In this document: in pieces, positions 1 to 64,000 of the stretch
How positions within the stretch are numbered: the stretch's first letter is position 1
Layout: each line of letters begins with the position of its first letter
NCBI RefSeq assembly: GCF_008935075.1
Contig: NZ_CP044545.1
Coordinates: forward strand, 3,785,587-3,849,586
Length of the DNA stretch: 64,000 nucleotides
From: Pradoshia sp. D12
GTDB taxonomy: Bacteria > Bacillota > Bacilli > Bacillales > Pradoshiaceae
Reading direction: 5' to 3'
Program-made: the position numbers and the translations under genes
The notes under the pieces: model-generated
Seen by the model: only the letters and a program-made list of their open reading frames with translations
Told to the model about the DNA's origin: nothing
Database searches by the model: none

Positions 1-972
1 GCCGGCAAATAATTTGGACATAGCCGACTCTTTTCCATACGGAAGTCCCTCGGATTCCAGCCAAGCCGCCTGATAGGTTAAAAGTCTTGAAGCCTCTATA
101 CTGGTTGCCATATCTGCAAGCTTAAAGCCAACTCCCTGCTGGGCAGAAATTGGTTTGCCGAACTGAACTCGCTCCTTCGCATAATCCACTGCAGCGTCGA
201 GCGCTCCCTGAGCGATTCCAACAGCCTGCGCAGCAATGCCATTTCTTCCTCCATCAAGGGTCATCATGGCGATTTTAAATCCTTCTCCCTCTGTACCTAA
301 TAGATTCTCCTTCGGTACTTTACACTCTTCAAAAATAATCTCTGTTGTTGGAGATGAACGAATCCCGAGTTTCTTTTCCTTTTTTCCAACACTAAAGCCA
401 GGGAAATCTTTCTCCACAATGAATGCGCTTGTACCTTTATGTTTAGAGGACGGATCTGTCAATGCAAAGACCACATATGTATCCGCCACGCCCCCATTTG
501 TAATGAATATTTTAGAGCCATTTAAAACATAATGATCTTCTTCCAGACGGGCAGTTGTTTTCATAGCTCCCGAATCCGAGCCCGATCCCGGCTCCGTCAG
601 CCCATACGCTCCAATTTTCTCTCCCTGCGCCATAGGTCTTAAATATTTTTGCTTTTGTTCTTCATTGCCAAATTTATAAATTGGCCAGCCAGCCAATGAT
701 GTATGAGCAGATAGCGTAACACCTGTTGAAGCACAGACACGCGAAAGTTCTTCAATGGCAATGCAATAGGCTACATAATCACTGCCGATTCCACCATACT
801 CCTCTGGCCAAGGAATACCTGTAAGCCCGAGCTCCGCCATTTTGTTAAAGATTTCCCTGTCAAAACGCTCTTCCTCATCCCGTTCGGCCGCAGTCGGTGC
901 GACTTCATTCCGGGCAAAGTCCCTAACCATTTTGCGAATCATTTCATGTTCCTCTGATAATTTAAAATTCAT
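1..972 (-). CDS. Acyl-CoA dehydrogenase, 3' end beyond window
   Basis: This is an FAD-dependent acyl-CoA dehydrogenase for the first oxidation step of beta-oxidation. 324 codons are visible, from the ATG at 972; the C-terminus lies off the left edge. Seen: an N-terminus [20 protein letters not shown], then the family signature [10 protein letters not shown], the FAD-binding FITNG segment, and [19 protein letters not shown]. It lies 20 nt downstream of a second acyl-CoA dehydrogenase gene and reads as its tandem paralogue, sharing long identical stretches. The catalytic glutamate region is not in the window, so the chain-length class (short chain or branched chain) cannot be judged. Confidence 0.93.
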
Positions 973-992
973 TCCTATTTCCCCCTGTTCTA

Positions 993-2129
993 TTAGCCCA
1001 TCAAATGCTTACTGATTACTATTCGTTGGATTTCGCTTGTACCTTCGTATATTTCTGTCACCTTTGCATCCCTGAAATAACGTTCTACTGGGTATTCCTC
1101 GGTATAGCCATAGCCTCCAAAAACCTGGATTGCTTCGGTCGCCACTTCAACTGCCGTACGCGAGGCAAACAGCTTTGCCATGGATGCCTCCTTTGTACAA
1201 GGCTGATTCGAACTTTTTAAAGCAGCTGCCTGATAAACCAGTAATTTTGAAGCCTCAACCATTGTCCCCATATCGGCGAGCTTAAAGCCTATTCCCTGCT
1301 GAGCAGAGATTGGTTTCCCAAATTGGCTGCGATTCTTTGCATATTGGACAGCATGCTGAAAAGCCCCTTCCGCTATTCCAAGTGCCTGTGCTGCAATCCC
1401 AATCCGCCCTGTATTCAGGTTATTCAGCGCGATGGACATTCCCTGTCCTTCTTCCCCTAGCAGATTCTCGGCCGGTACTCTCATATCCTCAAAGATGAGC
1501 TGAACTGTTCTTGATCCATGCAAGCCCATTTTATTTTCATCCTTGCCGATGATAAGTCCGGGCGTGTCTTTGTCTACAATAAAAGCGCTGATTCCCTTAT
1601 TTCTCTTAGAAGGATCCGTAGAGGCAAAAACAATATAGACATCTGCCTCACCGCCATTCGTGATAAATATTTTTGAACCATTGACGATATACTCCCCATT
1701 TTTTCTTACAGCTCTTGATTTCAGGGAGCCTGCATCTGATCCGGCACTTGGTTCAGTTAGACAGAAAGCACCCAGATATTCGCCACTTGCAAGCTTCGGT
1801 ATATACGCCTTTTTTTGTTCTTCATTACCAAAATTCAAAATCGGGTAGGTTCCAACAGATGTATGGACGGATAAAATCACGCCGACTGTCGGACTTATTT
1901 TCGATATTTCATGTATCGCTGTAATGTAGGAGATATAATCCATTCCGGCCCCGCCATATGACTCCGGTATCGGAATCCCCATCAGTCCAAGCTCCGCCAT
2001 TTTGGATACAATCTCCCTCGGAAACAATCCAGCTTCCATCTTTGGTACAAATGGCTCGATTTCCTTGACGGCAAATTCACGAACCATTTTTCTCATCATT
2101 TGCTGCTCATCCGTAAACGTGAATTCCAT
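993..2129 (-). CDS. acdA: Acyl-CoA dehydrogenase (AcdA/MmgC type)
   Basis: This is a complete acyl-CoA dehydrogenase of 378 aa, the usual length. Motifs are [21 protein letters not shown] and the C-terminal [11 protein letters not shown], which carries the catalytic glutamate typical of short-chain and branched-chain enzymes. The start at 2129 ([14 protein letters not shown]) is preferred over an in-frame start 24 codons upstream because AAGGAGG lies about 9 nt before it and the family begins here. It sits 26 nt after the 3-hydroxyacyl-CoA dehydrogenase gene and just before the paralogue, so it should be part of one beta-oxidation operon. The symbol follows the Bacillus orthologue; mmgC is the alternative. 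Confidence 0.93.
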
Positions 2130-2155
2130 TGCAGCCAGCCTCCTTTTTGACAAAC

Positions 2156-3007
2156 TTAGTTGTATTGGTAAAATCCTCTGCCGGATTTCTTGCCGAGCCA
2201 ACCGGCACTTACATATTTACGTAGCAGCGGACATGGCCGATATTTGTCATCTCCAAGACCTTCATGCAAGGTTTCCATAATGTACAAACATGTATCAAGC
2301 CCAATAAAATCAGCGAGCTGCAGCGGACCCATTGGATGATTCATCCCCAGCTTCATCACTTCATCAATGGCTTCCTTGGAAGCAACCCCTTCATATAGGG
2401 TGAATATGGCTTCGTTGATCATCGGCATGAGTATGCGGTTTGAAACAAAGCCAGGAAAATCATTTACTTCTACCGGAATCTTTCCGAGCTCTTTAGCGGT
2501 CTCTTCAATTTTTTTATATACTTCTTCAGAAGTTGCGAGACCGCGAATGATCTCCACAAGCTTCATGACAGGCACAGGATTCATAAAATGCATACCGATT
2601 ACCTGCTCCGGACGTTTTGTTGCTGCTGCAATTTCCGTAATTGGTAAGGAAGAGGTATTCGTAGCGAGAATTGTGTGAACCGACGCAACCTCATCAAGCT
2701 CTTTAAATATTTTCTTTTTGATATTCATATTTTCTGTAGCTGCTTCAATTATGAGGTCGACATGACCTGCATTTTTCATTTCAGTTGAGGGTGTTAATCT
2801 TTCCAGGATCTCTACTTTTTCCTGTTCACTTAAACGCCCCTTCTCCACTTGCCTTAACAAATTATTTTCGATGGTAACCAGACCCTTTTTTACAAACTCT
2901 TCAGTTAAATCGTGCAGAAACACCTCGAACCCTGATACCGCACAAACCTGTGCAATTCCAGACCCCATTTGCCCTGCACCGATGACCATTATTTTTTTAA
3001 TCTCCAT
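2156..3007 (-). CDS. 3-hydroxybutyryl-CoA dehydrogenase
   Basis: This NAD-dependent 3-hydroxyacyl-CoA dehydrogenase has 283 aa, the normal length for the short HbdA/MmgB form. The Rossmann glycine motif GAGQMGSG is at residues 10-17, followed by [11 protein letters not shown] and the catalytic-histidine region [16 protein letters not shown]. The C-terminal helical domain holds the substrate motif [23 protein letters not shown] lies upstream of the ATG. The gene is between thiolase (19-nt gap) and acyl-CoA dehydrogenase, consistent with the mmgABC-like order known in B. subtilis. It catalyses the second oxidation of beta-oxidation or of butyrate-type metabolism. Confidence 0.94.
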
Positions 3008-3026
3008 CCCACTTCACCCCGTTTTT

Positions 3027-4220
3027 TTATTCTTTTGCCTTTGGCACTTCGATCATAATGGCATCTCCCTGTCCGCCGCCGCTGCAGATAGACGCGATCC
3101 CTATGCCGCCGCCACGTCTCTTCAGTTCATACATGAGGGTGAGAATGATTCGCGCCCCACTAGCTCCGATTGGATGGCCAAGGGCAACCGCTCCACCATT
3201 TACATTCACTTTTTCAGCATCAAGATTGGCAAGCTTGCCACTCGCAAGGGCAACCGCTGCAAATGCCTCATTCACTTCAAATAAATCAATATCATCCAGT
3301 GATTTTTCTGTTTTCTTAAGCAGCTCATTAATGACTAAGCCGGGAGTTTTTGGGAAATCCTTTGCTTCCACAGCAATTTCGGCATGGCCGATAATTCCTG
3401 CACCAATCTTGTATCCTTCATCAATTGCTTTATCCTCACTCATTAAAACAAGTGCTCCAGCTCCATCATTAATCCCCGGTGCGTTTCCAGCCGTTATTGT
3501 TCCATCCCGGTCAAATGCCGGTTTCAAGGAACTCAGCTTCTCCACTGTCGTATCTTTTCGCGGCGCTTCATCGATTTCCACAACAACCGGCTCACCTTTA
3601 CGCTGTTTGACCGATACTGGAACGATTTCTTCCTGCAGAAGGCCGGATTCAATTGCTCGAATTGCCTTTTGATGGCTCTGATAAGCCCAGTTATCCTGAT
3701 CACTTCTTGATAATTCCAGGTCCTCAGATGTGCTGTTACCGTAAGACCCCATATGTACACCGGTAAAGCTGCATGTCAAACCATCATGGACCATCATATC
3801 GACCAGCGGCGTATCTCCCATACGAGCTCCCCACCTTGCTTTCGGAAGAATATATGGAGCATTGCTCATTGATTCCATCCCGCCGGCCACGATAACTTCT
3901 TCTTCACCAAGCCGAATGATCTGGTCTCCGAGCGTGACGCTTCGTAAACCCGATGCACATACTTTATTAATCGTCTCTGTCTTTACTGACCATGGAAGCC
4001 CTGCATGTCTTGAGGCCTGACGAGAAACGATTTGCCCTTGGCCACCCTGTAATACACATCCCATAATGACTTCATTCACATCTGCCGCATTTACACCTGC
4101 ACGTTCTATAGCCTCTTTGATTGCTATTCCGCCTAACTCCGAAGCTGTTAAACTGCTTAATGCTCCTCCAAATTTTCCAAAAGGCGTCCTAGCTCCATCA
4201 ATAATTACGGTTTTCCCCAT
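3027..4220 (-). CDS. Acetyl-CoA acetyltransferase (thiolase)
   Basis: This 397-aa thiolase cleaves acetoacetyl-CoA or 3-ketoacyl-CoA, or runs the reverse condensation. The nucleophilic cysteine is in NKVCASGLRS (Cys88), and the C-terminal catalytic motifs are GHPIGASGAR and CSGGGQGDA. The start at 4220 (MGKTVIIDGARTPFG) is chosen because GGAGG precedes it by about 8 nt; an open frame continues 52 codons upstream but has no family similarity. A FadR-like site (4260-4277) and a cre-like site (4294-4307) lie just upstream, suggesting control by acyl-CoA and by carbon catabolite repression. It corresponds to MmgA of B. subtilis. Confidence 0.94.
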   Translation of the reverse strand: MGKTVIIDGARTPFGKFGGALSSLTASELGGIAIKEAIERAGVNAADVNEVIMGCVLQGGQGQIVSRQASRHAGLPWSVKTETINKVCASGLRSVTLGDQIIRLGEEEVIVAGGMESMSNAPYILPKARWGARMGDTPLVDMMVHDGLTCSFTGVHMGSYGNSTSEDLELSRSDQDNWAYQSHQKAIRAIESGLLQEEIVPVSVKQRKGEPVVVEIDEAPRKDTTVEKLSSLKPAFDRDGTITAGNAPGINDGAGALVLMSEDKAIDEGYKIGAGIIGHAEIAVEAKDFPKTPGLVINELLKKTEKSLDDIDLFEVNEAFAAVALASGKLANLDAEKVNVNGGAVALGHPIGASGARIILTLMYELKRRGGGIGIASICSGGGQGDAIMIEVPKAKE

Positions 4221-4259
4221 CGTTATCCCTCCGCTTTTAAATTTCATACTTTGGTTAAT

Positions 4260-4277
4260 TGACTGAACGCTCGCTCG
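4260..4277. promoter_or_regulatory. FadR-like operator upstream of thiolase
   Basis: On the minus strand the 18 bases read CGAGCGAGCGTTCAGTCA. They match the stronger site at 6662-6679 at 14 of 18 positions, and all four differences are transitions. The site ends 40 nt before the thiolase start. The known B. subtilis FadR consensus is a TGAATGA/TCATTCA palindrome; this copy keeps the right half better than the left, so it may be weak. Confidence 0.4.
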
Positions 4278-4293
4278 TCGTTGGCAGAAAATA

Positions 4294-4307
4294 TGTAAGC
4301 GCTTTAA
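4294..4307 (+). promoter_or_regulatory. Candidate cre (CcpA) site
   Basis: TGTAAGCGCTTTAA matches the cre consensus TGWAANCGNTNWCA at 13 of 14 positions. It is 74-87 nt upstream of the thiolase start. In B. subtilis the mmg operon is known to be under catabolite repression, which supports the reading. No -10/-35 pair could be placed with confidence next to it. Confidence 0.5.
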
Positions 4308-4340
4308 TTTGGTATATTTGTATTTTACTGTAAATAAGAA

Positions 4341-4400
4341 AGAAACGGAAATATTTACACAATATTTCGAAAACAAATAGTTGTGTAAATTTCCGTTTCT
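4341..4400 (-). terminator. Long hairpin after fadF
   Basis: Near-perfect inverted arms lie at 4341-4362 and 4381-4400 (AGAAACGGAAAT... and ...ATTTCCGTTTCT), separated by about 18 nt. On the minus strand the hairpin is followed by a T-rich run (TTTCTTTCTTATTT). It begins 44 nt after the fadF stop and probably ends or attenuates that transcript before the thiolase operon. Confidence 0.6.
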
Positions 4401-4444
4401 GTCTCATCTATTACTATATGAACCCCTTCATATATCGGTGAAAA

Positions 4445-6562
4445 TTAAGATGCAAGCTCCCTATGTTCCCCAAATACCGCTTTTTCAAGCAGTTCTGCCA
4501 CATCGTATGTTTTAACTTCTTCTTCAACTTCCTTCGCCTTTGTGCCGTCACTTAACATAGTTAAGCAATATGGACAGCCTGAGCTGATAACTGTCGGATT
4601 GACCTCAAGAGCTTGTTCCGTACGGGCAACATTGATACGGTGGCCTGTTTCCTCTTCCATCCACATCAAGCCCCCACCCGCTCCACAGCACATTCCATTT
4701 TCGCGATTTCTTTCTATTTCTACAAATGAAGCTCCCGGAATTGCTTTTAAAATATCCCTCGGTGCATCATAGACATCGTTGTACCTTCCCAAGTAACAAG
4801 AATCATGGAACGTAATTTTTTCATTAACGGCATAAGTTGGTTTTAATCTGCCTTCCTTCACTAGATCAGCCAGCACCTGTGTATGGTGATAAACCTCTGC
4901 CTGTAAGCCGAAGTCCGGATATTCATTTTTGAAGATATTGAAAGCATGCGGATCGATTGTAACAATCTTTTTGACCTCATTTTTTTCGAACTCTTCAATA
5001 TTCTTTGTAGCCAGCTCCTGGAACAGGAATTCGTTCCCAAGACGTCGCGGTGTATCTCCGGAGTTTTTCTCCTTATTACCGAGAATCGCAAATTTAACGC
5101 CGGCTTCATTTAAAAGTTTCGCAAATGATAAAGCAATTTTTTGTGAACGGTTGTCATAGGATCCCATTGAGCCGACCCAGAATAAGTATTCAAACTCTTC
5201 ACCAGACTTCTTCATTTCCTTCACAGTCGGTACAACTACATCCTCACGAGCTTCACGCCAATCTTCACGCTCTTTACGGTTTAATCCCCAAGGGTTTCCC
5301 TGACGTTCGATATTTTGCATCGCACGCTGAGCATCAGCAGGTACTTTACCTTCCGTTAATACAAGAAAGCGACGCATATCAATAATGGTTCCAACATGCT
5401 CATTCATAACCGGACACTGATCCTCACAGTTGCGGCATGTAGTACATGCCCAAAGCTCTTCCTCTGTAATAACCTCACCCACCAAAGCTGGATTGTACAA
5501 TTCAGCTGCTGCCGCAGACTCCGCAGCACCCGCACCCTGTGCAGCCACCGCGATTTGATTGCCTTTCGTATTGCTGAATACAAATCCCGGCACCCATGGC
5601 TCTTTCCTTGTAACTGCAGCTCCCGTAAACGTTAAATGGTCACGCATTTTAATTAGAACATCCATTGGTGACAGCATTTTTCCTGTCCCGGTTGCCGGAC
5701 ACATATTGGTGCAACGGCCACACTCTACGCATGCATATAAATCGATGAGCTGCAGATCTGTAAAGTCCTGAATCTTTCCTGCTCCATATGTCTCCTGTGT
5801 TTCATCCTCAAAATCAATTTTCTTTAATTTTGGCGGAGTTAATCTGTGCAAATATACATTGGCTGGTCCGGCAATTAAATGTGCGTGTTTAGATTGCGGG
5901 ATATATACCAAGAACGTCAAAATGAAAAGTAAGTGTATCCACCAGGCCACATAGAATACAGCTATGGCAGCTGTATCATTCATCCAGCCAAGCGCCATCG
6001 CAATCGTAGAAGCGACAGGCTCTGACCAATGAAGCTCACCGCCATGCCATATAATAGCAGCCCCGTTCGCTACAAGTGTTGCTAGCATTAATCCTCCGAT
6101 AAAGATCAGAACAAGCCCGGCTTTAAATCCCCTCTTTAGCCGAACAAGCTTCTCAATATAACGGCGATAGAATGCCCAAACAACAGCCACCAGTACCAGG
6201 AGTACAACTATCTCCTGGAAAAAAGTAAAAATCGGATATATAGGTCCCAATGGCAAATGAGATCCCGGTTTAATCCCTTTCCAAATTAGATCAATCGCTC
6301 CAAATTGGACAAGGATAAACCCGTAAAAGAAGAGCACATGCATCGTTCCGCTTTTCTTATCCTTCAGTAATTTTTTCTGCCCAAATACAAATACCCAAAT
6401 CTTTTCCAGCCTCTTCTTTACGTCATTATCAAACTCAGTTTTCTTGCCAAGTTTAATATAGGCAATCCTTGTTCTGATCAGATACGTGAACAGCCAAACT
6501 GCGTAAGCGGTTACAAGAACAGCTGCAACTAAGTTGATCCATAGAAGACCATTCATCTCCAT
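4445..6562 (-). CDS. fadF: Membrane (Fe-S)-binding oxidoreductase FadF
   Basis: This 705-aa protein should pass electrons between beta-oxidation and the respiratory chain. Residues 1 to about 245 hold several membrane helices of the NarI-like b-type cytochrome fold. Two 4Fe-4S motifs follow, CVECGRCTNMCP at about 278-289 and CTTCRNCEDQCP at about 373-384, then two CCG (heterodisulfide-reductase-type) modules with CYLGRYN, GMCCGAGGG and SGCPYCL. The B. subtilis homologue YwjF lies beside acdA and belongs to the FadR regulon. ATG 6562 is used; an ATG two codons later is an equal candidate. A FadR-type operator overlaps its promoter. Confidence 0.9.
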   Translation of the reverse strand: MEMNGLLWINLVAAVLVTAYAVWLFTYLIRTRIAYIKLGKKTEFDNDVKKRLEKIWVFVFGQKKLLKDKKSGTMHVLFFYGFILVQFGAIDLIWKGIKPGSHLPLGPIYPIFTFFQEIVVLLVLVAVVWAFYRRYIEKLVRLKRGFKAGLVLIFIGGLMLATLVANGAAIIWHGGELHWSEPVASTIAMALGWMNDTAAIAVFYVAWWIHLLFILTFLVYIPQSKHAHLIAGPANVYLHRLTPPKLKKIDFEDETQETYGAGKIQDFTDLQLIDLYACVECGRCTNMCPATGTGKMLSPMDVLIKMRDHLTFTGAAVTRKEPWVPGFVFSNTKGNQIAVAAQGAGAAESAAAAELYNPALVGEVITEEELWACTTCRNCEDQCPVMNEHVGTIIDMRRFLVLTEGKVPADAQRAMQNIERQGNPWGLNRKEREDWREAREDVVVPTVKEMKKSGEEFEYLFWVGSMGSYDNRSQKIALSFAKLLNEAGVKFAILGNKEKNSGDTPRRLGNEFLFQELATKNIEEFEKNEVKKIVTIDPHAFNIFKNEYPDFGLQAEVYHHTQVLADLVKEGRLKPTYAVNEKITFHDSCYLGRYNDVYDAPRDILKAIPGASFVEIERNRENGMCCGAGGGLMWMEEETGHRINVARTEQALEVNPTVISSGCPYCLTMLSDGTKAKEVEEEVKTYDVAELLEKAVFGEHRELAS

Positions 6563-6652
6563 CCCCGTCTTCCCCCTTTTGCTACCGAAAGCATGATTTA
6601 AAAGTTACCTACAACATAAAACGACACTAAACCCAATATAGTATAACTATAT

Positions 6653-6680
6653 TTTATATAATGAATGAGCATTCAGTCAA
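6653..6680 (-). promoter_or_regulatory. fadF promoter (sigma-A type)
   Basis: On the minus strand TTGACT (6680-6675) and TATAAA (6658-6653) are separated by 16 nt. The element lies about 90 nt before the fadF start. The FadR-like palindrome covers the -35 box and most of the spacer, so a bound repressor would block polymerase. Confidence 0.65.
6662..6679. promoter_or_regulatory. FadR-like operator
   Basis: TGAATGAGCATTCAGTCA agrees with the B. subtilis FadR consensus TGAATGAMTANTCATTCA at 15 of 18 positions and is nearly palindromic. It overlaps the fadF promoter. FadR (a TetR-type repressor released by long-chain acyl-CoA) is the expected binder; its gene is not in this window. Confidence 0.7.
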
Positions 6681-6943
6681 TCAATAACTTACATATTTTA
6701 GATTAATTATTAAAACATGGTAAATATAATCTAGTTTGTCGAATAGATCATTTGAGATTTATTTTTATATTTTTAGTCATACTAAGATGAGTAGATATTG
6801 GTTAGAGGAACTACTTTGAGGTATACATTGATTCAGTTTCAATCCATATCCAGGAAGTATTTTACAGTTTAATACCAATACCCTGCCGCATAGCTTAATA
6901 AACGGCTACTACTTAAAAACATGGAAAGGAGAGGCCATTATTT

Positions 6944-7903
6944 ATGGATATTCGATTTGGATATGTATCCACTGCTTTAAATCTTTGGAATTCAACCCCC
7001 TCCAAAACCATCACCTATACACGATGGAGCGGACTATCTCAAGAAGAGCAAATCGAACGATTACTCGCAATTACTAAACAAAATATCGAAACCACCAAAC
7101 GAATTCTCCATTATAATATTGCACATGAAATACCGATCTATCGTTTCTCAAGCTCGATTGTACCGCTTGCAACTCACCCTGATGTTAAGTGGGATTTTAT
7201 TACACCTTTCAAAAAAGATTGGGCTGAAATTGGCAAACTGGTACGGAAACACAAGCTTCGTGTCAGCTTCCACCCGAATGCCTTTACACTTTTTACCTCT
7301 CCTAATCATGATGTGACAGATAAAGCGGTTGAAGATATGGTTTACCATTATAAAATGCTGGAGGCTATGGGAATGCCAGACCAAGCACTCATTAATATCC
7401 ATGTCGGCGGATCATATGGAAATAAACAAACGGCTATTCAACGGTTTTATGCCAATAGCCAAAAAATCCCTGAATCCATTAAGCAGCTCATGACACTCGA
7501 AAATGATGATAAGACTTATACAACTGAAGAGACTCTGCAGGTTTGTGAGCATGAGGATATCCCGCTTTTATTTGATTACCATCATCACGTGGCAAATCCT
7601 TCTATGACTCCATTGGAAAAATTGTTGCCCCGTATTCTTCTGACATGGGAATTAAGAGGCTGGAAGCCTAAAATCCATATTTCTTCTCCCCGTTCGGAGC
7701 GTGAAATTCGCGCACACGCATCCAACGTCGATGTTGACTTTATCATGCCATTTATCCAAATGCTGAAGCAAATAGGAATTTCTGAAATTGATTTCATAAT
7801 CGAGGCGAAAAATAAGGATATCGCGATGATGAAGCTAATTGAGGATTTGGCCTCATTAAGAGGAATCAATCGAATCAGCGGCGGAAGCATCAGGATAAGA
7901 TAA
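6944..7903 (+). CDS. uvsE: UV DNA damage endonuclease
   Basis: This 319-aa protein is of the UvdE/UvsE family, a TIM-barrel endonuclease that nicks 5' of UV photoproducts and some abasic sites for repair. The N-terminus MDIRFGYVSTAL, the metal-binding segments SFHPNAFT, NIHVGGSYGNK, LFDYHHH and the C-terminal IIEAKNKDIA are as in B. subtilis YwjD. GGAGAGG lies 10-18 nt before the ATG. It is a single gene between divergent fadF and convergent argS. Length is normal and no key residue appears missing. Confidence 0.92.
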   Translation: MDIRFGYVSTALNLWNSTPSKTITYTRWSGLSQEEQIERLLAITKQNIETTKRILHYNIAHEIPIYRFSSSIVPLATHPDVKWDFITPFKKDWAEIGKLVRKHKLRVSFHPNAFTLFTSPNHDVTDKAVEDMVYHYKMLEAMGMPDQALINIHVGGSYGNKQTAIQRFYANSQKIPESIKQLMTLENDDKTYTTEETLQVCEHEDIPLLFDYHHHVANPSMTPLEKLLPRILLTWELRGWKPKIHISSPRSEREIRAHASNVDVDFIMPFIQMLKQIGISEIDFIIEAKNKDIAMMKLIEDLASLRGINRISGGSIRIR

Positions 7904-7941
7904 TATTTGTTAGCAGTCTGTCACTAGACTAACAAAAACAA

Positions 7942-7972
7942 CCCACACCTCTCTTATGGTGTGGGCATTTTA
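7942..7972. terminator. Bidirectional terminator between uvsE and argS
   Basis: Stem CCCACACC (7942-7949) pairs with GGTGTGGG (7958-7965), followed on the plus strand by CATTTTATT. An A-rich run on the other side serves the minus-strand argS transcript. Confidence 0.75.
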
Positions 7973-7983
7973 TTAGTATGAGA

Positions 7984-9654
7984 TTACATTTTTTCTGGAG
8001 CAGATACACCAATTAGTTTTAATGCATTTGCCAATGTAATTTTTGTTGCCTGAACAAGAGCAAGTCTAGCTTTACTTCTTTCAGGCTCTTCCTGATCTAA
8101 TACTTTATCAGCATTATAGAAGCTATGGAATGTGGAAGCCAGATCAAAGATATAATTCGTGATTCTGTGCGGCATACGTTTTTGAGCCGCTTCTGCAACC
8201 GCTTGTGGGAATTCACCAAGTTTCTTCAGAAGGTCAATTTCTTTTTCAGAACCCAATCGGCTAAGCTCTGCGTCGCCTTCCAATGTAATACCCACTTCAG
8301 CTCCCTGACGAAGGATACTGCAAATACGAGCATGTGCATATTGAGCGTAGTACACTGGATTATCATTGGATTCGGATACAGCCAGATCAAGGTCAAAGTC
8401 CATATGCGTGTCCGCACTTCTCATCGCAAAGAAATAACGCACGGCATCTAAACCAACTTCCTCCATCAAGTCTCTCATTGTGACAGCTTTTCCTGTACGC
8501 TTGGACATTTTCATTTTCTCACCATTTTTGAACAGGTGAACAAGCTGGATGATTTCTACCTCCAACGTATCTTTTCCGTAACCCATCGCCTGAATCGCAG
8601 CTTGCATACGAGGAATATACCCATGATGGTCTGCTCCCCAAATGTTGATTAATTTTTCAAATCCGCGTTCCAGCTTATTTTTATGGTATGCGATGTCTGG
8701 TAGGAGATAGGTGTATGAACCATCATTCTTAATTAATACACGGTCTTTATCATCGCCAAAATCAGTAGATTTGAACCAGGTAGCTCCATCCATCTCATAG
8801 ATATATCCTTTTTCTCTTAACAGCTCCAATGCAGGCATAATTTTGCCATCTTCATAAAGAGATGTTTCAGAGAACCATACATCAAATGGGACACGGAAGC
8901 TCTCAAGGTCTTTTTTCAATTTTTCCATTTCATATTTCAACCCGTACTCACGGAAAAATTTAAAGCGCTCTTCTTCATCAGCATTTACATATTTATCGCC
9001 AAATTCTTCAGCCATACGTTTACCGATATTGATAATGTCTTCTCCATGATAGCCATCTGCAGGCATTTCTTTCTCCATTCCAAGCGCCTGTAAATAGCGA
9101 GCTTCAACTGAATATGCCAGATTATTGATTTGGTTACCCGCATCATTAATATAGTATTCACGGGATACATCCCAGCCAGCTTTAGCCAGGATATTGGATA
9201 AAGAATCCCCAACTGCCGCACCGCGGGCATGACCCAAGTGAAGATCTCCTGTTGGATTCGCAGAAACAAACTCAACCTGAATTTTTTCTCCTCCGCCTAC
9301 ATTAGATTCACCATAAGCTTCCCCTGACTCCAAAATAGCGGGAATCAGATTTGTTAAGTATCCATTGTTTAAATAAAAATTGATAAATCCCGGTCCGGCA
9401 ATTTCAATTTTTTCAATTGATGCCTTTGAAGTATCAAAATGATTAATGATTTCCTCTGCTATTGTCCGAGGTGCCTTCTTAGCAATACGGGCAAGCTGCA
9501 TAGCCATATTAGTAGAATAATCTCCATGTGTTTTATCCTTTGGCAATTCAAGAATTACACCTGGAATCACTGCTTCTTCCGCTAATCCAGCCTTAATTAC
9601 TGCCTGCTTAATCTCTTCTTTAATCTGATCCTGAATCTCTGTTACGATGTTCAT
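7984..9654 (-). CDS. argS: Arginyl-tRNA synthetase
   Basis: This class I synthetase charges tRNA-Arg. Its 556 aa match the B. subtilis length. The HIGH-type motif HLGH is at residues 139-142 ([14 protein letters not shown]) and the KMSKS-type loop is [13 protein letters not shown]. The N-terminal Add1 domain and the C-terminal DALR anticodon-binding domain are present. The ATG overlaps the stop of the upstream DUF1934 gene (ATGA), so translation is probably coupled. No T-box leader was seen, as expected from an internal operon position. Confidence 0.97.
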
Positions 9655-10103
9655 CTTGTCTTTTCCTCCTTGACCGTCAATGTAAGTGAGTAGTTGCCCA
9701 CATTCTCTTGTTGTAAAAATAGGTTGTAGGAAACATGGAAAATCTCTTCCTTCGTTTCCGGATGGACGGTATGCTCCAGCTTATTTGTACGTGTCGTTAA
9801 ATCCAGTGTACCATGAATGCTTTCATAAGAGCCGCTGGTTTCTGTGCCAATTTTGTAAAGCTGTCTCATTTTAACCGCGCCGCTTCTAATAATTAGCATT
9901 TCATCCCCGTCATATTTAACAGTTGTATTGATTTTCCCATTGTTTTCAACGTGCTCAATATAGCGGATATATGTGGCATTTGGCATGTGATGCAACGTGC
10001 CAAATGTAATTAGCTCGATGTTCTCTTCATCGTCAACATATTGGATATGCGTCTTTAGCCGTACCATGACCTCTATGGGTGCGTTGCTTTTTTCCTCGGT
10101 CAT
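9651..10103 (-). CDS. ywiB: DUF1934 beta-barrel protein (YwiB)
   Basis: This 150-aa cytoplasmic protein belongs to DUF1934, a lipocalin-like beta-barrel family of unknown role, always encoded next to argS in Bacillus. The sequence is rich in alternating hydrophobic strands ([24 protein letters not shown], given here only in part as [13 protein letters not shown]) and has no signal peptide or membrane helix. GGGGG lies 10 nt before the ATG. It shares four bases with argS, so the two are one transcription unit. Confidence 0.88.
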
Positions 10104-10204
10104 TTAATGAATTCCCCCTGGAATTGATTATTTTACTCAATCATACAAGTATAAGGTAAAGAAAAACTCTCTGGCAACTTGTCCGAATCTTTTTTTCTAA
10201 AAAA

Positions 10205-10238
10205 AATCCCCTTGCTCTACTATCATAGACAGGGGATT
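10205..10238 (-). terminator. Terminator of speE-speB
   Basis: Stem AATCCCCT (10205-10212) pairs with AGGGGATT (10231-10238). On the minus strand the hairpin is followed by eight T residues. It starts 15 nt after the speB stop. Confidence 0.8.
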
Positions 10239-10253
10239 GCTAGTCTTATTCAA

Positions 10254-11135
10254 TTACAGGCGTTTATTTACCCAACCTAAAAGAATTTCGCGAATAAATT
10301 TAGCTGCAGCAATTTGTGTTTGTTCAGAGGAATCATAAGCAGGAGCAACTTCTACAAGATCTGCTCCCACCACATTTACGCCAGAGTTTGATATAGCAGT
10401 TATAGCCTCAAGCATTTCTTTAGATGTAATACCGCCTGCTTCAGCAGTTCCCGTACCCGGTGCATGTGCTGGGTCAAGTACATCAATATCAATGGTGACA
10501 TACACATTTCGGCCGGCAAGGGTGGGCAGTACTTTTTTTAATGGCTCCGCCACATCAAATTTATACATATGCATTCCGGAATCCTTGGCAAATTGAAACT
10601 CTTCCCTCATACCTGAACGAATGCCGAAAGAATAGACATTCTCTGCACCAATCAAATTACAAATCTTCCGAATCGGAGTTGAATGGGAAAGCGGCTCGCC
10701 TTCATATTCTTCTCTCAAATCTGCATGAGCATCAAAATGGATAATAGCCAAATCCTCATACTTCTTATGAATTGCTTTTATAATCGGCCATGTAACGAGA
10801 TGCTCGCCGCCCATACCAAGCGGGAATTTCCCTTCTGCCAAAAGGGTTTCAATGTACGCCTCTATCATATCAATGCTTCTTTGCGGATTTCCAAAAGGGA
10901 GCGGAATATCGCCCGCATCAAAAAATTTAACAACCTCTAAATGTCGATCGATATAAGGGCTGTATTCTTCCAAACCAAGGGATACTTCTCGTATACGCGC
11001 TGGGCCAAACCTGGATCCAGGACGAAAGCTAACTGTCCAATCCATTGGCATTCCGTAGAGAACCGCCTCTGAATCTTTAAAATTGGGATGACTTCCTATA
11101 AAAACATTACCGGAATAGGCTTCATCAAATCTCAT
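10254..11135 (-). CDS. speB: Agmatinase
   Basis: This 293-residue ureohydrolase converts agmatine to putrescine and urea. The binuclear manganese site is visible in GGEHLVTWP, HFDAHADLR and DIDVLDPAHAPG, and the C-terminal EVAPAYD is typical of SpeB. The start at 11135 (MRFDEAYSGNVFIG) has AAAGGAG about 9 nt before it; an earlier in-frame ATG at 11159 lacks such a site. It follows speE by 42 nt, giving the conserved Bacillus speE-speB operon. SpeB feeds putrescine to SpeE; the arginine decarboxylase gene is not in the window. Confidence 0.95.
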   Translation of the reverse strand: MRFDEAYSGNVFIGSHPNFKDSEAVLYGMPMDWTVSFRPGSRFGPARIREVSLGLEEYSPYIDRHLEVVKFFDAGDIPLPFGNPQRSIDMIEAYIETLLAEGKFPLGMGGEHLVTWPIIKAIHKKYEDLAIIHFDAHADLREEYEGEPLSHSTPIRKICNLIGAENVYSFGIRSGMREEFQFAKDSGMHMYKFDVAEPLKKVLPTLAGRNVYVTIDIDVLDPAHAPGTGTAEAGGITSKEMLEAITAISNSGVNVVGADLVEVAPAYDSSEQTQIAAAKFIREILLGWVNKRL

Positions 11136-11177
11136 AATCTGCACTCCTTTAATCCTCATCTATATGTTCATTTCTGT

Positions 11178-12005
11178 TTATTTTAAAAGATCAGCTACAA
11201 ATTTAGGCAGCACAAAGGCAGCCTTATGAAGCTCCTTTGTATAATACTTTGTTTCCATTTCAATGAATCTATCATCACAAATCTCTAAAGGATGGTGTTT
11301 TTTTGAACCAATTGTAAAGGTCCATAAACCGCTCGGATAGGTTGGGATATTAGCCGTATATAGGCCGGTAATCGGAAAAATCTCTTTTACATCTTTAAAG
11401 ACCGATTGAATTAAATCCGCTTTAAACCAAGGGTTATCCGTTTGTGCAACAAAGATGCCATCTTCCTTTAATGCCTGATAGATTCCTGCATAGAAGCCCT
11501 TCGTAAACAAATTTACGGCCGGTCCAACCGGCTCTGTAGAATCTACGATAATTACATCATATTTATTTTCGCTTTTGGCAATATGCATAAATCCGTCATC
11601 AACCAGTACTTCAACCCGATGGTCAGTCAGGCTTCCTGCAACTTCTGGTAAAAACTGTTTTGAGTACTCAATGACTCTGCCATCAATCTCTACCAAAGTA
11701 GCTTTTTTTACATTCTCATGCTTAAGCACTTCACGGATTACGCCACCATCCCCGCCTCCTACAACGAGGACATGCTCTGGACAAGGGTGCGTATGTAGGG
11801 GAACGTGGGCTACCATCTCATGATAGACAAATTCATCCTTCACAGATGTCATCACCATATCATCCAGCAACAGCATCTTACCCCACTCTACTGTCTCTAC
11901 AATATCCAGTTTTTGAAAGTCTGTTTGTTCCGTATGCAAGGTACGACTTATCTTCATGGTGATTCCAAAATGATTTGTTTGCTTCTCCGTGAACCAAATA
12001 CCCAT
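11178..12005 (-). CDS. speE: Spermidine synthase
   Basis: This 275-aa aminopropyltransferase makes spermidine from putrescine and decarboxylated S-adenosylmethionine. The nucleotide-binding core reads [18 protein letters not shown], followed by [16 protein letters not shown] and the catalytic-aspartate segment [14 protein letters not shown]. The start at 12005 ([10 protein letters not shown]) is preceded by AAGAGG; the 15 codons open upstream are not used in the family. It is the first gene of the speE-speB operon and is divergent from pbpG. Confidence 0.95.
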
Positions 12006-12217
12006 GATGAACCTCTTTTCTTGTTTCAGTTTCAGCGGCCCAATTATCATTCACTATCTATTAAACTTAGAAGAGTATAGTGCATTCTTATAAAAAAGTA
12101 AAGATTTTCCGATATTTCCAATATTATCGTTTCTATGTCTGTTTTACGTTTAAAAATGTTGGTTTGTTTTCATACTACTAATATGAATAATTTCACAACA
12201 GATCAGGGGGAAGACAT

Positions 12218-14299
12218 GTGTCTCCAAGCAGACTTAGAAGAAGGAAATTACTTGCCTATAAGAGATCCCTTATACTTTTCGGATCACTGATTGCTACATT
12301 TGGAGTGATTGGGTTTGTTACCGTCCTACTTATTGTAAAGCTTGCCGGACCTCCAGCCATATCCGTCCCGCAAACCACTCAATATTTAGCTGATGATTTA
12401 AGTACATTTACGGAAAGCCACGGGGCCGAGAGGCGGTATTGGGTACCTCTCAGTGAGATATCGCCTTATTTAATACAATCTACTCTGGCAGTTGAGGATC
12501 GAAATTTTTATCATCATAACGGGTTTGATACAAAGAGAATTATAGGAGCAATTGTATCTGACACGATTGCCATGGCCAAGGTGCAGGGAGCCAGTACAAT
12601 CACTCAGCAGTATGCCAAGAACCTCTTCCTTGATTCAGAAAAAACCTGGTCACGAAAGGCTAAGGAAGCTCTCTACACTCTTCGGATTGAAGACCATTTC
12701 AGTAAGGATGAGATTCTCGAAGGTTATTTAAATACGATTTATTACGGGCATGGAATGTATGGTATACAGGCTGCGAGCCACTATTATTTTCATAAGGATG
12801 CCAAAGATCTATCCTTGGCTGAAGCAAGCCTGCTTGCTGGCATTCCAAAGGGACCAGGCATTTATTCACCACTTGTTTCGAAAAAGAACGCAAAGGAACG
12901 GCAGGCTATTGTCCTCAACTCTTTAAAGGAAACCAGTCAGCTGAGTGCAGAACAGGCAAAAGAAACATTGGCATTAGCCGACCGCTTGCCCATATACGGT
13001 TCCCTGATTACAGAGAAAAAACAGGAGGCACCCTATTTTCTGGATGCAGTCAATCATGAGTTACGTCAGGTCTTAAAGGGGAATGAGGAGCTGATCAGGC
13101 AAGGGGGATTAAAGGTGTATACAACCTTCAATTCCAAGCAGCAGGCCATTGCTGAAGAGGCTATTGCCAAGCATGTGCAGCCGGAAGGTGATTTTCAGGC
13201 TGCTTTAATTGCGATGAATCCCCATAACGGTATGGTTAAAGCATTGATTGGCGGAACCAATTATGAGCATAGCTCATTCAATCGTGCGACCCAGGCACTT
13301 AGACAGCCCGGTTCCACGATTAAGCCGCTGCTATATTACACAGCTTTAGAAAAAGGGTTCACACCATCGACGACCTTGCGAAGTGAAGTGACCACCTTTT
13401 CATTTGAAGGAGGAAAAGAAAAATATACACCCCATAATTTTAATAACCGATATGCCAATGAATCGATTACACTGGCTCAGGCCCTGGCTGTATCAGACAA
13501 TATATTTGCCGTCAAAACACATCTGTTCCTTGGAGAGGATGAACTGGTTAAGGCTGTAAAGCGATTTGGATTAACCACTCCTATGACCAAGGTTCCCTCA
13601 CTGGCGCTTGGAACGTCCGGAGTTAAGCCTTTGGAAATGACAAATGCCTATAACTTATTTGCCAACGGAGGAAAAAAGGTTAAACCTTACTTTATCACTA
13701 AGGTTACAGGGCGTGACGGAGAGGTTTTATATCAGAAAAAATTAGAACGGACAGCCGTACTGAAGCAAGCGGATGCCTATGTCATGACACAAATGCTGAC
13801 AGGTGTGTTCGATAAAAAGCTAAATGGTTACGCATCTGTGACAGGCGCCTCAATCGCACCTAAGCTTTCAAGGCCCTATGCTGGAAAGTCAGGCTCAACT
13901 GAGTATGATAGCTGGATGATTGGCTATACTCCTCAGCTTACGACAGGTGTTTGGACCGGATATGATCGCTCTCAGAAAATCGAAACTAAACAAGATAAAA
14001 TTGCAGCCAAAGAAATTTGGGCGAGCTTTATGGAGCAATCCCTAGAGGATGAGCCTGTTAAAGAGTTTAAACAGCCGAAAAATATTGTTGCGGTAGAAAT
14101 TGACCCCGAAAGCGGCTTGCTTGCACACGGAGCCTGCCCGGTTAAACGCCTTACTTACTATAAAAAAGGAACCGAGCCGAAACAGTATTGCCATAATCAT
14201 ATAAACAAGGGAAACGATCTAAGCCCTTCTGATGAAAAGAATAAAGAAAAGTCACATGATCCGTGGTACAAGAGAGTATGGCCATTTGGAAAGCTTTAA
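12218..14299 (+). CDS. pbpG: Class A penicillin-binding protein 2d (PbpG)
   Basis: This bifunctional 693-aa peptidoglycan synthase has a cytoplasmic basic start, one membrane helix at about 17-42, a GT51 transglycosylase domain (EDRNFY at 93-98, GASTITQQ at 124-131) and a transpeptidase domain with SxxK at Ser366 (GSTIK), SDN at 426-428 and KSGST at 557-561. All catalytic motifs are intact. The start is GTG at 12218, preceded by AGGGGGA; an overlapping ATG two bases earlier is in another frame. In B. subtilis the orthologue YwhE sits in the same place beside speE and works in spore peptidoglycan synthesis. No forespore promoter could be placed with confidence. Confidence 0.93.
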   Translation: MSPSRLRRRKLLAYKRSLILFGSLIATFGVIGFVTVLLIVKLAGPPAISVPQTTQYLADDLSTFTESHGAERRYWVPLSEISPYLIQSTLAVEDRNFYHHNGFDTKRIIGAIVSDTIAMAKVQGASTITQQYAKNLFLDSEKTWSRKAKEALYTLRIEDHFSKDEILEGYLNTIYYGHGMYGIQAASHYYFHKDAKDLSLAEASLLAGIPKGPGIYSPLVSKKNAKERQAIVLNSLKETSQLSAEQAKETLALADRLPIYGSLITEKKQEAPYFLDAVNHELRQVLKGNEELIRQGGLKVYTTFNSKQQAIAEEAIAKHVQPEGDFQAALIAMNPHNGMVKALIGGTNYEHSSFNRATQALRQPGSTIKPLLYYTALEKGFTPSTTLRSEVTTFSFEGGKEKYTPHNFNNRYANESITLAQALAVSDNIFAVKTHLFLGEDELVKAVKRFGLTTPMTKVPSLALGTSGVKPLEMTNAYNLFANGGKKVKPYFITKVTGRDGEVLYQKKLERTAVLKQADAYVMTQMLTGVFDKKLNGYASVTGASIAPKLSRPYAGKSGSTEYDSWMIGYTPQLTTGVWTGYDRSQKIETKQDKIAAKEIWASFMEQSLEDEPVKEFKQPKNIVAVEIDPESGLLAHGACPVKRLTYYKKGTEPKQYCHNHINKGNDLSPSDEKNKEKSHDPWYKRVWPFGKL

Positions 14300-14327
14300 A
14301 CAATCCGACCCATGAGCATAAGAAAAC

Positions 14328-14363
14328 AAAAATCCCCAAACCATTAACGGTTTGGGGATTTTT
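14328..14363. terminator. Bidirectional terminator pbpG/ywhD
   Basis: A perfect stem AAATCCCCAAACC / GGTTTGGGGATTT with a six-base loop lies 30 nt after pbpG, flanked by A and T runs. It could serve both convergent genes. Confidence 0.85.
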
Positions 14364-14482
14364 GCGTCCTAGCTCTACGTGCTTGCACACTGTTTTTAGT
14401 GTACTTTTTTTACAGAAAACCGACAAGTAATATGCTGAATTACTTTACAAAAAAATCCATAATTTTCACGTTTTTGTCAATA

Positions 14483-14992
14483 TTAGTTAGTGTTTAGCTT
14501 TTCCTTCAATTCATCAGGGGAGTTTTTCCAAAGCTCTTCATTATGTTTTTTCAGGAAGTTAGCTAAGATAATTTTTGAAGGTTCATCCATATGCTCAACG
14601 ATAATATGTCTTTTCAATGATTTATCCATGCGATTCACATGCTCTGGCAATGATTTATAGCCGCGGCGAATCTCTTCATCAACCGTCATTTCGCATGCCG
14701 TCACACCAGCATAATAGGCTCCCTGTTTCGTCTGTTCAATTGTAACCCAAACAAGCCAGTATGGCTTTCCGTTTGGTACTTCATCTTTATTCGGTAAAAA
14801 TTTGATTCGTCTTTCGATAGCACTTCTTGCATGCATAGCACCAATATCGACAAACGCTTCACCTGCTTCCACATCAATAATGACAGGTGAAACATTTTCC
14901 AGGCTCAACGCCCCCATTCCAAAGCCTTTATGGCCATCAGTAGGGTCGTTTTTGATGATATTAAAAGTTGGTTTTTTCTTCTCTTGACTCAT
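14483..14992 (-). CDS. ywhD: YwhD family protein
   Basis: This 169-aa conserved Bacillus protein of unknown function starts MSQEKKKPTFNIIKND. It has no membrane helix or recognisable catalytic motif. The ATG at 14992 is used; GGGAGG lies 13 nt upstream, which is long, while a TTG only one base after GGAGG is too close. It is the gene after the M50 peptidase gene ywhC in the same order as in B. subtilis. The acidic middle and the DKSLKRHIIVEHMDEPSK stretch do not suggest a role. Confidence 0.85.
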   Translation of the reverse strand: MSQEKKKPTFNIIKNDPTDGHKGFGMGALSLENVSPVIIDVEAGEAFVDIGAMHARSAIERRIKFLPNKDEVPNGKPYWLVWVTIEQTKQGAYYAGVTACEMTVDEEIRRGYKSLPEHVNRMDKSLKRHIIVEHMDEPSKIILANFLKKHNEELWKNSPDELKEKLNTN

Positions 14993-15012
14993 GGATATGT
15001 ACAAGCCTCCCT

Positions 15013-15648
15013 TTAAATAAATATTGAAACTAAGAATCGCTCAATCGCTGGTACTAAATTATAAATGATTGGATCGATTGTGTAATTACCAAGCGGTGTA
15101 ATCACCAGGATAAGGAAAATCAACGCTCCATATTGTTCATACTGTGTCATTTTTGGACGTATATCAGCCGGAACGAGGTCCTCAATAATACGATACCCAT
15201 CAAGTGGAGGAAATGGCAATAAATTAAATACAAACAGTACAACATTCAAGCGGATAAAAATATTAAAAAACGTGTAGATAAACTCAGGTAAATTAAATCC
15301 TGCGATGCTTATAATATATATCAATAGGACACCAATAAAAGCCAGCACAAGATTACTCAAAGGGCCTACCACTGAAACAACAATACTGTTCATCCGTGGA
15401 TTTTTAAAGAAGAAGCGATTGACCGGTACAGGTTTCGCCCAGCCAAACCCGACCAATATAATAAATATCGCACCTAATGGATCAATGTGCCGAAGCGGAT
15501 TTAATGTCAGCCGTCCCTGATTTTTTGCAGTCATATCTCCAAATTTATAGGCCGCATAGGCATGTGCATATTCATGAACAGTAAACGCAATGGCGAGAGT
15601 TACAAGTGTATATGGTAAATTGACCAATATGCTTTGAAAATCAAACAT
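15013..15648 (-). CDS. ywhC: Site-2 protease family (M50) membrane protein
   Basis: This 211-aa intramembrane zinc metallopeptidase homologue has the HExxH motif in FTVHEYAHAYAAYKFG and the third-ligand motif NLLPFPPLDGYRI near the C-terminal helices. About five membrane segments are visible. The start at 15648 (MFDFQSILVNLP) is preceded by AAGGGGA; the frame is open for 63 more codons upstream but those overlap the divergent ywhB leader and look non-coding. Its substrate is unknown. It is followed 20 nt later by ywhD. Confidence 0.9.
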   Translation of the reverse strand: MFDFQSILVNLPYTLVTLAIAFTVHEYAHAYAAYKFGDMTAKNQGRLTLNPLRHIDPLGAIFIILVGFGWAKPVPVNRFFFKNPRMNSIVVSVVGPLSNLVLAFIGVLLIYIISIAGFNLPEFIYTFFNIFIRLNVVLFVFNLLPFPPLDGYRIIEDLVPADIRPKMTQYEQYGALIFLILVITPLGNYTIDPIIYNLVPAIERFLVSIFI

Positions 15649-15789
15649 CAAAACATCCCCTTTTTCCTTAATATAAAACCTTTCAGTTAGGTTCAACTTT
15701 CCATTCTGCTTTTCACCACTTGCTTTCCGCCGGCGATTATGAAAAACTATCAACATAATCACTTGTTTTACAAATGAGGAGGACATTAT

Positions 15790-15975
15790 ATGCCGTATGT
15801 AACCGTTAAAATGTTGGAGGGCCGCACTGAAGAACAAAAAAAGGCCTTATGTGAAAAAGTCACTGAAGCAGTTTCTGAAACAACAGGAGCACCAAAAGAA
15901 AGAATTACGGTGTTCATTGAAGAAATGACTAAATCTCATTATGCGGTTGGCGGTGTACGCGCCAGCGATCAATAA
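15790..15975 (+). CDS. ywhB: 4-oxalocrotonate tautomerase family protein
   Basis: This is a 61-aa tautomerase whose catalytic base is the N-terminal proline exposed after Met removal (MPYVTVKMLEGRTEEQK). The conserved arginine and the VFIEEM segment are present. Members of this size form hexamers and isomerise 2-hydroxymuconate or phenylenolpyruvate; the natural substrate here is unknown. GAGGAGG lies about 6-12 nt before the ATG. It is divergent from ywhC, with 141 nt between the two starts. Confidence 0.92.
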   Translation: MPYVTVKMLEGRTEEQKKALCEKVTEAVSETTGAPKERITVFIEEMTKSHYAVGGVRASDQ

Positions 15976-16068
15976 ACTTTGTTCGGATTGCGTGTCTTTC
16001 ATCCACACCGAACATTATTGATCCAATTACATATTATTGGACCCGACTTTCGTTTTTAAGTGGGAGCC

Positions 16069-16097
16069 GAATGGAGCAAATATGCTCCATTCTTTTT
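16069..16097 (+). terminator. ywhB terminator
   Basis: Perfect stem GAATGGAGCA (16069-16078) / TGCTCCATTC (16083-16092) with a four-base loop is followed by TTTTTATTT. It lies 94 nt after the ywhB stop. Confidence 0.85.
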
Positions 16098-16119
16098 ATT
16101 TCTCCAGTATTAAAAAGAA

Positions 16120-16647
16120 CTAATTCGCGTACATTGGTTTATTTTCCTTAATAAGCTGTGCTGCATAATTGAAGGCTTCCTCTATTTCCTCAGGCAAATA
16201 CTGTTGCTCCGCCTTTAGTTCCTGGATTTTCTTAATAATCTCATCCTTGGATAAATGGTCGAAATAAAAAACCGTAGAAACCAATTCAAGAAAACGTGCA
16301 TTATGATTGTTCAATCCCTTCACACATGCAGACAGCTCGTCGTTTTCATTGTCTTTGCTGTATAAAGATAGAAATTCTTTGCCTGCCTCTGTTAAAGAGT
16401 AGTCATAATGAACATAGCCATTTTCCTTATCCTTTATTTCAGATAAAAGCCCTAAATTGCAAAGCTCTTCTATCTTTAACGTTAATTCCTCTGAATAGGG
16501 TCCATAAAAATGAAATTCAAATCTCTCCTGAAAAGGATATTCGAGTTTTTTTGAGATAAACACCATCTTTTGAAGCTTTTTTCTTCCCCCAATATGCCCG
16601 GCCGCATCTATGGCTGAAAGAATTCTGGCATGCTCCTTCAACACCAT
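16120..16647 (-). CDS. ywgA: YwgA family protein
   Basis: This 175-aa protein is conserved in Bacillus beside ywfO. Its N-terminal half looks like a winged helix (ILSAIDAAGHIGGRKKLQKM, then LGLLSEIKD and YSLTEAGKEFL), as in DUF4065/PadR-like antitoxin-type folds; the C-terminal half is helical and charged. No catalytic motif is seen and the role is unknown. It starts 21 nt after ywfO, so the two are probably co-transcribed. The overlap of position with the HD hydrolase suggests regulation of or partnership with it, but that is inference. Confidence 0.86.
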   Translation of the reverse strand: MVLKEHARILSAIDAAGHIGGRKKLQKMVFISKKLEYPFQERFEFHFYGPYSEELTLKIEELCNLGLLSEIKDKENGYVHYDYSLTEAGKEFLSLYSKDNENDELSACVKGLNNHNARFLELVSTVFYFDHLSKDEIIKKIQELKAEQQYLPEEIEEAFNYAAQLIKENKPMYAN

Positions 16648-16668
16648 TCTTCACTCCTTCAATATCAA

Positions 16669-17979
16669 TTAATCCCAATCAAGCAATTCTTTTATTTTTT
16701 CCTTTATTTCTTTATGATTCGCTTCATCTTCTAAAATATCAGCAGGAAAGTACAGTTTATGATCCGTGCGTCGTTTACCGGAAATCGCGTCTACGATATC
16801 CGATTGTCTGGAAAGCTCTTTAAGTTCTCTCGTTTTGGATAACAGATAAATCGGTACCCTTTCTCCTTCTTCTCCAGGCCGATAAAAATCATACGGTAAA
16901 TCCGATGAAGAATCTAGCACCAAATAATACTCCGGATCAAGACCGGCTGCTGCGAACAATTGAGTGAGCTCCATCACTTTTTTCATTTCCGCACTGGATG
17001 ACGGAAGGAATTCTACATACTGGAACAAATTCCGGTTCATGAACCTCGTGCATAAATCACTCAGTATGCTATCCTCTTCTTCTCCCCATAACTGAAAATA
17101 GTACAGCATTATACTATCGTCTAATTTCAAATAATCATATAGGGTAACAGACTGGGTAAATAAAGACGAAAAATGATGAGGTTCCTGTTTAAATTGATAA
17201 TTCTTCTTATATAAATCTTTAGCGCGGTGCAGGATTTTTGTCAAAATCACTTCTGCGCTTCGAGATACTGGATGGAAATAAACCTGCCAGTACATTTGAT
17301 AGCGGCTCATAATGTAATCTTCTACAGCATGCATACCGCTTTGCTTGAAAACTACCTGATCCTCCGTCGGTCTCATCACTCGGAGAATCCGCTCCATATC
17401 AAACTGGCCGTAGCTCACCCCAGTAAAATAAGCATCCCGTAACAAGTAGTCCATCCGGTCTGCATCAAGCTGACTCGAGATTAAGCTGACAACCAATTTA
17501 TTGGCATGTGTTTTGGCAATGACTTCAGCTACCTCTTTCGGAAAGCTGGCATCTACCTTTTTTAAAATTGCATTAACCTCAGTATCCCCTAAAATAATCT
17601 TCCTTGTGAATTCCTCATGGTCCAAATCAAAGACTTTTTCGAAGGCATGTGAAAAAGGACCATGCCCGAGGTCATGGAGCAAAGCTGCACATAAAGAAAG
17701 AAGACGATCTTTCGGGTTCCATTCCGGCCTATTAGCAAATACCCCATCCACAATTCTTCTCACAATCTCATATACTCCAAGAGAGTGATTAAAACGGCTG
17801 TGTTCAGCCCCATGAAATGTTAAATAGGTCGTTCCAAGCTGTTTAATTCGCCTTAAACGCTGGAATTCCTTTGTATCAATTAAATCCCAAATGACCCGGT
17901 CATTCACATGCACATAGCGATGCACCGGATCCTTAAATACTTTTTCTTCGTTTAATTTTTCCAGAGAATATTCTATCAT
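16669..17979 (-). CDS. ywfO: HD-domain phosphohydrolase YwfO
   Basis: This 436-aa protein resembles deoxynucleoside triphosphate triphosphohydrolases. The HD metal site is seen as HSRFNHSLGVYEI followed by LLHDLGHGPFSHAFE, with the distal SSQLDADRMDYLLRD. The whole length matches B. subtilis YwfO. AGAGGGA precedes the ATG by about 6 nt. It is the first gene of a ywfO-ywgA unit, 138 nt after the large phosphoesterase gene and separated from it by a terminator. Its nucleotide substrate cannot be inferred from sequence. Confidence 0.9.
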   Translation of the reverse strand: MIEYSLEKLNEEKVFKDPVHRYVHVNDRVIWDLIDTKEFQRLRRIKQLGTTYLTFHGAEHSRFNHSLGVYEIVRRIVDGVFANRPEWNPKDRLLSLCAALLHDLGHGPFSHAFEKVFDLDHEEFTRKIILGDTEVNAILKKVDASFPKEVAEVIAKTHANKLVVSLISSQLDADRMDYLLRDAYFTGVSYGQFDMERILRVMRPTEDQVVFKQSGMHAVEDYIMSRYQMYWQVYFHPVSRSAEVILTKILHRAKDLYKKNYQFKQEPHHFSSLFTQSVTLYDYLKLDDSIMLYYFQLWGEEEDSILSDLCTRFMNRNLFQYVEFLPSSSAEMKKVMELTQLFAAAGLDPEYYLVLDSSSDLPYDFYRPGEEGERVPIYLLSKTRELKELSRQSDIVDAISGKRRTDHKLYFPADILEDEANHKEIKEKIKELLDWD

Positions 17980-18070
17980 TCTATTCCCTCTTCCTAATCG
18001 GTCATGGTTTTATTATAGCTTGTTTAATCTAAAAAAACATAATCATCTTCTTCCACAATAATACACAACA

Positions 18071-18107
18071 AAAACCCTTTGAATAGAAATCGATTCTGTT
18101 CAAAGGG
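18071..18107 (-). terminator. Terminator after the large phosphoesterase
   Basis: Stem CCCTTTGAA (18075-18083) / TTCAAAGGG (18099-18107) with a partly paired loop; on the minus strand it is followed by TTTTTGTTG. Confidence 0.75.
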
Positions 18108-18117
18108 CACTTTATCT

Positions 18118-21100
18118 TTATTTAGTCGTAAATTTCCAGACCGGAGAACGTGATCGCCCTCCATAGCTGTCGCTCACTTCTACATACCAGAAATAATCCT
18201 GCTTGTTTTTTAGATCCTTTAGGCGGATTTGTACTTTTTCCCGATTCCTTCCGTCCTTATCTTCACCCAATAAGGTATTCGAGTACACATTTACGCCAAT
18301 ATAGTCTGTTGCCACCTGTTTCTGAATCGGGTTCAGCTCCAGTTGGTCAATTGTAAATTCATCGACTTCCGGCTCAAAATAATTATAATCATCCAAGTAA
18401 GGCGAGTACGTTTTGACTGATAACTGCTTTGCCTCCGGATTGAAATGGAGCATCCGCATATACCCCTCGCCGCCTTCCGGACCACTCTGATAATCGGCCA
18501 GCATTTCATACACTTTACGGAATTTCGATGGTTTTCCTTTTAGAGGAATGGTCGCTACATTACGGCTTGCCCCTGAAATATGCCCTGCAAGAACCAATTT
18601 AATATTCTCGTATTTCCGGACAATTTCTTTAAAGACCTGATTACCGTTATACGTCCGTTTTCCTTGATGGTCGAGATAATTATGGACCGCAAGCACCACA
18701 TTTCTCTCTGAGTATTGGTTTAATACCTTATTAACCCAATCTAGGGTTGCAGTCGTGGTTTCTTTACCCCAGCCCAGATACAGGAAGAGGAAATCGTGCC
18801 CGCCAAAGGATGCTAAATCATAGTGATTTGTGTTATTTTCCATCCCGCCTCCGTAATGGGATGTATGCTTAAATCTTTTTTCTCCAAAGTATTTACCATA
18901 ATTGCGATAATCCAGTACCAAGTTTCCCACATCATGATTTCCGGACACTACCCCATAAGGAACATGATGTTCATCCAAAATGCCCATACTCTTATCCGCG
19001 ATATCCCATTGCTCCAAATCCCATCTGACATTAATAATATCCCCTGTATGAATAACATATTCCGCATTTCCAAGCTGATTTTGGATTCTAATCCAGTTTG
19101 TCATTACTGGGAAAATATGTGGGAATGATTCGGAATAATATTGGGTATCTGACATCCAGACCAAATTAAATGGACGATTCACTTCGCCAATAATCTGGTC
19201 CTGCACAAGGACCTGCAGCTTTTGATTTTTCAAATAGGCCTCTGTCTCAACCTTTGCTTTCAACGAAAAATCCTTATTTCCGTAGCCATACGCTAATGCA
19301 TCCCATCTAGATTTTTGTATATTCCAGGCATATAAAGTGACCTTTCTTCCCTGTAAGGAATGCCCGATCCACTTTACTTCAACCTCTTTCATTTCCGCGG
19401 GTGTTTCATCCAGTGAAATTTCGAATCGCTGATACGGAAATCCTTTATTTGAGGCAGTCACCCAATAAGTCTTATCCGCTTTGGCTATCTGCTTTATTTG
19501 CTTGGCTAAGATACCTGTTTCACGCGGATAAGTCTGATTGGGCGGCGGTTCCTCATCTGCAATATTGGAAAATGCTTTTAATTGATTCCTCCCTTTGGAG
19601 GTAAAATCATAGCGATTGCCTGAGAAAAACTTAGCCACTATTTGATCATTAGTTGGATCTTCTACCTTCACGCTTAGCTTCGGATGAACAGATACTTTTG
19701 TATCATTATCAAGCGGTATGGCTTGATTCATAATAATAGGTGCTTCATCCACAATCTTAAAATGAATCGTTTCCTTTTTGCGATTCCCAGCTGCATCTAC
19801 TGACATGAAGGTTACCTTGTGTTTCCCTTTAGACAGTCTGCCGGAGGAGGTCGTATATGGCAGAGTGATTTCCCGACCATCCAGATAGCCTTTAATGGAG
19901 GCTATTGAAGTCACCTCATCCTCGGGGTTTGCATCAATGGTGAATGTTCCCTTATAGGTTCTGCCATTCAGCGGTGTTTTTACATGGAGCTTTGGTGCTG
20001 TATTATCAAAAACAACATCTGCTTGGTGAATGGATGTGCCTTTAGATTGAATACTATGGACTCCATCCTGATAAGCCATCGTATCAATCTCTGCCTCTTC
20101 TGCTGTGAACATAGCTGCCGGGATGATAAATTCGTAGGATAGGATGAACACTCCCTGATTACCCACCTTCCATTCCTGGGCTTCCCGAGTGCTTTCTCGA
20201 TTCTCATCACCATCTCCCGTGATTGAATTTACACTGATTGGGCGAATCATCGTACCATCACCCATCAGCAGCTTTATATTCTTGATAGAAAAGCGATCGA
20301 CATCTTTTTCTTCAACTGTACTTCCGGGCATAAATGTTTCCTTCTTCGTGCCTGTGTGGATGGAAATCGTATTTTTACCCGGTTTGAGTTCATCAATTGG
20401 AATTGACAATTCATATGGAAGATATAACCCTGCTGTAGGTTTTAATTTGGATATTAAACGGTCTCCCATGTAAACTGCACTTTTCTTTCTTTCATCAATG
20501 CCAAGGCCTTCAAATACAATTGCAGCAGGACGGCTCAAGATCCTCTGTGTCTTCAGTTTTTGTCCATCAACCGTAAGCTTAATCTGTTCCTCAGCTGTTG
20601 CCTTTTGAACTTGTATCTTTTTTGTACCTTTTAAAATCGTATTTTTTTGGACAGAAAGCCCCGGCTTTAGGGGTTTGTACATATCTGGATTTCCTATTTT
20701 TATCGTCTTTGTCCCTTTTTCGGGGTATCTAATGACATGCTGTCCATCCGATATTTCTATATAATACTCAAAGGTTGGAACAGAACCATAAACATCGTAT
20801 CGAGATATAATTGATTGATAAGAAGTCGTGGTTTTCATAAGCATATTTGCTTGTGTAAAGGCAGAATCCTGACCTCTTTTATAAAATATTTCTGCCCGCT
20901 TAATTAGATGTTCATCCTCAATTTGAATCTCGATAGAGACATCCGAGCGTTCTGGTACTTCTTTTGGCATGGTCACAGGTCTAACAATCGGCTTAGTGGT
21001 ATCCGTCTGCTTATTGGCATTTAACGGCACCTGTTCATTACTCACTTGACCTGGTGTACTTTCTTTGATTTGTTTATCCTGTTTTAATTTTTTTGCTCCC

Positions 21101-21585
21101 ATATCCTGCTTATAATGGATGAGTCCCTTATCGTAGGTTACATATGAAATAACCGCTCCTGTATCAGTTGCCAGAACGACCGTATTTTTGCTGCTATTGT
21201 GTAAGTTACCTTCCAGGCGAATCAGTTGCTTATGATCCACCGAGGCATGAAAGTTGTGTTTGAAATCCTCAAAATCAAACTCATCTTTGCTGGCAGCATT
21301 TTTAATCCAAATGATTTTCGTAGATTTTGGCTCTATAAAAGTTGATTCTTTTATATCCCATACTTGCATCGATTTATTCATAGAGAGGTATCGCAGATTG
21401 TAATCACGTAAATCGATTGGTACGTCTGTATTATTATAGATTTCGATATATTCATACGTTTTCCCCTGCGGAGAAATCTCTGTAATCAGTAAATCTGGTG
21501 GATCATTCGAAAGCGCTATGCTAATTTCGGGATTAAGCCATATACAACAAACTACAGTTAGAATCAGTACACCTATTTTTTTCAT
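18118..21585 (-). CDS. Secreted lamin-tail/metallophosphoesterase (YvnB-like)
   Basis: This exported protein of 1155 aa begins with a signal peptide (MKKIGVLILTVVCCIWL...). Domains in order are a lamin-tail domain at about 32-150 (LLITEISPQGKTYEYIEIYN), several Ig-like beta-sandwich repeats to about 640, a carbohydrate-module-like stretch, a calcineurin-type phosphoesterase at about 805-1050 and a short C-terminal beta domain (DYFWYVEVSDSYGG). Phosphoesterase motifs are SDTQY, HTGDIIN, SGNHD, AVHNY and AGHISG; the first is D-x-Q rather than D-x-H, as known in the YvnB group. Substrate is unknown. It stands alone, flanked by terminators. Confidence 0.85.
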   Translation of the reverse strand: MKKIGVLILTVVCCIWLNPEISIALSNDPPDLLITEISPQGKTYEYIEIYNNTDVPIDLRDYNLRYLSMNKSMQVWDIKESTFIEPKSTKIIWIKNAASKDEFDFEDFKHNFHASVDHKQLIRLEGNLHNSSKNTVVLATDTGAVISYVTYDKGLIHYKQDMGAKKLKQDKQIKESTPGQVSNEQVPLNANKQTDTTKPIVRPVTMPKEVPERSDVSIEIQIEDEHLIKRAEIFYKRGQDSAFTQANMLMKTTTSYQSIISRYDVYGSVPTFEYYIEISDGQHVIRYPEKGTKTIKIGNPDMYKPLKPGLSVQKNTILKGTKKIQVQKATAEEQIKLTVDGQKLKTQRILSRPAAIVFEGLGIDERKKSAVYMGDRLISKLKPTAGLYLPYELSIPIDELKPGKNTISIHTGTKKETFMPGSTVEEKDVDRFSIKNIKLLMGDGTMIRPISVNSITGDGDENRESTREAQEWKVGNQGVFILSYEFIIPAAMFTAEEAEIDTMAYQDGVHSIQSKGTSIHQADVVFDNTAPKLHVKTPLNGRTYKGTFTIDANPEDEVTSIASIKGYLDGREITLPYTTSSGRLSKGKHKVTFMSVDAAGNRKKETIHFKIVDEAPIIMNQAIPLDNDTKVSVHPKLSVKVEDPTNDQIVAKFFSGNRYDFTSKGRNQLKAFSNIADEEPPPNQTYPRETGILAKQIKQIAKADKTYWVTASNKGFPYQRFEISLDETPAEMKEVEVKWIGHSLQGRKVTLYAWNIQKSRWDALAYGYGNKDFSLKAKVETEAYLKNQKLQVLVQDQIIGEVNRPFNLVWMSDTQYYSESFPHIFPVMTNWIRIQNQLGNAEYVIHTGDIINVRWDLEQWDIADKSMGILDEHHVPYGVVSGNHDVGNLVLDYRNYGKYFGEKRFKHTSHYGGGMENNTNHYDLASFGGHDFLFLYLGWGKETTTATLDWVNKVLNQYSERNVVLAVHNYLDHQGKRTYNGNQVFKEIVRKYENIKLVLAGHISGASRNVATIPLKGKPSKFRKVYEMLADYQSGPEGGEGYMRMLHFNPEAKQLSVKTYSPYLDDYNYFEPEVDEFTIDQLELNPIQKQVATDYIGVNVYSNTLLGEDKDGRNREKVQIRLKDLKNKQDYFWYVEVSDSYGGRSRSPVWKFTTK

Positions 21586-21653
21586 ATATAATCCTCAATT
21601 CCCCATTCAAAGATTGATACCTTAGTATGGATTATTAGATAGGATTTTATGAA

Positions 21654-21701
21654 AAAAAGTCGCTCTTCTAAAATTTGATCTTTTAGAGGAGCGACTTTTT
21701 A
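21654..21701. terminator. Terminator after DUF1450 gene
   Basis: A long stem AAAAAGTCGCTC..CTAAAA / TTTTAG..GAGCGACTTTTT begins 3 nt after the DUF1450 stop. A and T runs on both ends make it usable in either direction. Confidence 0.85.
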
Positions 21702-21702
21702 T

Positions 21703-21924
21703 TTATTTTATCTTAGCTTTTACTTTTTCAATTAATTCATCTTCTGTTGGTGCAGCTACTGGACGATTATTGACGAACGCAAATGATTTTTTGCGTCCAG
21801 GTCCACAGTAGGACTGGCATCCAATCTCAATTTTTGCATCGGGATCGAGCTTGTTTAATTTTGGTAGCAATGTCTTTAGGTTTGTAGCCTGACAGTCGTC
21901 ACATACTCTAAATTCGTTCGACAT
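21703..21924 (-). CDS. DUF1450 small cysteine protein
   Basis: This 73-aa protein of the DUF1450 family has CDDCQ near the start and [18 protein letters not shown] in the middle, the spacing of a thioredoxin-like [2Fe-2S] ferredoxin fold with four cysteines. Such proteins (B. subtilis YuzB is one) have no assigned function. AGGATAGGCGG lies before the ATG. It is a single gene between two terminated units. Confidence 0.85.
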
Positions 21925-22153
21925 GACCGCCTATCCTTTCTTGCCAAAAAATTTGACTCTTTGTTAGTTGTGAGCCTCTTGGGACTAAAGCGTATTGTAT
22001 CACTCCGGCTCCCTTATTTGCAAGAATCGGCTAAATATCTATTAGGTTAATGAAAAAATCTAGTAACCTGTATAAACTTTGTTCTTTTTGTCCATGCTAG
22101 AACCATAATTTGCAAATTTATTTTAAATCTTATAGAAAAGGGAGTTGCAGATC

Positions 22154-22885
22154 ATGAAAATCAGACAAGATGCATGGACTGAAGAAAATGATTTATTACT
22201 AGCAGAAACTGTTTTAAGACACGTCCGCGAAGGCAGTACCCAATTGAATGCATTTGACGAAGTTGGAGATAAATTGAACCGTACCGCAGCTGCTTGCGGA
22301 TTTAGATGGAATGCGGTTGTAAGACATACTTATGAGAAAGCATTGCAGCTTGCCCGTAAACAGCGTAAACAACGCCAAAGATTGCTTGGAAAGGATCAGG
22401 GCGGCAAAAAGAAAATCCTGTACCAGCCACCGACTCCATCTTTACGAGACTTTGAAACAGTGACTACCGCAATGGAAGATGAATTGATGGACATGGATAT
22501 TTCCACCGAACAAAAAGATACTGAAACATTTGAGCAAACAAGCCTATTTCCAGTGCTGGAAGAATACAAGACTCCGGCTTTGACGATGGACGATGTTATT
22601 GTATTCTTACAATCTTATGATACAAACAGCCTGAAACTGCAAGCATTACAATCTGAAAATGAAAGATTGCGCCTTGAAATCAGGGAACTGAAAAATACAA
22701 ATAAAGAATTGCAGCACAAGCTTGATAATGTTGAAGAAAATACCGTTTCGATTCAGGAAGACTACGAAACACTCATGAATATTATGAATCGTGCCCGTAA
22801 ATTAGCTTTATTGGATGAAGATGACCGACAAGCTACTAAATTTAAGATGGATCGTAATGGAAATCTAGAAAAAATCGCAGAATAA
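22154..22885 (+). CDS. rsfA: RsfA-type prespore transcription factor
   Basis: This 243-aa protein has an N-terminal Myb/SANT-like DNA-binding domain (AWTEENDLLLAETVLRHV ... TAAACGFRWNAVVRHTYEKA) and a C-terminal coiled coil (LQSENERLRLEIRELKNTNK onward). In B. subtilis RsfA (YwfN) is a prespore regulator that modulates sigma-F genes, and it sits beside ywfL as here. The ATG at 22154 follows GGGAG by 9 nt; a TTG three codons upstream is a poorer start. The gene is convergent with lipL. Confidence 0.9.
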   Translation: MKIRQDAWTEENDLLLAETVLRHVREGSTQLNAFDEVGDKLNRTAAACGFRWNAVVRHTYEKALQLARKQRKQRQRLLGKDQGGKKKILYQPPTPSLRDFETVTTAMEDELMDMDISTEQKDTETFEQTSLFPVLEEYKTPALTMDDVIVFLQSYDTNSLKLQALQSENERLRLEIRELKNTNKELQHKLDNVEENTVSIQEDYETLMNIMNRARKLALLDEDDRQATKFKMDRNGNLEKIAE

Positions 22886-22891
22886 ATATAA

Positions 22892-22922
22892 AAAGCCGGC
22901 TCTTTTCAGAGGAGCCGGCTTT
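22892..22922. terminator. Terminator rsfA/lipL
   Basis: Stem AAAGCCGGCTC (22892-22902) / GAGCCGGCTTT (22912-22922) starts 7 nt after rsfA. The T tract is short on the plus strand (TTCAT) and better on the minus strand. Confidence 0.75.
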
Positions 22923-23007
22923 CATCTGTAATATCAAACCATGCTCACTTTCATTCGAGCATGTAAGAGACTACTTTTAACAGCCCCTCCTAAAACGATG
23001 GAAAGAA

Positions 23008-23835
23008 TTAATCGATTTCCAATTTCGCATTGCGGTCTTGCATTCTTTCTAAATAGGATTCGAACAGTGGCATTTCTGCTTCCGCCAAAGAATTCATCTC
23101 AATCTGCCCGGCATGATCCTGTAATGCCTTCATTAAGCGAAGCATTACATCATTTACAGTCAGCTCGACACCGAGCAAATCAGATAAGGAAGCCATAACT
23201 TTTGGATTCACAGTAGGGTAAACAAATTTCGTCTCAGTCCCATTTAGAGCAATTTTATAAAAATCTCTCACTAATGCAGCTCTTTGTTCAGCATCCCCAT
23301 TGATATCCAAGTAGATTTGTACTGCTACACCATGACGGATTCTCCTTTGAGAGATACCGGCAAATTTTTTGCCATCAATGCTTAAATCATAGCTTCCCGG
23401 ACAATAAGAGCCTACGATTTCACCCGCTTTAATCTCATTATCAAAGTCTCGAAACATGTACTTGATCAGTTCCCACATAGCGTCATATCCGCGATTAATC
23501 TCAATTTTCCGGTCTTTTTCCGGAAAAACAAGCGTCAGGTTCAAAATTCCTTCATCCAATACAACGGCCAATCCGCCTGAATTTCGGACAATACAGTCAT
23601 AGCCCTTCTCATGCAGGAAATCAGCAGCTTGCTTCAGCATCGGGAGCCTTCCGTCCTGGATACCCAACACAACTGTTTTTTGATGAACCCAAGCCCGTGC
23701 GGTAACTGGTGAGTTCCCAGCTCCAACCGAAGCGCATAATGTATCGTCAATCGCAAATGATTGAATGGCACGTGTATGCATACCTGATTGACTATGGTCA
23801 ATGATTCTCCAGCGATCCTGCTGTAATAAATTCAT
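23008..23835 (-). CDS. lipL: Octanoyl-[GcvH]:protein N-octanoyltransferase LipL
   Basis: This 275-aa amidotransferase moves octanoyl groups from GcvH to the E2 subunits of 2-oxoacid dehydrogenases during lipoate assembly. The acyl-binding cysteine is at position 145 in VGSYCPGSYDLS, and the lysine region GKKFAGISQRRIR follows. VRNSGGLAVVLDEG matches the lipoate ligase fold. The start at 23835 (MNLLQQDRWRI) has GAGAGG 5 nt upstream; an ATG five codons earlier is part of that ribosome site. It follows pta by 61 nt on the same strand. Confidence 0.9.
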   Translation of the reverse strand: MNLLQQDRWRIIDHSQSGMHTRAIQSFAIDDTLCASVGAGNSPVTARAWVHQKTVVLGIQDGRLPMLKQAADFLHEKGYDCIVRNSGGLAVVLDEGILNLTLVFPEKDRKIEINRGYDAMWELIKYMFRDFDNEIKAGEIVGSYCPGSYDLSIDGKKFAGISQRRIRHGVAVQIYLDINGDAEQRAALVRDFYKIALNGTETKFVYPTVNPKVMASLSDLLGVELTVNDVMLRLMKALQDHAGQIEMNSLAEAEMPLFESYLERMQDRNAKLEID

Positions 23836-23896
23836 CTTACCTCTCTCCATCTATAAAAAAATAGGCGCCTAAGGGCGCCATAGGTCACTTATAAAC

Positions 23897-24874
23897 TTAT
23901 TTTACCAAAGCTTGAGAAGCTGTGATCAGTGCAAGGTTGTATACATCCTCTGCGTTACATCCTCTGGATAGGTCGTTCACAGGAGCATTTAGACCTTGCA
24001 GGATTGGTCCAACTGCTTCAAATCCGCCTAGGCGTTGTGCAATTTTATATCCAATATTACCTGCTTCAAGGCTAGGGAATACAAATACATTTGCAGAACC
24101 TTGAAGTGGAGAGTTAGGAGCTTTAGATGCAGCAACAGATGGAACAATCGCTGCGTCGAATTGAATTTCTCCGTCTACGATTAATTGTGGGTCCATCTCC
24201 GTTACAAGCTTAACAGCATCCGCCACTTTTGTTGTTTCTTCAGATACAGCAGAACCAACTGTGGAGAAGCTAAGCATTGCAACACGTGGATCTAGATCAA
24301 ACATACGCGCTGTTCTAGCACTTTCAATTGCAATTTCAGCAAGATCCTGGCTGTCAGGAGCAATATTGATTGCGCAGTCTGCAAATACGTATTTTTCATC
24401 ACCTTTAACCATGATGAATACGCCAGACGTCTTTTTAACGCCTGCTTTTGTTTTAATGATCTGCAATGCCGGACGTACTGTATCTGCTGTAGAATGCGCA
24501 GCACCGCTGACCAAACCATCTGCTTTATTTAGATATACAAGCATTGTTCCGAAATAGTTTTCGTCAAGCAAGATTTTACGTGCTTGTTCTTCAGTCGCTT
24601 TACCTTTACGACGTTCAACGAAAGCTGTCACAAGCTCGTCCATCATAATATATGTAGCAGGATCGTAAATTTCCATATTATCTACAGAAATATTCATATC
24701 CTTCGCTTTTTTTGTGATTTCATCAATATTTCCAACTAAGATTGGAATGATTGTTTTCTCAGCTGCCAATCTTCCTGCTGCTTCAAGAATTCTTTCATCC
24801 ATTCCTTCTGGGAATACAATTCGCAATTGATTGCCAGAAACTTTTTCTTTTAAAGTTGTAAATAAATTACTCAT
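23897..24874 (-). CDS. pta: Phosphate acetyltransferase
   Basis: This 325-aa enzyme interconverts acetyl-CoA and acetyl phosphate in overflow acetate metabolism. Recognisable segments are LRIVFPEGMDERILEAA, DGLVSGAAHSTADTVRPALQ, VFADCAINIAPDSQDLAEIA, MLSFSTVGSA and the C-terminal NDLSRGCNAEDVYNLA. GAGGAGG is 9 nt before the ATG. It is divergent from hemQ. B. subtilis pta is CcpA-activated through an upstream cre; no clear cre was seen in the 202-nt gap here. Confidence 0.95.
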   Translation of the reverse strand: MSNLFTTLKEKVSGNQLRIVFPEGMDERILEAAGRLAAEKTIIPILVGNIDEITKKAKDMNISVDNMEIYDPATYIMMDELVTAFVERRKGKATEEQARKILLDENYFGTMLVYLNKADGLVSGAAHSTADTVRPALQIIKTKAGVKKTSGVFIMVKGDEKYVFADCAINIAPDSQDLAEIAIESARTARMFDLDPRVAMLSFSTVGSAVSEETTKVADAVKLVTEMDPQLIVDGEIQFDAAIVPSVAASKAPNSPLQGSANVFVFPSLEAGNIGYKIAQRLGGFEAVGPILQGLNAPVNDLSRGCNAEDVYNLALITASQALVK

Positions 24875-25015
24875 TTTTTATGTCCTCCTCAAAATGTCAC
24901 TCTACCTAGAATACACCTTTATGATGAATTATTTAATAGGTTTGCCTTATTTTTTAAAATTATAGCGGTATGTCAAAATATCGACAAGTTTATCGAAGCC
25001 TTGATTCAAGAAAAT

Positions 25016-25046
25016 ATGCCATTGATTGTGATATAGTAAATGGCAT
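25016..25046. repeat. Inverted repeat in hemQ promoter region
   Basis: ATGCCATT (25016-25023) and AATGGCAT (25039-25046) are perfect inverted arms 15 nt apart. A possible -10 box, TATAGT, lies between them at 25032-25037. It ends 30 nt before the hemQ start and could be an operator. Confidence 0.35.
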
Positions 25047-25076
25047 GAACGAAATGTTATGTGGGAGATGATAAGT

Positions 25077-25826
25077 ATGAGTGAAGCAGCTAAAACATTA
25101 GACGGTTGGTATTGTTTACATGACTTCCGTACAATTGACTGGTTATCATGGAAAATGTTACCTGAAGACGAACGTGCCACTGCCATCAATGAATTCCTGG
25201 GATTGGTTGAAAAATGGAATAAAACTCAGAATGAAAACCAAGGCAGTCATGCTCTTTATACAATTGTCGGACAAAAAGCAGACTTTATGATGATGCTTTT
25301 ACGCCCAACAATGGAAGAATTAAATGCACTTGAATTAGAGTTTAATAAAACTAAATTAGCAGAGTTCACAATTCCGGCACATTCTTATGTATCTGTTGTT
25401 GAGCTAAGTAATTATCTGCCTTCTGATTCAGATGAAGATCCATATCAGAATCCTCATGTTCGTTCCAGACTATACCCGATCTTGCCGACATCTAAGCATG
25501 TTTGCTTCTATCCGATGGACAAGCGTCGTCAAGGCAATGATAACTGGTATATGCTTCCGATGGAGGATCGTAAAAAACTTATGTATTCTCACGGAATGAT
25601 TGGCCGACAATATGCTGGCAAGGTTAAACAAATTATTTCTGGATCCGTTGGATTCGATGACTATGAGTGGGGTGTTACCCTTTTCGCAGATGATGTTCTC
25701 CAATTTAAAAAATTGGTTTATGAAATGCGTTTCGATGAAGTGAGTGCCCGTTACGGTGAATTCGGTTCCTTCTTTGTTGGAAATATCCTTACACCGGACT
25801 GTGTCAGCGAATTTTTACATGTTTAA
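25077..25826 (+). CDS. hemQ: Coproheme decarboxylase HemQ
   Basis: This 249-aa chlorite-dismutase-family enzyme converts coproheme III to heme b in the Gram-positive coproporphyrin pathway. Segments [20 protein letters not shown] (reactive Tyr region) and [14 protein letters not shown] (proximal-histidine region) are intact. The start at 25077 ([13 protein letters not shown]) follows GGGAG by 9 nt; two earlier in-frame ATGs overlap that site. B. subtilis HemQ (YwfI) lies beside pta as here. The rest of the heme genes are elsewhere. Confidence 0.95.
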
Positions 25827-25839
25827 ATAGGATAAAAGG

Positions 25840-25885
25840 AAGTGCCTTTAAAAGCCATTATACATGGTGGATAGGGCACTTTTTT
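25840..25885 (+). terminator. hemQ terminator
   Basis: AAGTGCC (25840-25846) pairs with GGCACTT (25875-25881) around a weakly paired loop, followed by TTTTTTG. Confidence 0.7.
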
Positions 25886-26223
25886 GTTGTCCAAGCACCA
25901 AGATCCCCTTTATTTCAAAATACTCTGTTCCCCTCAGATAAAGGTTGAAGCATTTCCCCAATAACCGCCTGTCTCTTCATTTGCTTCAGTATCGACTTCC
26001 CCTGTGTTGTTAACCTTTTTAAATTCCACCACACAGGAAAATTATGTGAATAGTGCGACCTGCAAAAACAAAGCAATCTCTTCTGCTCTTCTTGAAATGG
26101 ATGAAGTAATATCCTTTTTTATCATAAGCCGGTCTCCCCCTGCATAATTTTCTATAGTGAGCATACCTTTTACGTATCTACAACACATCATGAAATGACC
26201 TATCGAAAAGAGGTGCTTCAAGC
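25886..26223. other. Gap with a short unproven minus-strand frame
   Basis: The stretch between hemQ and cwlJ has no clear gene. On the minus strand the frame from about 26118 to the stop at 25915 is open for 68 codons (ILLHPFQEEQKRLL..., ending SEGNRVF), with a winged-helix-like LTTQGKSILKQM, but it has no ATG/GTG near its beginning and no ribosome site. It may be a fragment of a lost regulator. A weak sigma-E-like pair, GCATAATT (26142-26149) and CATACCTT (26162-26169), lies before cwlJ, with a spacer one or two bases short of the usual. Confidence 0.3.
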
Positions 26224-26646
26224 ATGGCAGTTATAAAAGCTACTGAGGAGGATATAAAAGTTCTTGCCCGATTAATGAGAGCAGAAGCTGAGGGTGAAGG
26301 AAATTTGGGCATGTTAATGGTTGGCAATGTAGGTGTCAACAGGGTACGTGGTGAATGTTTGGATTTCGTAAATATCCGATCGATTCCTCAAATGGTTTTC
26401 CAAAACCCCGGTGGATTCGAAGCGACACAGAAAGGATACTTTTATCAACGTGCCAGAGAGAGTGAAATCAGGCTGGCAAGAAGAGTCGTCAACGGGGAAC
26501 GTTTTAATCCGGCCACGAACGCTCTTTGGTTCTTCAGACCGGAAGGGGACTGCCCGGCACAATGGTTTGGACAATACAATTCTGGGCGTTACAAATCACA
26601 CTGCTTCTTTGCACCGACACAATCTGATTGTCCAACTGTTTTTTAG
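26224..26646 (+). CDS. cwlJ: Spore cortex-lytic enzyme CwlJ
   Basis: This 140-aa cell-wall hydrolase of the SleB-like family degrades cortex peptidoglycan during germination. Motifs are LARLMRAEAEGEGNLGM (the catalytic glutamate region), VGNVGVNRV and the aromatic-rich ALWFFRPEGDCPAQWFG with FFAPTQSDCPTVF. There is no signal peptide, in agreement with assembly on the spore coat side from the mother cell. It is followed by gerQ after 32 nt; GerQ is known to be needed for CwlJ localisation in B. subtilis, and the pair is adjacent in many Bacillus genomes. Confidence 0.94.
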   Translation: MAVIKATEEDIKVLARLMRAEAEGEGNLGMLMVGNVGVNRVRGECLDFVNIRSIPQMVFQNPGGFEATQKGYFYQRARESEIRLARRVVNGERFNPATNALWFFRPEGDCPAQWFGQYNSGRYKSHCFFAPTQSDCPTVF

Positions 26647-26678
26647 AATACTATTGTTTATAGAGGAGGAGTCATTTT

Positions 26679-27161
26679 ATGAAACAACCGGGTTCACAAT
26701 CATACGGCGGGGGGCAAACGTATGGAGGCGGATATCAAGTCCCTTATAATCCCTATATGGCAGGACAAACAGGCATGGGGCAGCAGCAACAGTTTCAGCC
26801 ACAACAACAGCAACAACAACTGCCCTTTCCGGCGCAGTCGTATACTCTAGGCGGTGGTGGATCACCGTTCCAAACTTCTCCGTCGCCTGCTCCGGGTCAA
26901 TTCGTAGAACAATCCTATATCGAAAATATTCTGCGTTTAAATCGCGGTAAACTCGCTTCGGTATATATGACCTTTGAGGGAAGTAAGGATGGTAATACAA
27001 GACTATTCAAAGGAATTATTGAAGCAGCCGGCCGAGATCATCTTATCTTAAGTGATCCGCAAACAGGCATGCGCTATTTATTGCCACTGATTTACCTCGA
27101 TTATGTAACTTTTGATGAAGAAATCGAATACTCCTATCCTTTTGGTTCTCCATCTCGTTAA
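26679..27161 (+). CDS. gerQ: Spore coat protein GerQ
   Basis: This 160-aa coat protein has a disordered N-terminal half rich in Gly, Tyr and Gln (a run of short Q tracts at about 28-48) and a folded C-terminal domain starting near SYIENILRLNRGKLASVY with the ending YLDYVTFDEEIEYSYPFG. GerQ is cross-linked by the coat transglutaminase through N-terminal lysines in B. subtilis; here Lys2 is the only lysine before the folded domain. AGGAGG is 8 nt before the ATG. It forms a unit with cwlJ. Confidence 0.93.
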   Translation: MKQPGSQSYGGGQTYGGGYQVPYNPYMAGQTGMGQQQQFQPQQQQQQLPFPAQSYTLGGGGSPFQTSPSPAPGQFVEQSYIENILRLNRGKLASVYMTFEGSKDGNTRLFKGIIEAAGRDHLILSDPQTGMRYLLPLIYLDYVTFDEEIEYSYPFGSPSR

Positions 27162-27219
27162 TCGAGAATGGTTAGCATACCGAGAATAAAAAATATTTGA
27201 CGAACTAATCCCTATAGTA

Positions 27220-27262
27220 CATAGAAGAACCGCTTATGTCAGACATAAGCGGTTCTTCTATG
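27220..27262. terminator. Perfect 21-bp palindrome between gerQ and ywdK
   Basis: Arms 27220-27240 and 27242-27262 are perfectly complementary around one base. It separates convergent gerQ and ywdK and probably terminates both, although neither side has a long T run. Confidence 0.65.
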
Positions 27263-27274
27263 AACATATCAAAC

Positions 27275-27646
27275 TTATGAATATTTATAAACAGCCACAA
27301 TCATTAATACCCAGGAAGCAATAAATGCAACTCCGCCAAACGGCGTTATAATACCAAGCTTACCAATACTTGCTACACTGAGTACATATAAGCTTCCAGA
27401 AAAGAGAATAATTCCAACTAACATGAGCCAACCTGACCAATTTAACAATTGATGTGAGGATAATCGATCCCACAACAATCCTATTGCCAATAATCCACCT
27501 GCATGGAACATCTGATACTGAACGGCTGTTTTCCAGACCGCCAGAGACTTTTCAGAAATCTTCCCCTCCAGCCCATGAGCTCCGAATGCACCGCATGCCA
27601 CGGACATCGCCGCATTAATGGCTGCAATAATAATAAATGTTTTCAT
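27275..27646 (-). CDS. ywdK: DUF423 membrane protein (YwdK)
   Basis: This protein of about 123 aa has four predicted membrane helices and the DUF423 signature SVACGAFGAHGL near the N-terminus, then WKTAVQYQMFHAGGLLAIGL. Function is unknown. Two ATGs are possible, 27652 and 27646; the second lies 10 nt after AAAGGAGA and is preferred. It is 20 nt downstream of ywdI, in B. subtilis order. Confidence 0.9.
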   Translation of the reverse strand: MKTFIIIAAINAAMSVACGAFGAHGLEGKISEKSLAVWKTAVQYQMFHAGGLLAIGLLWDRLSSHQLLNWSGWLMLVGIILFSGSLYVLSVASIGKLGIITPFGGVAFIASWVLMIVAVYKYS

Positions 27647-27666
27647 CCCCATTCTCTCCTTTGCGT

Positions 27667-27939
27667 TTAAAAATCAAGCAGTGAATCCCCGTTTGCGTCC
27701 TCCATCTTAACTGGTTCCTCCTGAGGAAGAGAGACAGTCGGATTCGTTTGCTGAATTGGATTATATGGAACAGTTTTCTTCACAGTTTGTCCTTCCGCCT
27801 TCGTATGATCACTTATGACCAAGTCGATTAAGCTTTGAACGGCAATTAGGTATCCATTCCTTTTTTCAGCAGGCGCCATTTTAGCCTTCTGAATCAGTTC
27901 ATCCATTTTGTCCAATACCTTTTCTGATGTTATTTCCAC
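27667..27939 (-). CDS. ywdI: YwdI family protein
   Basis: This is a 90-aa soluble, mainly helical protein (MEITSEKVLDKMDELIQKAK) with an acidic, proline-containing C-terminus ending DSLLDF. It has no known domain and its role is unknown. AGAGGTG precedes the ATG. It lies between ung (77-nt gap) and ywdK, as in B. subtilis, so the three are probably one operon. Confidence 0.82.
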   Translation of the reverse strand: MEITSEKVLDKMDELIQKAKMAPAEKRNGYLIAVQSLIDLVISDHTKAEGQTVKKTVPYNPIQQTNPTVSLPQEEPVKMEDANGDSLLDF

Positions 27940-28016
27940 AGATTCACACCTCTTACCTTCATCTCTTCTTATTCAATTCTATCCTAACTTCGCCAAGGAA
28001 TCTATTTTTCACAACC

Positions 28017-28697
28017 TCACAAATCAGGAATGGCCCAATCGATTTCCTTCAGCCCATTTTGTCGGAGAAGTTCATTCGTTTTAGAAAATGGCTTACTTCC
28101 AAAGAAACCTCGCCGAGCAGATAGCGGGCTCGGGTGAACCGAGGTAATGATGTGATGCTTCTTCTGATCAATTAAGTGAATTTTGGATTGTGCTGGTTTT
28201 CCCCATAATAGGAAAACAATCGGTTCTGATTTTTCATTCAATGTCTCTATTATTTTATCTGTTAATCGCTCCCATCCTCTCCCCTTATGTGAATGGGCTT
28301 CTCCCTGTCTGACAGTCAAAACGGTATTTAACAAAAGTACCCCCTGATCCGCCCAACTTTTCAAGTATCCATTGTTAGGGACTGGAATTCCTAAGTCATC
28401 ATTTAGTTCCTTGAAAATATTCCGTAGCGAGGGCGGGAGAGCAACTTCAGGCTGTACAGAGAAACTTAATCCATGAGCCTGATTGGGGCCATGGTAGGGA
28501 TCCTGCCCGAGCAATACCACTTTTACGGATTTAAAATCAGTATAGTTCAAAGCGTTGTAGATATCTTCAGCCTTTGGATAGACAATCTCGTTTTCATACT
28601 CCTTTTTTATAAAATTACACAGGGCTGCATAATATGGTTGTTTAAATTCATCCACTAAATACTCCAGCCAGTCATTCTGTAAAATTTGGTGACTCAT
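28017..28697 (-). CDS. ung: Uracil-DNA glycosylase
   Basis: This 226-aa family 1 enzyme removes uracil from DNA. The catalytic motif GQDPYHG is in [20 protein letters not shown] and the DNA-intercalation motif is [29 protein letters not shown] and [10 protein letters not shown] are also conserved. The ATG at 28697 ([10 protein letters not shown]) is preferred: GAGGA is 9 nt upstream, whereas the in-frame GTG at 28706 directly touches that site. Confidence 0.96.
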
Positions 28698-28785
28698 CCA
28701 ATCCACTCCTCTATATACTTCAGAAATTATTATATTTGTCGAACAATATTTTCCGCTTACACTCTCTTTACCCTGCTCAACTTAT

Positions 28786-28810
28786 GTTTATAGATTTTTT
28801 AATAGGTTAT
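28786..28810 (+). promoter_or_regulatory. Sigma-B-type promoter of the YflT-like gene
   Basis: GTTTAT (28786-28791), a 13-nt spacer and GGTTAT (28805-28810) closely follow the known sigma-B pattern GTTTAA-N12-14-GGGTAW. It lies 55 nt before the start of a general-stress gene. Confidence 0.7.
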
Positions 28811-28865
28811 ATAAACACTGTAACTACATTTTAAATTAAAATCCAAAAATCGAGGAGGATGCAAG

Positions 28866-29219
28866 ATGTATCAAGTTTTTGTAGTAGAAAATTCAGTTCA
28901 AGCTAAAGAGAAAGTTGAACAACTTGCAGCTGAGGGATTTACAAAAGAGAATGTTTATCTGTTTTCCCATAATAAAGAGTTTTCGAAGGATTTAACTGAT
29001 GCTACGGATACAGGCAACATTGGTATTGGTGAGCAAGGTTTCTTTGAAAGTGTAGGAAATCTGTTCAAAAAACGTGGCGACGAATTGCGCAGCAAGCTCC
29101 AATCACTTGGATTATCTGAGTTAGAAGCACAACAATATGAAAAAGATCTTGATGACCACAAAATTGTTATTGTTACTTCGAACCAGGCAAGTGATATTGA
29201 TAATACAAAAATAATGTAA
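28866..29219 (+). CDS. General stress protein, YflT/17M family
   Basis: This 117-aa protein of the heat-induced stress protein YflT domain begins MYQVFVVENSVQAKEKVEQL, contains NVYLFSHNKEFSKDL and ends with HKIVIVTSNQ. Family members in B. subtilis (YflT, YsnF-related 17M) belong to the sigma-B general stress regulon; their biochemical role is unknown. A sigma-B-like promoter and a GAGGAGG site precede it. It is monocistronic with its own terminator. Confidence 0.88.
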   Translation: MYQVFVVENSVQAKEKVEQLAAEGFTKENVYLFSHNKEFSKDLTDATDTGNIGIGEQGFFESVGNLFKKRGDELRSKLQSLGLSELEAQQYEKDLDDHKIVIVTSNQASDIDNTKIM

Positions 29220-29232
29220 CCGATACAGCATA

Positions 29233-29279
29233 AAAAGGGCTTAAGGATGGGTTCTCCCTTCCTTAACGCCCTTTTTTTT
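29233..29279 (+). terminator. Terminator of the stress gene
   Basis: AAAGGGC..TTAAGGA pairs with TCCTTAAcGCCCTTT and is followed by a run of eight T residues, 14 nt after the stop. Confidence 0.85.
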
Positions 29280-29672
29280 ACTGGCTTTTTTACTACTCTG
29301 ATCAAGTTACAATGCATAAGAAAAAACTTTTTTGCATATATCAATCTGATGTTATTAGAATCAATCATTGTTCATTCTCGTCTCCATGATCACGAGCATC
29401 TGCTTACTATGTCTTAAATCATATAAGCGTTATTGTTATCCACTATTTTTCACTTATAGTATCATTACTATATGAGCTTTTACCTTTATAAACTCTTACT
29501 GTATACTTCCGGTTTATACCTATGATAAAATACCGCAAAATGGTAATTCAGAATTTATTGTTCACGGATTATGTATACAATTAACAGCATCAGTTTTTTT
29601 CCATACATATTGTTTTGGTATGTATTATAAAGTATAACTAAATTAAGTTTTATAATGAGGGAGGATAGGCCA
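29280..29672 (+). promoter_or_regulatory. Leader region of pdxK with candidate promoter
   Basis: The 390-nt gap is AT-rich and holds no gene. A promoter can be placed as TTGTTT (29610-29615), 17 nt, TATAAC (29633-29638). The -35 box lies in an inverted repeat ATACATA-N9-TATGTAT (about 29603-29625), which could bind a regulator. Nothing else was recognised. Confidence 0.45.
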
Positions 29673-30482
29673 ATGAGTCTAAAAAAAGCATTGACTATAG
29701 CTGGATCAGACAGCAGCGGCGGAGCAGGACTTCAAGCAGATTTAAAAACATTCCAGGAGCTTGGCGTTTATGGAATGACTGCTGTTACTTCAATTGTTGC
29801 AATGGACCCTAAAAATAACTGGTCTCATAATGTATTTTCTATTGATGTTTCAACTGTGGAGGCACAACTGGATACAATCCTTTCTACAGGAATTGATGCC
29901 ATGAAAACAGGGATGCTTGGGACCGTTGATATTATTGAATTGGCTGCACGAAAAATTAAAGAGTATGGCCTTGATAAAGTCGTCATAGACCCTGTAATGG
30001 TTTGCAAAGGGACAGATGAAGTGTTAATGCCTGAGAATACAGTGGCAATGAGAGAATTGCTTCTCCCTCTTGCTACGGTTGTAACACCAAATCTTTTTGA
30101 GGCTTGGCAATTATCCGGGATTGGCCCCATCACTACTATTGATGAAATGAAACAAGCTGCAAAGATTATCCATGATCAAGGGGCAAAATATGTCCTTATC
30201 AAGGGTGGCACTAAACTTGATGGGCAAGATAAAGCAATTGACCTAATTTATGATGGAACAGACTATACCATCCTTGAATCCGAAAAGTTTGCGACTACTT
30301 ATACCCATGGTGCCGGTTGTACAACTGCTGCAGCCATTACTGCTGAGCTGGCTAAAGGAAAAACAGTTGAAGAAGCCTTGGCTACTGCAAAGGAATTTAT
30401 CTCAGCCGCTATTGAACATAGCTGGAAGCTAAATGAATTTGTTGGACCAGTTATGCATGGTGCTTACCGTACATATAAATAA
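29673..30482 (+). CDS. pdxK: Pyridoxine/pyridoxal kinase (ThiD-like)
   Basis: This 269-aa ribokinase-family enzyme phosphorylates B6 vitamers. The sequence follows B. subtilis PdxK (formerly ThiD-like YjbV-related YwdB) closely: KALTIAGSDSSGGAGLQADL at the start, DPVMVCKG in the middle and the anion-hole motif THGAGCTTAAAITAELAKG near the C-terminus. HMP kinase activity for thiamine synthesis is the alternative. The ATG at 29673 has GGGAGG about 9 nt upstream; an ATG six codons earlier overlaps that site. Monocistronic. Confidence 0.9.
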   Translation: MSLKKALTIAGSDSSGGAGLQADLKTFQELGVYGMTAVTSIVAMDPKNNWSHNVFSIDVSTVEAQLDTILSTGIDAMKTGMLGTVDIIELAARKIKEYGLDKVVIDPVMVCKGTDEVLMPENTVAMRELLLPLATVVTPNLFEAWQLSGIGPITTIDEMKQAAKIIHDQGAKYVLIKGGTKLDGQDKAIDLIYDGTDYTILESEKFATTYTHGAGCTTAAAITAELAKGKTVEEALATAKEFISAAIEHSWKLNEFVGPVMHGAYRTYK

Positions 30483-30498
30483 TTTCTTCTTTATTACA

Positions 30499-30527
30499 GG
30501 CTGTCCGAAATTTAGGACAGCTTTTTT
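30499..30527 (+). terminator. pdxK terminator
   Basis: GCTGTCC (30500-30506) / GGACAGC (30515-30521) with a T run of six. Confidence 0.85.
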
Positions 30528-30633
30528 CCATCTCCATTTTTAGCAATTTTTCAGATACTTTAGTATCATAATTAATACAACACTAATTTAATAGGAAACT
30601 AATGTGTTCCTTTTTATATAGGAGGTAATCTTA

Positions 30634-30984
30634 ATGAAGCCAATTGACCTGCTTGATTCACAAAAAGCGCTGCAATCATATGCCGGTTTACAGGTTTATT
30701 TGCATTTAGAGACAACAAACGGCGCTTATGCCACTCATAATGATGAATCATTCTTCTCAGCAGGTGCGTTTATCCGTAATGTTTCTATTTGTTTTGAAGA
30801 AGGTAAAATTATCGGAGATGGCCCTTATCGGGTAGGATTAAGAATGAAGGAAGGCTGGGTATACGCTGAAGGGATTACCCATTACGAAATCGATGAATTC
30901 GGCCGCCTTTTAATGGCTGGACTTGACCAGAGCGGAAGACTGGCTGTCGCTTTTGAAATCAGTACCGCCCCATTTGATAAATAA
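30634..30984 (+). CDS. yojF: DUF1806 protein YojF
   Basis: This 116-aa soluble beta-rich protein (MKPIDLLDSQKALQSYAG ... GPYRVGLRMKEGWVYAEG) is DUF1806. In many Bacillus genomes it is encoded directly before bshB2, as here (16-nt gap), so a link to bacillithiol metabolism is likely, but no activity is known. AGGAGG is 7 nt before the ATG. Confidence 0.88.
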   Translation: MKPIDLLDSQKALQSYAGLQVYLHLETTNGAYATHNDESFFSAGAFIRNVSICFEEGKIIGDGPYRVGLRMKEGWVYAEGITHYEIDEFGRLLMAGLDQSGRLAVAFEISTAPFDK

Positions 30985-31000
30985 CAAGGAGTTGGGATAA

Positions 31001-31678
31001 ATGGATAAAGAGAAACATGTATTAGTCATATTCCCTCATCCTGATGATGAGGCATTTGGGGTTTCCGGAACAATCGCCTCTTATACAAGAGCTGGTATCC
31101 CCGTTACCTATGCATGCTTAACGCTTGGTGAAATGGGACGTAATCTTGGAAATCCTCCTTTTGCAACACGGGAGAGTCTCCCGAAGATTCGCAAGAAAGA
31201 ATTAATAGACGCAGCACAAATAATGGGTATTAAGGATTTACGTATGATGGGACTGCGCGATAAAACTGTTGAATTCGAAAATGAAGAGTGGCTAGCTAAT
31301 CAAATGACTAAGCTTATTGATGAGCTTGATCCTTCCCTCATTATCACTTTCTATCCGGGATTCAGTGTCCATCCGGATCATGAGGCTTGCGGAAGAGCTG
31401 TCGTACAGGCAGTCTCTGAAATCAATCCTGAAAAAAGGCCAAAGCTTTATTGTGTAGCCTTTTCCAACAACCATCAGGATGTCCTTGGAGAGCCTGATAT
31501 CATAAATAATATTCAGGATGTAATCGAGACTAAACTAAAGGCAATCTCTGCCCACCGCTCTCAAACTGAGGCGATGATGGCTGGTTGGCCTGAATTACTC
31601 GCCCAAAAGAATAAAGAGCTTGAAAGCCGCCTTTGCTTTGAAAGATTTTATTCATATAAATGGCCTGAAAAAATATAA
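31001..31678 (+). CDS. bshB2: Bacillithiol biosynthesis deacetylase BshB2
   Basis: This 225-aa zinc deacetylase of the LmbE/PIG-L family removes the acetyl group from GlcNAc-malate in bacillithiol synthesis or from bacillithiol conjugates. The metal motif PHPDDEAF is at 12-19 and the second, VHPDHEACGRA, near residue 125. TLGEMGRNLGNP is typical of the family. It forms an operon with yojF. BshA, BshC and the second deacetylase BshB1 would be elsewhere. Confidence 0.93.
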   Translation: MDKEKHVLVIFPHPDDEAFGVSGTIASYTRAGIPVTYACLTLGEMGRNLGNPPFATRESLPKIRKKELIDAAQIMGIKDLRMMGLRDKTVEFENEEWLANQMTKLIDELDPSLIITFYPGFSVHPDHEACGRAVVQAVSEINPEKRPKLYCVAFSNNHQDVLGEPDIINNIQDVIETKLKAISAHRSQTEAMMAGWPELLAQKNKELESRLCFERFYSYKWPEKI

Positions 31679-31692
31679 GAATTAGATTTATA

Positions 31693-31722
31693 AAAGCTGT
31701 CATACTAATGACGGCTTTTTTT
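31693..31722 (+). terminator. bshB2 terminator
   Basis: AAAGCTGTCAT / ATGACGGCTTT with a T run of seven, 15 nt after the stop. Confidence 0.85.
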
Positions 31723-31747
31723 GCGGGCATCTTTATTTCATAAAAAA

Positions 31748-31773
31748 AACCGCCTTCATTACTAAAGGCGGTT
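31748..31773 (-). terminator. Terminator of the Cof-type phosphatase gene
   Basis: AACCGCCTT (31748-31756) / AAGGCGGTT (31765-31773); on the minus strand it is followed by eight T residues. Confidence 0.8.
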
Positions 31774-31859
31774 CAAAAAAAAGGGGGGGATACTTTGGAA
31801 AACTTCATTGTAGTACTATGATAGCCATATTCTGGACCACCTATACCTAATTTTTAAAT

Positions 31860-32720
31860 TTATTTTTGAACGATGTACTTATAAATGATATGGGCGACAC
31901 CATCCTCTTCATTTGTTAAGGTAACATCCTTGCACAGCCCTTTAATCTCATCGGATGCATTACCCATAGCAACGGACATCCCCGCTTTTTCGAACATAGA
32001 TAAATCATTAAAGTTATCTCCCACAGCAATTGTTTCTTCAAGTGGGATTCGTAATTTTTCTAGCAATTTCTCCAAAGCTATTCCCTTAGAAACACCACTC
32101 TGGTTAATTTCAATATTCCCCTTACCGGATGAAGTGACAGTTATTCCTTCCATCTCTCCAAGAATAGTGCCAGTATTTTTTAGTTTATTCATATCAGAGG
32201 AAAAGACTAGTATTTTGTATATTTCGATATCCTCTTCATTAATTAGCTGGAAGTAATCGTCTGTCGCAAATAAGAATCCAAATTTAATTCTGCCTTCAGC
32301 AAATTCACGAACTTTATCTTCTTCCTGATCAGGATTGGCACTCAAGAAGATATCGACAAGTGAATCAATAGCCTTTTCGGGGTTTTTGGAAAATGTCCCC
32401 CTGTTTGTATACATTTCAAAATAAAGATCCATTTCTTCCAAAAGCTTGACTGTCTCCACTAAGCTTTCTTGCTTCATCGGATTGGAATCCACCAAACTGC
32501 CTTCCTGATTATAAACAGCTGCTCCATTTAAACTGATAATAGGACAGTGAAAGTTAATCTCATCAAGTGCAAACCTTGCTTCTTTATAAGATCGGCCCGT
32601 AGCAACAATTACTTGTCCCCCGCTATCCCTTACTGCCTCCATCGCCTTTCGGTTCTCGTCACTTACCATTTGATGCTCATTCAGTAATGTTCCATCCATA
32701 TCGGTTGCTATACACTTCAT
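31860..32720 (-). CDS. Cof-type HAD phosphatase
   Basis: This 286-aa haloacid dehalogenase of subclass IIB dephosphorylates small sugar or cofactor phosphates. Motif I is DMDGTLLNEH at residues 7-16, motif II VIVATGRSYKEA, and motif IV GDNFNDLSMFEKAGMSVAMGNA. Substrate cannot be assigned. The ATG overlaps the stop of the DNA-repair gene upstream (ATGA), so the two are translationally coupled, which is a curious pairing without an obvious metabolic reason. Confidence 0.92.
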   Translation of the reverse strand: MKCIATDMDGTLLNEHQMVSDENRKAMEAVRDSGGQVIVATGRSYKEARFALDEINFHCPIISLNGAAVYNQEGSLVDSNPMKQESLVETVKLLEEMDLYFEMYTNRGTFSKNPEKAIDSLVDIFLSANPDQEEDKVREFAEGRIKFGFLFATDDYFQLINEEDIEIYKILVFSSDMNKLKNTGTILGEMEGITVTSSGKGNIEINQSGVSKGIALEKLLEKLRIPLEETIAVGDNFNDLSMFEKAGMSVAMGNASDEIKGLCKDVTLTNEEDGVAHIIYKYIVQK

Positions 32721-33397
32721 ACAGTCTCCCCCTTTAGAAAATGCTTACTACCTTCTCTTCTGCTGAGAGGTGCAAGCTCTGTTTTTTTTATAAAGTTCTT
32801 CACAGACTCCGGATCCGTTTTTGAATATTCTCTCAGTGCCCACCCAATCGCTTTTTGAATAAAGAATTCTTTACTATCCGCATTTTTCAATATGTAGTCA
32901 TATAAGATTCTCTCATTTGTTTGACCTTTATAGGAAAGTTGAAAGAGGATTGCTGTTCTACGTAGCCACATATTATTATCTATTACCCAATCATTCATGA
33001 TAGTATCTATTAAATCAGGATTTCTTAATACCAAATTGCCAACCTGCTTAGAGGCAATCATATCTACGGTATCCCACCAAGATTTTGTCGTAATTAATGT
33101 TTTTAGTAGCGGTAAATCCTTTACTTCCAGTTTGTCGATATAGTTAGCAAGGTAATCAAGCGCAGCATTTTGCCATTCTCTCTCCGGCATATTCCAAAGC
33201 TTTAAACAAAATTCATGTGAAAGCGGCATAGCAAGAATACCTGTTTCCTTAAAGAATACAGACATACATTTTCTTCTTTCCGGGGTTTTAATCCCGTAAA
33301 AAGGAAATTGATTCTTCATATATTGCGCCATTGCTACTGCTTGTTCTTCATTCTTTTCATTCTCAAATAACTGTTTTAAACGATTAATATAATCCAC
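32717..33397 (-). CDS. DNA alkylation repair protein (AlkD family)
   Basis: This 226-aa all-helical HEAT-like repeat protein belongs to the DNA alkylation repair family. Segments KNQFPFYGIKTPERRK, TTKSWWDTVDMIA, NMWLRRTAILFQLSYKG and FIQKAIGWALREYSKTDP match the AlkD group, with the Trp and Asp of the SWWDTVD segment in the active cleft. It is expected to excise N3- and N7-alkylated purines. It lies next to the repeat cluster at its 5' side and overlaps the HAD gene at its 3' end. Confidence 0.88.
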   Translation of the reverse strand: MDYINRLKQLFENEKNEEQAVAMAQYMKNQFPFYGIKTPERRKCMSVFFKETGILAMPLSHEFCLKLWNMPEREWQNAALDYLANYIDKLEVKDLPLLKTLITTKSWWDTVDMIASKQVGNLVLRNPDLIDTIMNDWVIDNNMWLRRTAILFQLSYKGQTNERILYDYILKNADSKEFFIQKAIGWALREYSKTDPESVKNFIKKTELAPLSRREGSKHFLKGETV

Positions 33398-33430
33398 ATT
33401 TCCACCTCACCTATTCTTCCCTTATAAGCC

Positions 33431-33969
33431 AGCTTCAGGGCCTAACCGCTCGAGTCATAAGTGTAGCTGCTGCAGTAGAGGAAAAGCGCTCTCCCTCCGT
33501 GCTTGTCGGAGTTGGGCAGTCGCCTCAGCTTTTTGTATAATCTAGCTTCGGCTCCTAGCTCCTCGAGGTCATAAGGATAGCCTCTACGGAGGTCAACAGG
33601 ACGTTGATCACAAAGACGTTGCCACACGATGTGGCGTTCTTAGTCTTTGTTCCTTAATTCGCCTGCCTTCGAGCCTCTCCTTATGCTTGTCGGAGCTGGG
33701 CAGTCGCCTCAGCTTTTTGATTAATCTAGCTTCGGCTCCTAGCTCCTCGAGGTCATAAGGATAGCCTCTACGGGGTAGAACACCCCTTCGAGCCTCTCCT
33801 TATGCTTGTCGGAGCTGGGCAGTCGCCTCAGCTTTTTGTATAATCCAGCTTCAGGGCCTAGCCGCTCGAGTCATAAGTGTAGCTGCTGCAGTAGAGGAAA
33901 AGCGCTCTCCCTCCGCACCTCCTCTTATGCTAGTCGCGGCTGGGCAAGGCCCTTCAGCTTTTTGTATAA
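33431..33969. repeat. Tandem cluster of four structured repeats
   Basis: Four related units lie head to tail: 33431-33543, 33544-33727, 33728-33846 and 33847-33969. Each starts AGCTTC(G/A)G, has CTCGAG(G)TCATAAG about 20 nt in, and ends near GGGCA(G/A)(T/G)...CAGCTTTTTG. Units 1 and 4 share one interior (GTGTAGCTGCTGCAGTAGAG), units 2 and 3 another (GATAGCCTCTACGG). Unit 2 has a 65-nt longer loop with its own hairpins (ACAAAGAC/GTCTTTGT around GCCACA/TGTGGC). In units 2 and 3 CATAAGGA pairs with TCCTTATG and AGCTCC with GGAGCT, so each unit can fold on itself. It is GC-richer than its surroundings and carries no convincing gene. Confidence 0.8.
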
Positions 33970-34173
33970 ATGAGCCTGTATTGGATAAACATACAATTAA
34001 TTAATTGAGTGTTACCTCTTTTTTATTAAGTCTAAGAATATTAAACTAGGGAAGTGGCTTCATGGAAGCTATTGCCAGAACTCATAATAACCTGGCTATG
34101 TATATACATATATTCTACGCATACATAATGACTGTTTTCAAATATAGTGATGAAAGAATTAGGAGTGACTACT

Positions 34174-35166
34174 ATGACTAAACAAACTCAATCTCCTTTA
34201 TCATTTTGGGGAGGTCTGGGCTTTACGGCCTTATTGGCGCTGCTTGGATTTGTCCTTGCTGAATTGCCCTTTTTCGAATACATAGGACCATTAGCATGCA
34301 GTATTTTGCTCGCCATCCTGTATCGTAATATTCGCAGCTATCCAACAAATTTACGGACGGGCGTTCATTTTTCAGCAAGAATTCTCTTACGTGCTGCCAT
34401 TATTTTATATGGGTTGAAATTAGATATGCAGATTATTTTTAGTGAAGGTCTTGGCCTTTTGGGTAAAGCTCTGATTTGTATCGTATTCTCTGTAGCCCTC
34501 ATGGTATTGCTTGGCAAATGGCTGAAAATTCATCCAATGATTTCTTTCCTGCTTGGTGCAGGGACAGGAATATGCGGCGCAGCGGCTATAGCAGCGGTTT
34601 CACCTATAGTGGATTCAAAAGAAGAGGACACGGCGATGAGCGTCGGGATGATTGCATTGATTGGTACTATTTTTTCAGTCGCCTATACGATGCTTATTCC
34701 GATTCTCCCCCTAACACCTACTGAATATGGAATTTGGTCCGGACTTAGCTTACATGAATTGGCTCATGTAGCTTTAGCGTCTGAGCCTGCTGGGGAAGCT
34801 TCTGTTACAATGGCTTTATTAGCTAAATTATGTCGTGTTTTCTTATTGATTCCTTTCTGTTTTGTATTAGTGTTCTGGATGAAACGTAAACAAGGCGCTG
34901 GCAGCCAATCCTCCATTCCATTTCCATGGTTTCTTCTAGGATTTCTGGCCTTAAGTATTTTTAGAACTTATCTTGCTGGATCCTGGTTTCCTGAATACCT
35001 ATATGATTACATTGCCATGCTGACCACTTTTCTACTTTCGATGGCTATGGCTGGGCTAGGCTTAACGATTGATTTAAAAGAGCTTAAGAAACGAGCCAGC
35101 CTTCCCTTGCTTACAATGGTTATTACATCCGTTCTTTTATCAATTCTGACATATTTTTGGGCATGA
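34174..35166 (+). CDS. YeiH family putative sulfate exporter
   Basis: This 330-aa membrane protein has about ten helices and the YeiH/UPF0324 signatures ILYGLKLDMQII, GAGTGICGAAAIAAVSPIV and LSLHELAHVALA, ending LTIDLKELKKRASLPLL. The family is annotated as putative sulfate exporters; direct evidence for transport is thin. The start at 34174 (MTKQTQSPLSFWGG) follows AGGAG by 8 nt; an ATG nine codons earlier is not preceded by a site. It stands alone after the repeat cluster. Confidence 0.85.
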   Translation: MTKQTQSPLSFWGGLGFTALLALLGFVLAELPFFEYIGPLACSILLAILYRNIRSYPTNLRTGVHFSARILLRAAIILYGLKLDMQIIFSEGLGLLGKALICIVFSVALMVLLGKWLKIHPMISFLLGAGTGICGAAAIAAVSPIVDSKEEDTAMSVGMIALIGTIFSVAYTMLIPILPLTPTEYGIWSGLSLHELAHVALASEPAGEASVTMALLAKLCRVFLLIPFCFVLVFWMKRKQGAGSQSSIPFPWFLLGFLALSIFRTYLAGSWFPEYLYDYIAMLTTFLLSMAMAGLGLTIDLKELKKRASLPLLTMVITSVLLSILTYFWA

Positions 35167-35282
35167 GCCATTTGAGGCTTATGCCTCTTTTTTATGTTTT
35201 CCTTAAACTATTCTTTTTTGTCGTACAAGCCTGTATACATGCATATGATAATTTGAGCAATTAAAATGGAGGTATAAATTGT

Positions 35283-35906
35283 ATGTATGGATTATTGGGA
35301 TATGTCTATCTAGGAATTTCCTTATCGGCTCCTATCGGACCAATTAATGCTGCACAAATGGAAATTGGTTTAAGGCATGGATTCTTAAATGCCTGGGTAT
35401 TCGGTCTGGGCGCTATACTAGCCGATATCTGCTATATGCTTGTTGTTTATACCGGGTTGGCTCAATATATGCAAGTTCCTCTAATCCAAACCTTTCTCTG
35501 GTTATTCGGGGCTTTCGTGCTTACTTATTCCGGAGTAGAGAGTCTGGTTGCTGTTTATCATAAAAAAAACCAAAGCAATATACGGAACAAGGATATCACT
35601 CGTTCCTTTCGCTCTGGCTTTTTTATGTCGTTATTGAATCCATTATCCATTCTTTTTTGGTTGGGCATCTATGGCTCTGTACTCGCCAAAACCGTGAGTC
35701 ACTTATCTCCTCAGCAAATCATCATTAACAGCTTGGCCATCCTTTTGGGGATATTAATTTGGGACTACTCGATGGCGATGATGGCATCCATATTTAGGCG
35801 CTATTTAACCAATAAACTCTTAGCGGGAATTTCAATCATATCCGGAATTTCCTTAGTTGGCTTTGGGATCTATTTTGGAGTTATGGGGGTTCAATCCCTA
35901 ATTTAA
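35283..35906 (+). CDS. LysE/RhtB family exporter
   Basis: This 207-aa protein with six membrane helices begins with the family signature LGISLSAPIGPINAAQMEIG and has NPLSILFWLGIYGS in the fifth segment. LysE-type proteins export amino acids such as lysine, threonine or homoserine; the substrate is not evident. GGAGG is 10 nt before the ATG. Its stop codon is only 3 nt from that of the convergent permease gene, with no terminator between them. Confidence 0.87.
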   Translation: MYGLLGYVYLGISLSAPIGPINAAQMEIGLRHGFLNAWVFGLGAILADICYMLVVYTGLAQYMQVPLIQTFLWLFGAFVLTYSGVESLVAVYHKKNQSNIRNKDITRSFRSGFFMSLLNPLSILFWLGIYGSVLAKTVSHLSPQQIIINSLAILLGILIWDYSMAMMASIFRRYLTNKLLAGISIISGISLVGFGIYFGVMGVQSLI

Positions 35907-35909
35907 TCG

Positions 35910-37265
35910 TTAGTTATGGATTCTTCGCCTTGTTAAAGGCCGTTTTCGTTTTCGAATAATAGCCATAATAATTGTAATCAGGCTTACAAAAGAAACAAAA
36001 GCTAGACTTACGAAAAAGCCCATTCTCGTGTCCTTTTCAATGACCGTCCCAACAATAGCCAGCAAAATAAGCCCAAGCCCTATAGTTCGTTTTATTTTAT
36101 CCTTTGTTTTTAGGTCAGCAAGCTTGGAATACGTCAACAGGATTAATATCCAATTGTAAAGGATGAGTAAACTCGCACCAGTCGTAAAGTATTCATAGAC
36201 CTTATCCGGCATCACTCTCGACAGAACGATAGAGATTAGCAAACCAGTCACTGTTACAGCAAAAGCAGGCAGAGGGATTGCGAACTTCCCTTTTTTCCCC
36301 AATATTTTCGGGGCATCTCGATCCTCAGCTAAGGTCGTCAGCATATTTGCAACAGAAAAAAGTGAAGCCGACATTGTTGAAAAACCGGCAATTATCAAAG
36401 CTCCATTAAAAAGATGCATAATGAACCTAAATGGATAATAACTCAAGACCGTTAAAAACGGGCTTTCTTTTAGATTAACCTTATCCCATGGCAACAGCAT
36501 TACGACTAAGCCTAGGGATATGATGTAAATGACGGTTAATGCTAGAATCATGACTCTCCCTGCTTTTGGAGCATCCTCTTTTTTCTCTAATCGCATAGAC
36601 ATAATACCCAGAACTTCAATACCTCCAAAGGCAAAAAAAGCAAAAACGAGAGATGACCAAGTTTTCTTCCAATCTGTAGGAAAAACCTCCTTAACCGTTG
36701 AAGGAAAATCAAGTGTTCCTTTTCCATCAATCACACCACACAAGCCAAGGATCACGATAATGACAAACATTAAAATTGCGGATACTTTAACGATTGCACT
36801 GACATTCTCCATCGGTTCAAACAGCTTTGCCCCAATAATAATAACAATCAGTCCAAGTGCTCCGTAGATGGCTGCAAATATCCATAAAGGAAATTCAGGA
36901 AACCAAAACCTAGAAAATAGAGACAGGGCTGTTAATTGGCTTCCCATTATAAGCATTTCTGAAAACCAGTAAACCCACCCATTTAAGAACCCAAAAGAAC
37001 GTCCAAACGCCTTACGGGAGTATGTACGAAAAGACCCTTTTTGAGGATCTTTTTCCGTCATCTTTGCTAAAGCTTCATATACGATATATGTCGTACAAGC
37101 GGCAAGTATAAACGCAATTAATATTGATGGGCCGGCAAGCCTGATTCCTAATCCGGAACCTAAGAAAAAGCCGGTTCCAATTGTACAGCCTATCCCTATA
37201 AGGGAAAGCTGCCACCATTGCAGTTTTTTCTTTTCTTGATTTTTTGTCGCTGCTGCTTTTTTCAT
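35910..37265 (-). CDS. APC family amino acid permease
   Basis: This 451-aa permease has about 12 helices and the APC superfamily start WWQLSLIGIGCTIGTGFFLGSG, where the GxG loop binds the substrate alpha-amino group. The segment FFAFGGIEVLGIMSMRLE fits the amino-acid/polyamine/organocation group close to B. subtilis YbxG/YvbW-like carriers. The substrate is unknown. GGCGGATAGG precedes the ATG. It is convergent with the LysE gene, so antisense readthrough is likely. Confidence 0.88.
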   Translation of the reverse strand: MKKAAATKNQEKKKLQWWQLSLIGIGCTIGTGFFLGSGLGIRLAGPSILIAFILAACTTYIVYEALAKMTEKDPQKGSFRTYSRKAFGRSFGFLNGWVYWFSEMLIMGSQLTALSLFSRFWFPEFPLWIFAAIYGALGLIVIIIGAKLFEPMENVSAIVKVSAILMFVIIVILGLCGVIDGKGTLDFPSTVKEVFPTDWKKTWSSLVFAFFAFGGIEVLGIMSMRLEKKEDAPKAGRVMILALTVIYIISLGLVVMLLPWDKVNLKESPFLTVLSYYPFRFIMHLFNGALIIAGFSTMSASLFSVANMLTTLAEDRDAPKILGKKGKFAIPLPAFAVTVTGLLISIVLSRVMPDKVYEYFTTGASLLILYNWILILLTYSKLADLKTKDKIKRTIGLGLILLAIVGTVIEKDTRMGFFVSLAFVSFVSLITIIMAIIRKRKRPLTRRRIHN

Positions 37266-37361
37266 ATCCTATCCGCCCTTTGATTTATATCAGACTGTAT
37301 CCTCAATTAATCTGCTCCATCCAGGCGAAACTTATGCTTTATTTGCTTGCCAATATAAAAA

Positions 37362-37388
37362 GGGTACAATCCGAAAAGGATTGTACCC
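37362..37388. terminator. Terminator of the cold-shock gene
   Basis: Perfect stem GGGTACAATCC (37362-37372) / GGATTGTACCC (37378-37388) with five-base loop; on the minus strand TTTTTATA follows. Confidence 0.85.
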
Positions 37389-37405
37389 GATGGTTTTAAA
37401 TTTAA

Positions 37406-37603
37406 TTAGATACGCTCTACATTAGCAGCTTGTGGTCCGCGATTTCCATCAACGATTTCGAATTCAACTTCTTGACCTTCTTCAAGAGTTTTGAATCCTT
37501 CACCTTGAATAGCAGAGAAGTGTACGAATACATCGTCACCATCTTCACGCTCGATAAAACCAAAACCTTTTTCTGCATTAAACCATTTTACTTTTCCGAC
37601 CAT
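37406..37603 (-). CDS. Cold-shock protein (CspD-like)
   Basis: This 65-aa single cold-shock domain binds single-stranded RNA and DNA. RNP1 is KGFGFIERE at 12-20 and RNP2 is VFVHF at 26-30, followed by [11 protein letters not shown] and [10 protein letters not shown]. It is closest by eye to CspD among the B. subtilis paralogues. AGGGGG is 8 nt before the ATG. It has a promoter about 120 nt upstream and hence a long leader, typical for cold-inducible csp genes. Confidence 0.95.
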
Positions 37604-37756
37604 TTTTTTGGCCCCCTAACTTTTAGTGAAAATTTTAAAAGTAGAAAACCAGAAAAACCTTTTCTGTCTAAGCATGTACTTAAAGACTGTAAAAATTTTT
37701 TTGATCTTCAAACCTTTTTGCTGTTTTATTGTAACATACAGCTTACTAATTAACAA
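37604..37756 (-). promoter_or_regulatory. csp promoter and long 5' leader
   Basis: On the minus strand TTGTTA (37756-37751), a 17-nt spacer and TACAAT (37733-37728) form a good sigma-A promoter. Transcription would begin near 37721, leaving about 118 nt of U- and A-rich leader before the start codon. Such leaders in known csp mRNAs act as temperature-dependent structures; that role here is inferred. Confidence 0.65.
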
Positions 37757-37930
37757 ACAATTTAAACAAATCAAACTAATCCAAAATGTGATGGTTATTC
37801 CAATATAGGGTAAAAATATAATTTGTATCTTCTTTATCAATACAAAATGAAACTTTTGAACTGTCTTCTTCGTAAAGGCTCGTTAATTCATCTGGTACCA
37901 CTTAATCTTCATCAGTCTCCTGATTTTTAA

Positions 37931-37970
37931 CAAAAACGCCTATCCTCTAAAATTAGGATAGGCATTTTTG
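37931..37970. terminator. topB terminator
   Basis: GCCTATCCT (37938-37946) / AGGATAGGC (37955-37963) flanked by A and T runs, 24 nt after the topB stop. Confidence 0.85.
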
Positions 37971-37994
37971 TTTTTGAAAAATTAACTTAATTCT

Positions 37995-40184
37995 CTAGTC
38001 AAATTTCATTCCTTTTAATAAATCAGCAAATGGATTGTTGATAGGCTCCGTTTCCTTTTCTTGCTGTTTCAGGTACTTTTGTACAGTTCGTTTATCCACT
38101 TTTCCGCCAGACTCTTTTTTACGTCTCTCTTCAAAAGCAGATAATTTTTCACGGTATCCACATTTACAGGTAAATATTTGTCCCTGACCTTCGCCACGGA
38201 GTTCCATTTTCTTTTTGCATTGAGGGCATCGTGCATTAGTGACACGTGACACGTTCTTTCTATGACCACATTCGCGATCTTGGCAGACAAGCATTTTGCC
38301 TTTCTTTCCGTTTACTTCTAACATTGGTTTCCCGCATTCTGGGCAGGATTTTGTGGAGATATTGTCGTGCTTATACTTTTTATTGCTGGCTTTAATTTCT
38401 GCCACAATTTCTTTTGTATGCTCTTTCATCTCATTAATGAACACAGCCTTTTTCATTTTCCCTTTAGCGATTAGCTCAAGTTTTTGTTCCCACTCTGCTG
38501 TTGTAGTTGGCGACTTCAATTCTTCCGGTACTAAATTAAGTAACTGGCGTCCTTTAGAAGTAATATATATATCTTTTCCACCACGTTTTTCGATTAAGAA
38601 TGAATTGAATAATTTATCTATAATATCTGCACGGGTTGCAACTGTACCAAGCCCGCCAGTTATCTTTATCGTATCTACAAGCTTTTTATCTTTTGTTTCC
38701 ATGTACTTCGTAGGGTTTTCCATCGCTGACAGTAAAGTAGCCTCTGTAAAACGCGCAGGTGGCTTAGTTTGACCTGAAGTTTGCGATATTATCGTAATTG
38801 CTAATTTGTCACCCTTATTGATTTTCGGAAGTAACTGTTCCTTCACCTCATCGCCAGATTCCTCTTCCTCAAAACGATTGTTATAGACTTCCTTCCAGCC
38901 TGGCTGAATCACTGTTTTACCACGGGCGATAAAGGACTCTGGGCCAATCTTCGCATGGACTGTTAATTGCTCGAATTCATGGGCCGGAAATAGAACAGCG
39001 AGAAACCGCTTCACGACCAAATCATAAATTTTACGTTCCTTATCATTAAAGGCAGCATAATTAACGAAGCCTTCCGTTGGAATGATGGCATGGTGGTCGC
39101 TGACTTTACTGTCGTCAACAAAGGCCTTCGTCGCCTTAATAGGCCTATTTATAATCTTAGTTACTAACTTACGATACTCATTACCGCCGATTGCCTTTAA
39201 GCGCTCTGGAATGGTGCTGACAATATCAGATGATATATAGCGTGAATCAGTACGTGGATATGTTAGTACTTTATGTTGTTCATATAGTTTCTGCATAATA
39301 TTCAGTGTTTCTTTAGCTGAATAGCCAAAGATCTTATTAGCATCACGTTGAAGTTCTGTTAAATCATATAAGGCAGGTGAAAAGTTTTTCTTTGCTTTGC
39401 GTTCAATAGAAACTACATTCGCATCTTTATATCCAAGCGATTTAACAATTGCATCTATTTTTTCTTTATTAAAGCTGCGGCTATTACCATTCACATCTTG
39501 CCATGTTAATTTAAGCCCATCAGCTTGCGCTTCAATACCATAATAAGTTTGCGGTTTAAAGTTTTTGATTTCATCTTCACGTGCCGCTACCATAGCAACT
39601 GTTGGTGTTTGGACGCGACCACAATTTAATTGTGCATTAAATTTAGTTGTTAATGCACGACTTGCATTTAAACCGATATACCAGTCTGCTTCTGAGCGTG
39701 CTACTGCGGAAGCATATAAATTTTCATACGATTTACCAGGTTTTAAGTTATTAAATCCGTCTTTTATCGCTTTATCTGTTACAGAAGATATCCATAGGCG
39801 CTTGATTGGCTTATTGACTTTTGCTTTATCAATAATCCAACGTGCAACTAATTCTCCTTCCCTTCCCGCATCAGTAGCCACAATTATTTCATTCACATCA
39901 CTGCGAATTAATTGTGCTTTTACAGCATTAAACTGTTTTCCAGTTTGTTTAATGACAACTAATTTCATACGTTCTGGAAGCATAGGAAGATCTTCTAGAT
40001 TCCATGTTTTATATTTATTATCATAAGCTTCAGGATCAGCTAAAGTAACTAAATGCCCTAATGCCCAAGTAACTATATATTTGTTTCCTTCGAAAAATCC
40101 ATTGCCCTTCTTTGTACATTTCAGTACATTCGCAATATCACGGGCAACGGAAGGTTTTTCAGCAATGACTACACTTTTTGCCAT
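37995..40184 (-). CDS. topB: DNA topoisomerase III
   Basis: This 729-aa type IA topoisomerase decatenates and relaxes DNA. The N-terminal TOPRIM domain shows VIAEKPSVARDIA and ATDAGREGELVARWI; the catalytic tyrosine is Tyr309 in LTYPRTDSRYI. The C-terminus has two zinc-ribbon modules (CPECGKPM...CQDRECG and CPQCKKKM...CKCGYREKL). Length matches B. subtilis TopB (about 727). It is a single gene next to the mrp operon and separated from it by a terminator. Confidence 0.95.
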   Translation of the reverse strand: MAKSVVIAEKPSVARDIANVLKCTKKGNGFFEGNKYIVTWALGHLVTLADPEAYDNKYKTWNLEDLPMLPERMKLVVIKQTGKQFNAVKAQLIRSDVNEIIVATDAGREGELVARWIIDKAKVNKPIKRLWISSVTDKAIKDGFNNLKPGKSYENLYASAVARSEADWYIGLNASRALTTKFNAQLNCGRVQTPTVAMVAAREDEIKNFKPQTYYGIEAQADGLKLTWQDVNGNSRSFNKEKIDAIVKSLGYKDANVVSIERKAKKNFSPALYDLTELQRDANKIFGYSAKETLNIMQKLYEQHKVLTYPRTDSRYISSDIVSTIPERLKAIGGNEYRKLVTKIINRPIKATKAFVDDSKVSDHHAIIPTEGFVNYAAFNDKERKIYDLVVKRFLAVLFPAHEFEQLTVHAKIGPESFIARGKTVIQPGWKEVYNNRFEEEESGDEVKEQLLPKINKGDKLAITIISQTSGQTKPPARFTEATLLSAMENPTKYMETKDKKLVDTIKITGGLGTVATRADIIDKLFNSFLIEKRGGKDIYITSKGRQLLNLVPEELKSPTTTAEWEQKLELIAKGKMKKAVFINEMKEHTKEIVAEIKASNKKYKHDNISTKSCPECGKPMLEVNGKKGKMLVCQDRECGHRKNVSRVTNARCPQCKKKMELRGEGQGQIFTCKCGYREKLSAFEERRKKESGGKVDKRTVQKYLKQQEKETEPINNPFADLLKGMKFD

Positions 40185-40280
40185 ATTTCTAAACTCCTTT
40201 ACTAACTATGTACTGTCAATATACCATAGTTTCAATGTTTGAATTGAATAGACATCCTATCGCTTTTTTTCCAAATTAAA

Positions 40281-40325
40281 ACTGCCCCATAAAAGTTAGA
40301 TTTAGTCTAACCTTTAGTGGGCAGT
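40281..40325 (-). terminator. mrp operon terminator
   Basis: ACTGCCC (40281-40287) / GGGCAGT (40319-40325) encloses a second stem AAAGTTAGA/TCTAACCTTT; the minus strand continues TTTTAATTT. It begins 12 nt after mrpG. Confidence 0.75.
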
Positions 40326-40336
40326 TCAACTATCTT

Positions 40337-40678
40337 TCATTTAGACTTCAATAATTTCTTCAAATCATCACGGACTGTACGGTCGGTAAGTTTTACGTTT
40401 GAGCGATAAGCTGCCCGGCAGATGATATGGCCTGCTACCGGAGCAGTCAGGAATACAAAGAATATTCCGAGAAGCAGCCGTATACTAACATATCCTTCAC
40501 CAATTAAAAAAAACAGAAATGCTCCCAGAAGGATGAATAGTACTCCAAGTGTTGTACTTTTTGAAGCTGCATGTGATCGTGTATAAACATCCGGAAGCCT
40601 AATCAGCCCAACACCACTTAGAAGCGTTAAGATTGTCCCCGTAAGAATACAGACAGCAGCAATCCACTCACTTATCAT
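40337..40678 (-). CDS. mrpG: Mrp antiporter subunit G
   Basis: This is a subunit of about 113 aa with three helices and the diagnostic loop GVGLIRLPDVYTRSHAASKS. The start is uncertain: ATG 40678 (MISEWIAAVC) fits the family, while a GTG at 40699 would add seven residues. It overlaps the end of mrpF by 11 nt. It is the last gene of the operon; all seven subunits are needed for Na+/H+ exchange in the known Bacillus complexes. Confidence 0.92.
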   Translation of the reverse strand: MISEWIAAVCILTGTILTLLSGVGLIRLPDVYTRSHAASKSTTLGVLFILLGAFLFFLIGEGYVSIRLLLGIFFVFLTAPVAGHIICRAAYRSNVKLTDRTVRDDLKKLLKSK

Positions 40679-40952
40679 TTCCACGTTCAATGACCACACC
40701 CCTTTCTATGAATCTCGCAAACGCGATAGTCCCGATAAAAGAAAGGATCCCTAACAACAATATGATGTCCAAGAAGGCATGGGATTTGAACAGTACAGAA
40801 AAAATAGCCACACCTGAAATTAAGTGGATTCCAATTGAATCCAGTGCCATAACCCTGTCTGGCATGGATGGACCTTTATAGAGGCGATAGATGGAAATGA
40901 GAATGGATAACGTTAAAATGAATAGCGCTACAGTCATGGCTTTTTCAAACAT
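40668..40952 (-). CDS. mrpF: Mrp antiporter subunit F
   Basis: This 94-aa three-helix protein has the family signature RLYKGPSMPDRVMALDSIG. The ATG shares one base with the mrpE stop (TAATG). In B. subtilis MrpF also influences cholate and Na+ efflux. It ends within the start region of mrpG. Confidence 0.93.
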   Translation of the reverse strand: MFEKAMTVALFILTLSILISIYRLYKGPSMPDRVMALDSIGIHLISGVAIFSVLFKSHAFLDIILLLGILSFIGTIAFARFIERGVVIERGNDK

Positions 40953-41428
40953 TATCGTGTAACCTCCTTAATCGCCTTTTCAAAGCTCATTTTTGCCTGA
41001 ATAATCGCTTGTTTAGATTCTTTGTAGTCCATGGCATGAATATAGAATGTTTTGTTGTCCGGCGAAATCTCCAATACCACGGAGCCTGGTGTCAGCGATA
41101 ATAGCAAAGCCAACATTGGTATTTCCCAATCTCCATTCAGATCTGTCTTTAAGGCAAAAACCGCCGGCTGAACATCTATTTTTTTACGTGTGACCTGCCT
41201 CAGAACAAGCACCGTAGAAGAAACGAGCTCTTTAAGAAATACAAATAGCAACTTTAATATAGAGAGAAATGTCCCCATGTAGAAGGATTTATTGAAAAAG
41301 CGACGCACAAAAAACAAAATAACGATTCCCACTAGATATCCGGCAAAGAACGAAGGGAAACTCCATTTATCCTGCAAGAGCATCCATAAGAAACCAATGA
41401 ATATATTAAGCAAGACTTGAACGGGCAC
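40952..41428 (-). CDS. mrpE: Mrp antiporter subunit E
   Basis: This 158-aa protein has two N-terminal helices (LLNIFIGFLWMLLQDKWSF, FFAGYLVGIVILFFVRRFF) and a conserved cytoplasmic domain with LLSLTPGSVVLEISPD. A GTG at 41428 is chosen because it gives exactly the B. subtilis length and lies 8 nt after GGGG; a GTG at 41437 is too close to that site. It lies 33 nt after mrpD. Confidence 0.92.
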   Translation of the reverse strand: MPVQVLLNIFIGFLWMLLQDKWSFPSFFAGYLVGIVILFFVRRFFNKSFYMGTFLSILKLLFVFLKELVSSTVLVLRQVTRKKIDVQPAVFALKTDLNGDWEIPMLALLLSLTPGSVVLEISPDNKTFYIHAMDYKESKQAIIQAKMSFEKAIKEVTR

Positions 41429-41461
41429 AACGACCACCCCTTTTTGTTTATAGACTAGCTA

Positions 41462-42940
41462 CTATTCTCCTAAAACCGCATCGATATATAAATCAGGGTT
41501 CATCAAGCCTTCGGCAGCCAACTGGATATAAGATGAGATTATTTCTCCACCCAATCCCAGAAAAATTGTTGCAGCCGTCAAAAGCGTAATTGGTATAATA
41601 ACCCCTCTTGTTGTCCCTTTCTCCATTTCTTCACTTAGGTTTGTCTCACCCCAGAATGCATTCATGAAGATTTTCATAACAGAATATAGCACTAACAAGC
41701 TTGATAGTAATCCAATTGCCCCCAGCCAATAATCTCCGGCTTCAAAGGTACCTTTTGTAATCAGCATCTTCCCGAGGAAACCACTGAAAGGTGGGATACC
41801 TGCCAACGCCAAGGCTGCGACAAAGAACATCCAGCCAAGAAACGGATGAGTCCGGATCAAGCCGCTGATTTCCTTTAATTTAGCAGTGCCAGTTAGGTAA
41901 ATAACTGTACCGCCGATTAGAAAAATCAGTGCTTTCACATTGATGTCATGCACAAGATAAAAAATGGAACCTGTGATGCTGCCTGTGGTGAAAGCAGCAA
42001 GTCCGGCCATAATCAAACCGACAGAAATGATAACATTGTAGGTCAAAATTCCTTCTATATCCCATCTCGAGACCGCACCGATTGCTCCGAGTAACATTGT
42101 CGCTGCCCCTAGGATTCCGATCAACAAGTGGGTGATTTCCGGTTGATGATAGAAAATCAATGTAAACATACGGAAAATAGCATAAATTCCAACCTTGGTG
42201 AGCAAAGCCGCAAAGATTGCTGCCACCGCTGTAGGTGGAACACTATATGATCCTGGTAACCAATGAAATAGCAAGAGACCGGCCTTCAGGCTGAAAACCA
42301 TGAGCAGTAAAATCGCAACGGTCGTCAGCAGCCCATTTTGTCCCGCTTCCGCAACACGGACAGACAGATGCGCCATATTCAACGTACCTGTTACAGCATA
42401 TAGGTAGGCAACGGACACAAGGAAAAAGAAGGATGACATGACATTAATCAATATATATTTGATTGATTCCCTGAGCTGTTTTTTCTCCCCGCCAAGTGTA
42501 ATCAATGCATAGGAGGAAATCAGCATCAGTTCGAAAAAGACAAATAGATTGAAGATATCTCCGGTCAAAAAAGATCCGTTCACACCGCTGATCATAAACA
42601 GGAACAATGGATAGAAGAAATTTTTCTCTCTTATCTTTCCAATTGTGTAAAAGGCGTAAAGCAAACAACAGAAAGACACAAATGCCGTTATAATCAACAG
42701 AATGACCGCAAACATATCGGCGACAAGGCTAATTCCATAAGGGGCCGCCCATCCCCCTGCCTGCAGAACCTGTATTCCCTCCACCTTTACTTTCATAGCC
42801 ATTAGCACTGAAACCATTCCCGTGGCTAGAATTGCCAGAAGAGCAATTGATCTTTGCGCATATAAGTTTTTTCTGAATATGACCATGATAAGTCCCGCGA
42901 TAAGCGGAATAATGACCGGCAGAATGATTATATTATTCAT
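41462..42940 (-). CDS. mrpD: Mrp antiporter subunit D
   Basis: This 492-aa protein with about 14 helices is homologous to the complex I antiporter-like subunits NuoL/M/N. Conserved charged helix segments include the glutamate in FVFFELMLISSYAL and the lysine in IFAALLTKVGIYAIFR. The ATG at 42940 lies 9 nt after AAGGGG; an ATG two codons earlier is also possible. It overlaps the end of mrpC. Confidence 0.95.
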   Translation of the reverse strand: MNNIIILPVIIPLIAGLIMVIFRKNLYAQRSIALLAILATGMVSVLMAMKVKVEGIQVLQAGGWAAPYGISLVADMFAVILLIITAFVSFCCLLYAFYTIGKIREKNFFYPLFLFMISGVNGSFLTGDIFNLFVFFELMLISSYALITLGGEKKQLRESIKYILINVMSSFFFLVSVAYLYAVTGTLNMAHLSVRVAEAGQNGLLTTVAILLLMVFSLKAGLLLFHWLPGSYSVPPTAVAAIFAALLTKVGIYAIFRMFTLIFYHQPEITHLLIGILGAATMLLGAIGAVSRWDIEGILTYNVIISVGLIMAGLAAFTTGSITGSIFYLVHDINVKALIFLIGGTVIYLTGTAKLKEISGLIRTHPFLGWMFFVAALALAGIPPFSGFLGKMLITKGTFEAGDYWLGAIGLLSSLLVLYSVMKIFMNAFWGETNLSEEMEKGTTRGVIIPITLLTAATIFLGLGGEIISSYIQLAAEGLMNPDLYIDAVLGE

Positions 42941-43271
42941 CTTCATTTCCCCTTAATTCATTCAAATCGTCAGTTCCCAAGACTCGGTAACTACGATAGG
43001 CAACCACCAGAAAAAGACCTGTAACTGCAAAGTTAATAACAATCGCTGTCAGGATGAGCGCCTGTGGCAGCCCGTCTGTAAAGGAAGTGCTTTTCAATCC
43101 TAACAATGGCGGACCCCCGGTCTTTAATCCCCCCATTGTTAAGATTAAAAGATTGACAGCGTGGCCGATCACCGAAGTCCCAAGAATGATTCTCAGCAGG
43201 CTTTTGGATAGGACCATATATGTTCCAATTGTGAAAAAAACACCTACAAGTATAGACATAACTGTTTCCAT
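42933..43271 (-). CDS. mrpC: Mrp antiporter subunit C
   Basis: This 112-aa three-helix protein is homologous to complex I NuoK. Signatures are GTYMVLSKSLLRIILG, GHAVNLLILTMGG and LPQALILTAIVINFAVTG. It starts 2 nt after the mrpB stop and ends inside the mrpD start, consistent with coupled translation. Confidence 0.95.
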   Translation of the reverse strand: METVMSILVGVFFTIGTYMVLSKSLLRIILGTSVIGHAVNLLILTMGGLKTGGPPLLGLKSTSFTDGLPQALILTAIVINFAVTGLFLVVAYRSYRVLGTDDLNELRGNEDE

Positions 43272-43273
43272 AA

Positions 43274-43696
43274 TTATCGATCCTCACTTATGCTCAGGAT
43301 GATTGTCACAGCTGAACCAATGACAGCTAACGCTACACCAGTGTCAAATATAAGAGCGGTAGCTAGTTCCGTTTTACCTAAAATCGGAAAATCTACATAA
43401 CCATACGTTTGGGAAAGAAAGGGAACACCGAACAGAAATGAACCGACACCCGTAAGAATTGCAATCAGTACACCGATCGCTGCCACTGTTTTAAAATCCA
43501 CAGGAATAATCTTATTGACCGCTTCCGTCCCAAGCGTCAAATACATGAGTACAAGTGCACTGGCAATTCCCAACCCTCCGATAAATCCTCCTCCAGGGTT
43601 GTGATGCCCCGAGAAGAACAAATCAATGGAAAAGGTGAGGATAATCAATACTGCAACTTTTGTTACGGCCGTCAATAAAATATCATTAGGCTTCAT
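43274..43696 (-). CDS. mrpB: Mrp antiporter subunit B
   Basis: This 140-aa four-helix subunit has the signature FFSGHHNPGGGFIGGLGIASALVL. It overlaps the mrpA stop (ATGA). It corresponds to the MnhB domain that is fused to the A subunit in some other bacteria. Confidence 0.95.
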   Translation of the reverse strand: MKPNDILLTAVTKVAVLIILTFSIDLFFSGHHNPGGGFIGGLGIASALVLMYLTLGTEAVNKIIPVDFKTVAAIGVLIAILTGVGSFLFGVPFLSQTYGYVDFPILGKTELATALIFDTGVALAVIGSAVTIILSISEDR

Positions 43697-46092
43697 TTTT
43701 TATCCCTCCCTGTAACATTGACCTTGATTAATGTAAAGACAGCCAATCCCGCAATACACAGGACCGCCACTTCGACCATCGTATCAAGTCCCCTGAAGTC
43801 AACCAAGGTCGCGTTCACTATATTTTTAGCTCCGGCAAGCGTATAGGAATCTTCGAAATACCCAGAAATCGTTTCAAACAAACGGGTTCCATTGGCGGAA
43901 AGGGCCAATAGTGTTACCGTCAACCCCACTCCAACTGAAATCAACATATTGGTGAATTTGAAACGAACTTTACTTACTTCTTTTCGAAACTCTGGCAAAT
44001 GATAGAAGCACAGCAGGAATAAAGCGACTGTCACTGTTTCCACAACCAATTGCGTCAGCGCCAGATCCGGTGCCTGAAAAATAACGAAAAGAATAGACAC
44101 TAGATATCCAAGGGCACCAACAGCAATAATCGATGTCAGTCGATACTGGGAAAACAGTGCGATTAAAGCGGTCACCACCATACCAATGACCATCACAGCT
44201 TCATAAATGCTCACCGGTGAATCCTTAGACATATCGAAAGCAAAACCGTTGAACAGCCACAGAGAACCACCAACAATGAAAATAAAAAACGCAAAAATAT
44301 AAACTAGATAATCACGTGTATATCCAGTCATGTACTTCTTCGTTGCATAAGCAGATATCGATTCCATAAGCAGCAAAGACTCATTGTATATATTGTTAAA
44401 CGTCAGGCTTTGCGGATACCAGCTGAATACCCTGATCCACTTAGGCAGCAGCTTGTATAGCAATAGGCCAACTAATACGACACCGATTGTCATCAATAAT
44501 TCTGTATTAAAACCATGCCAAGCACTAATCTCCTTACCCAACCCTCCTGCTGCCTCATAATCCGGCAAGATTGATATAAGGGCAGGATCTAAAATGTATT
44601 TTGCCAAAATGTTGGGGAAGAAGAATATCAGGACTACAAACATCGCCAATATAGCAGGCGGAATCAGCATACCGACGGGCGGTTCATGAGCAGCCTTTGA
44701 CAGCATCTCAGGTTTATGTTCTCCAGTGAACGTCTTAAAGACCATAATCATACAGTAGACGAACGTTAGGATACTTGCTATCCAAGCAACAACAGGGAAT
44801 ATCATGCCGAACTTTTCCATCCCGAAAATATCCATCCCTGAAGCATTCACCACGCCGGTAAAAAACATTTCTTTACTCAAAAAGCCATTGAATGGCGGTA
44901 ATCCTGCCATAGAGAAACTTCCAATCATAGTGATCGTGAAAGAAATCGGCATGAGGCTCATTAACCCACCCAGCCTTTGCAGATTCCGGGTTCCTGTCTC
45001 ATGGTCAATGATTCCGACAACCATGAACAGACTTCCCTTAAAGGTTGAATGGTTAACCAAATGGAATACAGCCGCCATAATAGCGATTGCATATACTTTC
45101 GATTCATCGCCATAGCCAAAATAAATGGCAGCAGACCCCAATCCTAGTAGACTCATGATCAAACCGAGCTGACTAATTGTCGAATAAGCGAGCAAGGCCT
45201 TTAGATCTTTCTGACGAACTGCATTCCAGGATCCGTATAATAAAGTTACAATTCCGACCAAGGATACCGTCCAGAACCAAACTGCATCACCGCCAAACAA
45301 AGGGGTTAACCTAGCCACCAAATAGATGCCGGCTTTGACCATTGTAGCCGAATGGAGGTAAGCACTGATTGGTGTCGGTGCCTCCATCGCATCAGGTAGC
45401 CAAAGACTAAACGGAAACTGAGCTGATTTAGTGAAAGCTCCCAGTAAAATTAAAATCATCGCAGGTAAAAAGAGGACATTCTCCGGCAATAATTTAGCTT
45501 GGAAGATCATTTCACGGATGCTATATGTATCGGTAATGATGGAAAGGAGCAACAACCCGGCCAACATAGATAATCCACCGAAAATGGTGATTAGCATCGA
45601 CTTCCGTGCTCCTTCTCTCGATTTTTTCCGTTGGTACCAATAAGCAATCAACAAGAAAGATGAAATACTGGTCAGTTCCCAGAACACGTAAAGGACGACA
45701 ACATTATCCGAGAAAACGACTCCAAGCATGGCCCCCATAAACAACATCAGATATACATAAAAGTTATGCAGCTCCTCCCGAGCCCTGGACATATAGAAAA
45801 TCGAGTACAAAATGACAAGCGATCCGACACCTGTGATTAACATACCGAATAAGAGGGACAATCCGTCGACATAAGCTGTGAAATTAATCCCGAATGATGG
45901 CAGCCATTTAAATTCACTGGTCAATGTATTCCCAGTCGTTGTAATTGGGATATACTGTAATAAGGAGATAAAGATGATGACCGGCAAAAAAAGAACAAAC
46001 CAGCCTATATGTAATTTTTTATTGAACATACTATAGAGGAAAGGTATCAGAACCGCAAAGAAAAACGGTAATAAAATCATTAAATTAATCAT
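43693..46092 (-). CDS. mrpA: Mrp antiporter subunit A
   Basis: This is the largest subunit, 799 aa, with about 20 helices and a NuoL-like N-terminal part (VYVFWELTSISSFLLIAYWY, TKSAQFPFSLWLPDAMEAPT, SAYLHSATMVKAGIYLVARL) and a C-terminal DUF4040/NuoJ-like part (FQAPDLALTQLVVETVTVAL). GGGAGCGCGAGG precedes the ATG. As first gene it sets operon expression. Its upstream region is shared with the divergent UspA-like gene. Confidence 0.96.
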   Translation of the reverse strand: MINLMILLPFFFAVLIPFLYSMFNKKLHIGWFVLFLPVIIFISLLQYIPITTTGNTLTSEFKWLPSFGINFTAYVDGLSLLFGMLITGVGSLVILYSIFYMSRAREELHNFYVYLMLFMGAMLGVVFSDNVVVLYVFWELTSISSFLLIAYWYQRKKSREGARKSMLITIFGGLSMLAGLLLLSIITDTYSIREMIFQAKLLPENVLFLPAMILILLGAFTKSAQFPFSLWLPDAMEAPTPISAYLHSATMVKAGIYLVARLTPLFGGDAVWFWTVSLVGIVTLLYGSWNAVRQKDLKALLAYSTISQLGLIMSLLGLGSAAIYFGYGDESKVYAIAIMAAVFHLVNHSTFKGSLFMVVGIIDHETGTRNLQRLGGLMSLMPISFTITMIGSFSMAGLPPFNGFLSKEMFFTGVVNASGMDIFGMEKFGMIFPVVAWIASILTFVYCMIMVFKTFTGEHKPEMLSKAAHEPPVGMLIPPAILAMFVVLIFFFPNILAKYILDPALISILPDYEAAGGLGKEISAWHGFNTELLMTIGVVLVGLLLYKLLPKWIRVFSWYPQSLTFNNIYNESLLLMESISAYATKKYMTGYTRDYLVYIFAFFIFIVGGSLWLFNGFAFDMSKDSPVSIYEAVMVIGMVVTALIALFSQYRLTSIIAVGALGYLVSILFVIFQAPDLALTQLVVETVTVALFLLCFYHLPEFRKEVSKVRFKFTNMLISVGVGLTVTLLALSANGTRLFETISGYFEDSYTLAGAKNIVNATLVDFRGLDTMVEVAVLCIAGLAVFTLIKVNVTGRDKK

Positions 46093-46203
46093 GTCCTCGC
46101 GCTCCCTTCATCATAGAATACTGTACGCACACACAAAAGTGACGATATATCCAACGGACCCTTTTTATATTAGAAATATTTACTCTATTTTGTGTAATAA
46201 TAA

Positions 46204-46232
46204 TTGACTGAAAATCTGGCATGGGCTATATT
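46204..46232 (+). promoter_or_regulatory. Promoter of the UspA-like gene
   Basis: TTGACT (46204-46209), 17 nt, TATATT (46227-46232) gives a near-consensus sigma-A promoter 45 nt before the start. Its location rules out the open frame's upstream ATG at 46221 as the true start. Confidence 0.75.
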
Positions 46233-46277
46233 CGTAATAGTCCAATGAACTACCATCTATTTAGAGGTGAACTTTTA

Positions 46278-46928
46278 ATGAAAAAATGCAAAAGCCGAAT
46301 GGACGAAAGCATCCTTGTGTGTGTCTATTACGGCCCCAATGGTGATCGCTTGATCCAGCGTGGCAGTAAAATCGCCAACATGTTGGATTGTCCCCTATAT
46401 ATCTTGACAGTGGACCCAAGTCCTTTTGATGAACTAGACGCTGAGAAATCCGAAAGTATTGAGAGATGGCGTCAGCTCGCCGAGGAATTGGAAGCAGAGG
46501 AATTCATTTTGAAAGATAATGAGAAACGACCGTTTGCAAAAGTAATAGCGGATGTCGCACGTGAAAAACAAATTTCACAGATCATCCTTGGTCAAACAGC
46601 ACAAAGCCGTTGGGAACAGATTGCTAAAGGTTCGATTATAAATACTTTGTTGCGAGATATTCCATTTGTTGACATTCATATAATATCCGTCGCCCGGGCA
46701 TTGAGAGATGATCCAGACGGCCTTTACGAAAAAGGCGTACGTGCCTATCTCGAAAAAGAAGACAATCATTATCGGCTGAGCTTTGAACATACAAAGAAAA
46801 GTGAATTTGAGGGTATCTTCTTTAAAGAAATCGGTACTGATTTCAATACTGGTATCTTTAAATTTATGAAAAACCAAAAAACACTGCAAGTAACCGTGAC
46901 TGATAACTATGTCAAAGAAACTTTATGA
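46278..46928 (+). CDS. Universal stress / KdpD-type USP protein
   Basis: This 216-aa cytoplasmic protein has a UspA fold like that inside KdpD: ILVCVYYGPNGDRLIQRGSK, then CPLYILTVDPSPFDEL and QIILGQTAQSRWEQIAKGSI, which resembles the nucleotide-binding GxxxxS/T loop. The last 80 residues are not part of USP and are unrecognised. AGAGGTGA precedes the ATG at 46278. Its divergent position to mrp suggests a role in ion or pH homeostasis, which is inference. It is monocistronic. Confidence 0.8.
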   Translation: MKKCKSRMDESILVCVYYGPNGDRLIQRGSKIANMLDCPLYILTVDPSPFDELDAEKSESIERWRQLAEELEAEEFILKDNEKRPFAKVIADVAREKQISQIILGQTAQSRWEQIAKGSIINTLLRDIPFVDIHIISVARALRDDPDGLYEKGVRAYLEKEDNHYRLSFEHTKKSEFEGIFFKEIGTDFNTGIFKFMKNQKTLQVTVTDNYVKETL

Positions 46929-46934
46929 TGTGAC

Positions 46935-46964
46935 ACCTCCACAAAAAAATGTGGGGGTTTTTTC
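46935..46964 (+). terminator. Terminator of the UspA-like gene
   Basis: ACCTCCAC / GTGGGGGT with an A-rich loop followed by TTTTTTC. Confidence 0.8.
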
Positions 46965-46993
46965 TTTTCTAAGGAAACTGGAGTCTGTTATAC

Positions 46994-47557
46994 CTATAGA
47001 TTCACATCAACTTTGACAGGAAGTTTTTCATTTTTGTCGATTCCCAAATACCGTAATGTTTCACCAGGACTATGATGATGATAAATGTTCATCAGGATTG
47101 AAATAGCAATCCCTTTTCGATAGGCATGATAACCGAATGTCTTCCGTAACGTATGGGTTCCGATTTTTCCCGGTATCCCCACTTCCTTAGCCGCACAATT
47201 AATAATCCTGTATGCCTGTTGCCTTGAGATAGGCTGCTGATTTTTTTTGGATTTGAATAAATAATCATCCGTAGAGAAATCAAAGGTTTCTAAATAATGT
47301 TTCGCAGCTTCTCTCACATTTTGATTGAGGTAAAAAGCCCTCTCTTCCGAAGTCTTTGCATCTTTTATATAAAGGAACTCCTTGAACTTCCCGCCTTCCC
47401 AGATATCACCCACCCGTAAAGAGAGCAGTTCACTGACACGGAGACCAGTATTAATTCCAAAAACAAATAATAGTAGATCACGCAAGGATTGCTTTTTAAG
47501 AATCCTTTTTATTGCGGTAATCTTGCGGATATCCTTTATGGGATCAACGTATTCCAA
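46994..47557 (-). CDS. Short tyrosine recombinase (YoeC-like)
   Basis: This 187-aa protein consists almost only of the catalytic domain of tyrosine recombinases. Residues of the active site are visible as GLRVSELLSLRVGD (first Arg), HTLRKTFGYHAYRKG (HxxR), HHHSPGETLRYLGI (His and the nucleophile Tyr). The N-terminal arm-binding/SAM-like domain of phage integrases is missing, as in B. subtilis YoeC. The start is a TTG at 47557, 7 nt after AGGGGG. The promoter lies in a perfect palindrome. No attachment sites or mobile-element cargo were recognised nearby, so its target is unknown. Confidence 0.85.
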   Translation of the reverse strand: MEYVDPIKDIRKITAIKRILKKQSLRDLLLFVFGINTGLRVSELLSLRVGDIWEGGKFKEFLYIKDAKTSEERAFYLNQNVREAAKHYLETFDFSTDDYLFKSKKNQQPISRQQAYRIINCAAKEVGIPGKIGTHTLRKTFGYHAYRKGIAISILMNIYHHHSPGETLRYLGIDKNEKLPVKVDVNL

Positions 47558-47574
47558 GGAAATACCCCCTAACT

Positions 47575-47603
47575 ATAATGTTACTTAATTATGATATTAT
47601 CAA
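47575..47603 (-). promoter_or_regulatory. Recombinase promoter
   Basis: On the minus strand TTGATA (47603-47598), a 17-nt spacer and CATTAT (47580-47575). The -10 box and most of the spacer are inside the palindrome at 47576-47619. Confidence 0.6.
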
Positions 47604-47619
47604 AAATTAAGTAACATTA
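47576..47619. repeat. Perfect 15-bp inverted repeat at recombinase promoter
   Basis: TAATGTTACTTAATT (47576-47590) and AATTAAGTAACATTA (47605-47619) are exact inverted copies 14 nt apart. It could be an operator for self-repression or a recombinase core site, since tyrosine recombinases bind inverted arms. Confidence 0.8.
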
Positions 47620-47840
47620 CAAATATAGTGACTTGTTTGATTTTTTAATCTAAAACGCTTTATAAAGAGGCTTTATTAAAGTAAGGCAGCTCCATTTACT
47701 CCCTTTTCGCGGTTCTGGCAGTGGCCTGCAGGAGCACTCCCTGGATTTCATTAGCAATGTTATGTAGTAATATCCATCTTTTAGAATACAGGCTAACGAG
47801 GAAGTATTTAATTGCTACTTAGGAATAAAAAGAGTAAAAA
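47620..47840. other. Gap with a decayed interspersed-repeat relic
   Basis: No gene is seen. Bases 47711-47752 read on the minus strand (AATGAAATCC...CTCCTGCAGG...GCCAG) resemble the plus-strand stretch at about 57505-57545. Both look like weathered copies of one repeat. Confidence 0.35.
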
Positions 47841-47842
47841 AA

Positions 47843-47868
47843 GCGCCCCAAAATTGGGACGCACTTAA
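47843..47868 (-). terminator. malP-pgmB terminator
   Basis: GCGCCCCA (47843-47850) / TGGGACGC (47855-47862); read on the minus strand it ends in TTTTTTT. Confidence 0.8.
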
Positions 47869-47873
47869 ATTGC

Positions 47874-48542
47874 TTAGTTTTGATATTCCTTTATTAATTC
47901 ATCCAGCGATAGGTAAGATGTATTGCTGTATAGGAGATCCGCTTTAGCCAGTTGTTCTTTAGAGCCTATTCCGACCGCAAACATGCCAGCACTCTTAATG
48001 GCTTCAACTCCTGCTTCTGCGTCCTCAATCCCAATGCATTCATCAGCAGGGACACCAAGCTTTTCAGCGGCTTTTAAGAAAATTTCCGGATCCGGTTTAC
48101 CCCTCTTAATTGTACGCGCATCAACCATATAATCAAACTGGTCACTGAGCTGTAAGGAGTTCATCACAGCCGGCGCGTTTTTGCTAACAGAAGCAAGACC
48201 CAGCTTATAGCCGGCAGCTTTTATATCAAGCAATAGCTGTTTAATGCCAGGTAAACTATCATTTGGTGTAATTTGCTTGATTAGCTCCATATAATGCTCA
48301 TTTTTCTGCGCAGCCAGTTTTTCTTTTTCTTCAACCGTATAGGAAGATTGCTTATTCCCAATTTCCAGAATGATTTCAAGGGATTCCATTCGAGAAATTC
48401 CCTTTAATCTTTCATTATCCGCTCTGGTAAACTCAATTCCCAATTCACTGGCAAGCTGTTTCCAGGCAAGATAATGATATTCTGCTGTATCCGTAATAAC
48501 ACCATCCAAATCAAAGATAAACGCTTTTAATTCCTTACTCAC
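47874..48542 (-). CDS. pgmB: Beta-phosphoglucomutase
   Basis: This 222-aa HAD enzyme converts beta-glucose 1-phosphate to glucose 6-phosphate. The nucleophile motif is [19 protein letters not shown], with the substrate-discriminating [11 protein letters not shown] and the C-terminal [20 protein letters not shown]. The start is GTG, overlapping the malP stop (GTGA). MalP releases exactly the beta-glucose 1-phosphate that this enzyme uses. The B. subtilis counterpart is YvdM. Confidence 0.95.
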
Positions 48543-50848
48543 GCGACCGTGTCCTCCTTCATTAGCGGTATTTTTACAACACCATCAGCAGGCAACTCAA
48601 ATTCACTGTCGTAAACCTTGAGTTTCATTACCGGGCCAGTTTGTGAAATACTCACTTCGTTTTTATTCACTTCAATAGTTAAATGATGATCTCTATAATT
48701 GATATTAAAGCTATAACGGTCCCATGCTGCCGGAATAAATGGTGCAAACGACAGCTCCTCATTAAATGTTTTCATGCCAGCAAAACCTTGTACAATCCCT
48801 AACCAGGAGCCTGTCATACTTGTAATATGAAGGCCATCCTCCGTGTCATTGTTATAGTTATCCAGATCCAGCCTTGCTGTTCTGGTATACATCTCATATG
48901 CTTTATCTTCCAGTCCAAGTTCAGCAGCAAGTATCGCATGAATGCATGGAGACAGAGAGGATTCATGTACGGTCATTGGCTCATAGAATTCAAAGTTTCG
49001 GCGTTTTTCCTCACGTGTATATTCATTATTCAGGAAATAAATCCCTTGCAGGACATCCGCCTGCTTGATAAAGCAGCTGCGCAGAATTTTATCCCAGGAC
49101 CATTTTTGATTTAGCGGGCGGTCTTCTGGCTTTAATTGCGAAGCAGGCATTAAATCCTTATCCATAAATGTATCATGCTGAATAAACACTTGATTCTCCT
49201 CATCAAATGGATAGTACATTTTATCAATGATATCCTGCCATTTATTTAATTCATCGTCTGTCATATATAAATCTGAAAATCTCGCTTCATGCCCGTTCTC
49301 TTTTAAATATCCAATAACTTCAAGGGTGTAACGTAAAGTCCAGGCTGCCATTGTATTCGTATACCAGTTATTATTGACGTTATTTTCGTATTCATTTGGA
49401 CCGGTTACTCCATGAATCATATATTGATCTTTCATTTTATTATAATGGACGCGGTCTGCCCAAAAGCGCGAAATCCCGACCAGCACATCTATGCCATATT
49501 CGTTAAGGTAACTCTTATCTCCTGTATAATTCACATAATTATAAATAGCATAGGCAATAGCTGCATTACGGTGGATTTCTTCAAAGGTAATTTCCCACTC
49601 ATTATGGCACTCCACTCCTGTGAAAGTGACCATTGGATATAATGCTCCTTTTAATCCTTGTCTCTCAGCATTGAGATAGGCTCCTTCGAGCTGGTTATGA
49701 CGATAGATTAAGAGATTGCGAGCCACTTCAGGCTGAGCTGCTGCCAAATATAATGGAATCGCATATGCTTCAGTATCCCAATACGTTGCACCACCATATT
49801 TCTCGCCTGTGAATCCCTTAGGTCCGATGTTTAATCGGGCATCTTCTCCATAATAGGTTGAAAACAGCTGAAATAAATTAAAACGGATTCCCTGTTGTGC
49901 TTCAATATCTCCATCAATTTGGACGTCTGCTAACTCCCAGCGCTCTGCCCATCGATCGCAATGTGCCTTTAAGCAAGCTTCATAGCCTTGTTGCATAGCT
50001 GTATTAACAATTTCCAGACCCTTTTCACTTAAAAATTCTGAAGCATGATCACGGTCTGTTGTAATGCCCACATATTTAGTTAACGTAACAGTCTTACCTT
50101 CTTCAGTTGGAATTTCAATTTTATTATCTACATATTCTTCGTGTTGGAACGGTTTGATATCGGCCGTGTTGCCATTGATTTCAAGACCCATCGTCGCAGA
50201 GACTGTAAATCTGTCTGTTCCGAAAGGGTTTTCATTTGTTTGCATAACCAAATTACCCATGAGCTCAGATGAGCTGGAGGAAATATAATTCCAGAAGTCT
50301 TCTTCATAGTTGGAATCTTCATTGCGAACTTCACCATCTAAATAAGGAATAAAGGTAATCACACTATCATGGTTAATTGGTGTAACCGCATACTTGATCA
50401 CCGCTAGTTGCTTCTCTGCAATTGATAAATAGCGTACTACCTCAACAGCTGTTTCTTTACCAGCTTGTGAGACCGTAAAGCTTCTCGTAAGAACACCATT
50501 TTTCATATCGAGTTCACGGCGGTAATTACTCATTTCCACTTTATTAAGGTCAATTTCCTCCTCACCAATAAAAACACGAATTCCGATAAAATTAATGGTA
50601 TTGATCACTTTACCAAAGTAATCGGGATAACCGTTTTTCCACCATCCAACCCTGGTTTTATCCGGAAACCAAACGCCTGCCACATATGTCCCTCTATGAC
50701 TATCACCTGTATAGGTTTCTTCAAAATTACCTCTTAACCCCATATGCCCGTTTCCAAGACTTGTCATACTTTCAGCAAGTCTAAAATCCTCTTTATGTAA
50801 CTCTTCTTCAATAATTTTCCACGGATCTATTGAGAACAGTCTTTTCAT
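48539..50848 (-). CDS. malP: Maltose phosphorylase (GH65)
   Basis: This 769-aa inverting phosphorylase splits maltose into glucose and beta-glucose 1-phosphate. It follows B. subtilis YvdK closely throughout: [38 protein letters not shown], the catalytic-acid region [16 protein letters not shown], and the phosphate site [14 protein letters not shown]. Other GH65 specificities (kojibiose, trehalose) are less likely. The ATG at 50848 ([10 protein letters not shown]) follows AAGGGG; the nine codons upstream are rejected. It forms an operon with pgmB. No transporter or local regulator gene accompanies it here. Confidence 0.92.
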
Positions 50849-50892
50849 ATAATACCCCTTTCCATCTTCCCTCAATTATTTATTTAATAGAA

Positions 50893-50929
50893 TATATATA
50901 GGCTTCTACTGTTTGTGCAATCGGTTGCA
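50893..50929 (-). promoter_or_regulatory. malP promoter with LacI-type operator
   Basis: On the minus strand TTGCAC (50920-50915), a 16-nt spacer and TATATA (50898-50893) precede malP by 45 nt. The palindrome TGCAACCGATTGCA (50929-50916), with the CG centre of LacI/GalR-family operators, overlaps the -35 box. A maltose regulator of that family encoded elsewhere is the likely binder. Confidence 0.6.
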
Positions 50930-51099
50930 TAAAAGTACATTCTCATTATAACCGATTCATTAACTTATGAAAGCATAAAATTAAAAATTCTAAAATTTAT
51001 CTAAAATTTATTACATCTACGTGAATTTGAATAGTAGGATAAAAAGCCTTTTTTAATGCCCTACTATCCTTTCTTCTATAATTACTCAAAAATAAAAAT

Positions 51100-51128
51100 A
51101 CCTCTAAAGAATTCTATTCCTTAGAGGT
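51100..51128 (-). terminator. Terminator of the DUF2680 gene
   Basis: ACCTCTAA / TTAGAGGT pairs around GGAATAGAATTC; the minus strand continues ATTTTTATTTTT. Confidence 0.8.
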
Positions 51129-51141
51129 TATTCATGCTTTA

Positions 51142-51519
51142 TTATTCGTTAGATTCAGTCCCAGGACTGTTTTCATGCGGCGGCTTACCAGGGTGGGTAC
51201 CTCCAAAAGGATGTGGAGGAATATATCCGTTTGCCTGTATTCTTTCAAATCTTTTATCCATATGATTCTTTAACATATCAGCATTCTGCTTAGACATCAC
51301 ACCGAATTCAACATACTTTTCAACAATAGCCTTTTCCTTTTCCATCACTTCTTTATGCATCGCAGCAAGCTCTGCTTTCTGTTGTTCCGTTAAAGTTGGC
51401 CTTGTTTGCTTTGTTTGATTATCGCCATTTTCTGCCGCATGTACGACGGTATTGGATATACCAATTGAGGTAAAGCTCAAAACACATGCCATTATCAACA
51501 AGAGAGACATTTTTTTCAT
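51142..51519 (-). CDS. Secreted DUF2680 protein (YckD-like)
   Basis: This 125-aa exported protein has a signal peptide (MKKMSLLLIMACVLSFTS... cleaved near HAA-EN), a helical DUF2680 core (LTEQQKAELAAMHKEVMEKE ... MSKQNADMLKNHMDKRFERI) and a Pro/Gly/His-rich tail. The family is found in Bacillus (YckD) and has no assigned function. The ATG at 51519 is 12 nt after AAGGAG, somewhat far; a GTG directly next to that site is less likely. Monocistronic. Confidence 0.82.
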   Translation of the reverse strand: MKKMSLLLIMACVLSFTSIGISNTVVHAAENGDNQTKQTRPTLTEQQKAELAAMHKEVMEKEKAIVEKYVEFGVMSKQNADMLKNHMDKRFERIQANGYIPPHPFGGTHPGKPPHENSPGTESNE

Positions 51520-51605
51520 TAGTATTTTCACTCCTTCTTTATTTTCTGCCCCTAGTTTTTACCAACTTTAATTATTTATGCATGCTGTTTTCCTATAATA
51601 AAAAA

Positions 51606-51630
51606 GGCTGAACTCTAATTAGAGCCAGCC
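51606..51630 (-). terminator. Terminator of the helicase gene
   Basis: GGCTG..TCTAATTAGA..CAGCC stem; on the minus strand TTTTTTATT follows, 11 nt after the stop. Confidence 0.75.
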
Positions 51631-51641
51631 CATTTCATTCT

Positions 51642-52841
51642 TTATTTTTTATACCTTTTAGGATTCGGTTTCTTCTTTATAGACTTTGAATTTTGATTAT
51701 ATACAGGTCTCTGATCTACAATTTTACCTTTAAACAGTTCCTTTTTCTGAACTTCAATATGCAGTTCCCGAGCGTATTTCTTTAATTCACGTTCTTCACG
51801 AGCCGTTACAATTGAAATAACCGTTCCACTTTCTCCCTGGCGTCCAGTCCTACCTGAACGATGCACATATTGAGCAATCGTTTCAGGGAAATCCACATGG
51901 ATTACAAATGGCAGCCCTTTAATGTCCAAGCCCCTTGCTGCCACATCTGTAGCAAGTAATATAGTTGACTCCTGCCTACGAAACTCACGTATAGCCGCTT
52001 CTCTTTCTATTTTCTTGGAATCGCCATGAATAACTCCTAAATCTACTCCCTTGAAACGAAGCTTTGAAGCCATCACATCCAAATTTCCGATGTCCTTTCC
52101 AAAAACCAATGCACGCATTTCAGGCATTTTAACTAATTTTTCAAGAATATTTATTTTATCACGCGCCTCAGTGACAAAATAAATATGATCCACCTTTGAT
52201 TGAACGGTATCTTCCTTTTTAACCCGTACTTTAACAGGGTCATTCATCCATTGCTCGGCTTCTTCCTCTAACCCAGCCGGCAAAGTAGCTGAAAACAAAA
52301 CTATCTGACGGTCTCTCATAGTACTTTTAATAATTGTCCCAATAGTTGGCAAATGCTCAGGGATCATTAGTTGGTCCCCTTCATCCAGCACAATTGTTTT
52401 CACTTCATGCATCTTTAGCTTTTTCTGCTTAATCAGTTCTTCTAGTCTGCCTGGTGTTCCGATGACAACATGCGGATGCTTTTTCAGCTTTTCCAATTGA
52501 CGCTTCGGATTAGCACCGCCGATAAACGAAGCAGCCGTAATACCTGTTTCTTTTGACCATGCTTGTACAACTTCAAAAATTTGCATAACAAGCTCTCTTG
52601 AAGGGGCAAGAATAACAGCCTGTACTTTTTGTTCGTCTGCTTTTATTTTATTTAAGATTGGCAGGACATAAGCAAGTGTCTTTCCTGTTCCTGTCGGCGA
52701 TTCTGCCAAAACATCTTTTCCTTCATATATAGGACCAAAGGTCTCCTTCTGAACTGTAGTTGCTTCTTTGAATCCGGATAATTCCCATTGTTTTTTTAAT
52801 CCATTTATTAACTCATTGACGATTGAATCATTTGTATTCAT
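51642..52841 (-). CDS. yfmL: DEAD-family RNA helicase (YfmL-like)
   Basis: This 399-aa ATP-dependent RNA helicase has motif I SPTGTGKT (GTGKT at 51-55), Ia APSRELVMQ, Ib GTPGR, motif II DEGD at 153-156, SAT in LFSATLP, and the C-domain motifs ATDVAARGLD and YVHRSGRTGRQG. The family's usual motif II is DEAD; here the third residue is Gly. B. subtilis YfmL, which works in ribosome assembly, is the closest homologue I recognise and it also departs from DEAD. The tail is short, basic and Lys-rich. TTAGGAGAAATT precedes the ATG. Confidence 0.87.
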   Translation of the reverse strand: MNTNDSIVNELINGLKKQWELSGFKEATTVQKETFGPIYEGKDVLAESPTGTGKTLAYVLPILNKIKADEQKVQAVILAPSRELVMQIFEVVQAWSKETGITAASFIGGANPKRQLEKLKKHPHVVIGTPGRLEELIKQKKLKMHEVKTIVLDEGDQLMIPEHLPTIGTIIKSTMRDRQIVLFSATLPAGLEEEAEQWMNDPVKVRVKKEDTVQSKVDHIYFVTEARDKINILEKLVKMPEMRALVFGKDIGNLDVMASKLRFKGVDLGVIHGDSKKIEREAAIREFRRQESTILLATDVAARGLDIKGLPFVIHVDFPETIAQYVHRSGRTGRQGESGTVISIVTAREERELKKYARELHIEVQKKELFKGKIVDQRPVYNQNSKSIKKKPNPKRYKK

Positions 52842-52913
52842 TAATTTCTCCTAACTAAACACATACTTGTATGATTCTTATTATACATATGCCAAACGAT
52901 GATTATCAATAAA

Positions 52914-52949
52914 GGAGAGGTTCCTCCCATAATAAAGAGGTCTCTCCGT
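52914..52949 (-). terminator. Orphan hairpin upstream of the helicase gene
   Basis: GGAGAG (52914-52919) pairs with CTCTCC (52942-52947) around GG..CC-rich sequence; the minus strand continues TTTATTG. It has no recognised gene before it on that strand. Confidence 0.45.
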
Positions 52950-53172
52950 GTAAAGCCATTTTTTATTTAATGGAATATATACCTACACACCAGGCTCCAC
53001 TGGTGCCGGTGGTGTAGTCATTACCGTGCCTGCAAGGTGTCTATTTTGGCCGGTAGCCCGATTGTTTAGGAATTGTCAACTTTATTCCAACTGCCGTTAA
53101 AGATGTTGCCACATAAACAATAAGTAAAATGAATTATTATAGTCCGGATGACTTGTTCCGGGCTATATTTTT
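52950..53172. other. GC-richer island with fragmentary small frames
   Basis: No gene can be called. On the minus strand the frame from about 53131 gives a hydrophobic peptide (FILLIVYVATSLTAVGIKLT) ending at a stop near 53041, and the next frame gives QFLNNRATGQNRHLAGTV then MTTPPAPVEPGV with a stop at about 52986. Read together with one frameshift they would form a single short membrane protein. On the plus strand the hairpin TAGTCCGG/CCGGGCTA plus TTTTT (about 53139-53172) looks like a terminator. A decayed small gene or an RNA are both possible. Confidence 0.3.
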
Positions 53173-53344
53173 AAGCATTATGATGTATTGGCAGGAGGAA
53201 ATACAGTTATACTACATATAAACAATAAAATTACTATATTAGAAGAACGCACAAATAGTGAAATGTAATTATTTTTAGGCTTCTTGCGACATGTGATTAT
53301 TTCCATTAGAATGAAACTACTAGTTTATGCGAAAGAGGTTGAAG

Positions 53345-54994
53345 ATGGTGGAGCACAATACGTCAAATTTTATTCGTAACATCGTTATTGATGATATAAA
53401 ATCAGGTAAAACAGATCAAATTATTACTCGTTTCCCTCCTGAACCAAATGGTTATTTGCATATTGGACATGCAAAATCTATCGTTTTAAATTTTGAACTT
53501 GCTGATGAATTTAAAGGAAAAACAAATCTACGTTTTGATGATACAAATCCGTTGAAAGAAGATACGGAGTATGTAGAATCTATTAAAGAAGATGTCAAAT
53601 GGCTTGGATTTGATTGGGACAACCTCTTCTTTGCCTCTGATTACTTTGAAGAAATGTATAATCGCGCAATTCTTTTAATTGAAAAGGGATTGGCCTATGT
53701 GGACGATTTAAGCGCAGACGAAATCCGCGAATATCGTGGTTCTTTAACTGAACCAGGTAAAGAGAGTCCCTACCGTAACCGCTCTGTAGAAGAAAATTTA
53801 GAGCTATTTAAGCGTATGCGTAATGGAGAATTCGGCAATGGAGAAAAGGTACTTCGTGCCAAAATTGATATGAGTTCACCAAACATTAATTTGCGCGACC
53901 CGGTTATTTACCGAATCGCTCATGCAACTCACCATAATACTGGTGATAAATGGTGTATCTATCCTATGTATGCTTTCGCCCATCCAATTGAGGATGCTAT
54001 TGAGGGCGTCACTCACTCCATTTGTACGTTGGAGTTTGAAGACCAGCGTCCGCTTTACGACTGGGTTATTAAAGAATGTGAGATGGAAAGCACACCAAGA
54101 CAGTATGAGTTTGGCCGTTTAAATTTAACAAATACCGTTATGAGTAAACGTAAGCTAAAACAATTGGTTGAGGAAGGCCTTGTAGATGGCTGGGACGACC
54201 CAAGAATGCCTACTATTTCCGGTCTGCGAAGAAGAGGCTATACTCCAGAAGCAATTCGTAATTTCTGCCGAGAAATTGGTGTCGCTAAAACAAGCGGAAT
54301 TGTGGATGAGAAAATGCTCGAGCACTTCGTAAGAGAAGATTTGAAATTGAAAGCACCAAGAACGATGGGAGTCTTAAAACCATTAAAAGTGGTTATCACC
54401 AACTATCCGGAAGGACAAGTTGAAATGCTTGATGCAGAAATCAATCCAGAAAATCCTGAGATGGGAACTCGCCAAATTCCATTCTCAAGAGAAATCTATA
54501 TTGAGCAAGAGGACTTCATGGAGAATCCTCCAAAAAAATATTTCCGACTATTCCCTGGAAATGAAGTGCGTCTGAAGCATGCTTACTTCATCAAATGTGA
54601 AGAAGTTATTAAAGATGAGGAAGGCAATGTGATAGAGCTTCGTTGTACCTATGACCCTGAAACAAAGAGTGGATCTGGTTTCACTGGACGTAAAGTAAAG
54701 GGAACTATTCACTGGGTTGAAGCTACACAAGCTGTTCCAGCTGAATTCCGCTTATATGAGCCGCTTATTCTTGACGAAGAAGCAGAGGAAGACGGAAGCT
54801 TTCTTGATCATGTAAACCCGAACTCTTTAATTATAGAAAACGGCTTTGTTGAACCAAATATGAAGGATGTTCAACCAAATGAGAAATTCCAATTCTTCCG
54901 TCATGGATACTTTAATGTTGATCCTAAGGATACAACAGCTGAACATTTAATCTTCAACTTAATTGTATCTCTTAAGAGTTCCTTTAAAATTTAA
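53345..54994 (+). CDS. glnS: Glutaminyl-tRNA synthetase
   Basis: This 549-aa class Ib synthetase charges tRNA-Gln directly. [16 protein letters not shown] (HIGH at 39-42) and [14 protein letters not shown] are GlnRS signatures, distinct from GluRS. The C-terminal two beta-barrel anticodon domains are complete ([17 protein letters not shown] ...). The start at 53345 ([12 protein letters not shown]) follows AAAGAGG by 7 nt. No YqeY fusion is present, unlike some Firmicute homologues. B. subtilis lacks GlnRS and uses GluRS plus GatCAB, so this gene is probably acquired. It is monocistronic. Confidence 0.95.
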
Positions 54995-55008
54995 ATCTTT
55001 AAACACTG

Positions 55009-55037
55009 AAGGACCGTGGTAATACACGGTCCTTTGT
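55009..55037. terminator. Terminator glnS/AraC gene
   Basis: Perfect stem AAGGACCGTG (55009-55018) / CACGGTCCTT (55025-55034), 14 nt after glnS and 25 nt after the convergent regulator gene. Confidence 0.8.
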
Positions 55038-55062
55038 CATGATTTGAAATGGAAATCGGTTT

Positions 55063-55932
55063 TTATTCATAATTACTTGATTTTAAATACTCCCTCGGTG
55101 ACAGCCCAAACTCCTTTTTAAAGGCCCTTACAAAGGTTGAATAATCATTAAAACCTGCACTTTGGGAAATATGTGTCATCGATTCTCCCTTCGAGAGCAT
55201 CGATTTTGCTAGATATAATCTCTTCTGCAGGATATACTGATGCAGTGTGTACCCTGTATATGACTTGAATTTTCTCATTAAATGATACTTACTCAAAAAA
55301 CATTTTGATGCTAATACCTGTATAGAAAGATCCTCATTTAAATGTTGATTAATATACGATAAGACTTCTGTTATATTTTTATCAAAAAGGATATCCTGTG
55401 AATGCGCTACTGCTTCATCATGGATAAAAATACGATTAATAATAATCAGCAATTGCATTAACAGTGCCGATTTTAAAATATCATCTCCAAAAGCAGCTTC
55501 CCGTTCAGTCTCTATTAATTCCTGAACGATGCTTTTGATTTTTTCAAGTGGCTTATCTGTAATCCGTATTAGATTAATTTCACGACGGGCAGCCAAATCA
55601 AAACACATCAATAAATTGCTATTTTCTCTGCTATGTTTGGAAACCATAGCTGGGTCGAACCAAATGATAAAACGCTCATATTCTTCCGTTGGATCAATAA
55701 TAGGCTTATGGATTTGTCCATGCCCTATGATGAGCAAATCCCACGGCTTCAGTTTATAAGCCTTTCCTTCTATCATATAAGTGACGTTTCCTTTAATAAA
55801 GATGATGATTTTATTAAAATCATGATAATGATATTCGAATTCATTCACTATTTGGTCTTTAATGTGAAAGACTTTTATTTCCTGATTTAGGATTCCCCTT
55901 CTCTCTGATTGCCATCTATTGAATTCATGCAT
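55063..55932 (-). CDS. AraC family transcriptional regulator
   Basis: This 289-aa regulator has an N-terminal cupin-type effector domain (FEYHYHDFNKIIIFIKG, KLKPWDLLIIGHGQIHKP) and a C-terminal double helix-turn-helix at about 190-285 (LASKCFLSKYHLMRKFKSYT and ISQSAGFNDYSTFVRAFKKE, then FGLSPREYL). The ATG at 55932 follows AGGAGG by 6 nt. It is divergent from the symporter gene with 106 nt between, so it probably controls that gene and itself. The ligand is unknown. Confidence 0.9.
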   Translation of the reverse strand: MHEFNRWQSERRGILNQEIKVFHIKDQIVNEFEYHYHDFNKIIIFIKGNVTYMIEGKAYKLKPWDLLIIGHGQIHKPIIDPTEEYERFIIWFDPAMVSKHSRENSNLLMCFDLAARREINLIRITDKPLEKIKSIVQELIETEREAAFGDDILKSALLMQLLIIINRIFIHDEAVAHSQDILFDKNITEVLSYINQHLNEDLSIQVLASKCFLSKYHLMRKFKSYTGYTLHQYILQKRLYLAKSMLSKGESMTHISQSAGFNDYSTFVRAFKKEFGLSPREYLKSSNYE

Positions 55933-55957
55933 GATATTCCTCCTGTTTAAGAGCACT

Positions 55958-56000
55958 TTTTACCATGTTTTAAGCAATATTTTCATAGAATGTGGTAAAA
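55958..56000. promoter_or_regulatory. Inverted repeat between AraC and symporter genes
   Basis: TTTTACCA (55958-55965) and TGGTAAAA (55993-56000) are exact inverted arms 27 nt apart. The right arm includes TAAAAT, a possible -10 box for the symporter. AraC proteins more often bind direct repeats, so this is only a candidate operator. Confidence 0.35.
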
Positions 56001-56038
56001 TAGTCAAGTATGCTTATAGTACTAATTATTGAGAGGCA

Positions 56039-57310
56039 GTGAAAATAGTGAAACAAATCTTTTTAAATTATAAAGGTTCCATCATCTTACTGCTGGCAAT
56101 CGCGATTGGTGGGGTAGCCGGTTATCTGATCGGTCCCGATATAGCAGTTATTAAGCCATTCGGGGATTTATTTCTGAACTTATTATTCATGATTATCGTT
56201 CCGCTTGTATTTTTCAGTATCACTTCCGCTATTGCAAATATGAGTGAAATGAAGCGTCTCGGAAAAATCATGGGCAGTATTGTCATCGTGTTCTTCACAA
56301 CCGCTCTTATTGCGGCGGTACTCGGCTTTATCGGTACAACTTTTATGAATCCAATTGGGGATTCCGATGTATCATCCATTAAAGAATTAATGTCAAACAC
56401 TGAAGTGGTTGAAACAGAAGAAATTTCTTTCCTGGGCCAGTTAGTTAACACTTTTACAGTAAGTGATTTCTCAGAGCTCTTATCCAAAAATCATATATTA
56501 CAATTAATCGTATTTTCCGTATTAGTTGGATTGGCTACAGCTATGGCTGGGGAAAAAGGTCGGCCTGTTGCACAATTGATGAGCTCAGCAACTGAAGTAT
56601 TAATGAAGGTTGTCAAAATTATCATGTACTATGCCCCTATCGGATTAGGCTGTTATTTTGCCACAATTATTGGAGAGCTTGGGCCGCAAATTCTTGAAGG
56701 ATATGCCCGTTCATTTGCTCTGTATATGATTTTAAGTATCATCTACTTCTTTGGTTTCTTTACTTTATATGCTTATATAGCAGCAGGCAAAAATGGTATC
56801 AATGTATTTTGGAAGAATGCCCTTCCTCCATCCGTAACTGCTATAGCAACATGCTCAAGTGCTGCTTGTATACCTATCAACCTGGAAGCTACTAAAAGAA
56901 TCGGAGTTCCAGACGATATTGCTGAGACTGTCATCCCTCTTGGTGCCAATACACATAAAGATGGATCTGTCTTTGGAGGAGTTTTGAAGATTGTCTTTCT
57001 ATTCAGCCTCTTCGGCAAAGACATGACAAGTGTATCAAGCATTTTAAGTATTCTTGCTGTTTCCTTCCTTGTCGGAGCTGTCATGGGAGCTATACCTGGC
57101 GGCGGTATGATAGGAGAAATGCTCATTCTTTCTGTATTTGGTTTCTCACCAGAGGTGCTGCCAATTATCGCTGTAATCAGCACAATTATTGATATTCCTG
57201 CAACCTTATTGAACTCAACTGGAAACACAGTATGTGCAATGCTCGTAGCTCGTCTGGTTGAGGGTAAAAACTGGCTGCAAAACTCACTTAGTAAAACAGC
57301 TAAAGCATAG
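56039..57310 (+). CDS. Dicarboxylate/amino acid:cation symporter
   Basis: This 423-aa DAACS-family carrier imports glutamate, aspartate or C4-dicarboxylates with Na+ or H+. Signatures are FLNLLFMIIVPLVFFSI, the serine-rich hairpin ATCSSAACIPINLEATKRIG, ANTHKDGSVFGGVLKI and the last-helix STGNTVCAMLVARLVEG. The NMDGTA and GNDVA motifs of glutamate carriers are replaced (NTHKDGS, GNTVC), so specificity may differ. Start is GTG, either 56039 or 56048; GAGAGG favours the second by spacing. Confidence 0.87.
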   Translation: MKIVKQIFLNYKGSIILLLAIAIGGVAGYLIGPDIAVIKPFGDLFLNLLFMIIVPLVFFSITSAIANMSEMKRLGKIMGSIVIVFFTTALIAAVLGFIGTTFMNPIGDSDVSSIKELMSNTEVVETEEISFLGQLVNTFTVSDFSELLSKNHILQLIVFSVLVGLATAMAGEKGRPVAQLMSSATEVLMKVVKIIMYYAPIGLGCYFATIIGELGPQILEGYARSFALYMILSIIYFFGFFTLYAYIAAGKNGINVFWKNALPPSVTAIATCSSAACIPINLEATKRIGVPDDIAETVIPLGANTHKDGSVFGGVLKIVFLFSLFGKDMTSVSSILSILAVSFLVGAVMGAIPGGGMIGEMLILSVFGFSPEVLPIIAVISTIIDIPATLLNSTGNTVCAMLVARLVEGKNWLQNSLSKTAKA

Positions 57311-57350
57311 AACATATTATTCGTTTTTTTCCCTATAAGGATCAATTCAG

Positions 57351-57394
57351 ACTGCAGATAAAATTCCGTTTGGAATTTTGTCTGCAGTTTTTTG
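57351..57394 (+). terminator. Symporter terminator
   Basis: ACTGCAGA..AAATTCC / GGAATTT..TCTGCAGT with a T run of seven. Confidence 0.9.
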
Positions 57395-57796
57395 TATAAT
57401 AAGGCTACTATCTGCTGCTTTCTGATTGATAAGCAATGTCATATACGACTTTTAAGGAATATGGTTCTGTAGGTCACTGTTGGTTACTAAAAAGGAAAAG
57501 AATCGTTGAAATTTCGTGAGACTACTACAGGAGAAGCCAGCACAGCAAGGACAAGCGAGGAATAAAACAAGGAAATATGACCGGTTGCCTGTAGAAAAAA
57601 TGGGCTGGGGCCATAAGTAACATTGTTTTTATGAAGCTTTAAATATAGATTTCATACAGCCTATAACATTTACTTTTAATACTATACATATATAAAAGCA
57701 AAAAAATGACGAAAAAGAGGTTTGAACTATAAACATTAGGGAATATATGCCGATAATAGATATAGATAGGTATCCGCTTGGGGTAGGAGGAATTAG
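57395..57796. other. Gene-free gap with a repeat relic
   Basis: About 57505-57560 (GAAATTTCGTGAGACTACTA then CAGGAGAAGCCAGCACAGCA) resembles the minus strand of 47711-47752 and looks like a weathered copy of an interspersed repeat of the type common in Bacillus genomes. The rest is AT-rich and unremarkable; a ribosome site TAGGAGG precedes the next gene. Confidence 0.35.
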
Positions 57797-58411
57797 ATGC
57801 TTACAATCATCTTGACTGGAATTATTGTTACCATTTTCTTTGGCATCCTGTTAAAATATTTTTTCACGAAACGTAAACAACATAATATTTTCTATAAGGA
57901 AATTTTTTCAACTGTTTATTCACCTATTATCATTAAGGCCCAGCATATAAAAAAAACATATGGTTTCTTTGAAAATCAACCCTATGTAATAAGGGAACAT
58001 CGTATAAAGCAATCAAATAAAGTGACAGATTCCATTTGCCTAGCCGATGAAATAATGAAACAGTTAGAGGGAAATGAACAGTATATGTCAAAGAAGATGC
58101 TGGAACTATATTTTGGTATACATAGTAAAAATAAAGAATATCACGAATTGGAAACCTCAAATTTGAACGCAAGCCACAAGGATTTTTTACTGGCTAAACT
58201 TGAATATGAAATCAATACCCAAAAGTTAATTTTGATGAACGCCTTTTTTAAAGAGATGGAGCAAACTGCTGAGAACGCGGATCTTCTTTACCCAGAGCTA
58301 AAGGATATGTTACAATTCTATTCCCATTTTACAAACCATATTTTGCTGAATGAATTAATCTTGGCTCTTCCAACATCCACATCTAAAAAAGGTGTTTCCA
58401 TACATAACTAA
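57797..58411 (+). CDS. Membrane-anchored protein of unknown function
   Basis: I do not recognise this 204-aa protein. Residues 1-23 form one membrane helix (MLTIILTGIIVTIFFGILLK), followed by a basic cytoplasmic-type boundary (KRKQH), so the remaining 180 residues, helical and charged, probably lie inside the cell (N-out, C-in). There are no cysteines or known motifs. TAGGAGG is 7 nt before the ATG, supporting expression. It is monocistronic and convergent with the deacetylase gene. Confidence 0.75.
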   Translation: MLTIILTGIIVTIFFGILLKYFFTKRKQHNIFYKEIFSTVYSPIIIKAQHIKKTYGFFENQPYVIREHRIKQSNKVTDSICLADEIMKQLEGNEQYMSKKMLELYFGIHSKNKEYHELETSNLNASHKDFLLAKLEYEINTQKLILMNAFFKEMEQTAENADLLYPELKDMLQFYSHFTNHILLNELILALPTSTSKKGVSIHN

Positions 58412-58413
58412 AA

Positions 58414-58452
58414 TGTGAGGCTGCTGATGAATCTTGCAGCCTCACAATAATG
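58414..58452. terminator. Bidirectional terminator
   Basis: Perfect stem TGTGAGGCTGC (58414-58424) / GCAGCCTCACA (58456-region to 58446 by pairing) around a loop TGATGAATCTT; the minus strand ends in ATTTTAG. It separates convergent genes. Confidence 0.75.
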
Positions 58453-58462
58453 GTTAGTATTA

Positions 58463-59377
58463 TCATTCGTAAGTTATTAGTTTATCGAATATATCCAGAG
58501 TTGTCCCTGGATAAACACCTCTTCTTGGTATCTCCAACATATTATCACCTGGAGAAGCCATGCCATCTTTTATAGTGAAGGCCATATCAGTATCCAGTTC
58601 TTTCAGGATTTCTAAAGTGGATTTGTTATATTCCCCATATGGGTAAGCAAATGCACTAGAATCGCCGATGGTTTCATAGCCAGACTGAATGTCAGCCTTT
58701 ACATCTTCATATTCCTTTGAAATCAAATATGATACCCCATTGTCATCGAGTTTATGGAATTCATCGGCGTGCCCGTGATAACTAAAAACATCTAAGCTTT
58801 TATTAATATCTTTAACGCTTAAAAATTGCGCGTCAGCAGGATCATAATCACGAGGATTTCGGTCTATTCCTCCTGTGATCAGGAAGATTGATGCGTTGAA
58901 ATTATGTTTCTTTAAGACAGGATACGCATTAATATAATTATCCTTAAAGCCATCATCAAAAGTAATCAGGACACTTTTAGTTGGTATCGCAATGTCTTCT
59001 TTCATATAGGCCTGGAATTCGGGCAATGTCAGCGTTTTGAATCCCTTATCTTTCAAATATTGCATTTGCGCTTCGAAATCATATAAAGTGACGATTGTAC
59101 CATGAAGATTTCCATCTTCATCATAGTGATTTTTAACAAGATCCTTATTATCGATGACTCTGTGGTACATCAAGACAGTAATTTTTTCTGCCTTATCGTT
59201 TTCTTTAACTTTAAAATCCCTTACATTAACGGTGTTTTCAATATCTAATGGTCTATCCACCCTTAAACTGAATTTAGCATGGGCAATTGTATCGAAATTA
59301 TTTGTAAAATAGCCGGCTAATAATGTGAAGTGCCCTATAAAAACAATTAGGAATATAAGATTTACATTTTTCTTCAA
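58463..59377 (-). CDS. Polysaccharide deacetylase (PgaB/IcaB-like)
   Basis: This 304-aa exported or membrane-tethered enzyme has an N-terminal hydrophobic segment ([17 protein letters not shown]) and a NodB domain. Metal-site motifs are [18 protein letters not shown] (Asp141-Asp142) and [11 protein letters not shown], with FAYPYGEYN as motif 3. It probably de-N-acetylates a poly-N-acetylglucosamine-like polymer made by the glycosyltransferase 17 nt upstream. No other pga/ica genes (C or D types) are present. Confidence 0.87.
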
Positions 59378-59394
59378 AACTGAAACAATCCTCC

Positions 59395-60804
59395 TCAGCC
59401 CGCACTCTTTTTATGTTCATTCAGATCAATTACTTTTCCGTTATCCTGTATATCTTCATCATAGGTTTGATGTTGGCCGCCTACCCGCTTCACCTTATTC
59501 CAACTGTTCTTGTTTATAAAATAACCGACAGTACCAAAAGTATTGAATAAAACGCCTAAAAAACGGTATGTGACAATTTCGAATGGAACAAAGAATACAA
59601 TCCGTATTTTGTCAATCCTTGAGAATGCATATCCAAATCGATTGGTAATAATCATGGCCACTAAACTTTGGAAAACCCCGAGGCTGAAAGAAAAAGCAAA
59701 TAACATAAGCGCTAATATAGCCCCCTCACCCATAATTAGCATTACGAAAGGAATAATTAAGGTCGGGAATGCTGTTAATGTTCCAAGCATTAATGCATCC
59801 ACAATCAAAAACAGTGAGATGCCTGGACCGAATTTTGTAAGCAGCGAAGGTCCGTATGTAATGATGCAGTCGATAAATGCTTTTTGCCAACGAATCCGTT
59901 GTTTGAATAAGTCTCTGAATGTCTCGGGACCTTCTGTGAAACATACAGCTTCAGGTATGAAAAGGATTTTTTTATAAGGATAATTTGTCTTAATCAGACG
60001 TTGTATCCTCATCGTAATGTCCATGTCTTCTCCAACAGTAATGCGATATCCTCCCACTTCAAATAATGCGTCTCGCTTAAAGACACCAAACGCTCCTGAA
60101 ATAATGGCTAAAGCTTTGAATTTTGTCTGTGTAATTTTATAAAGATAAAAATTAACTAAGTATTGCAAGAATTGAAATCGTAGTAGGTGGGATATATTAA
60201 ATTTCGGCTTTGGATTTGTATAATCGCCATAGAAAGCTTGTCCAATATGAACCATTCCGCCTGCTGCAATAACACTATTATCCTTAAATGCAGAATTAAT
60301 GATCTGCAATGATTTTACATCCAGTCCGCTGTCAGCATCCAAGGTAATGATTGTTTCATATCCAGCAAACTCAATTCCAGCATTTAAAGAATCAGCTTTA
60401 CCGCCATTTTCTTTATCAATGATAAAGATGGACGGATATAATGTAGACTGGTAAATTCCTTTGATAGGTTTATGAGAAATCTGTGCGGCTTTCTCCTTTT
60501 CAACCCTCTTTAAGTCCAGCATGGAAATAAGCAATTCCATAGTATGATCCGTCGAACCATCATTAATGATAAATGCCTCATATTTTTTGTAATCGACATG
60601 CAGGATTGCCTGAATACAATTCTTGATAACCGTTTCCTCATTGTAAGCAGGTATAAGGATGGATATACCATCTTCCGGTTCACGCACTATTCTACTCCGT
60701 TCCCTATTTACACTAAAAAGAGGGACAATGATATAGAGAATTTGGAATGCAAAAAAGATAACATACAAAATAAGTGTAAAAATTAGTCCAATTGTTAAAT
60801 CCAT
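59395..60804 (-). CDS. Processive GT2 glycosyltransferase (PgaC/IcaA-like)
   Basis: This 469-aa membrane glycosyltransferase has one N-terminal helix (5-31), a GT2 domain with [15 protein letters not shown] at 82-84, DADSG at 156-160, [12 protein letters not shown] and QRIRW at 302-306, then about four C-terminal helices ([20 protein letters not shown] and onward). The D, DxD, D, QxxRW set is the processive synthase type used for poly-GlcNAc, cellulose or hyaluronan; pairing with a deacetylase favours poly-GlcNAc. AAGGAGG is 7 nt before the ATG. A nested hairpin leader precedes it. Confidence 0.9.
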
Positions 60805-60841
60805 TTAAATCCTCCTTATCAATAGATATGTATGATAAAAG

Positions 60842-60941
60842 CTCATCTAAAACTATTATCTTAAAAATAAAAGTACCTATTGAAAGTAAAAAGCCTTGTC
60901 TTCTAAAGGCTTGTTACACATAGGTACTCATTTTAGATGAG
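60842..60941 (-). promoter_or_regulatory. Nested inverted-repeat leader of the polysaccharide genes
   Basis: Three nested arm pairs share one centre: CTCATCTAAAA (60842-60852) / TTTTAGATGAG (60931-60941); AGTACCTAT (60872-60880) / ATAGGTACT (60920-60928); AAGCCTT (60891-60897) / AAGGCTT (60906-60912). On the minus strand the inner hairpin is followed by TTTTTACTTTC, like an attenuator. It lies 38-137 nt before the start codon. It matches no riboswitch class I know. Confidence 0.6.
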
Positions 60942-62012
60942 ATGCCATAACCCTTATAGCTAATTTGAGCTATTCCTGTTTCTATAACTGTGTAAGATTA
61001 TCTTTTTAGTGAATTTCATCTAAATAGGACATTGTTTCTTACTCGAGGGGAAAAAGCAGGTGTGTAGTTCGAATTACATAATTATAAAAATATAGTAATT
61101 TTCTGACAAGCTTAGGTTCCATGATAATGATTCTTGTTACCTAAAGTCAATGTGCGAAAAGACATAATATACTACCATTCGACATCACTTTTTTTTAAAA
61201 ATAGGTCAAATCTGCTAAAAAGACAGGATAAAAGAATCAATTATAGTGTAGGTATTTTTTCAATCCATAGTAATATAGCTCTATATGCTTAGTTCTAAAG
61301 TATTGTTTTTATATTAATTTAAAATATTTTTTAATTTAAAAATTAAATATGTGGTTTTCACTGCTAAACTGACTAATAAAATGATATCGGCTCTACTTAA
61401 AGGGACGTCCATATTACACGATCAATAAAGTGTTTAACTGCATGTTTTTACAAAATTCAAAGCAAGCACCAAGCCTTACAGTGGAGGAGCTTAATGATAA
61501 TCTGCTTAAAGAAAACGGGTTGCTAGTACTAACGTTAAGCTTTGGTATATTGCGACAATACGTAGTAAAAAAGATACTTAAACATAGAACAGAAAAAGAT
61601 CCATATGCAATCCATTTTTGAGTAGATACATTCATTTTGTAGTTATTTCATTTAATGACTTTCATATTGCCGAACGACAAAATTGATTGAACGTATGTCA
61701 ATTCGGTATTTAAACAATCCCTTGTACGCAAAATTAAGCTGGGGTGATTATGTAGATTTATTTTCATGAAATTTCCGAGGAAATGTTAAATAGATTACCA
61801 CTCTTAGTAGAGATCAACTTTGAAGAAGAAGTTAATACTTTATAACCTTAGATTGATAAAATTTCTGTAAACCCCTCGGTGTTCAAGAATGAATCTAATG
61901 ATTGTATCATCAACCTAACAAGTAAGAATAAAACCCCTTAATAAATATTAACTAAAGGGCTTTTCCTTGCGGATGAATAGATTTTGATTCATTCTACGGC
62001 CGCACTGTATTG
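60942..62012. pseudogene. Gene-poor AT-rich stretch with decayed frames
   Basis: No intact gene is convincing. At 61442-61621 (plus) a 60-codon frame from an ATG (MFLQNSKQAPSLTVEELNDN...) lacks a ribosome site. At about 61659-61769 (plus) a frame reads ...RMSIRYLNNPLYAKLSWG then DYVDLFS and stops, and the next frame continues with EISEEMLNRLPLLVEINFEE to a stop near 61845. The NNPLYA..SWGDY pattern recalls the segment after the catalytic domain in large serine recombinases, but the match is short. A weak terminator (CCCTT/AAAGGG, 61936-61962) serves the methyltransferase gene. Confidence 0.25.
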
Positions 62013-62726
62013 CTATTTTTGCGCACGTACAATTCGGTAACTCATCGCGTCACGATATTGAAGCAAAAACCTTTCATGCTGTTCCAGTAGATCAAATAAA
62101 GCATCCGGCACATCCTCTGATGGCTGAAATTCTGTCAGAGGCTCATGATCATCATAAAAGGAGGGCAATGTTCTAATTTGTACGTCCGCAAACCCTGCCT
62201 TATTCATTGCGTCTTTCCATCTATCCTCGTTCCACATCTGTTGAAATCCATAAAACTGTCCAATCTGTTTTTGTTCTATTTCTGAAAGAGTTCCTTGCAT
62301 GGTCAGTTCTATGGCATACAAAACACCACCAGGCTTTAACACTCTTAGCATTTCTCTAAGAACAGGCTCTATTTCAACAAAGGATAGAACGGATTCAGCC
62401 AGAACATAATGAGTGGATTGATTCTTCATTGGAATAGCTTCCAACGAGGATTCTACTGTCTGTATAGGTAATTGCAATTGCAAAAACCTGTTCTTCGCTT
62501 TCTGAATCATGATCGGATGGGCATCGAGCGCTATAATGTTCGCTTGATACGTATTATACAAATAAGCACTGGTTTGTCCCGTACCACAGCCCGCATCAAG
62601 AATGACGGTGTCTTGAGTAATAGGCTCATCCTTCAGCATGATTTCTGTTGCCCTTAGTCCTCCCGGATGAGCTCCTCCAATTCCAAGCTTAGATAATAAA
62701 TCCATATACGTAAATGTGGTCATCAT
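62013..62726 (-). CDS. Class I SAM-dependent methyltransferase
   Basis: This 237-aa methyltransferase has motif I VILDAGCGTGQTSAYLY, the acidic ribose-binding residue in IIALDAHPIMIQKAK, motif IV-like HYVLAESVLSFV and LREMLRVLKPGGVLYAIELT. It is of the small-molecule (UbiE/type 11) kind; the substrate is unknown. GAGGTGG directly precedes two adjacent ATGs (62726 and 62723). It is a single gene beside the gene-poor stretch. Confidence 0.87.
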   Translation of the reverse strand: MMTTFTYMDLLSKLGIGGAHPGGLRATEIMLKDEPITQDTVILDAGCGTGQTSAYLYNTYQANIIALDAHPIMIQKAKNRFLQLQLPIQTVESSLEAIPMKNQSTHYVLAESVLSFVEIEPVLREMLRVLKPGGVLYAIELTMQGTLSEIEQKQIGQFYGFQQMWNEDRWKDAMNKAGFADVQIRTLPSFYDDHEPLTEFQPSEDVPDALFDLLEQHERFLLQYRDAMSYRIVRAQK

Positions 62727-62885
62727 CCACCTCTGTCAGTGTTTTACACATTGTATGCCTCTTCTTTTTTTTGGTTCTTGGCTTAGCGTCGGATTTTTAT
62801 TGGAATTTTGGGTAAACAAACAGTCAAGTTGTCCATCTATCAATACAATACAAAGAAGACATTATTCGAAAGGGGCATCAGGTAA

Positions 62886-63119
62886 ATGAACTATTACAAT
62901 CTATGCAATAAACATATTGGTCGAAATGTGCGCATAACTGACCGTCATAATCGTGTTCATGCCGGGACAATCACAAGAGTCACTAGAAGCCATGTATGGA
63001 TTAAGCCACATGGCGGTCAGAATGGCTATGGCTATTGGGGCTGGGGCGGAGGAGGCTGGGGCTATCCAGTTGGACTTGGCCTTATTACCGGCTTTGCTCT
63101 CGGAGCTTTATTTTTCTAA
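62886..63119 (+). CDS. Small protein with basic Sm-like part and Gly/Trp tail
   Basis: This 77-aa protein begins MNYYNLCNKHIGRNVRITDR, continues HNRVHAGTITRVTRSHVWIK (a beta-strand pattern like Sm/Hfq or SH3-type barrels) and then has a Gly/Trp/Tyr-rich linker (GYGYWGWGGGGWGYP) and a C-terminal hydrophobic helix (GLGLITGFALGALFF). Related small proteins occur in other Bacillus genomes as hypotheticals. AAAGGGG is 11 nt before the ATG and a terminator follows, so it is very likely expressed. Function unknown; a spore or membrane-surface role is only a guess. Confidence 0.8.
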   Translation: MNYYNLCNKHIGRNVRITDRHNRVHAGTITRVTRSHVWIKPHGGQNGYGYWGWGGGGWGYPVGLGLITGFALGALFF

Positions 63120-63125
63120 AAAGAA

Positions 63126-63157
63126 GGCCTCGTATATTCATTACGAGGCCATTTTTG
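63126..63157. terminator. Terminator of small-protein gene and rRNA methyltransferase gene
   Basis: Perfect stem GGCCTCGTA (63126-63134) / TACGAGGCC (63142-63150) followed by ATTTTTG, immediately before the stop of the convergent gene. Confidence 0.85.
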
Positions 63158-64000
63158 TTATCTTGCTAACTGGATAAACACTACTTTTAAGTAATTACCC
63201 TCTGGGTATTCATTGATTATTCTAAAATCATCAGGCAATGAAAATTCTTCAACAATTTTATATTTCTGATGCATTTCCTTACATGCACTATCGATAAAAG
63301 ATTTGAATTTATCCATTCCAAACAGACTGCAATTTGTTGAAGCAACAATCAGACCACCTTTTTCCGTGATTGCGATTGATTCCTTCAGCAGATTTGTATA
63401 ATCCTTTGCTGCGCTGAAGGTGAATTTCTTCGACTTGGCAAAGCTTGGCGGGTCGAGAATAACCATATCAAACTTTAACTCTTTTCTGCGTGCATATTTA
63501 AAATACTTAAATACATCCTCTACGATGATATCCTGTGCTTCATAATCAATGCTATTTACACTGAACTGTTCGATCGTTTTAGCCCGGCTTCTATTGGCAA
63601 GATCCACACTGGTCGTCTTTTTCGCTCCACCTAATGACGCAAACACAGAAAAGGCTCCCGTATAAGAAAACATATTTACAACGGTCTTTCCTTTAGCATA
63701 GTGGTCCCGGATTGTTTTACGTACATCACGCTGATCTAAGAAAACACCTACCATAGCACCATCATTTAGATTGACTGCAAAGTTTACGCCATTTTCCTTT
63801 ACGATGATTGGAAACTCACCTTCTTGCCCTACAACAAAATCATCATCTTCAATGTATTTTCCTTTTGTATCGAAACGTTTTTTTTCATAGATTCCTTTAA
63901 AATCTGTTAATCTGCGTAAAGACTCTAAAACATATTCTTTAAATGAGTAGATCCCTTGGCTATACCATTGAATGACAAAATATCCATCATAAAAATCAAT
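63158..64000 (-). CDS. rRNA large-subunit methyltransferase I family (RlmI/YwbD), 5' end beyond window
   Basis: 281 codons of the 3' part are visible; the N-terminus, with the PUA domain, lies off the right edge. Seen: IQWYSQGIYSFKEYVLESLR at the edge, FAVNLNDGAMVGVFLDQRDV, motif I VVNMFSYTGAFSVFASLGG, VDLANRSRA and motif IV VILDPPSFAKSK. This is the class I fold of m5C methyltransferases that act on 23S rRNA; B. subtilis YwbD is the likely counterpart. An internal ATG at 63754 is not the start because the homologous sequence runs on upstream. Confidence 0.9.
   Translation of the reverse strand: MDFYDGYFVIQWYSQGIYSFKEYVLESLRRLTDFKGIYEKKRFDTKGKYIEDDDFVVGQEGEFPIIVKENGVNFAVNLNDGAMVGVFLDQRDVRKTIRDHYAKGKTVVNMFSYTGAFSVFASLGGAKKTTSVDLANRSRAKTIEQFSVNSIDYEAQDIIVEDVFKYFKYARRKELKFDMVILDPPSFAKSKKFTFSAAKDYTNLLKESIAITEKGGLIVASTNCSLFGMDKFKSFIDSACKEMHQKYKIVEEFSLPDDFRIINEYPEGNYLKVVFIQLAR

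What the first reader, a model, noticed from the sequence alone, without database searches (positions are those of the whole stretch)
33431..33969. Tandem array of four foldable repeats with two alternating types and a variable loop
Four head-to-tail units have shared ends (AGCTTC...CAGCTTTTTG) but two interior types in the order A-B-B-A. Each unit can form a long imperfect hairpin whose loop differs; one loop carries an extra 65-nt module with its own stems. The GC content stands out from the surroundings. The layout suggests a REP/MITE-like family that inserts into or recombines with itself, or a set of small structured RNAs each ending in a T run. I know of no feature class that explains the A-B-B-A order. 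The mobility and RNA ideas are inference.
Basis: partly seen in the sequence, partly recalled or inferred. Interest (0 to 1): 0.7.

Follow-up and report, generated by a model that had tools for sequence, protein, structure and literature searches.

The report
Bacillales palindromic repeat array, nested module
The four repeats are one array of a short, hairpin-shaped, apparently mobile DNA repeat that is scattered through most Bacillales genomes; one copy carries a second repeat that the RNA database Rfam lists as a small RNA (Bacillaceae-1), and base-pair statistics say the hairpins are preserved as DNA symmetry rather than as RNA.

Summary
The array is real, at the stated place and far from chance: four tandem units (33427-33963, +), GC 0.53 against 0.35-0.37 in the flanks. 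The order is not quite A-B-B-A, because unit 1 is a broken A/B chimera. About 70 units occur at 29 loci of this genome. A covariance model built from them finds the family in 111 of 150 Bacillales genomes. It is not in Rfam. The extra 65-nt module in unit 2 is Rfam RF01690 (Bacillaceae-1). That module disperses independently, sits in at least three repeat families, and lies in either orientation to the ends of its carrier.

Covariation in the stems is very strong. However, G.T and A.C mismatches are equally common (18:16), whereas SRP RNA from the same order shows 162:1. The arms are therefore kept complementary as DNA, not as functional RNA. Units end at array-specific 5-13 nt sequences that recur after each unit and in the right flank, like target duplications. 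Their T-run end lies within 15 nt of the stop codon of a convergent gene in 18 of 31 cases; the other end does so in 1 of 41.

Best reading: a new family of ERIC/YPAL/BOX-like mobile palindromes carrying a nested module. The mobilising enzyme is unknown. Neither Y1 (RAYT-like) transposases nor reverse transcriptases fit.

The parts
33427..33534 (+). unit 1: broken chimera, 5' half of type A and 3' end of type B, inner 3' arm deleted
   Evidence: repeat families D1, D2; 55 bits, against 93-114 for the others
33540..33718 (+). unit 2: type B unit with the Bacillaceae-1 module in its apical loop
   Evidence: (93 bits)
33593..33659 (-). nested module, Rfam RF01690 Bacillaceae-1; its reverse complement, which carries the AGGA loops, runs in the direction of the array
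   Evidence: 77.8 bits, gathering score 35
33724..33837 (+). unit 3: type B unit without insert, -52.6 kcal/mol
   Evidence: 109 bits
33843..33963 (+). unit 4: type A unit without insert
   Evidence: 114 bits
33530..33540 (+). array-specific junction TTTTTGTATAA after unit 1
   Evidence: sequence; junction test
33714..33724 (+). junction TTTTTGATTAA after unit 2 (variant)
   Evidence: sequence
33833..33843 (+). array-specific junction TTTTTGTATAA after unit 3
   Evidence: sequence
33959..33969 (+). the same 11 nt TTTTTGTATAA at the right edge of the array, then unrelated sequence; target-duplication-like
   Evidence: sequence
32717..33397 (-). left neighbour: DNA alkylation repair enzyme (PF08713); not found between the syntenic genes in the two sister species
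34147..35166 (+). right neighbour: PF03601 membrane protein (YeiH-like)

Best explanation
The array is a tandem cluster of a small (114-121 nt), non-coding, imperfectly palindromic, non-autonomous mobile repeat that is widespread in Bacillales chromosomes. A copy inserts, mainly in intergenic DNA, so that the sequence following its 3' end (usually a T-run) is repeated on the other side. Further units enter at the same point, which gives head-to-tail arrays with one array-specific junction. Unit 2 additionally carries the independently dispersing Bacillaceae-1 palindrome in its loop. Two-arm symmetry is required or enforced at the DNA level (hairpin or cruciform during movement, or arm-to-arm correction during replication); after insertion the copies decay without selection on RNA pairing. 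SHOWN here: copy number, distribution, covariation, absence of wobble bias, junction repetition, stop-codon placement, nested module. INFERRED: mobility by hairpin DNA, target duplication as the origin of the junctions, order of events, and an unidentified enzyme acting in trans (or replication-based copying).
For: Genome-wide copies. Present in 111/150 Bacillales genomes with copy number from 0 to at least 24 (capped), often varying inside a genus. Both sister species lack any unit at the orthologous position. Structure: own units 93.1% paired cells and 168 double-change cells against 67 shuffled; 69 units from other genomes 93.3%, 570 against 158, covariation score 0.62 against 0.18, far above all slid controls. 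DNA rather than RNA: G.T:A.C = 18:16 in those units and 37:22 in own units, against 162:1 in 30 SRP RNAs of the same order. Junctions: identical prefix between last junction and right flank averages 5.2 nt against 2.1 when arrays are shuffled, p < 5e-5 in 20,000 shuffles, including non-T targets such as ACTATGGTAA. Placement: T-run end within 15 nt of a convergent stop codon in 18/31, head end in 1/41, Fisher p 7e-8. Nested module segregates independently: 49 genomes with units but no Bac-1, 16 with Bac-1 but no unit; three host repeat families and both orientations.
Against: No clean empty/filled pair was obtained: the sister loci also lack the neighbouring gene and have diverged too far to read a target duplication. 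No mobilising enzyme was found. Thirty RAYT-like loci have no flanking unit; 16 high-copy genomes lack a RAYT-like gene and 26 lack a reverse transcriptase. No unit was found in plasmid or phage collections. Seven of 25 arrays do not show the 5-nt junction/flank identity.
Confidence: 0.75

Rival explanations
1. The units are genes or processing units for small structured RNAs, each ending in an intrinsic-terminator-like hairpin plus T-run.
For: Strong covariation; T-run after each hairpin on the + strand; own units show a slight excess of G.T over A.C, 37:22.
Against: G.T equals A.C in other genomes (18:16), while SRP RNA in the same order gives 162:1. No fixed orientation or position relative to genes. 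Copy number 0 to at least 24 within single genera. The nested module occurs in both orientations relative to the element ends.
Confidence: 0.1
2. The arrays are CsrA-sequestering (CsrB-like) RNAs built around the Bacillaceae-1 module, as proposed for the reverse complement of RF01690 by Gardner and Eldai (PMC4333381).
For: The published motif match. In the array direction the module shows CAACAGGAUGUUGG-type hairpins: loop 1 keeps GGA in 33 of 41 own copies. csrA is present in the own genome. In the module G.T exceeds A.C, 43:10, on that strand, though 22 of the 43 come from a single column.
Against: Loop 2 keeps GGA in only 19 of 41 copies. Both loops read ACGA in the two G033 copies L241 and L242, and the module is inverted relative to the element ends in L243-L246. 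Three of seven csrA-less genomes still carry the module, and all seven carry units. 49 genomes have units without the module.
Confidence: 0.08
3. A domesticated DNA signal or insulator: arrays are kept because hairpins next to stop codons alter mRNA decay, translation termination or supercoiling, as proposed for some REPs.
For: T-run end abuts convergent stop codons in 18/31 cases; E. coli REPs within 15 nt of stop codons are reported to stall ribosomes (PMC12306157).
Against: Sporadic presence between related species; no conserved location found, and sister species lack any unit at this locus. Placement can follow from insertion preference plus tolerance alone.
Confidence: 0.15
4. REP/RAYT system: the single Y1 transposase gene of this genome mobilises the units.
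For: RAYT-like genes are commoner in unit-bearing genomes (78/111 against 17/39, p 0.004, not corrected for phylogeny).
Against: The own gene sits beside a different tandem repeat. None of 30 RAYT-like loci has a unit in its flanks. Sixteen high-copy genomes lack the gene.
Confidence: 0.08

Closest known systems
YPAL / RU-2 (Yersinia palindromic sequence; described in PMC2229807)
   Different: Different host order; tandem arrays with array-specific junctions and a nested second repeat are the rule here. Sequence relation was not tested
ERIC / IRU (127-bp enterobacterial repeat; PMC2229807)
   Same: Imperfect palindrome of about 120 nt, intergenic, dispersed; larger forms with internal inserts are recalled from memory, not checked
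   Different: ERIC has TA termini; the units here end in AGC...GCT plus T-run and occur in Bacillales
BOX (S. pneumoniae modular boxA-boxB-boxC repeat; PMC3049150)
   Same: Modular element: arms plus an optional inner module that may be absent or present; inserts near other repeats
   Different: Here the inner module is a free-living repeat family of its own and whole units, not loop modules, are tandemly repeated
Rfam RF01690 Bacillaceae-1 RNA (PMC2864571)
   Same: The 33593-33659 module is a member (77.8 bits)
   Different: Rfam files it as an sRNA; here it behaves as a dispersed palindromic module nested in several repeat families
REP / BIME with RAYT transposase (PMC2817692)
   Same: Short palindromic extragenic repeats in clusters, complementary changes in arms, closeness to stop codons
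   Different: No GTAG head, three to five times longer, same-direction tandem arrays, not associated with RAYT genes

Membership tests
Rfam RF01690 Bacillaceae-1 | covariance-model score above the gathering threshold (35 bits) | tested here: met
   77.8 bits at 33593-33659, minus strand
Rfam RF01690 Bacillaceae-1 | acts as a small RNA | not testable with these tools
   no transcript data; both orientations relative to the carrier's ends speak against a fixed transcript
CsrA-binding sRNA (CsrB-like) | conserved GGA in hairpin loops | tested here: inconclusive
   GGA in loop 1 in 33/41, in loop 2 in only 19/41 own copies
CsrA-binding sRNA (CsrB-like) | occurs only where CsrA exists | tested here: not met
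   G035, G053, G054 have the module and no csrA hit; all seven csrA-less genomes have units
REP/BIME | 20-40 nt palindrome with GTAG/GTGG head | tested here: not met
   units are 114-121 nt with head ATCYAGC; REP definition
REP/BIME | RAYT gene flanked by two inverted copies of the repeat | tested here: not met
   0 units in 30 RAYT-like loci including the own one
Bacterial MITE-like repeat (ERIC, YPAL, BOX kind) | under 200 bp, non-coding, dispersed multi-copy, palindromic | tested here: met
Bacterial MITE-like repeat (ERIC, YPAL, BOX kind) | target-site duplication | tested here: inconclusive
   array-specific 5-13 nt repeated after units and in the right flank, but no empty site could be read
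ERIC and RUP type MITEs | 5'-TA-3' at termini | tested here: not met
   termini are (A/G)TCYAGC...GCTTTTT/C
Group II intron or other reverse-transcriptase-borne element | reverse transcriptase available in the genome | tested here: not met
   26 high-copy genomes have no RVT_1 hit; no correlation, p 0.46
Functional structured RNA gene family | wobble pairs preferred over A.C mismatches in helices | tested here: not met
   18:16 in units against 162:1 in the SRP RNA control

The most novel reading that the evidence does not exclude
The units spread without a dedicated transposase: single-stranded hairpins copy or template-switch during replication at T-runs beside gene ends. Each event adds one unit and repeats the local target, and arm-to-arm (quasipalindrome) correction keeps the arms perfectly complementary, so that DNA repair alone imitates RNA covariation across a whole bacterial order.
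Probability: 0.2. Interest if true: 0.75.

Novelty: new member of a known kind. Interest (0 to 1): 0.45.

Why it matters
The family is among the commoner non-coding features of Bacillales intergenic DNA (111 of 150 genomes sampled), yet it has no Rfam entry and I found no description of it in the papers searched. It also recasts a catalogued 'small RNA' (RF01690) as a nested mobile palindrome. The G.T against A.C count is a simple test that separates RNA-selected structure from DNA symmetry, and could be applied to other comparative-genomics RNA candidates that rest on covariation alone.

Tried and rejected
RAYT/Y1 transposase as mobiliser: own gene found beside another repeat, no units in 30 RAYT-like loci, many high-copy genomes without it. 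Reverse transcriptase: no correlation. tRNA/rRNA association: no tRNA in any of the 29 array regions. Plasmid or phage carriage: no match with two unit variants. CsrA sponge: see rivals. Terminator targeting as the sole rule: only 8 of 29 arrays have a same-strand terminator within 60 nt upstream. Empty-site reading in sister species: too diverged, and the neighbouring gene is missing too. Replication-strand bias: nothing convincing by eye. A weak mir-491 hit (24.9 bits against a cut-off of 62) is chance. A first automatic junction scan mis-assigned some right flanks; its junction figures are replaced by the hand-checked list. Exact-sequence searches of the paper library for family consensus strings gave no relevant paper.

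Full report
OBSERVATION. The window (G000, contig 1, 3785587-3849586, a 3.93-Mb single-contig genome) holds four head-to-tail units at 33427-33963 between two divergent genes, a DNA alkylation repair enzyme (PF08713, 32717-33397, minus) and a PF03601/YeiH-like membrane protein (34147-35166, plus). GC is 0.53 against 0.35 and 0.37 in the flanks. Units 2-4 score 93, 109 and 114 bits against a covariance model of the family; unit 1 scores 55 because it joins the 5' part of type A to the last 37 nt of type B and lacks the inner 3' arm. The order is therefore chimera-B-B-A rather than A-B-B-A.

FAMILY IN THIS GENOME. BLASTN finds 73 matches in the genome. With nhmmer they resolve to about 70 units in 29 loci, most of them arrays, plus 47 copies of the module that is inserted in unit 2. 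All arrays were read. Every stem of the unit occurs in several matched variants (for example CTAGCTCC/GGAGCTG, CTAGCCGC/GCGGCTG, CTAGGAGC/GCTCCTG, CTAGAAGC/GCTTCTG), and the variants of different stems are combined freely.

THE INSERT. The extra module of unit 2 is Rfam RF01690 Bacillaceae-1 (77.8 bits, minus strand, 33593-33659), catalogued as a structured RNA candidate in PMC2864571. PMC4333381 notes that its strand was uncertain and that its reverse complement resembles CsrA sites. The unit itself has no Rfam match.

DISTRIBUTION. The unit model R1 finds units in 111 of 150 Bacillales genomes, with up to at least 24 per genome (the scoring cap) and large differences within genera. RF01690 occurs in 78 of the same 150. 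The two segregate: 49 genomes have units without the module and 16 the module without units. In G033 the module lies in an element with the unit's termini (TCTAGCTCCAGCGCCC...GGGCGCTTGCGCTTTTC) but an unrelated interior, in both orientations (L241-L242 against L243-L246). In G119 it lies in yet another repeat (GCTCCGGAAATACACTTCGCTTTCCGCGG...). So it is an independent, nested module. Named genomes holding units include Sporosarcina globispora, Neobacillus piezotolerans and Cytobacillus oceanisediminis. No plasmid or phage record matched.

RNA OR DNA? Own units: 93.1% of cells pair, 168 double-change cells against 67 in shuffles. Sixty-nine units from other genomes: 93.3%, 570 against 158, covariation score 0.62 against 0.18, and all slid controls far below. 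By the usual criterion this would be a structured RNA. But a functional RNA helix tolerates G.U and rejects A.C. In the units the two are equal: 18 G.T to 16 A.C among about 2,000 paired cells (own units 37:22). SRP RNA from 30 genomes of the same order, treated the same way, gives 162:1. Changes also go almost straight from one Watson-Crick pair to another (524 double against 15 one-sided in units; 96 against 54 in SRP). The simplest reading is that the arms are kept complementary as DNA, at the stage when the element propagates, and that inserted copies then decay without selection on RNA pairing. Own cells are not independent of phylogeny, so the size of the effect is approximate; the contrast with SRP is not subtle.

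ANATOMY OF INSERTION. After the last paired bases (CAGC) each unit is followed by 5-13 nt specific to that array, usually beginning with a T-run but also ACTATGGTAA, ACTCT or ATCTT. The same nucleotides follow the last unit in the genomic flank (window: TTTTTGTATAA at 33530-33540, 33833-33843 and 33959-33969). Over 25 arrays the identical prefix averages 5.2 nt against 2.1 when arrays are shuffled (p < 5e-5). This looks like target duplication of variable length, with new units entering at the same point. In one search the first unit of an array is often 5'-truncated while 3' ends are precise. The T-run end lies within 15 nt of the stop codon of a convergent gene in 18 of 31 cases (own and 40 loci of other genomes); the head end lies that close to a stop codon in 1 of 41 (Fisher p 7e-8). 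Terminators, when found near own arrays, lie mostly on the head side.

LOCUS HISTORY. In both sister species of the genus the YeiH-like and HAD-hydrolase genes are direct neighbours, with neither units nor the alkylation-repair gene between them. The array is specific to this lineage, but divergence prevents reading an empty site.

MACHINERY. The only Y1 transposase gene of this genome (L174:1465-2007, 180 aa) stands next to a different tandem repeat. Thirty related loci contain no unit. RAYT-like genes correlate weakly with units (p 0.004, uncorrected) and reverse transcriptases do not; 16 and 26 high-copy genomes lack them. The enzyme, if any, is unknown. Replication-based hairpin copying is a live but unproven alternative.

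CSRA. Loop 1 of the module keeps GGA in 33 of 41 own copies and loop 2 in 19 of 41. csrA exists in 143 of 150 genomes, but three csrA-less genomes carry the module and all seven carry units. With the inverted copies in G033 this makes a CsrA sponge unlikely as the general function, without excluding occasional binding.

COMPARISON. Works like, and is best filed with, the ERIC/YPAL/BOX kind of small non-autonomous palindromic repeats (PMC2229807, PMC3049150). YPAL is nearest: not A+T-rich, no TA ends, target duplications of 3-26 bp, targets at dyad symmetry. It is not a REP: no GTAG head, wrong length, no RAYT association (PMC2817692). Proximity to stop codons recalls E. coli REPs within 15 nt of stop codons (PMC12306157). 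What is unusual is the combination of same-direction arrays with private junctions, freely combined stem variants, and a nested repeat that is currently listed as a small RNA.

LIMITS. No transcript data, no strain-level comparison, one genome per species, and caps that truncate copy numbers. The statement that the family is undescribed rests on Rfam 15 and on searches of an open-access paper library only.

Noticed in passing
L174:2120-2490 (G000, next to the Y1 transposase gene at L174:1465-2007): A different tandem repeat of about 100 bp (GAGCTATGAGGCACCTATGGACCGGCTATACCGGGGTAAAGG...) directly downstream of the genome's only Y1/RAYT-like gene; a similar sequence precedes the array in L063. 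Possibly the true partner of that transposase.
   Followed up: partly
G000, 1.36-2.78 Mb (outside the window): None of the 29 array loci lies in this third of the chromosome. The SRP gene at 23 kb suggests that the contig starts near the origin, so the empty stretch is the terminus region (chance about 2e-6 if uniform). By eye not seen in G011.
   Followed up: partly
L241 and L242 (G033), hairpin CTCGC-AGGAT-GCGAG / CTCGC-ATCCT-GCGAG: The same hairpin carries its loop in opposite orientations in two copies, as if hairpin tips invert.
   Followed up: no
L050:3301-3606 and 3617-3922: A two-unit block with one Bacillaceae-1 module is duplicated perfectly (316-nt period), a recent array expansion.
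   Followed up: no
window 37358-37691, minus strand: Rfam cspA thermoregulator hit (96 bits, above the cut-off of 78); the downstream gene was not examined.
   Followed up: no
window 32717-33397: The DNA alkylation repair gene next to the array is missing between the syntenic genes in both sister species; gain or loss together with the array is possible.
   Followed up: partly
G002 genome: 18 reverse-transcriptase matches against one in the window's genome: a reverse-transcriptase element expansion in a sister species.
   Followed up: no
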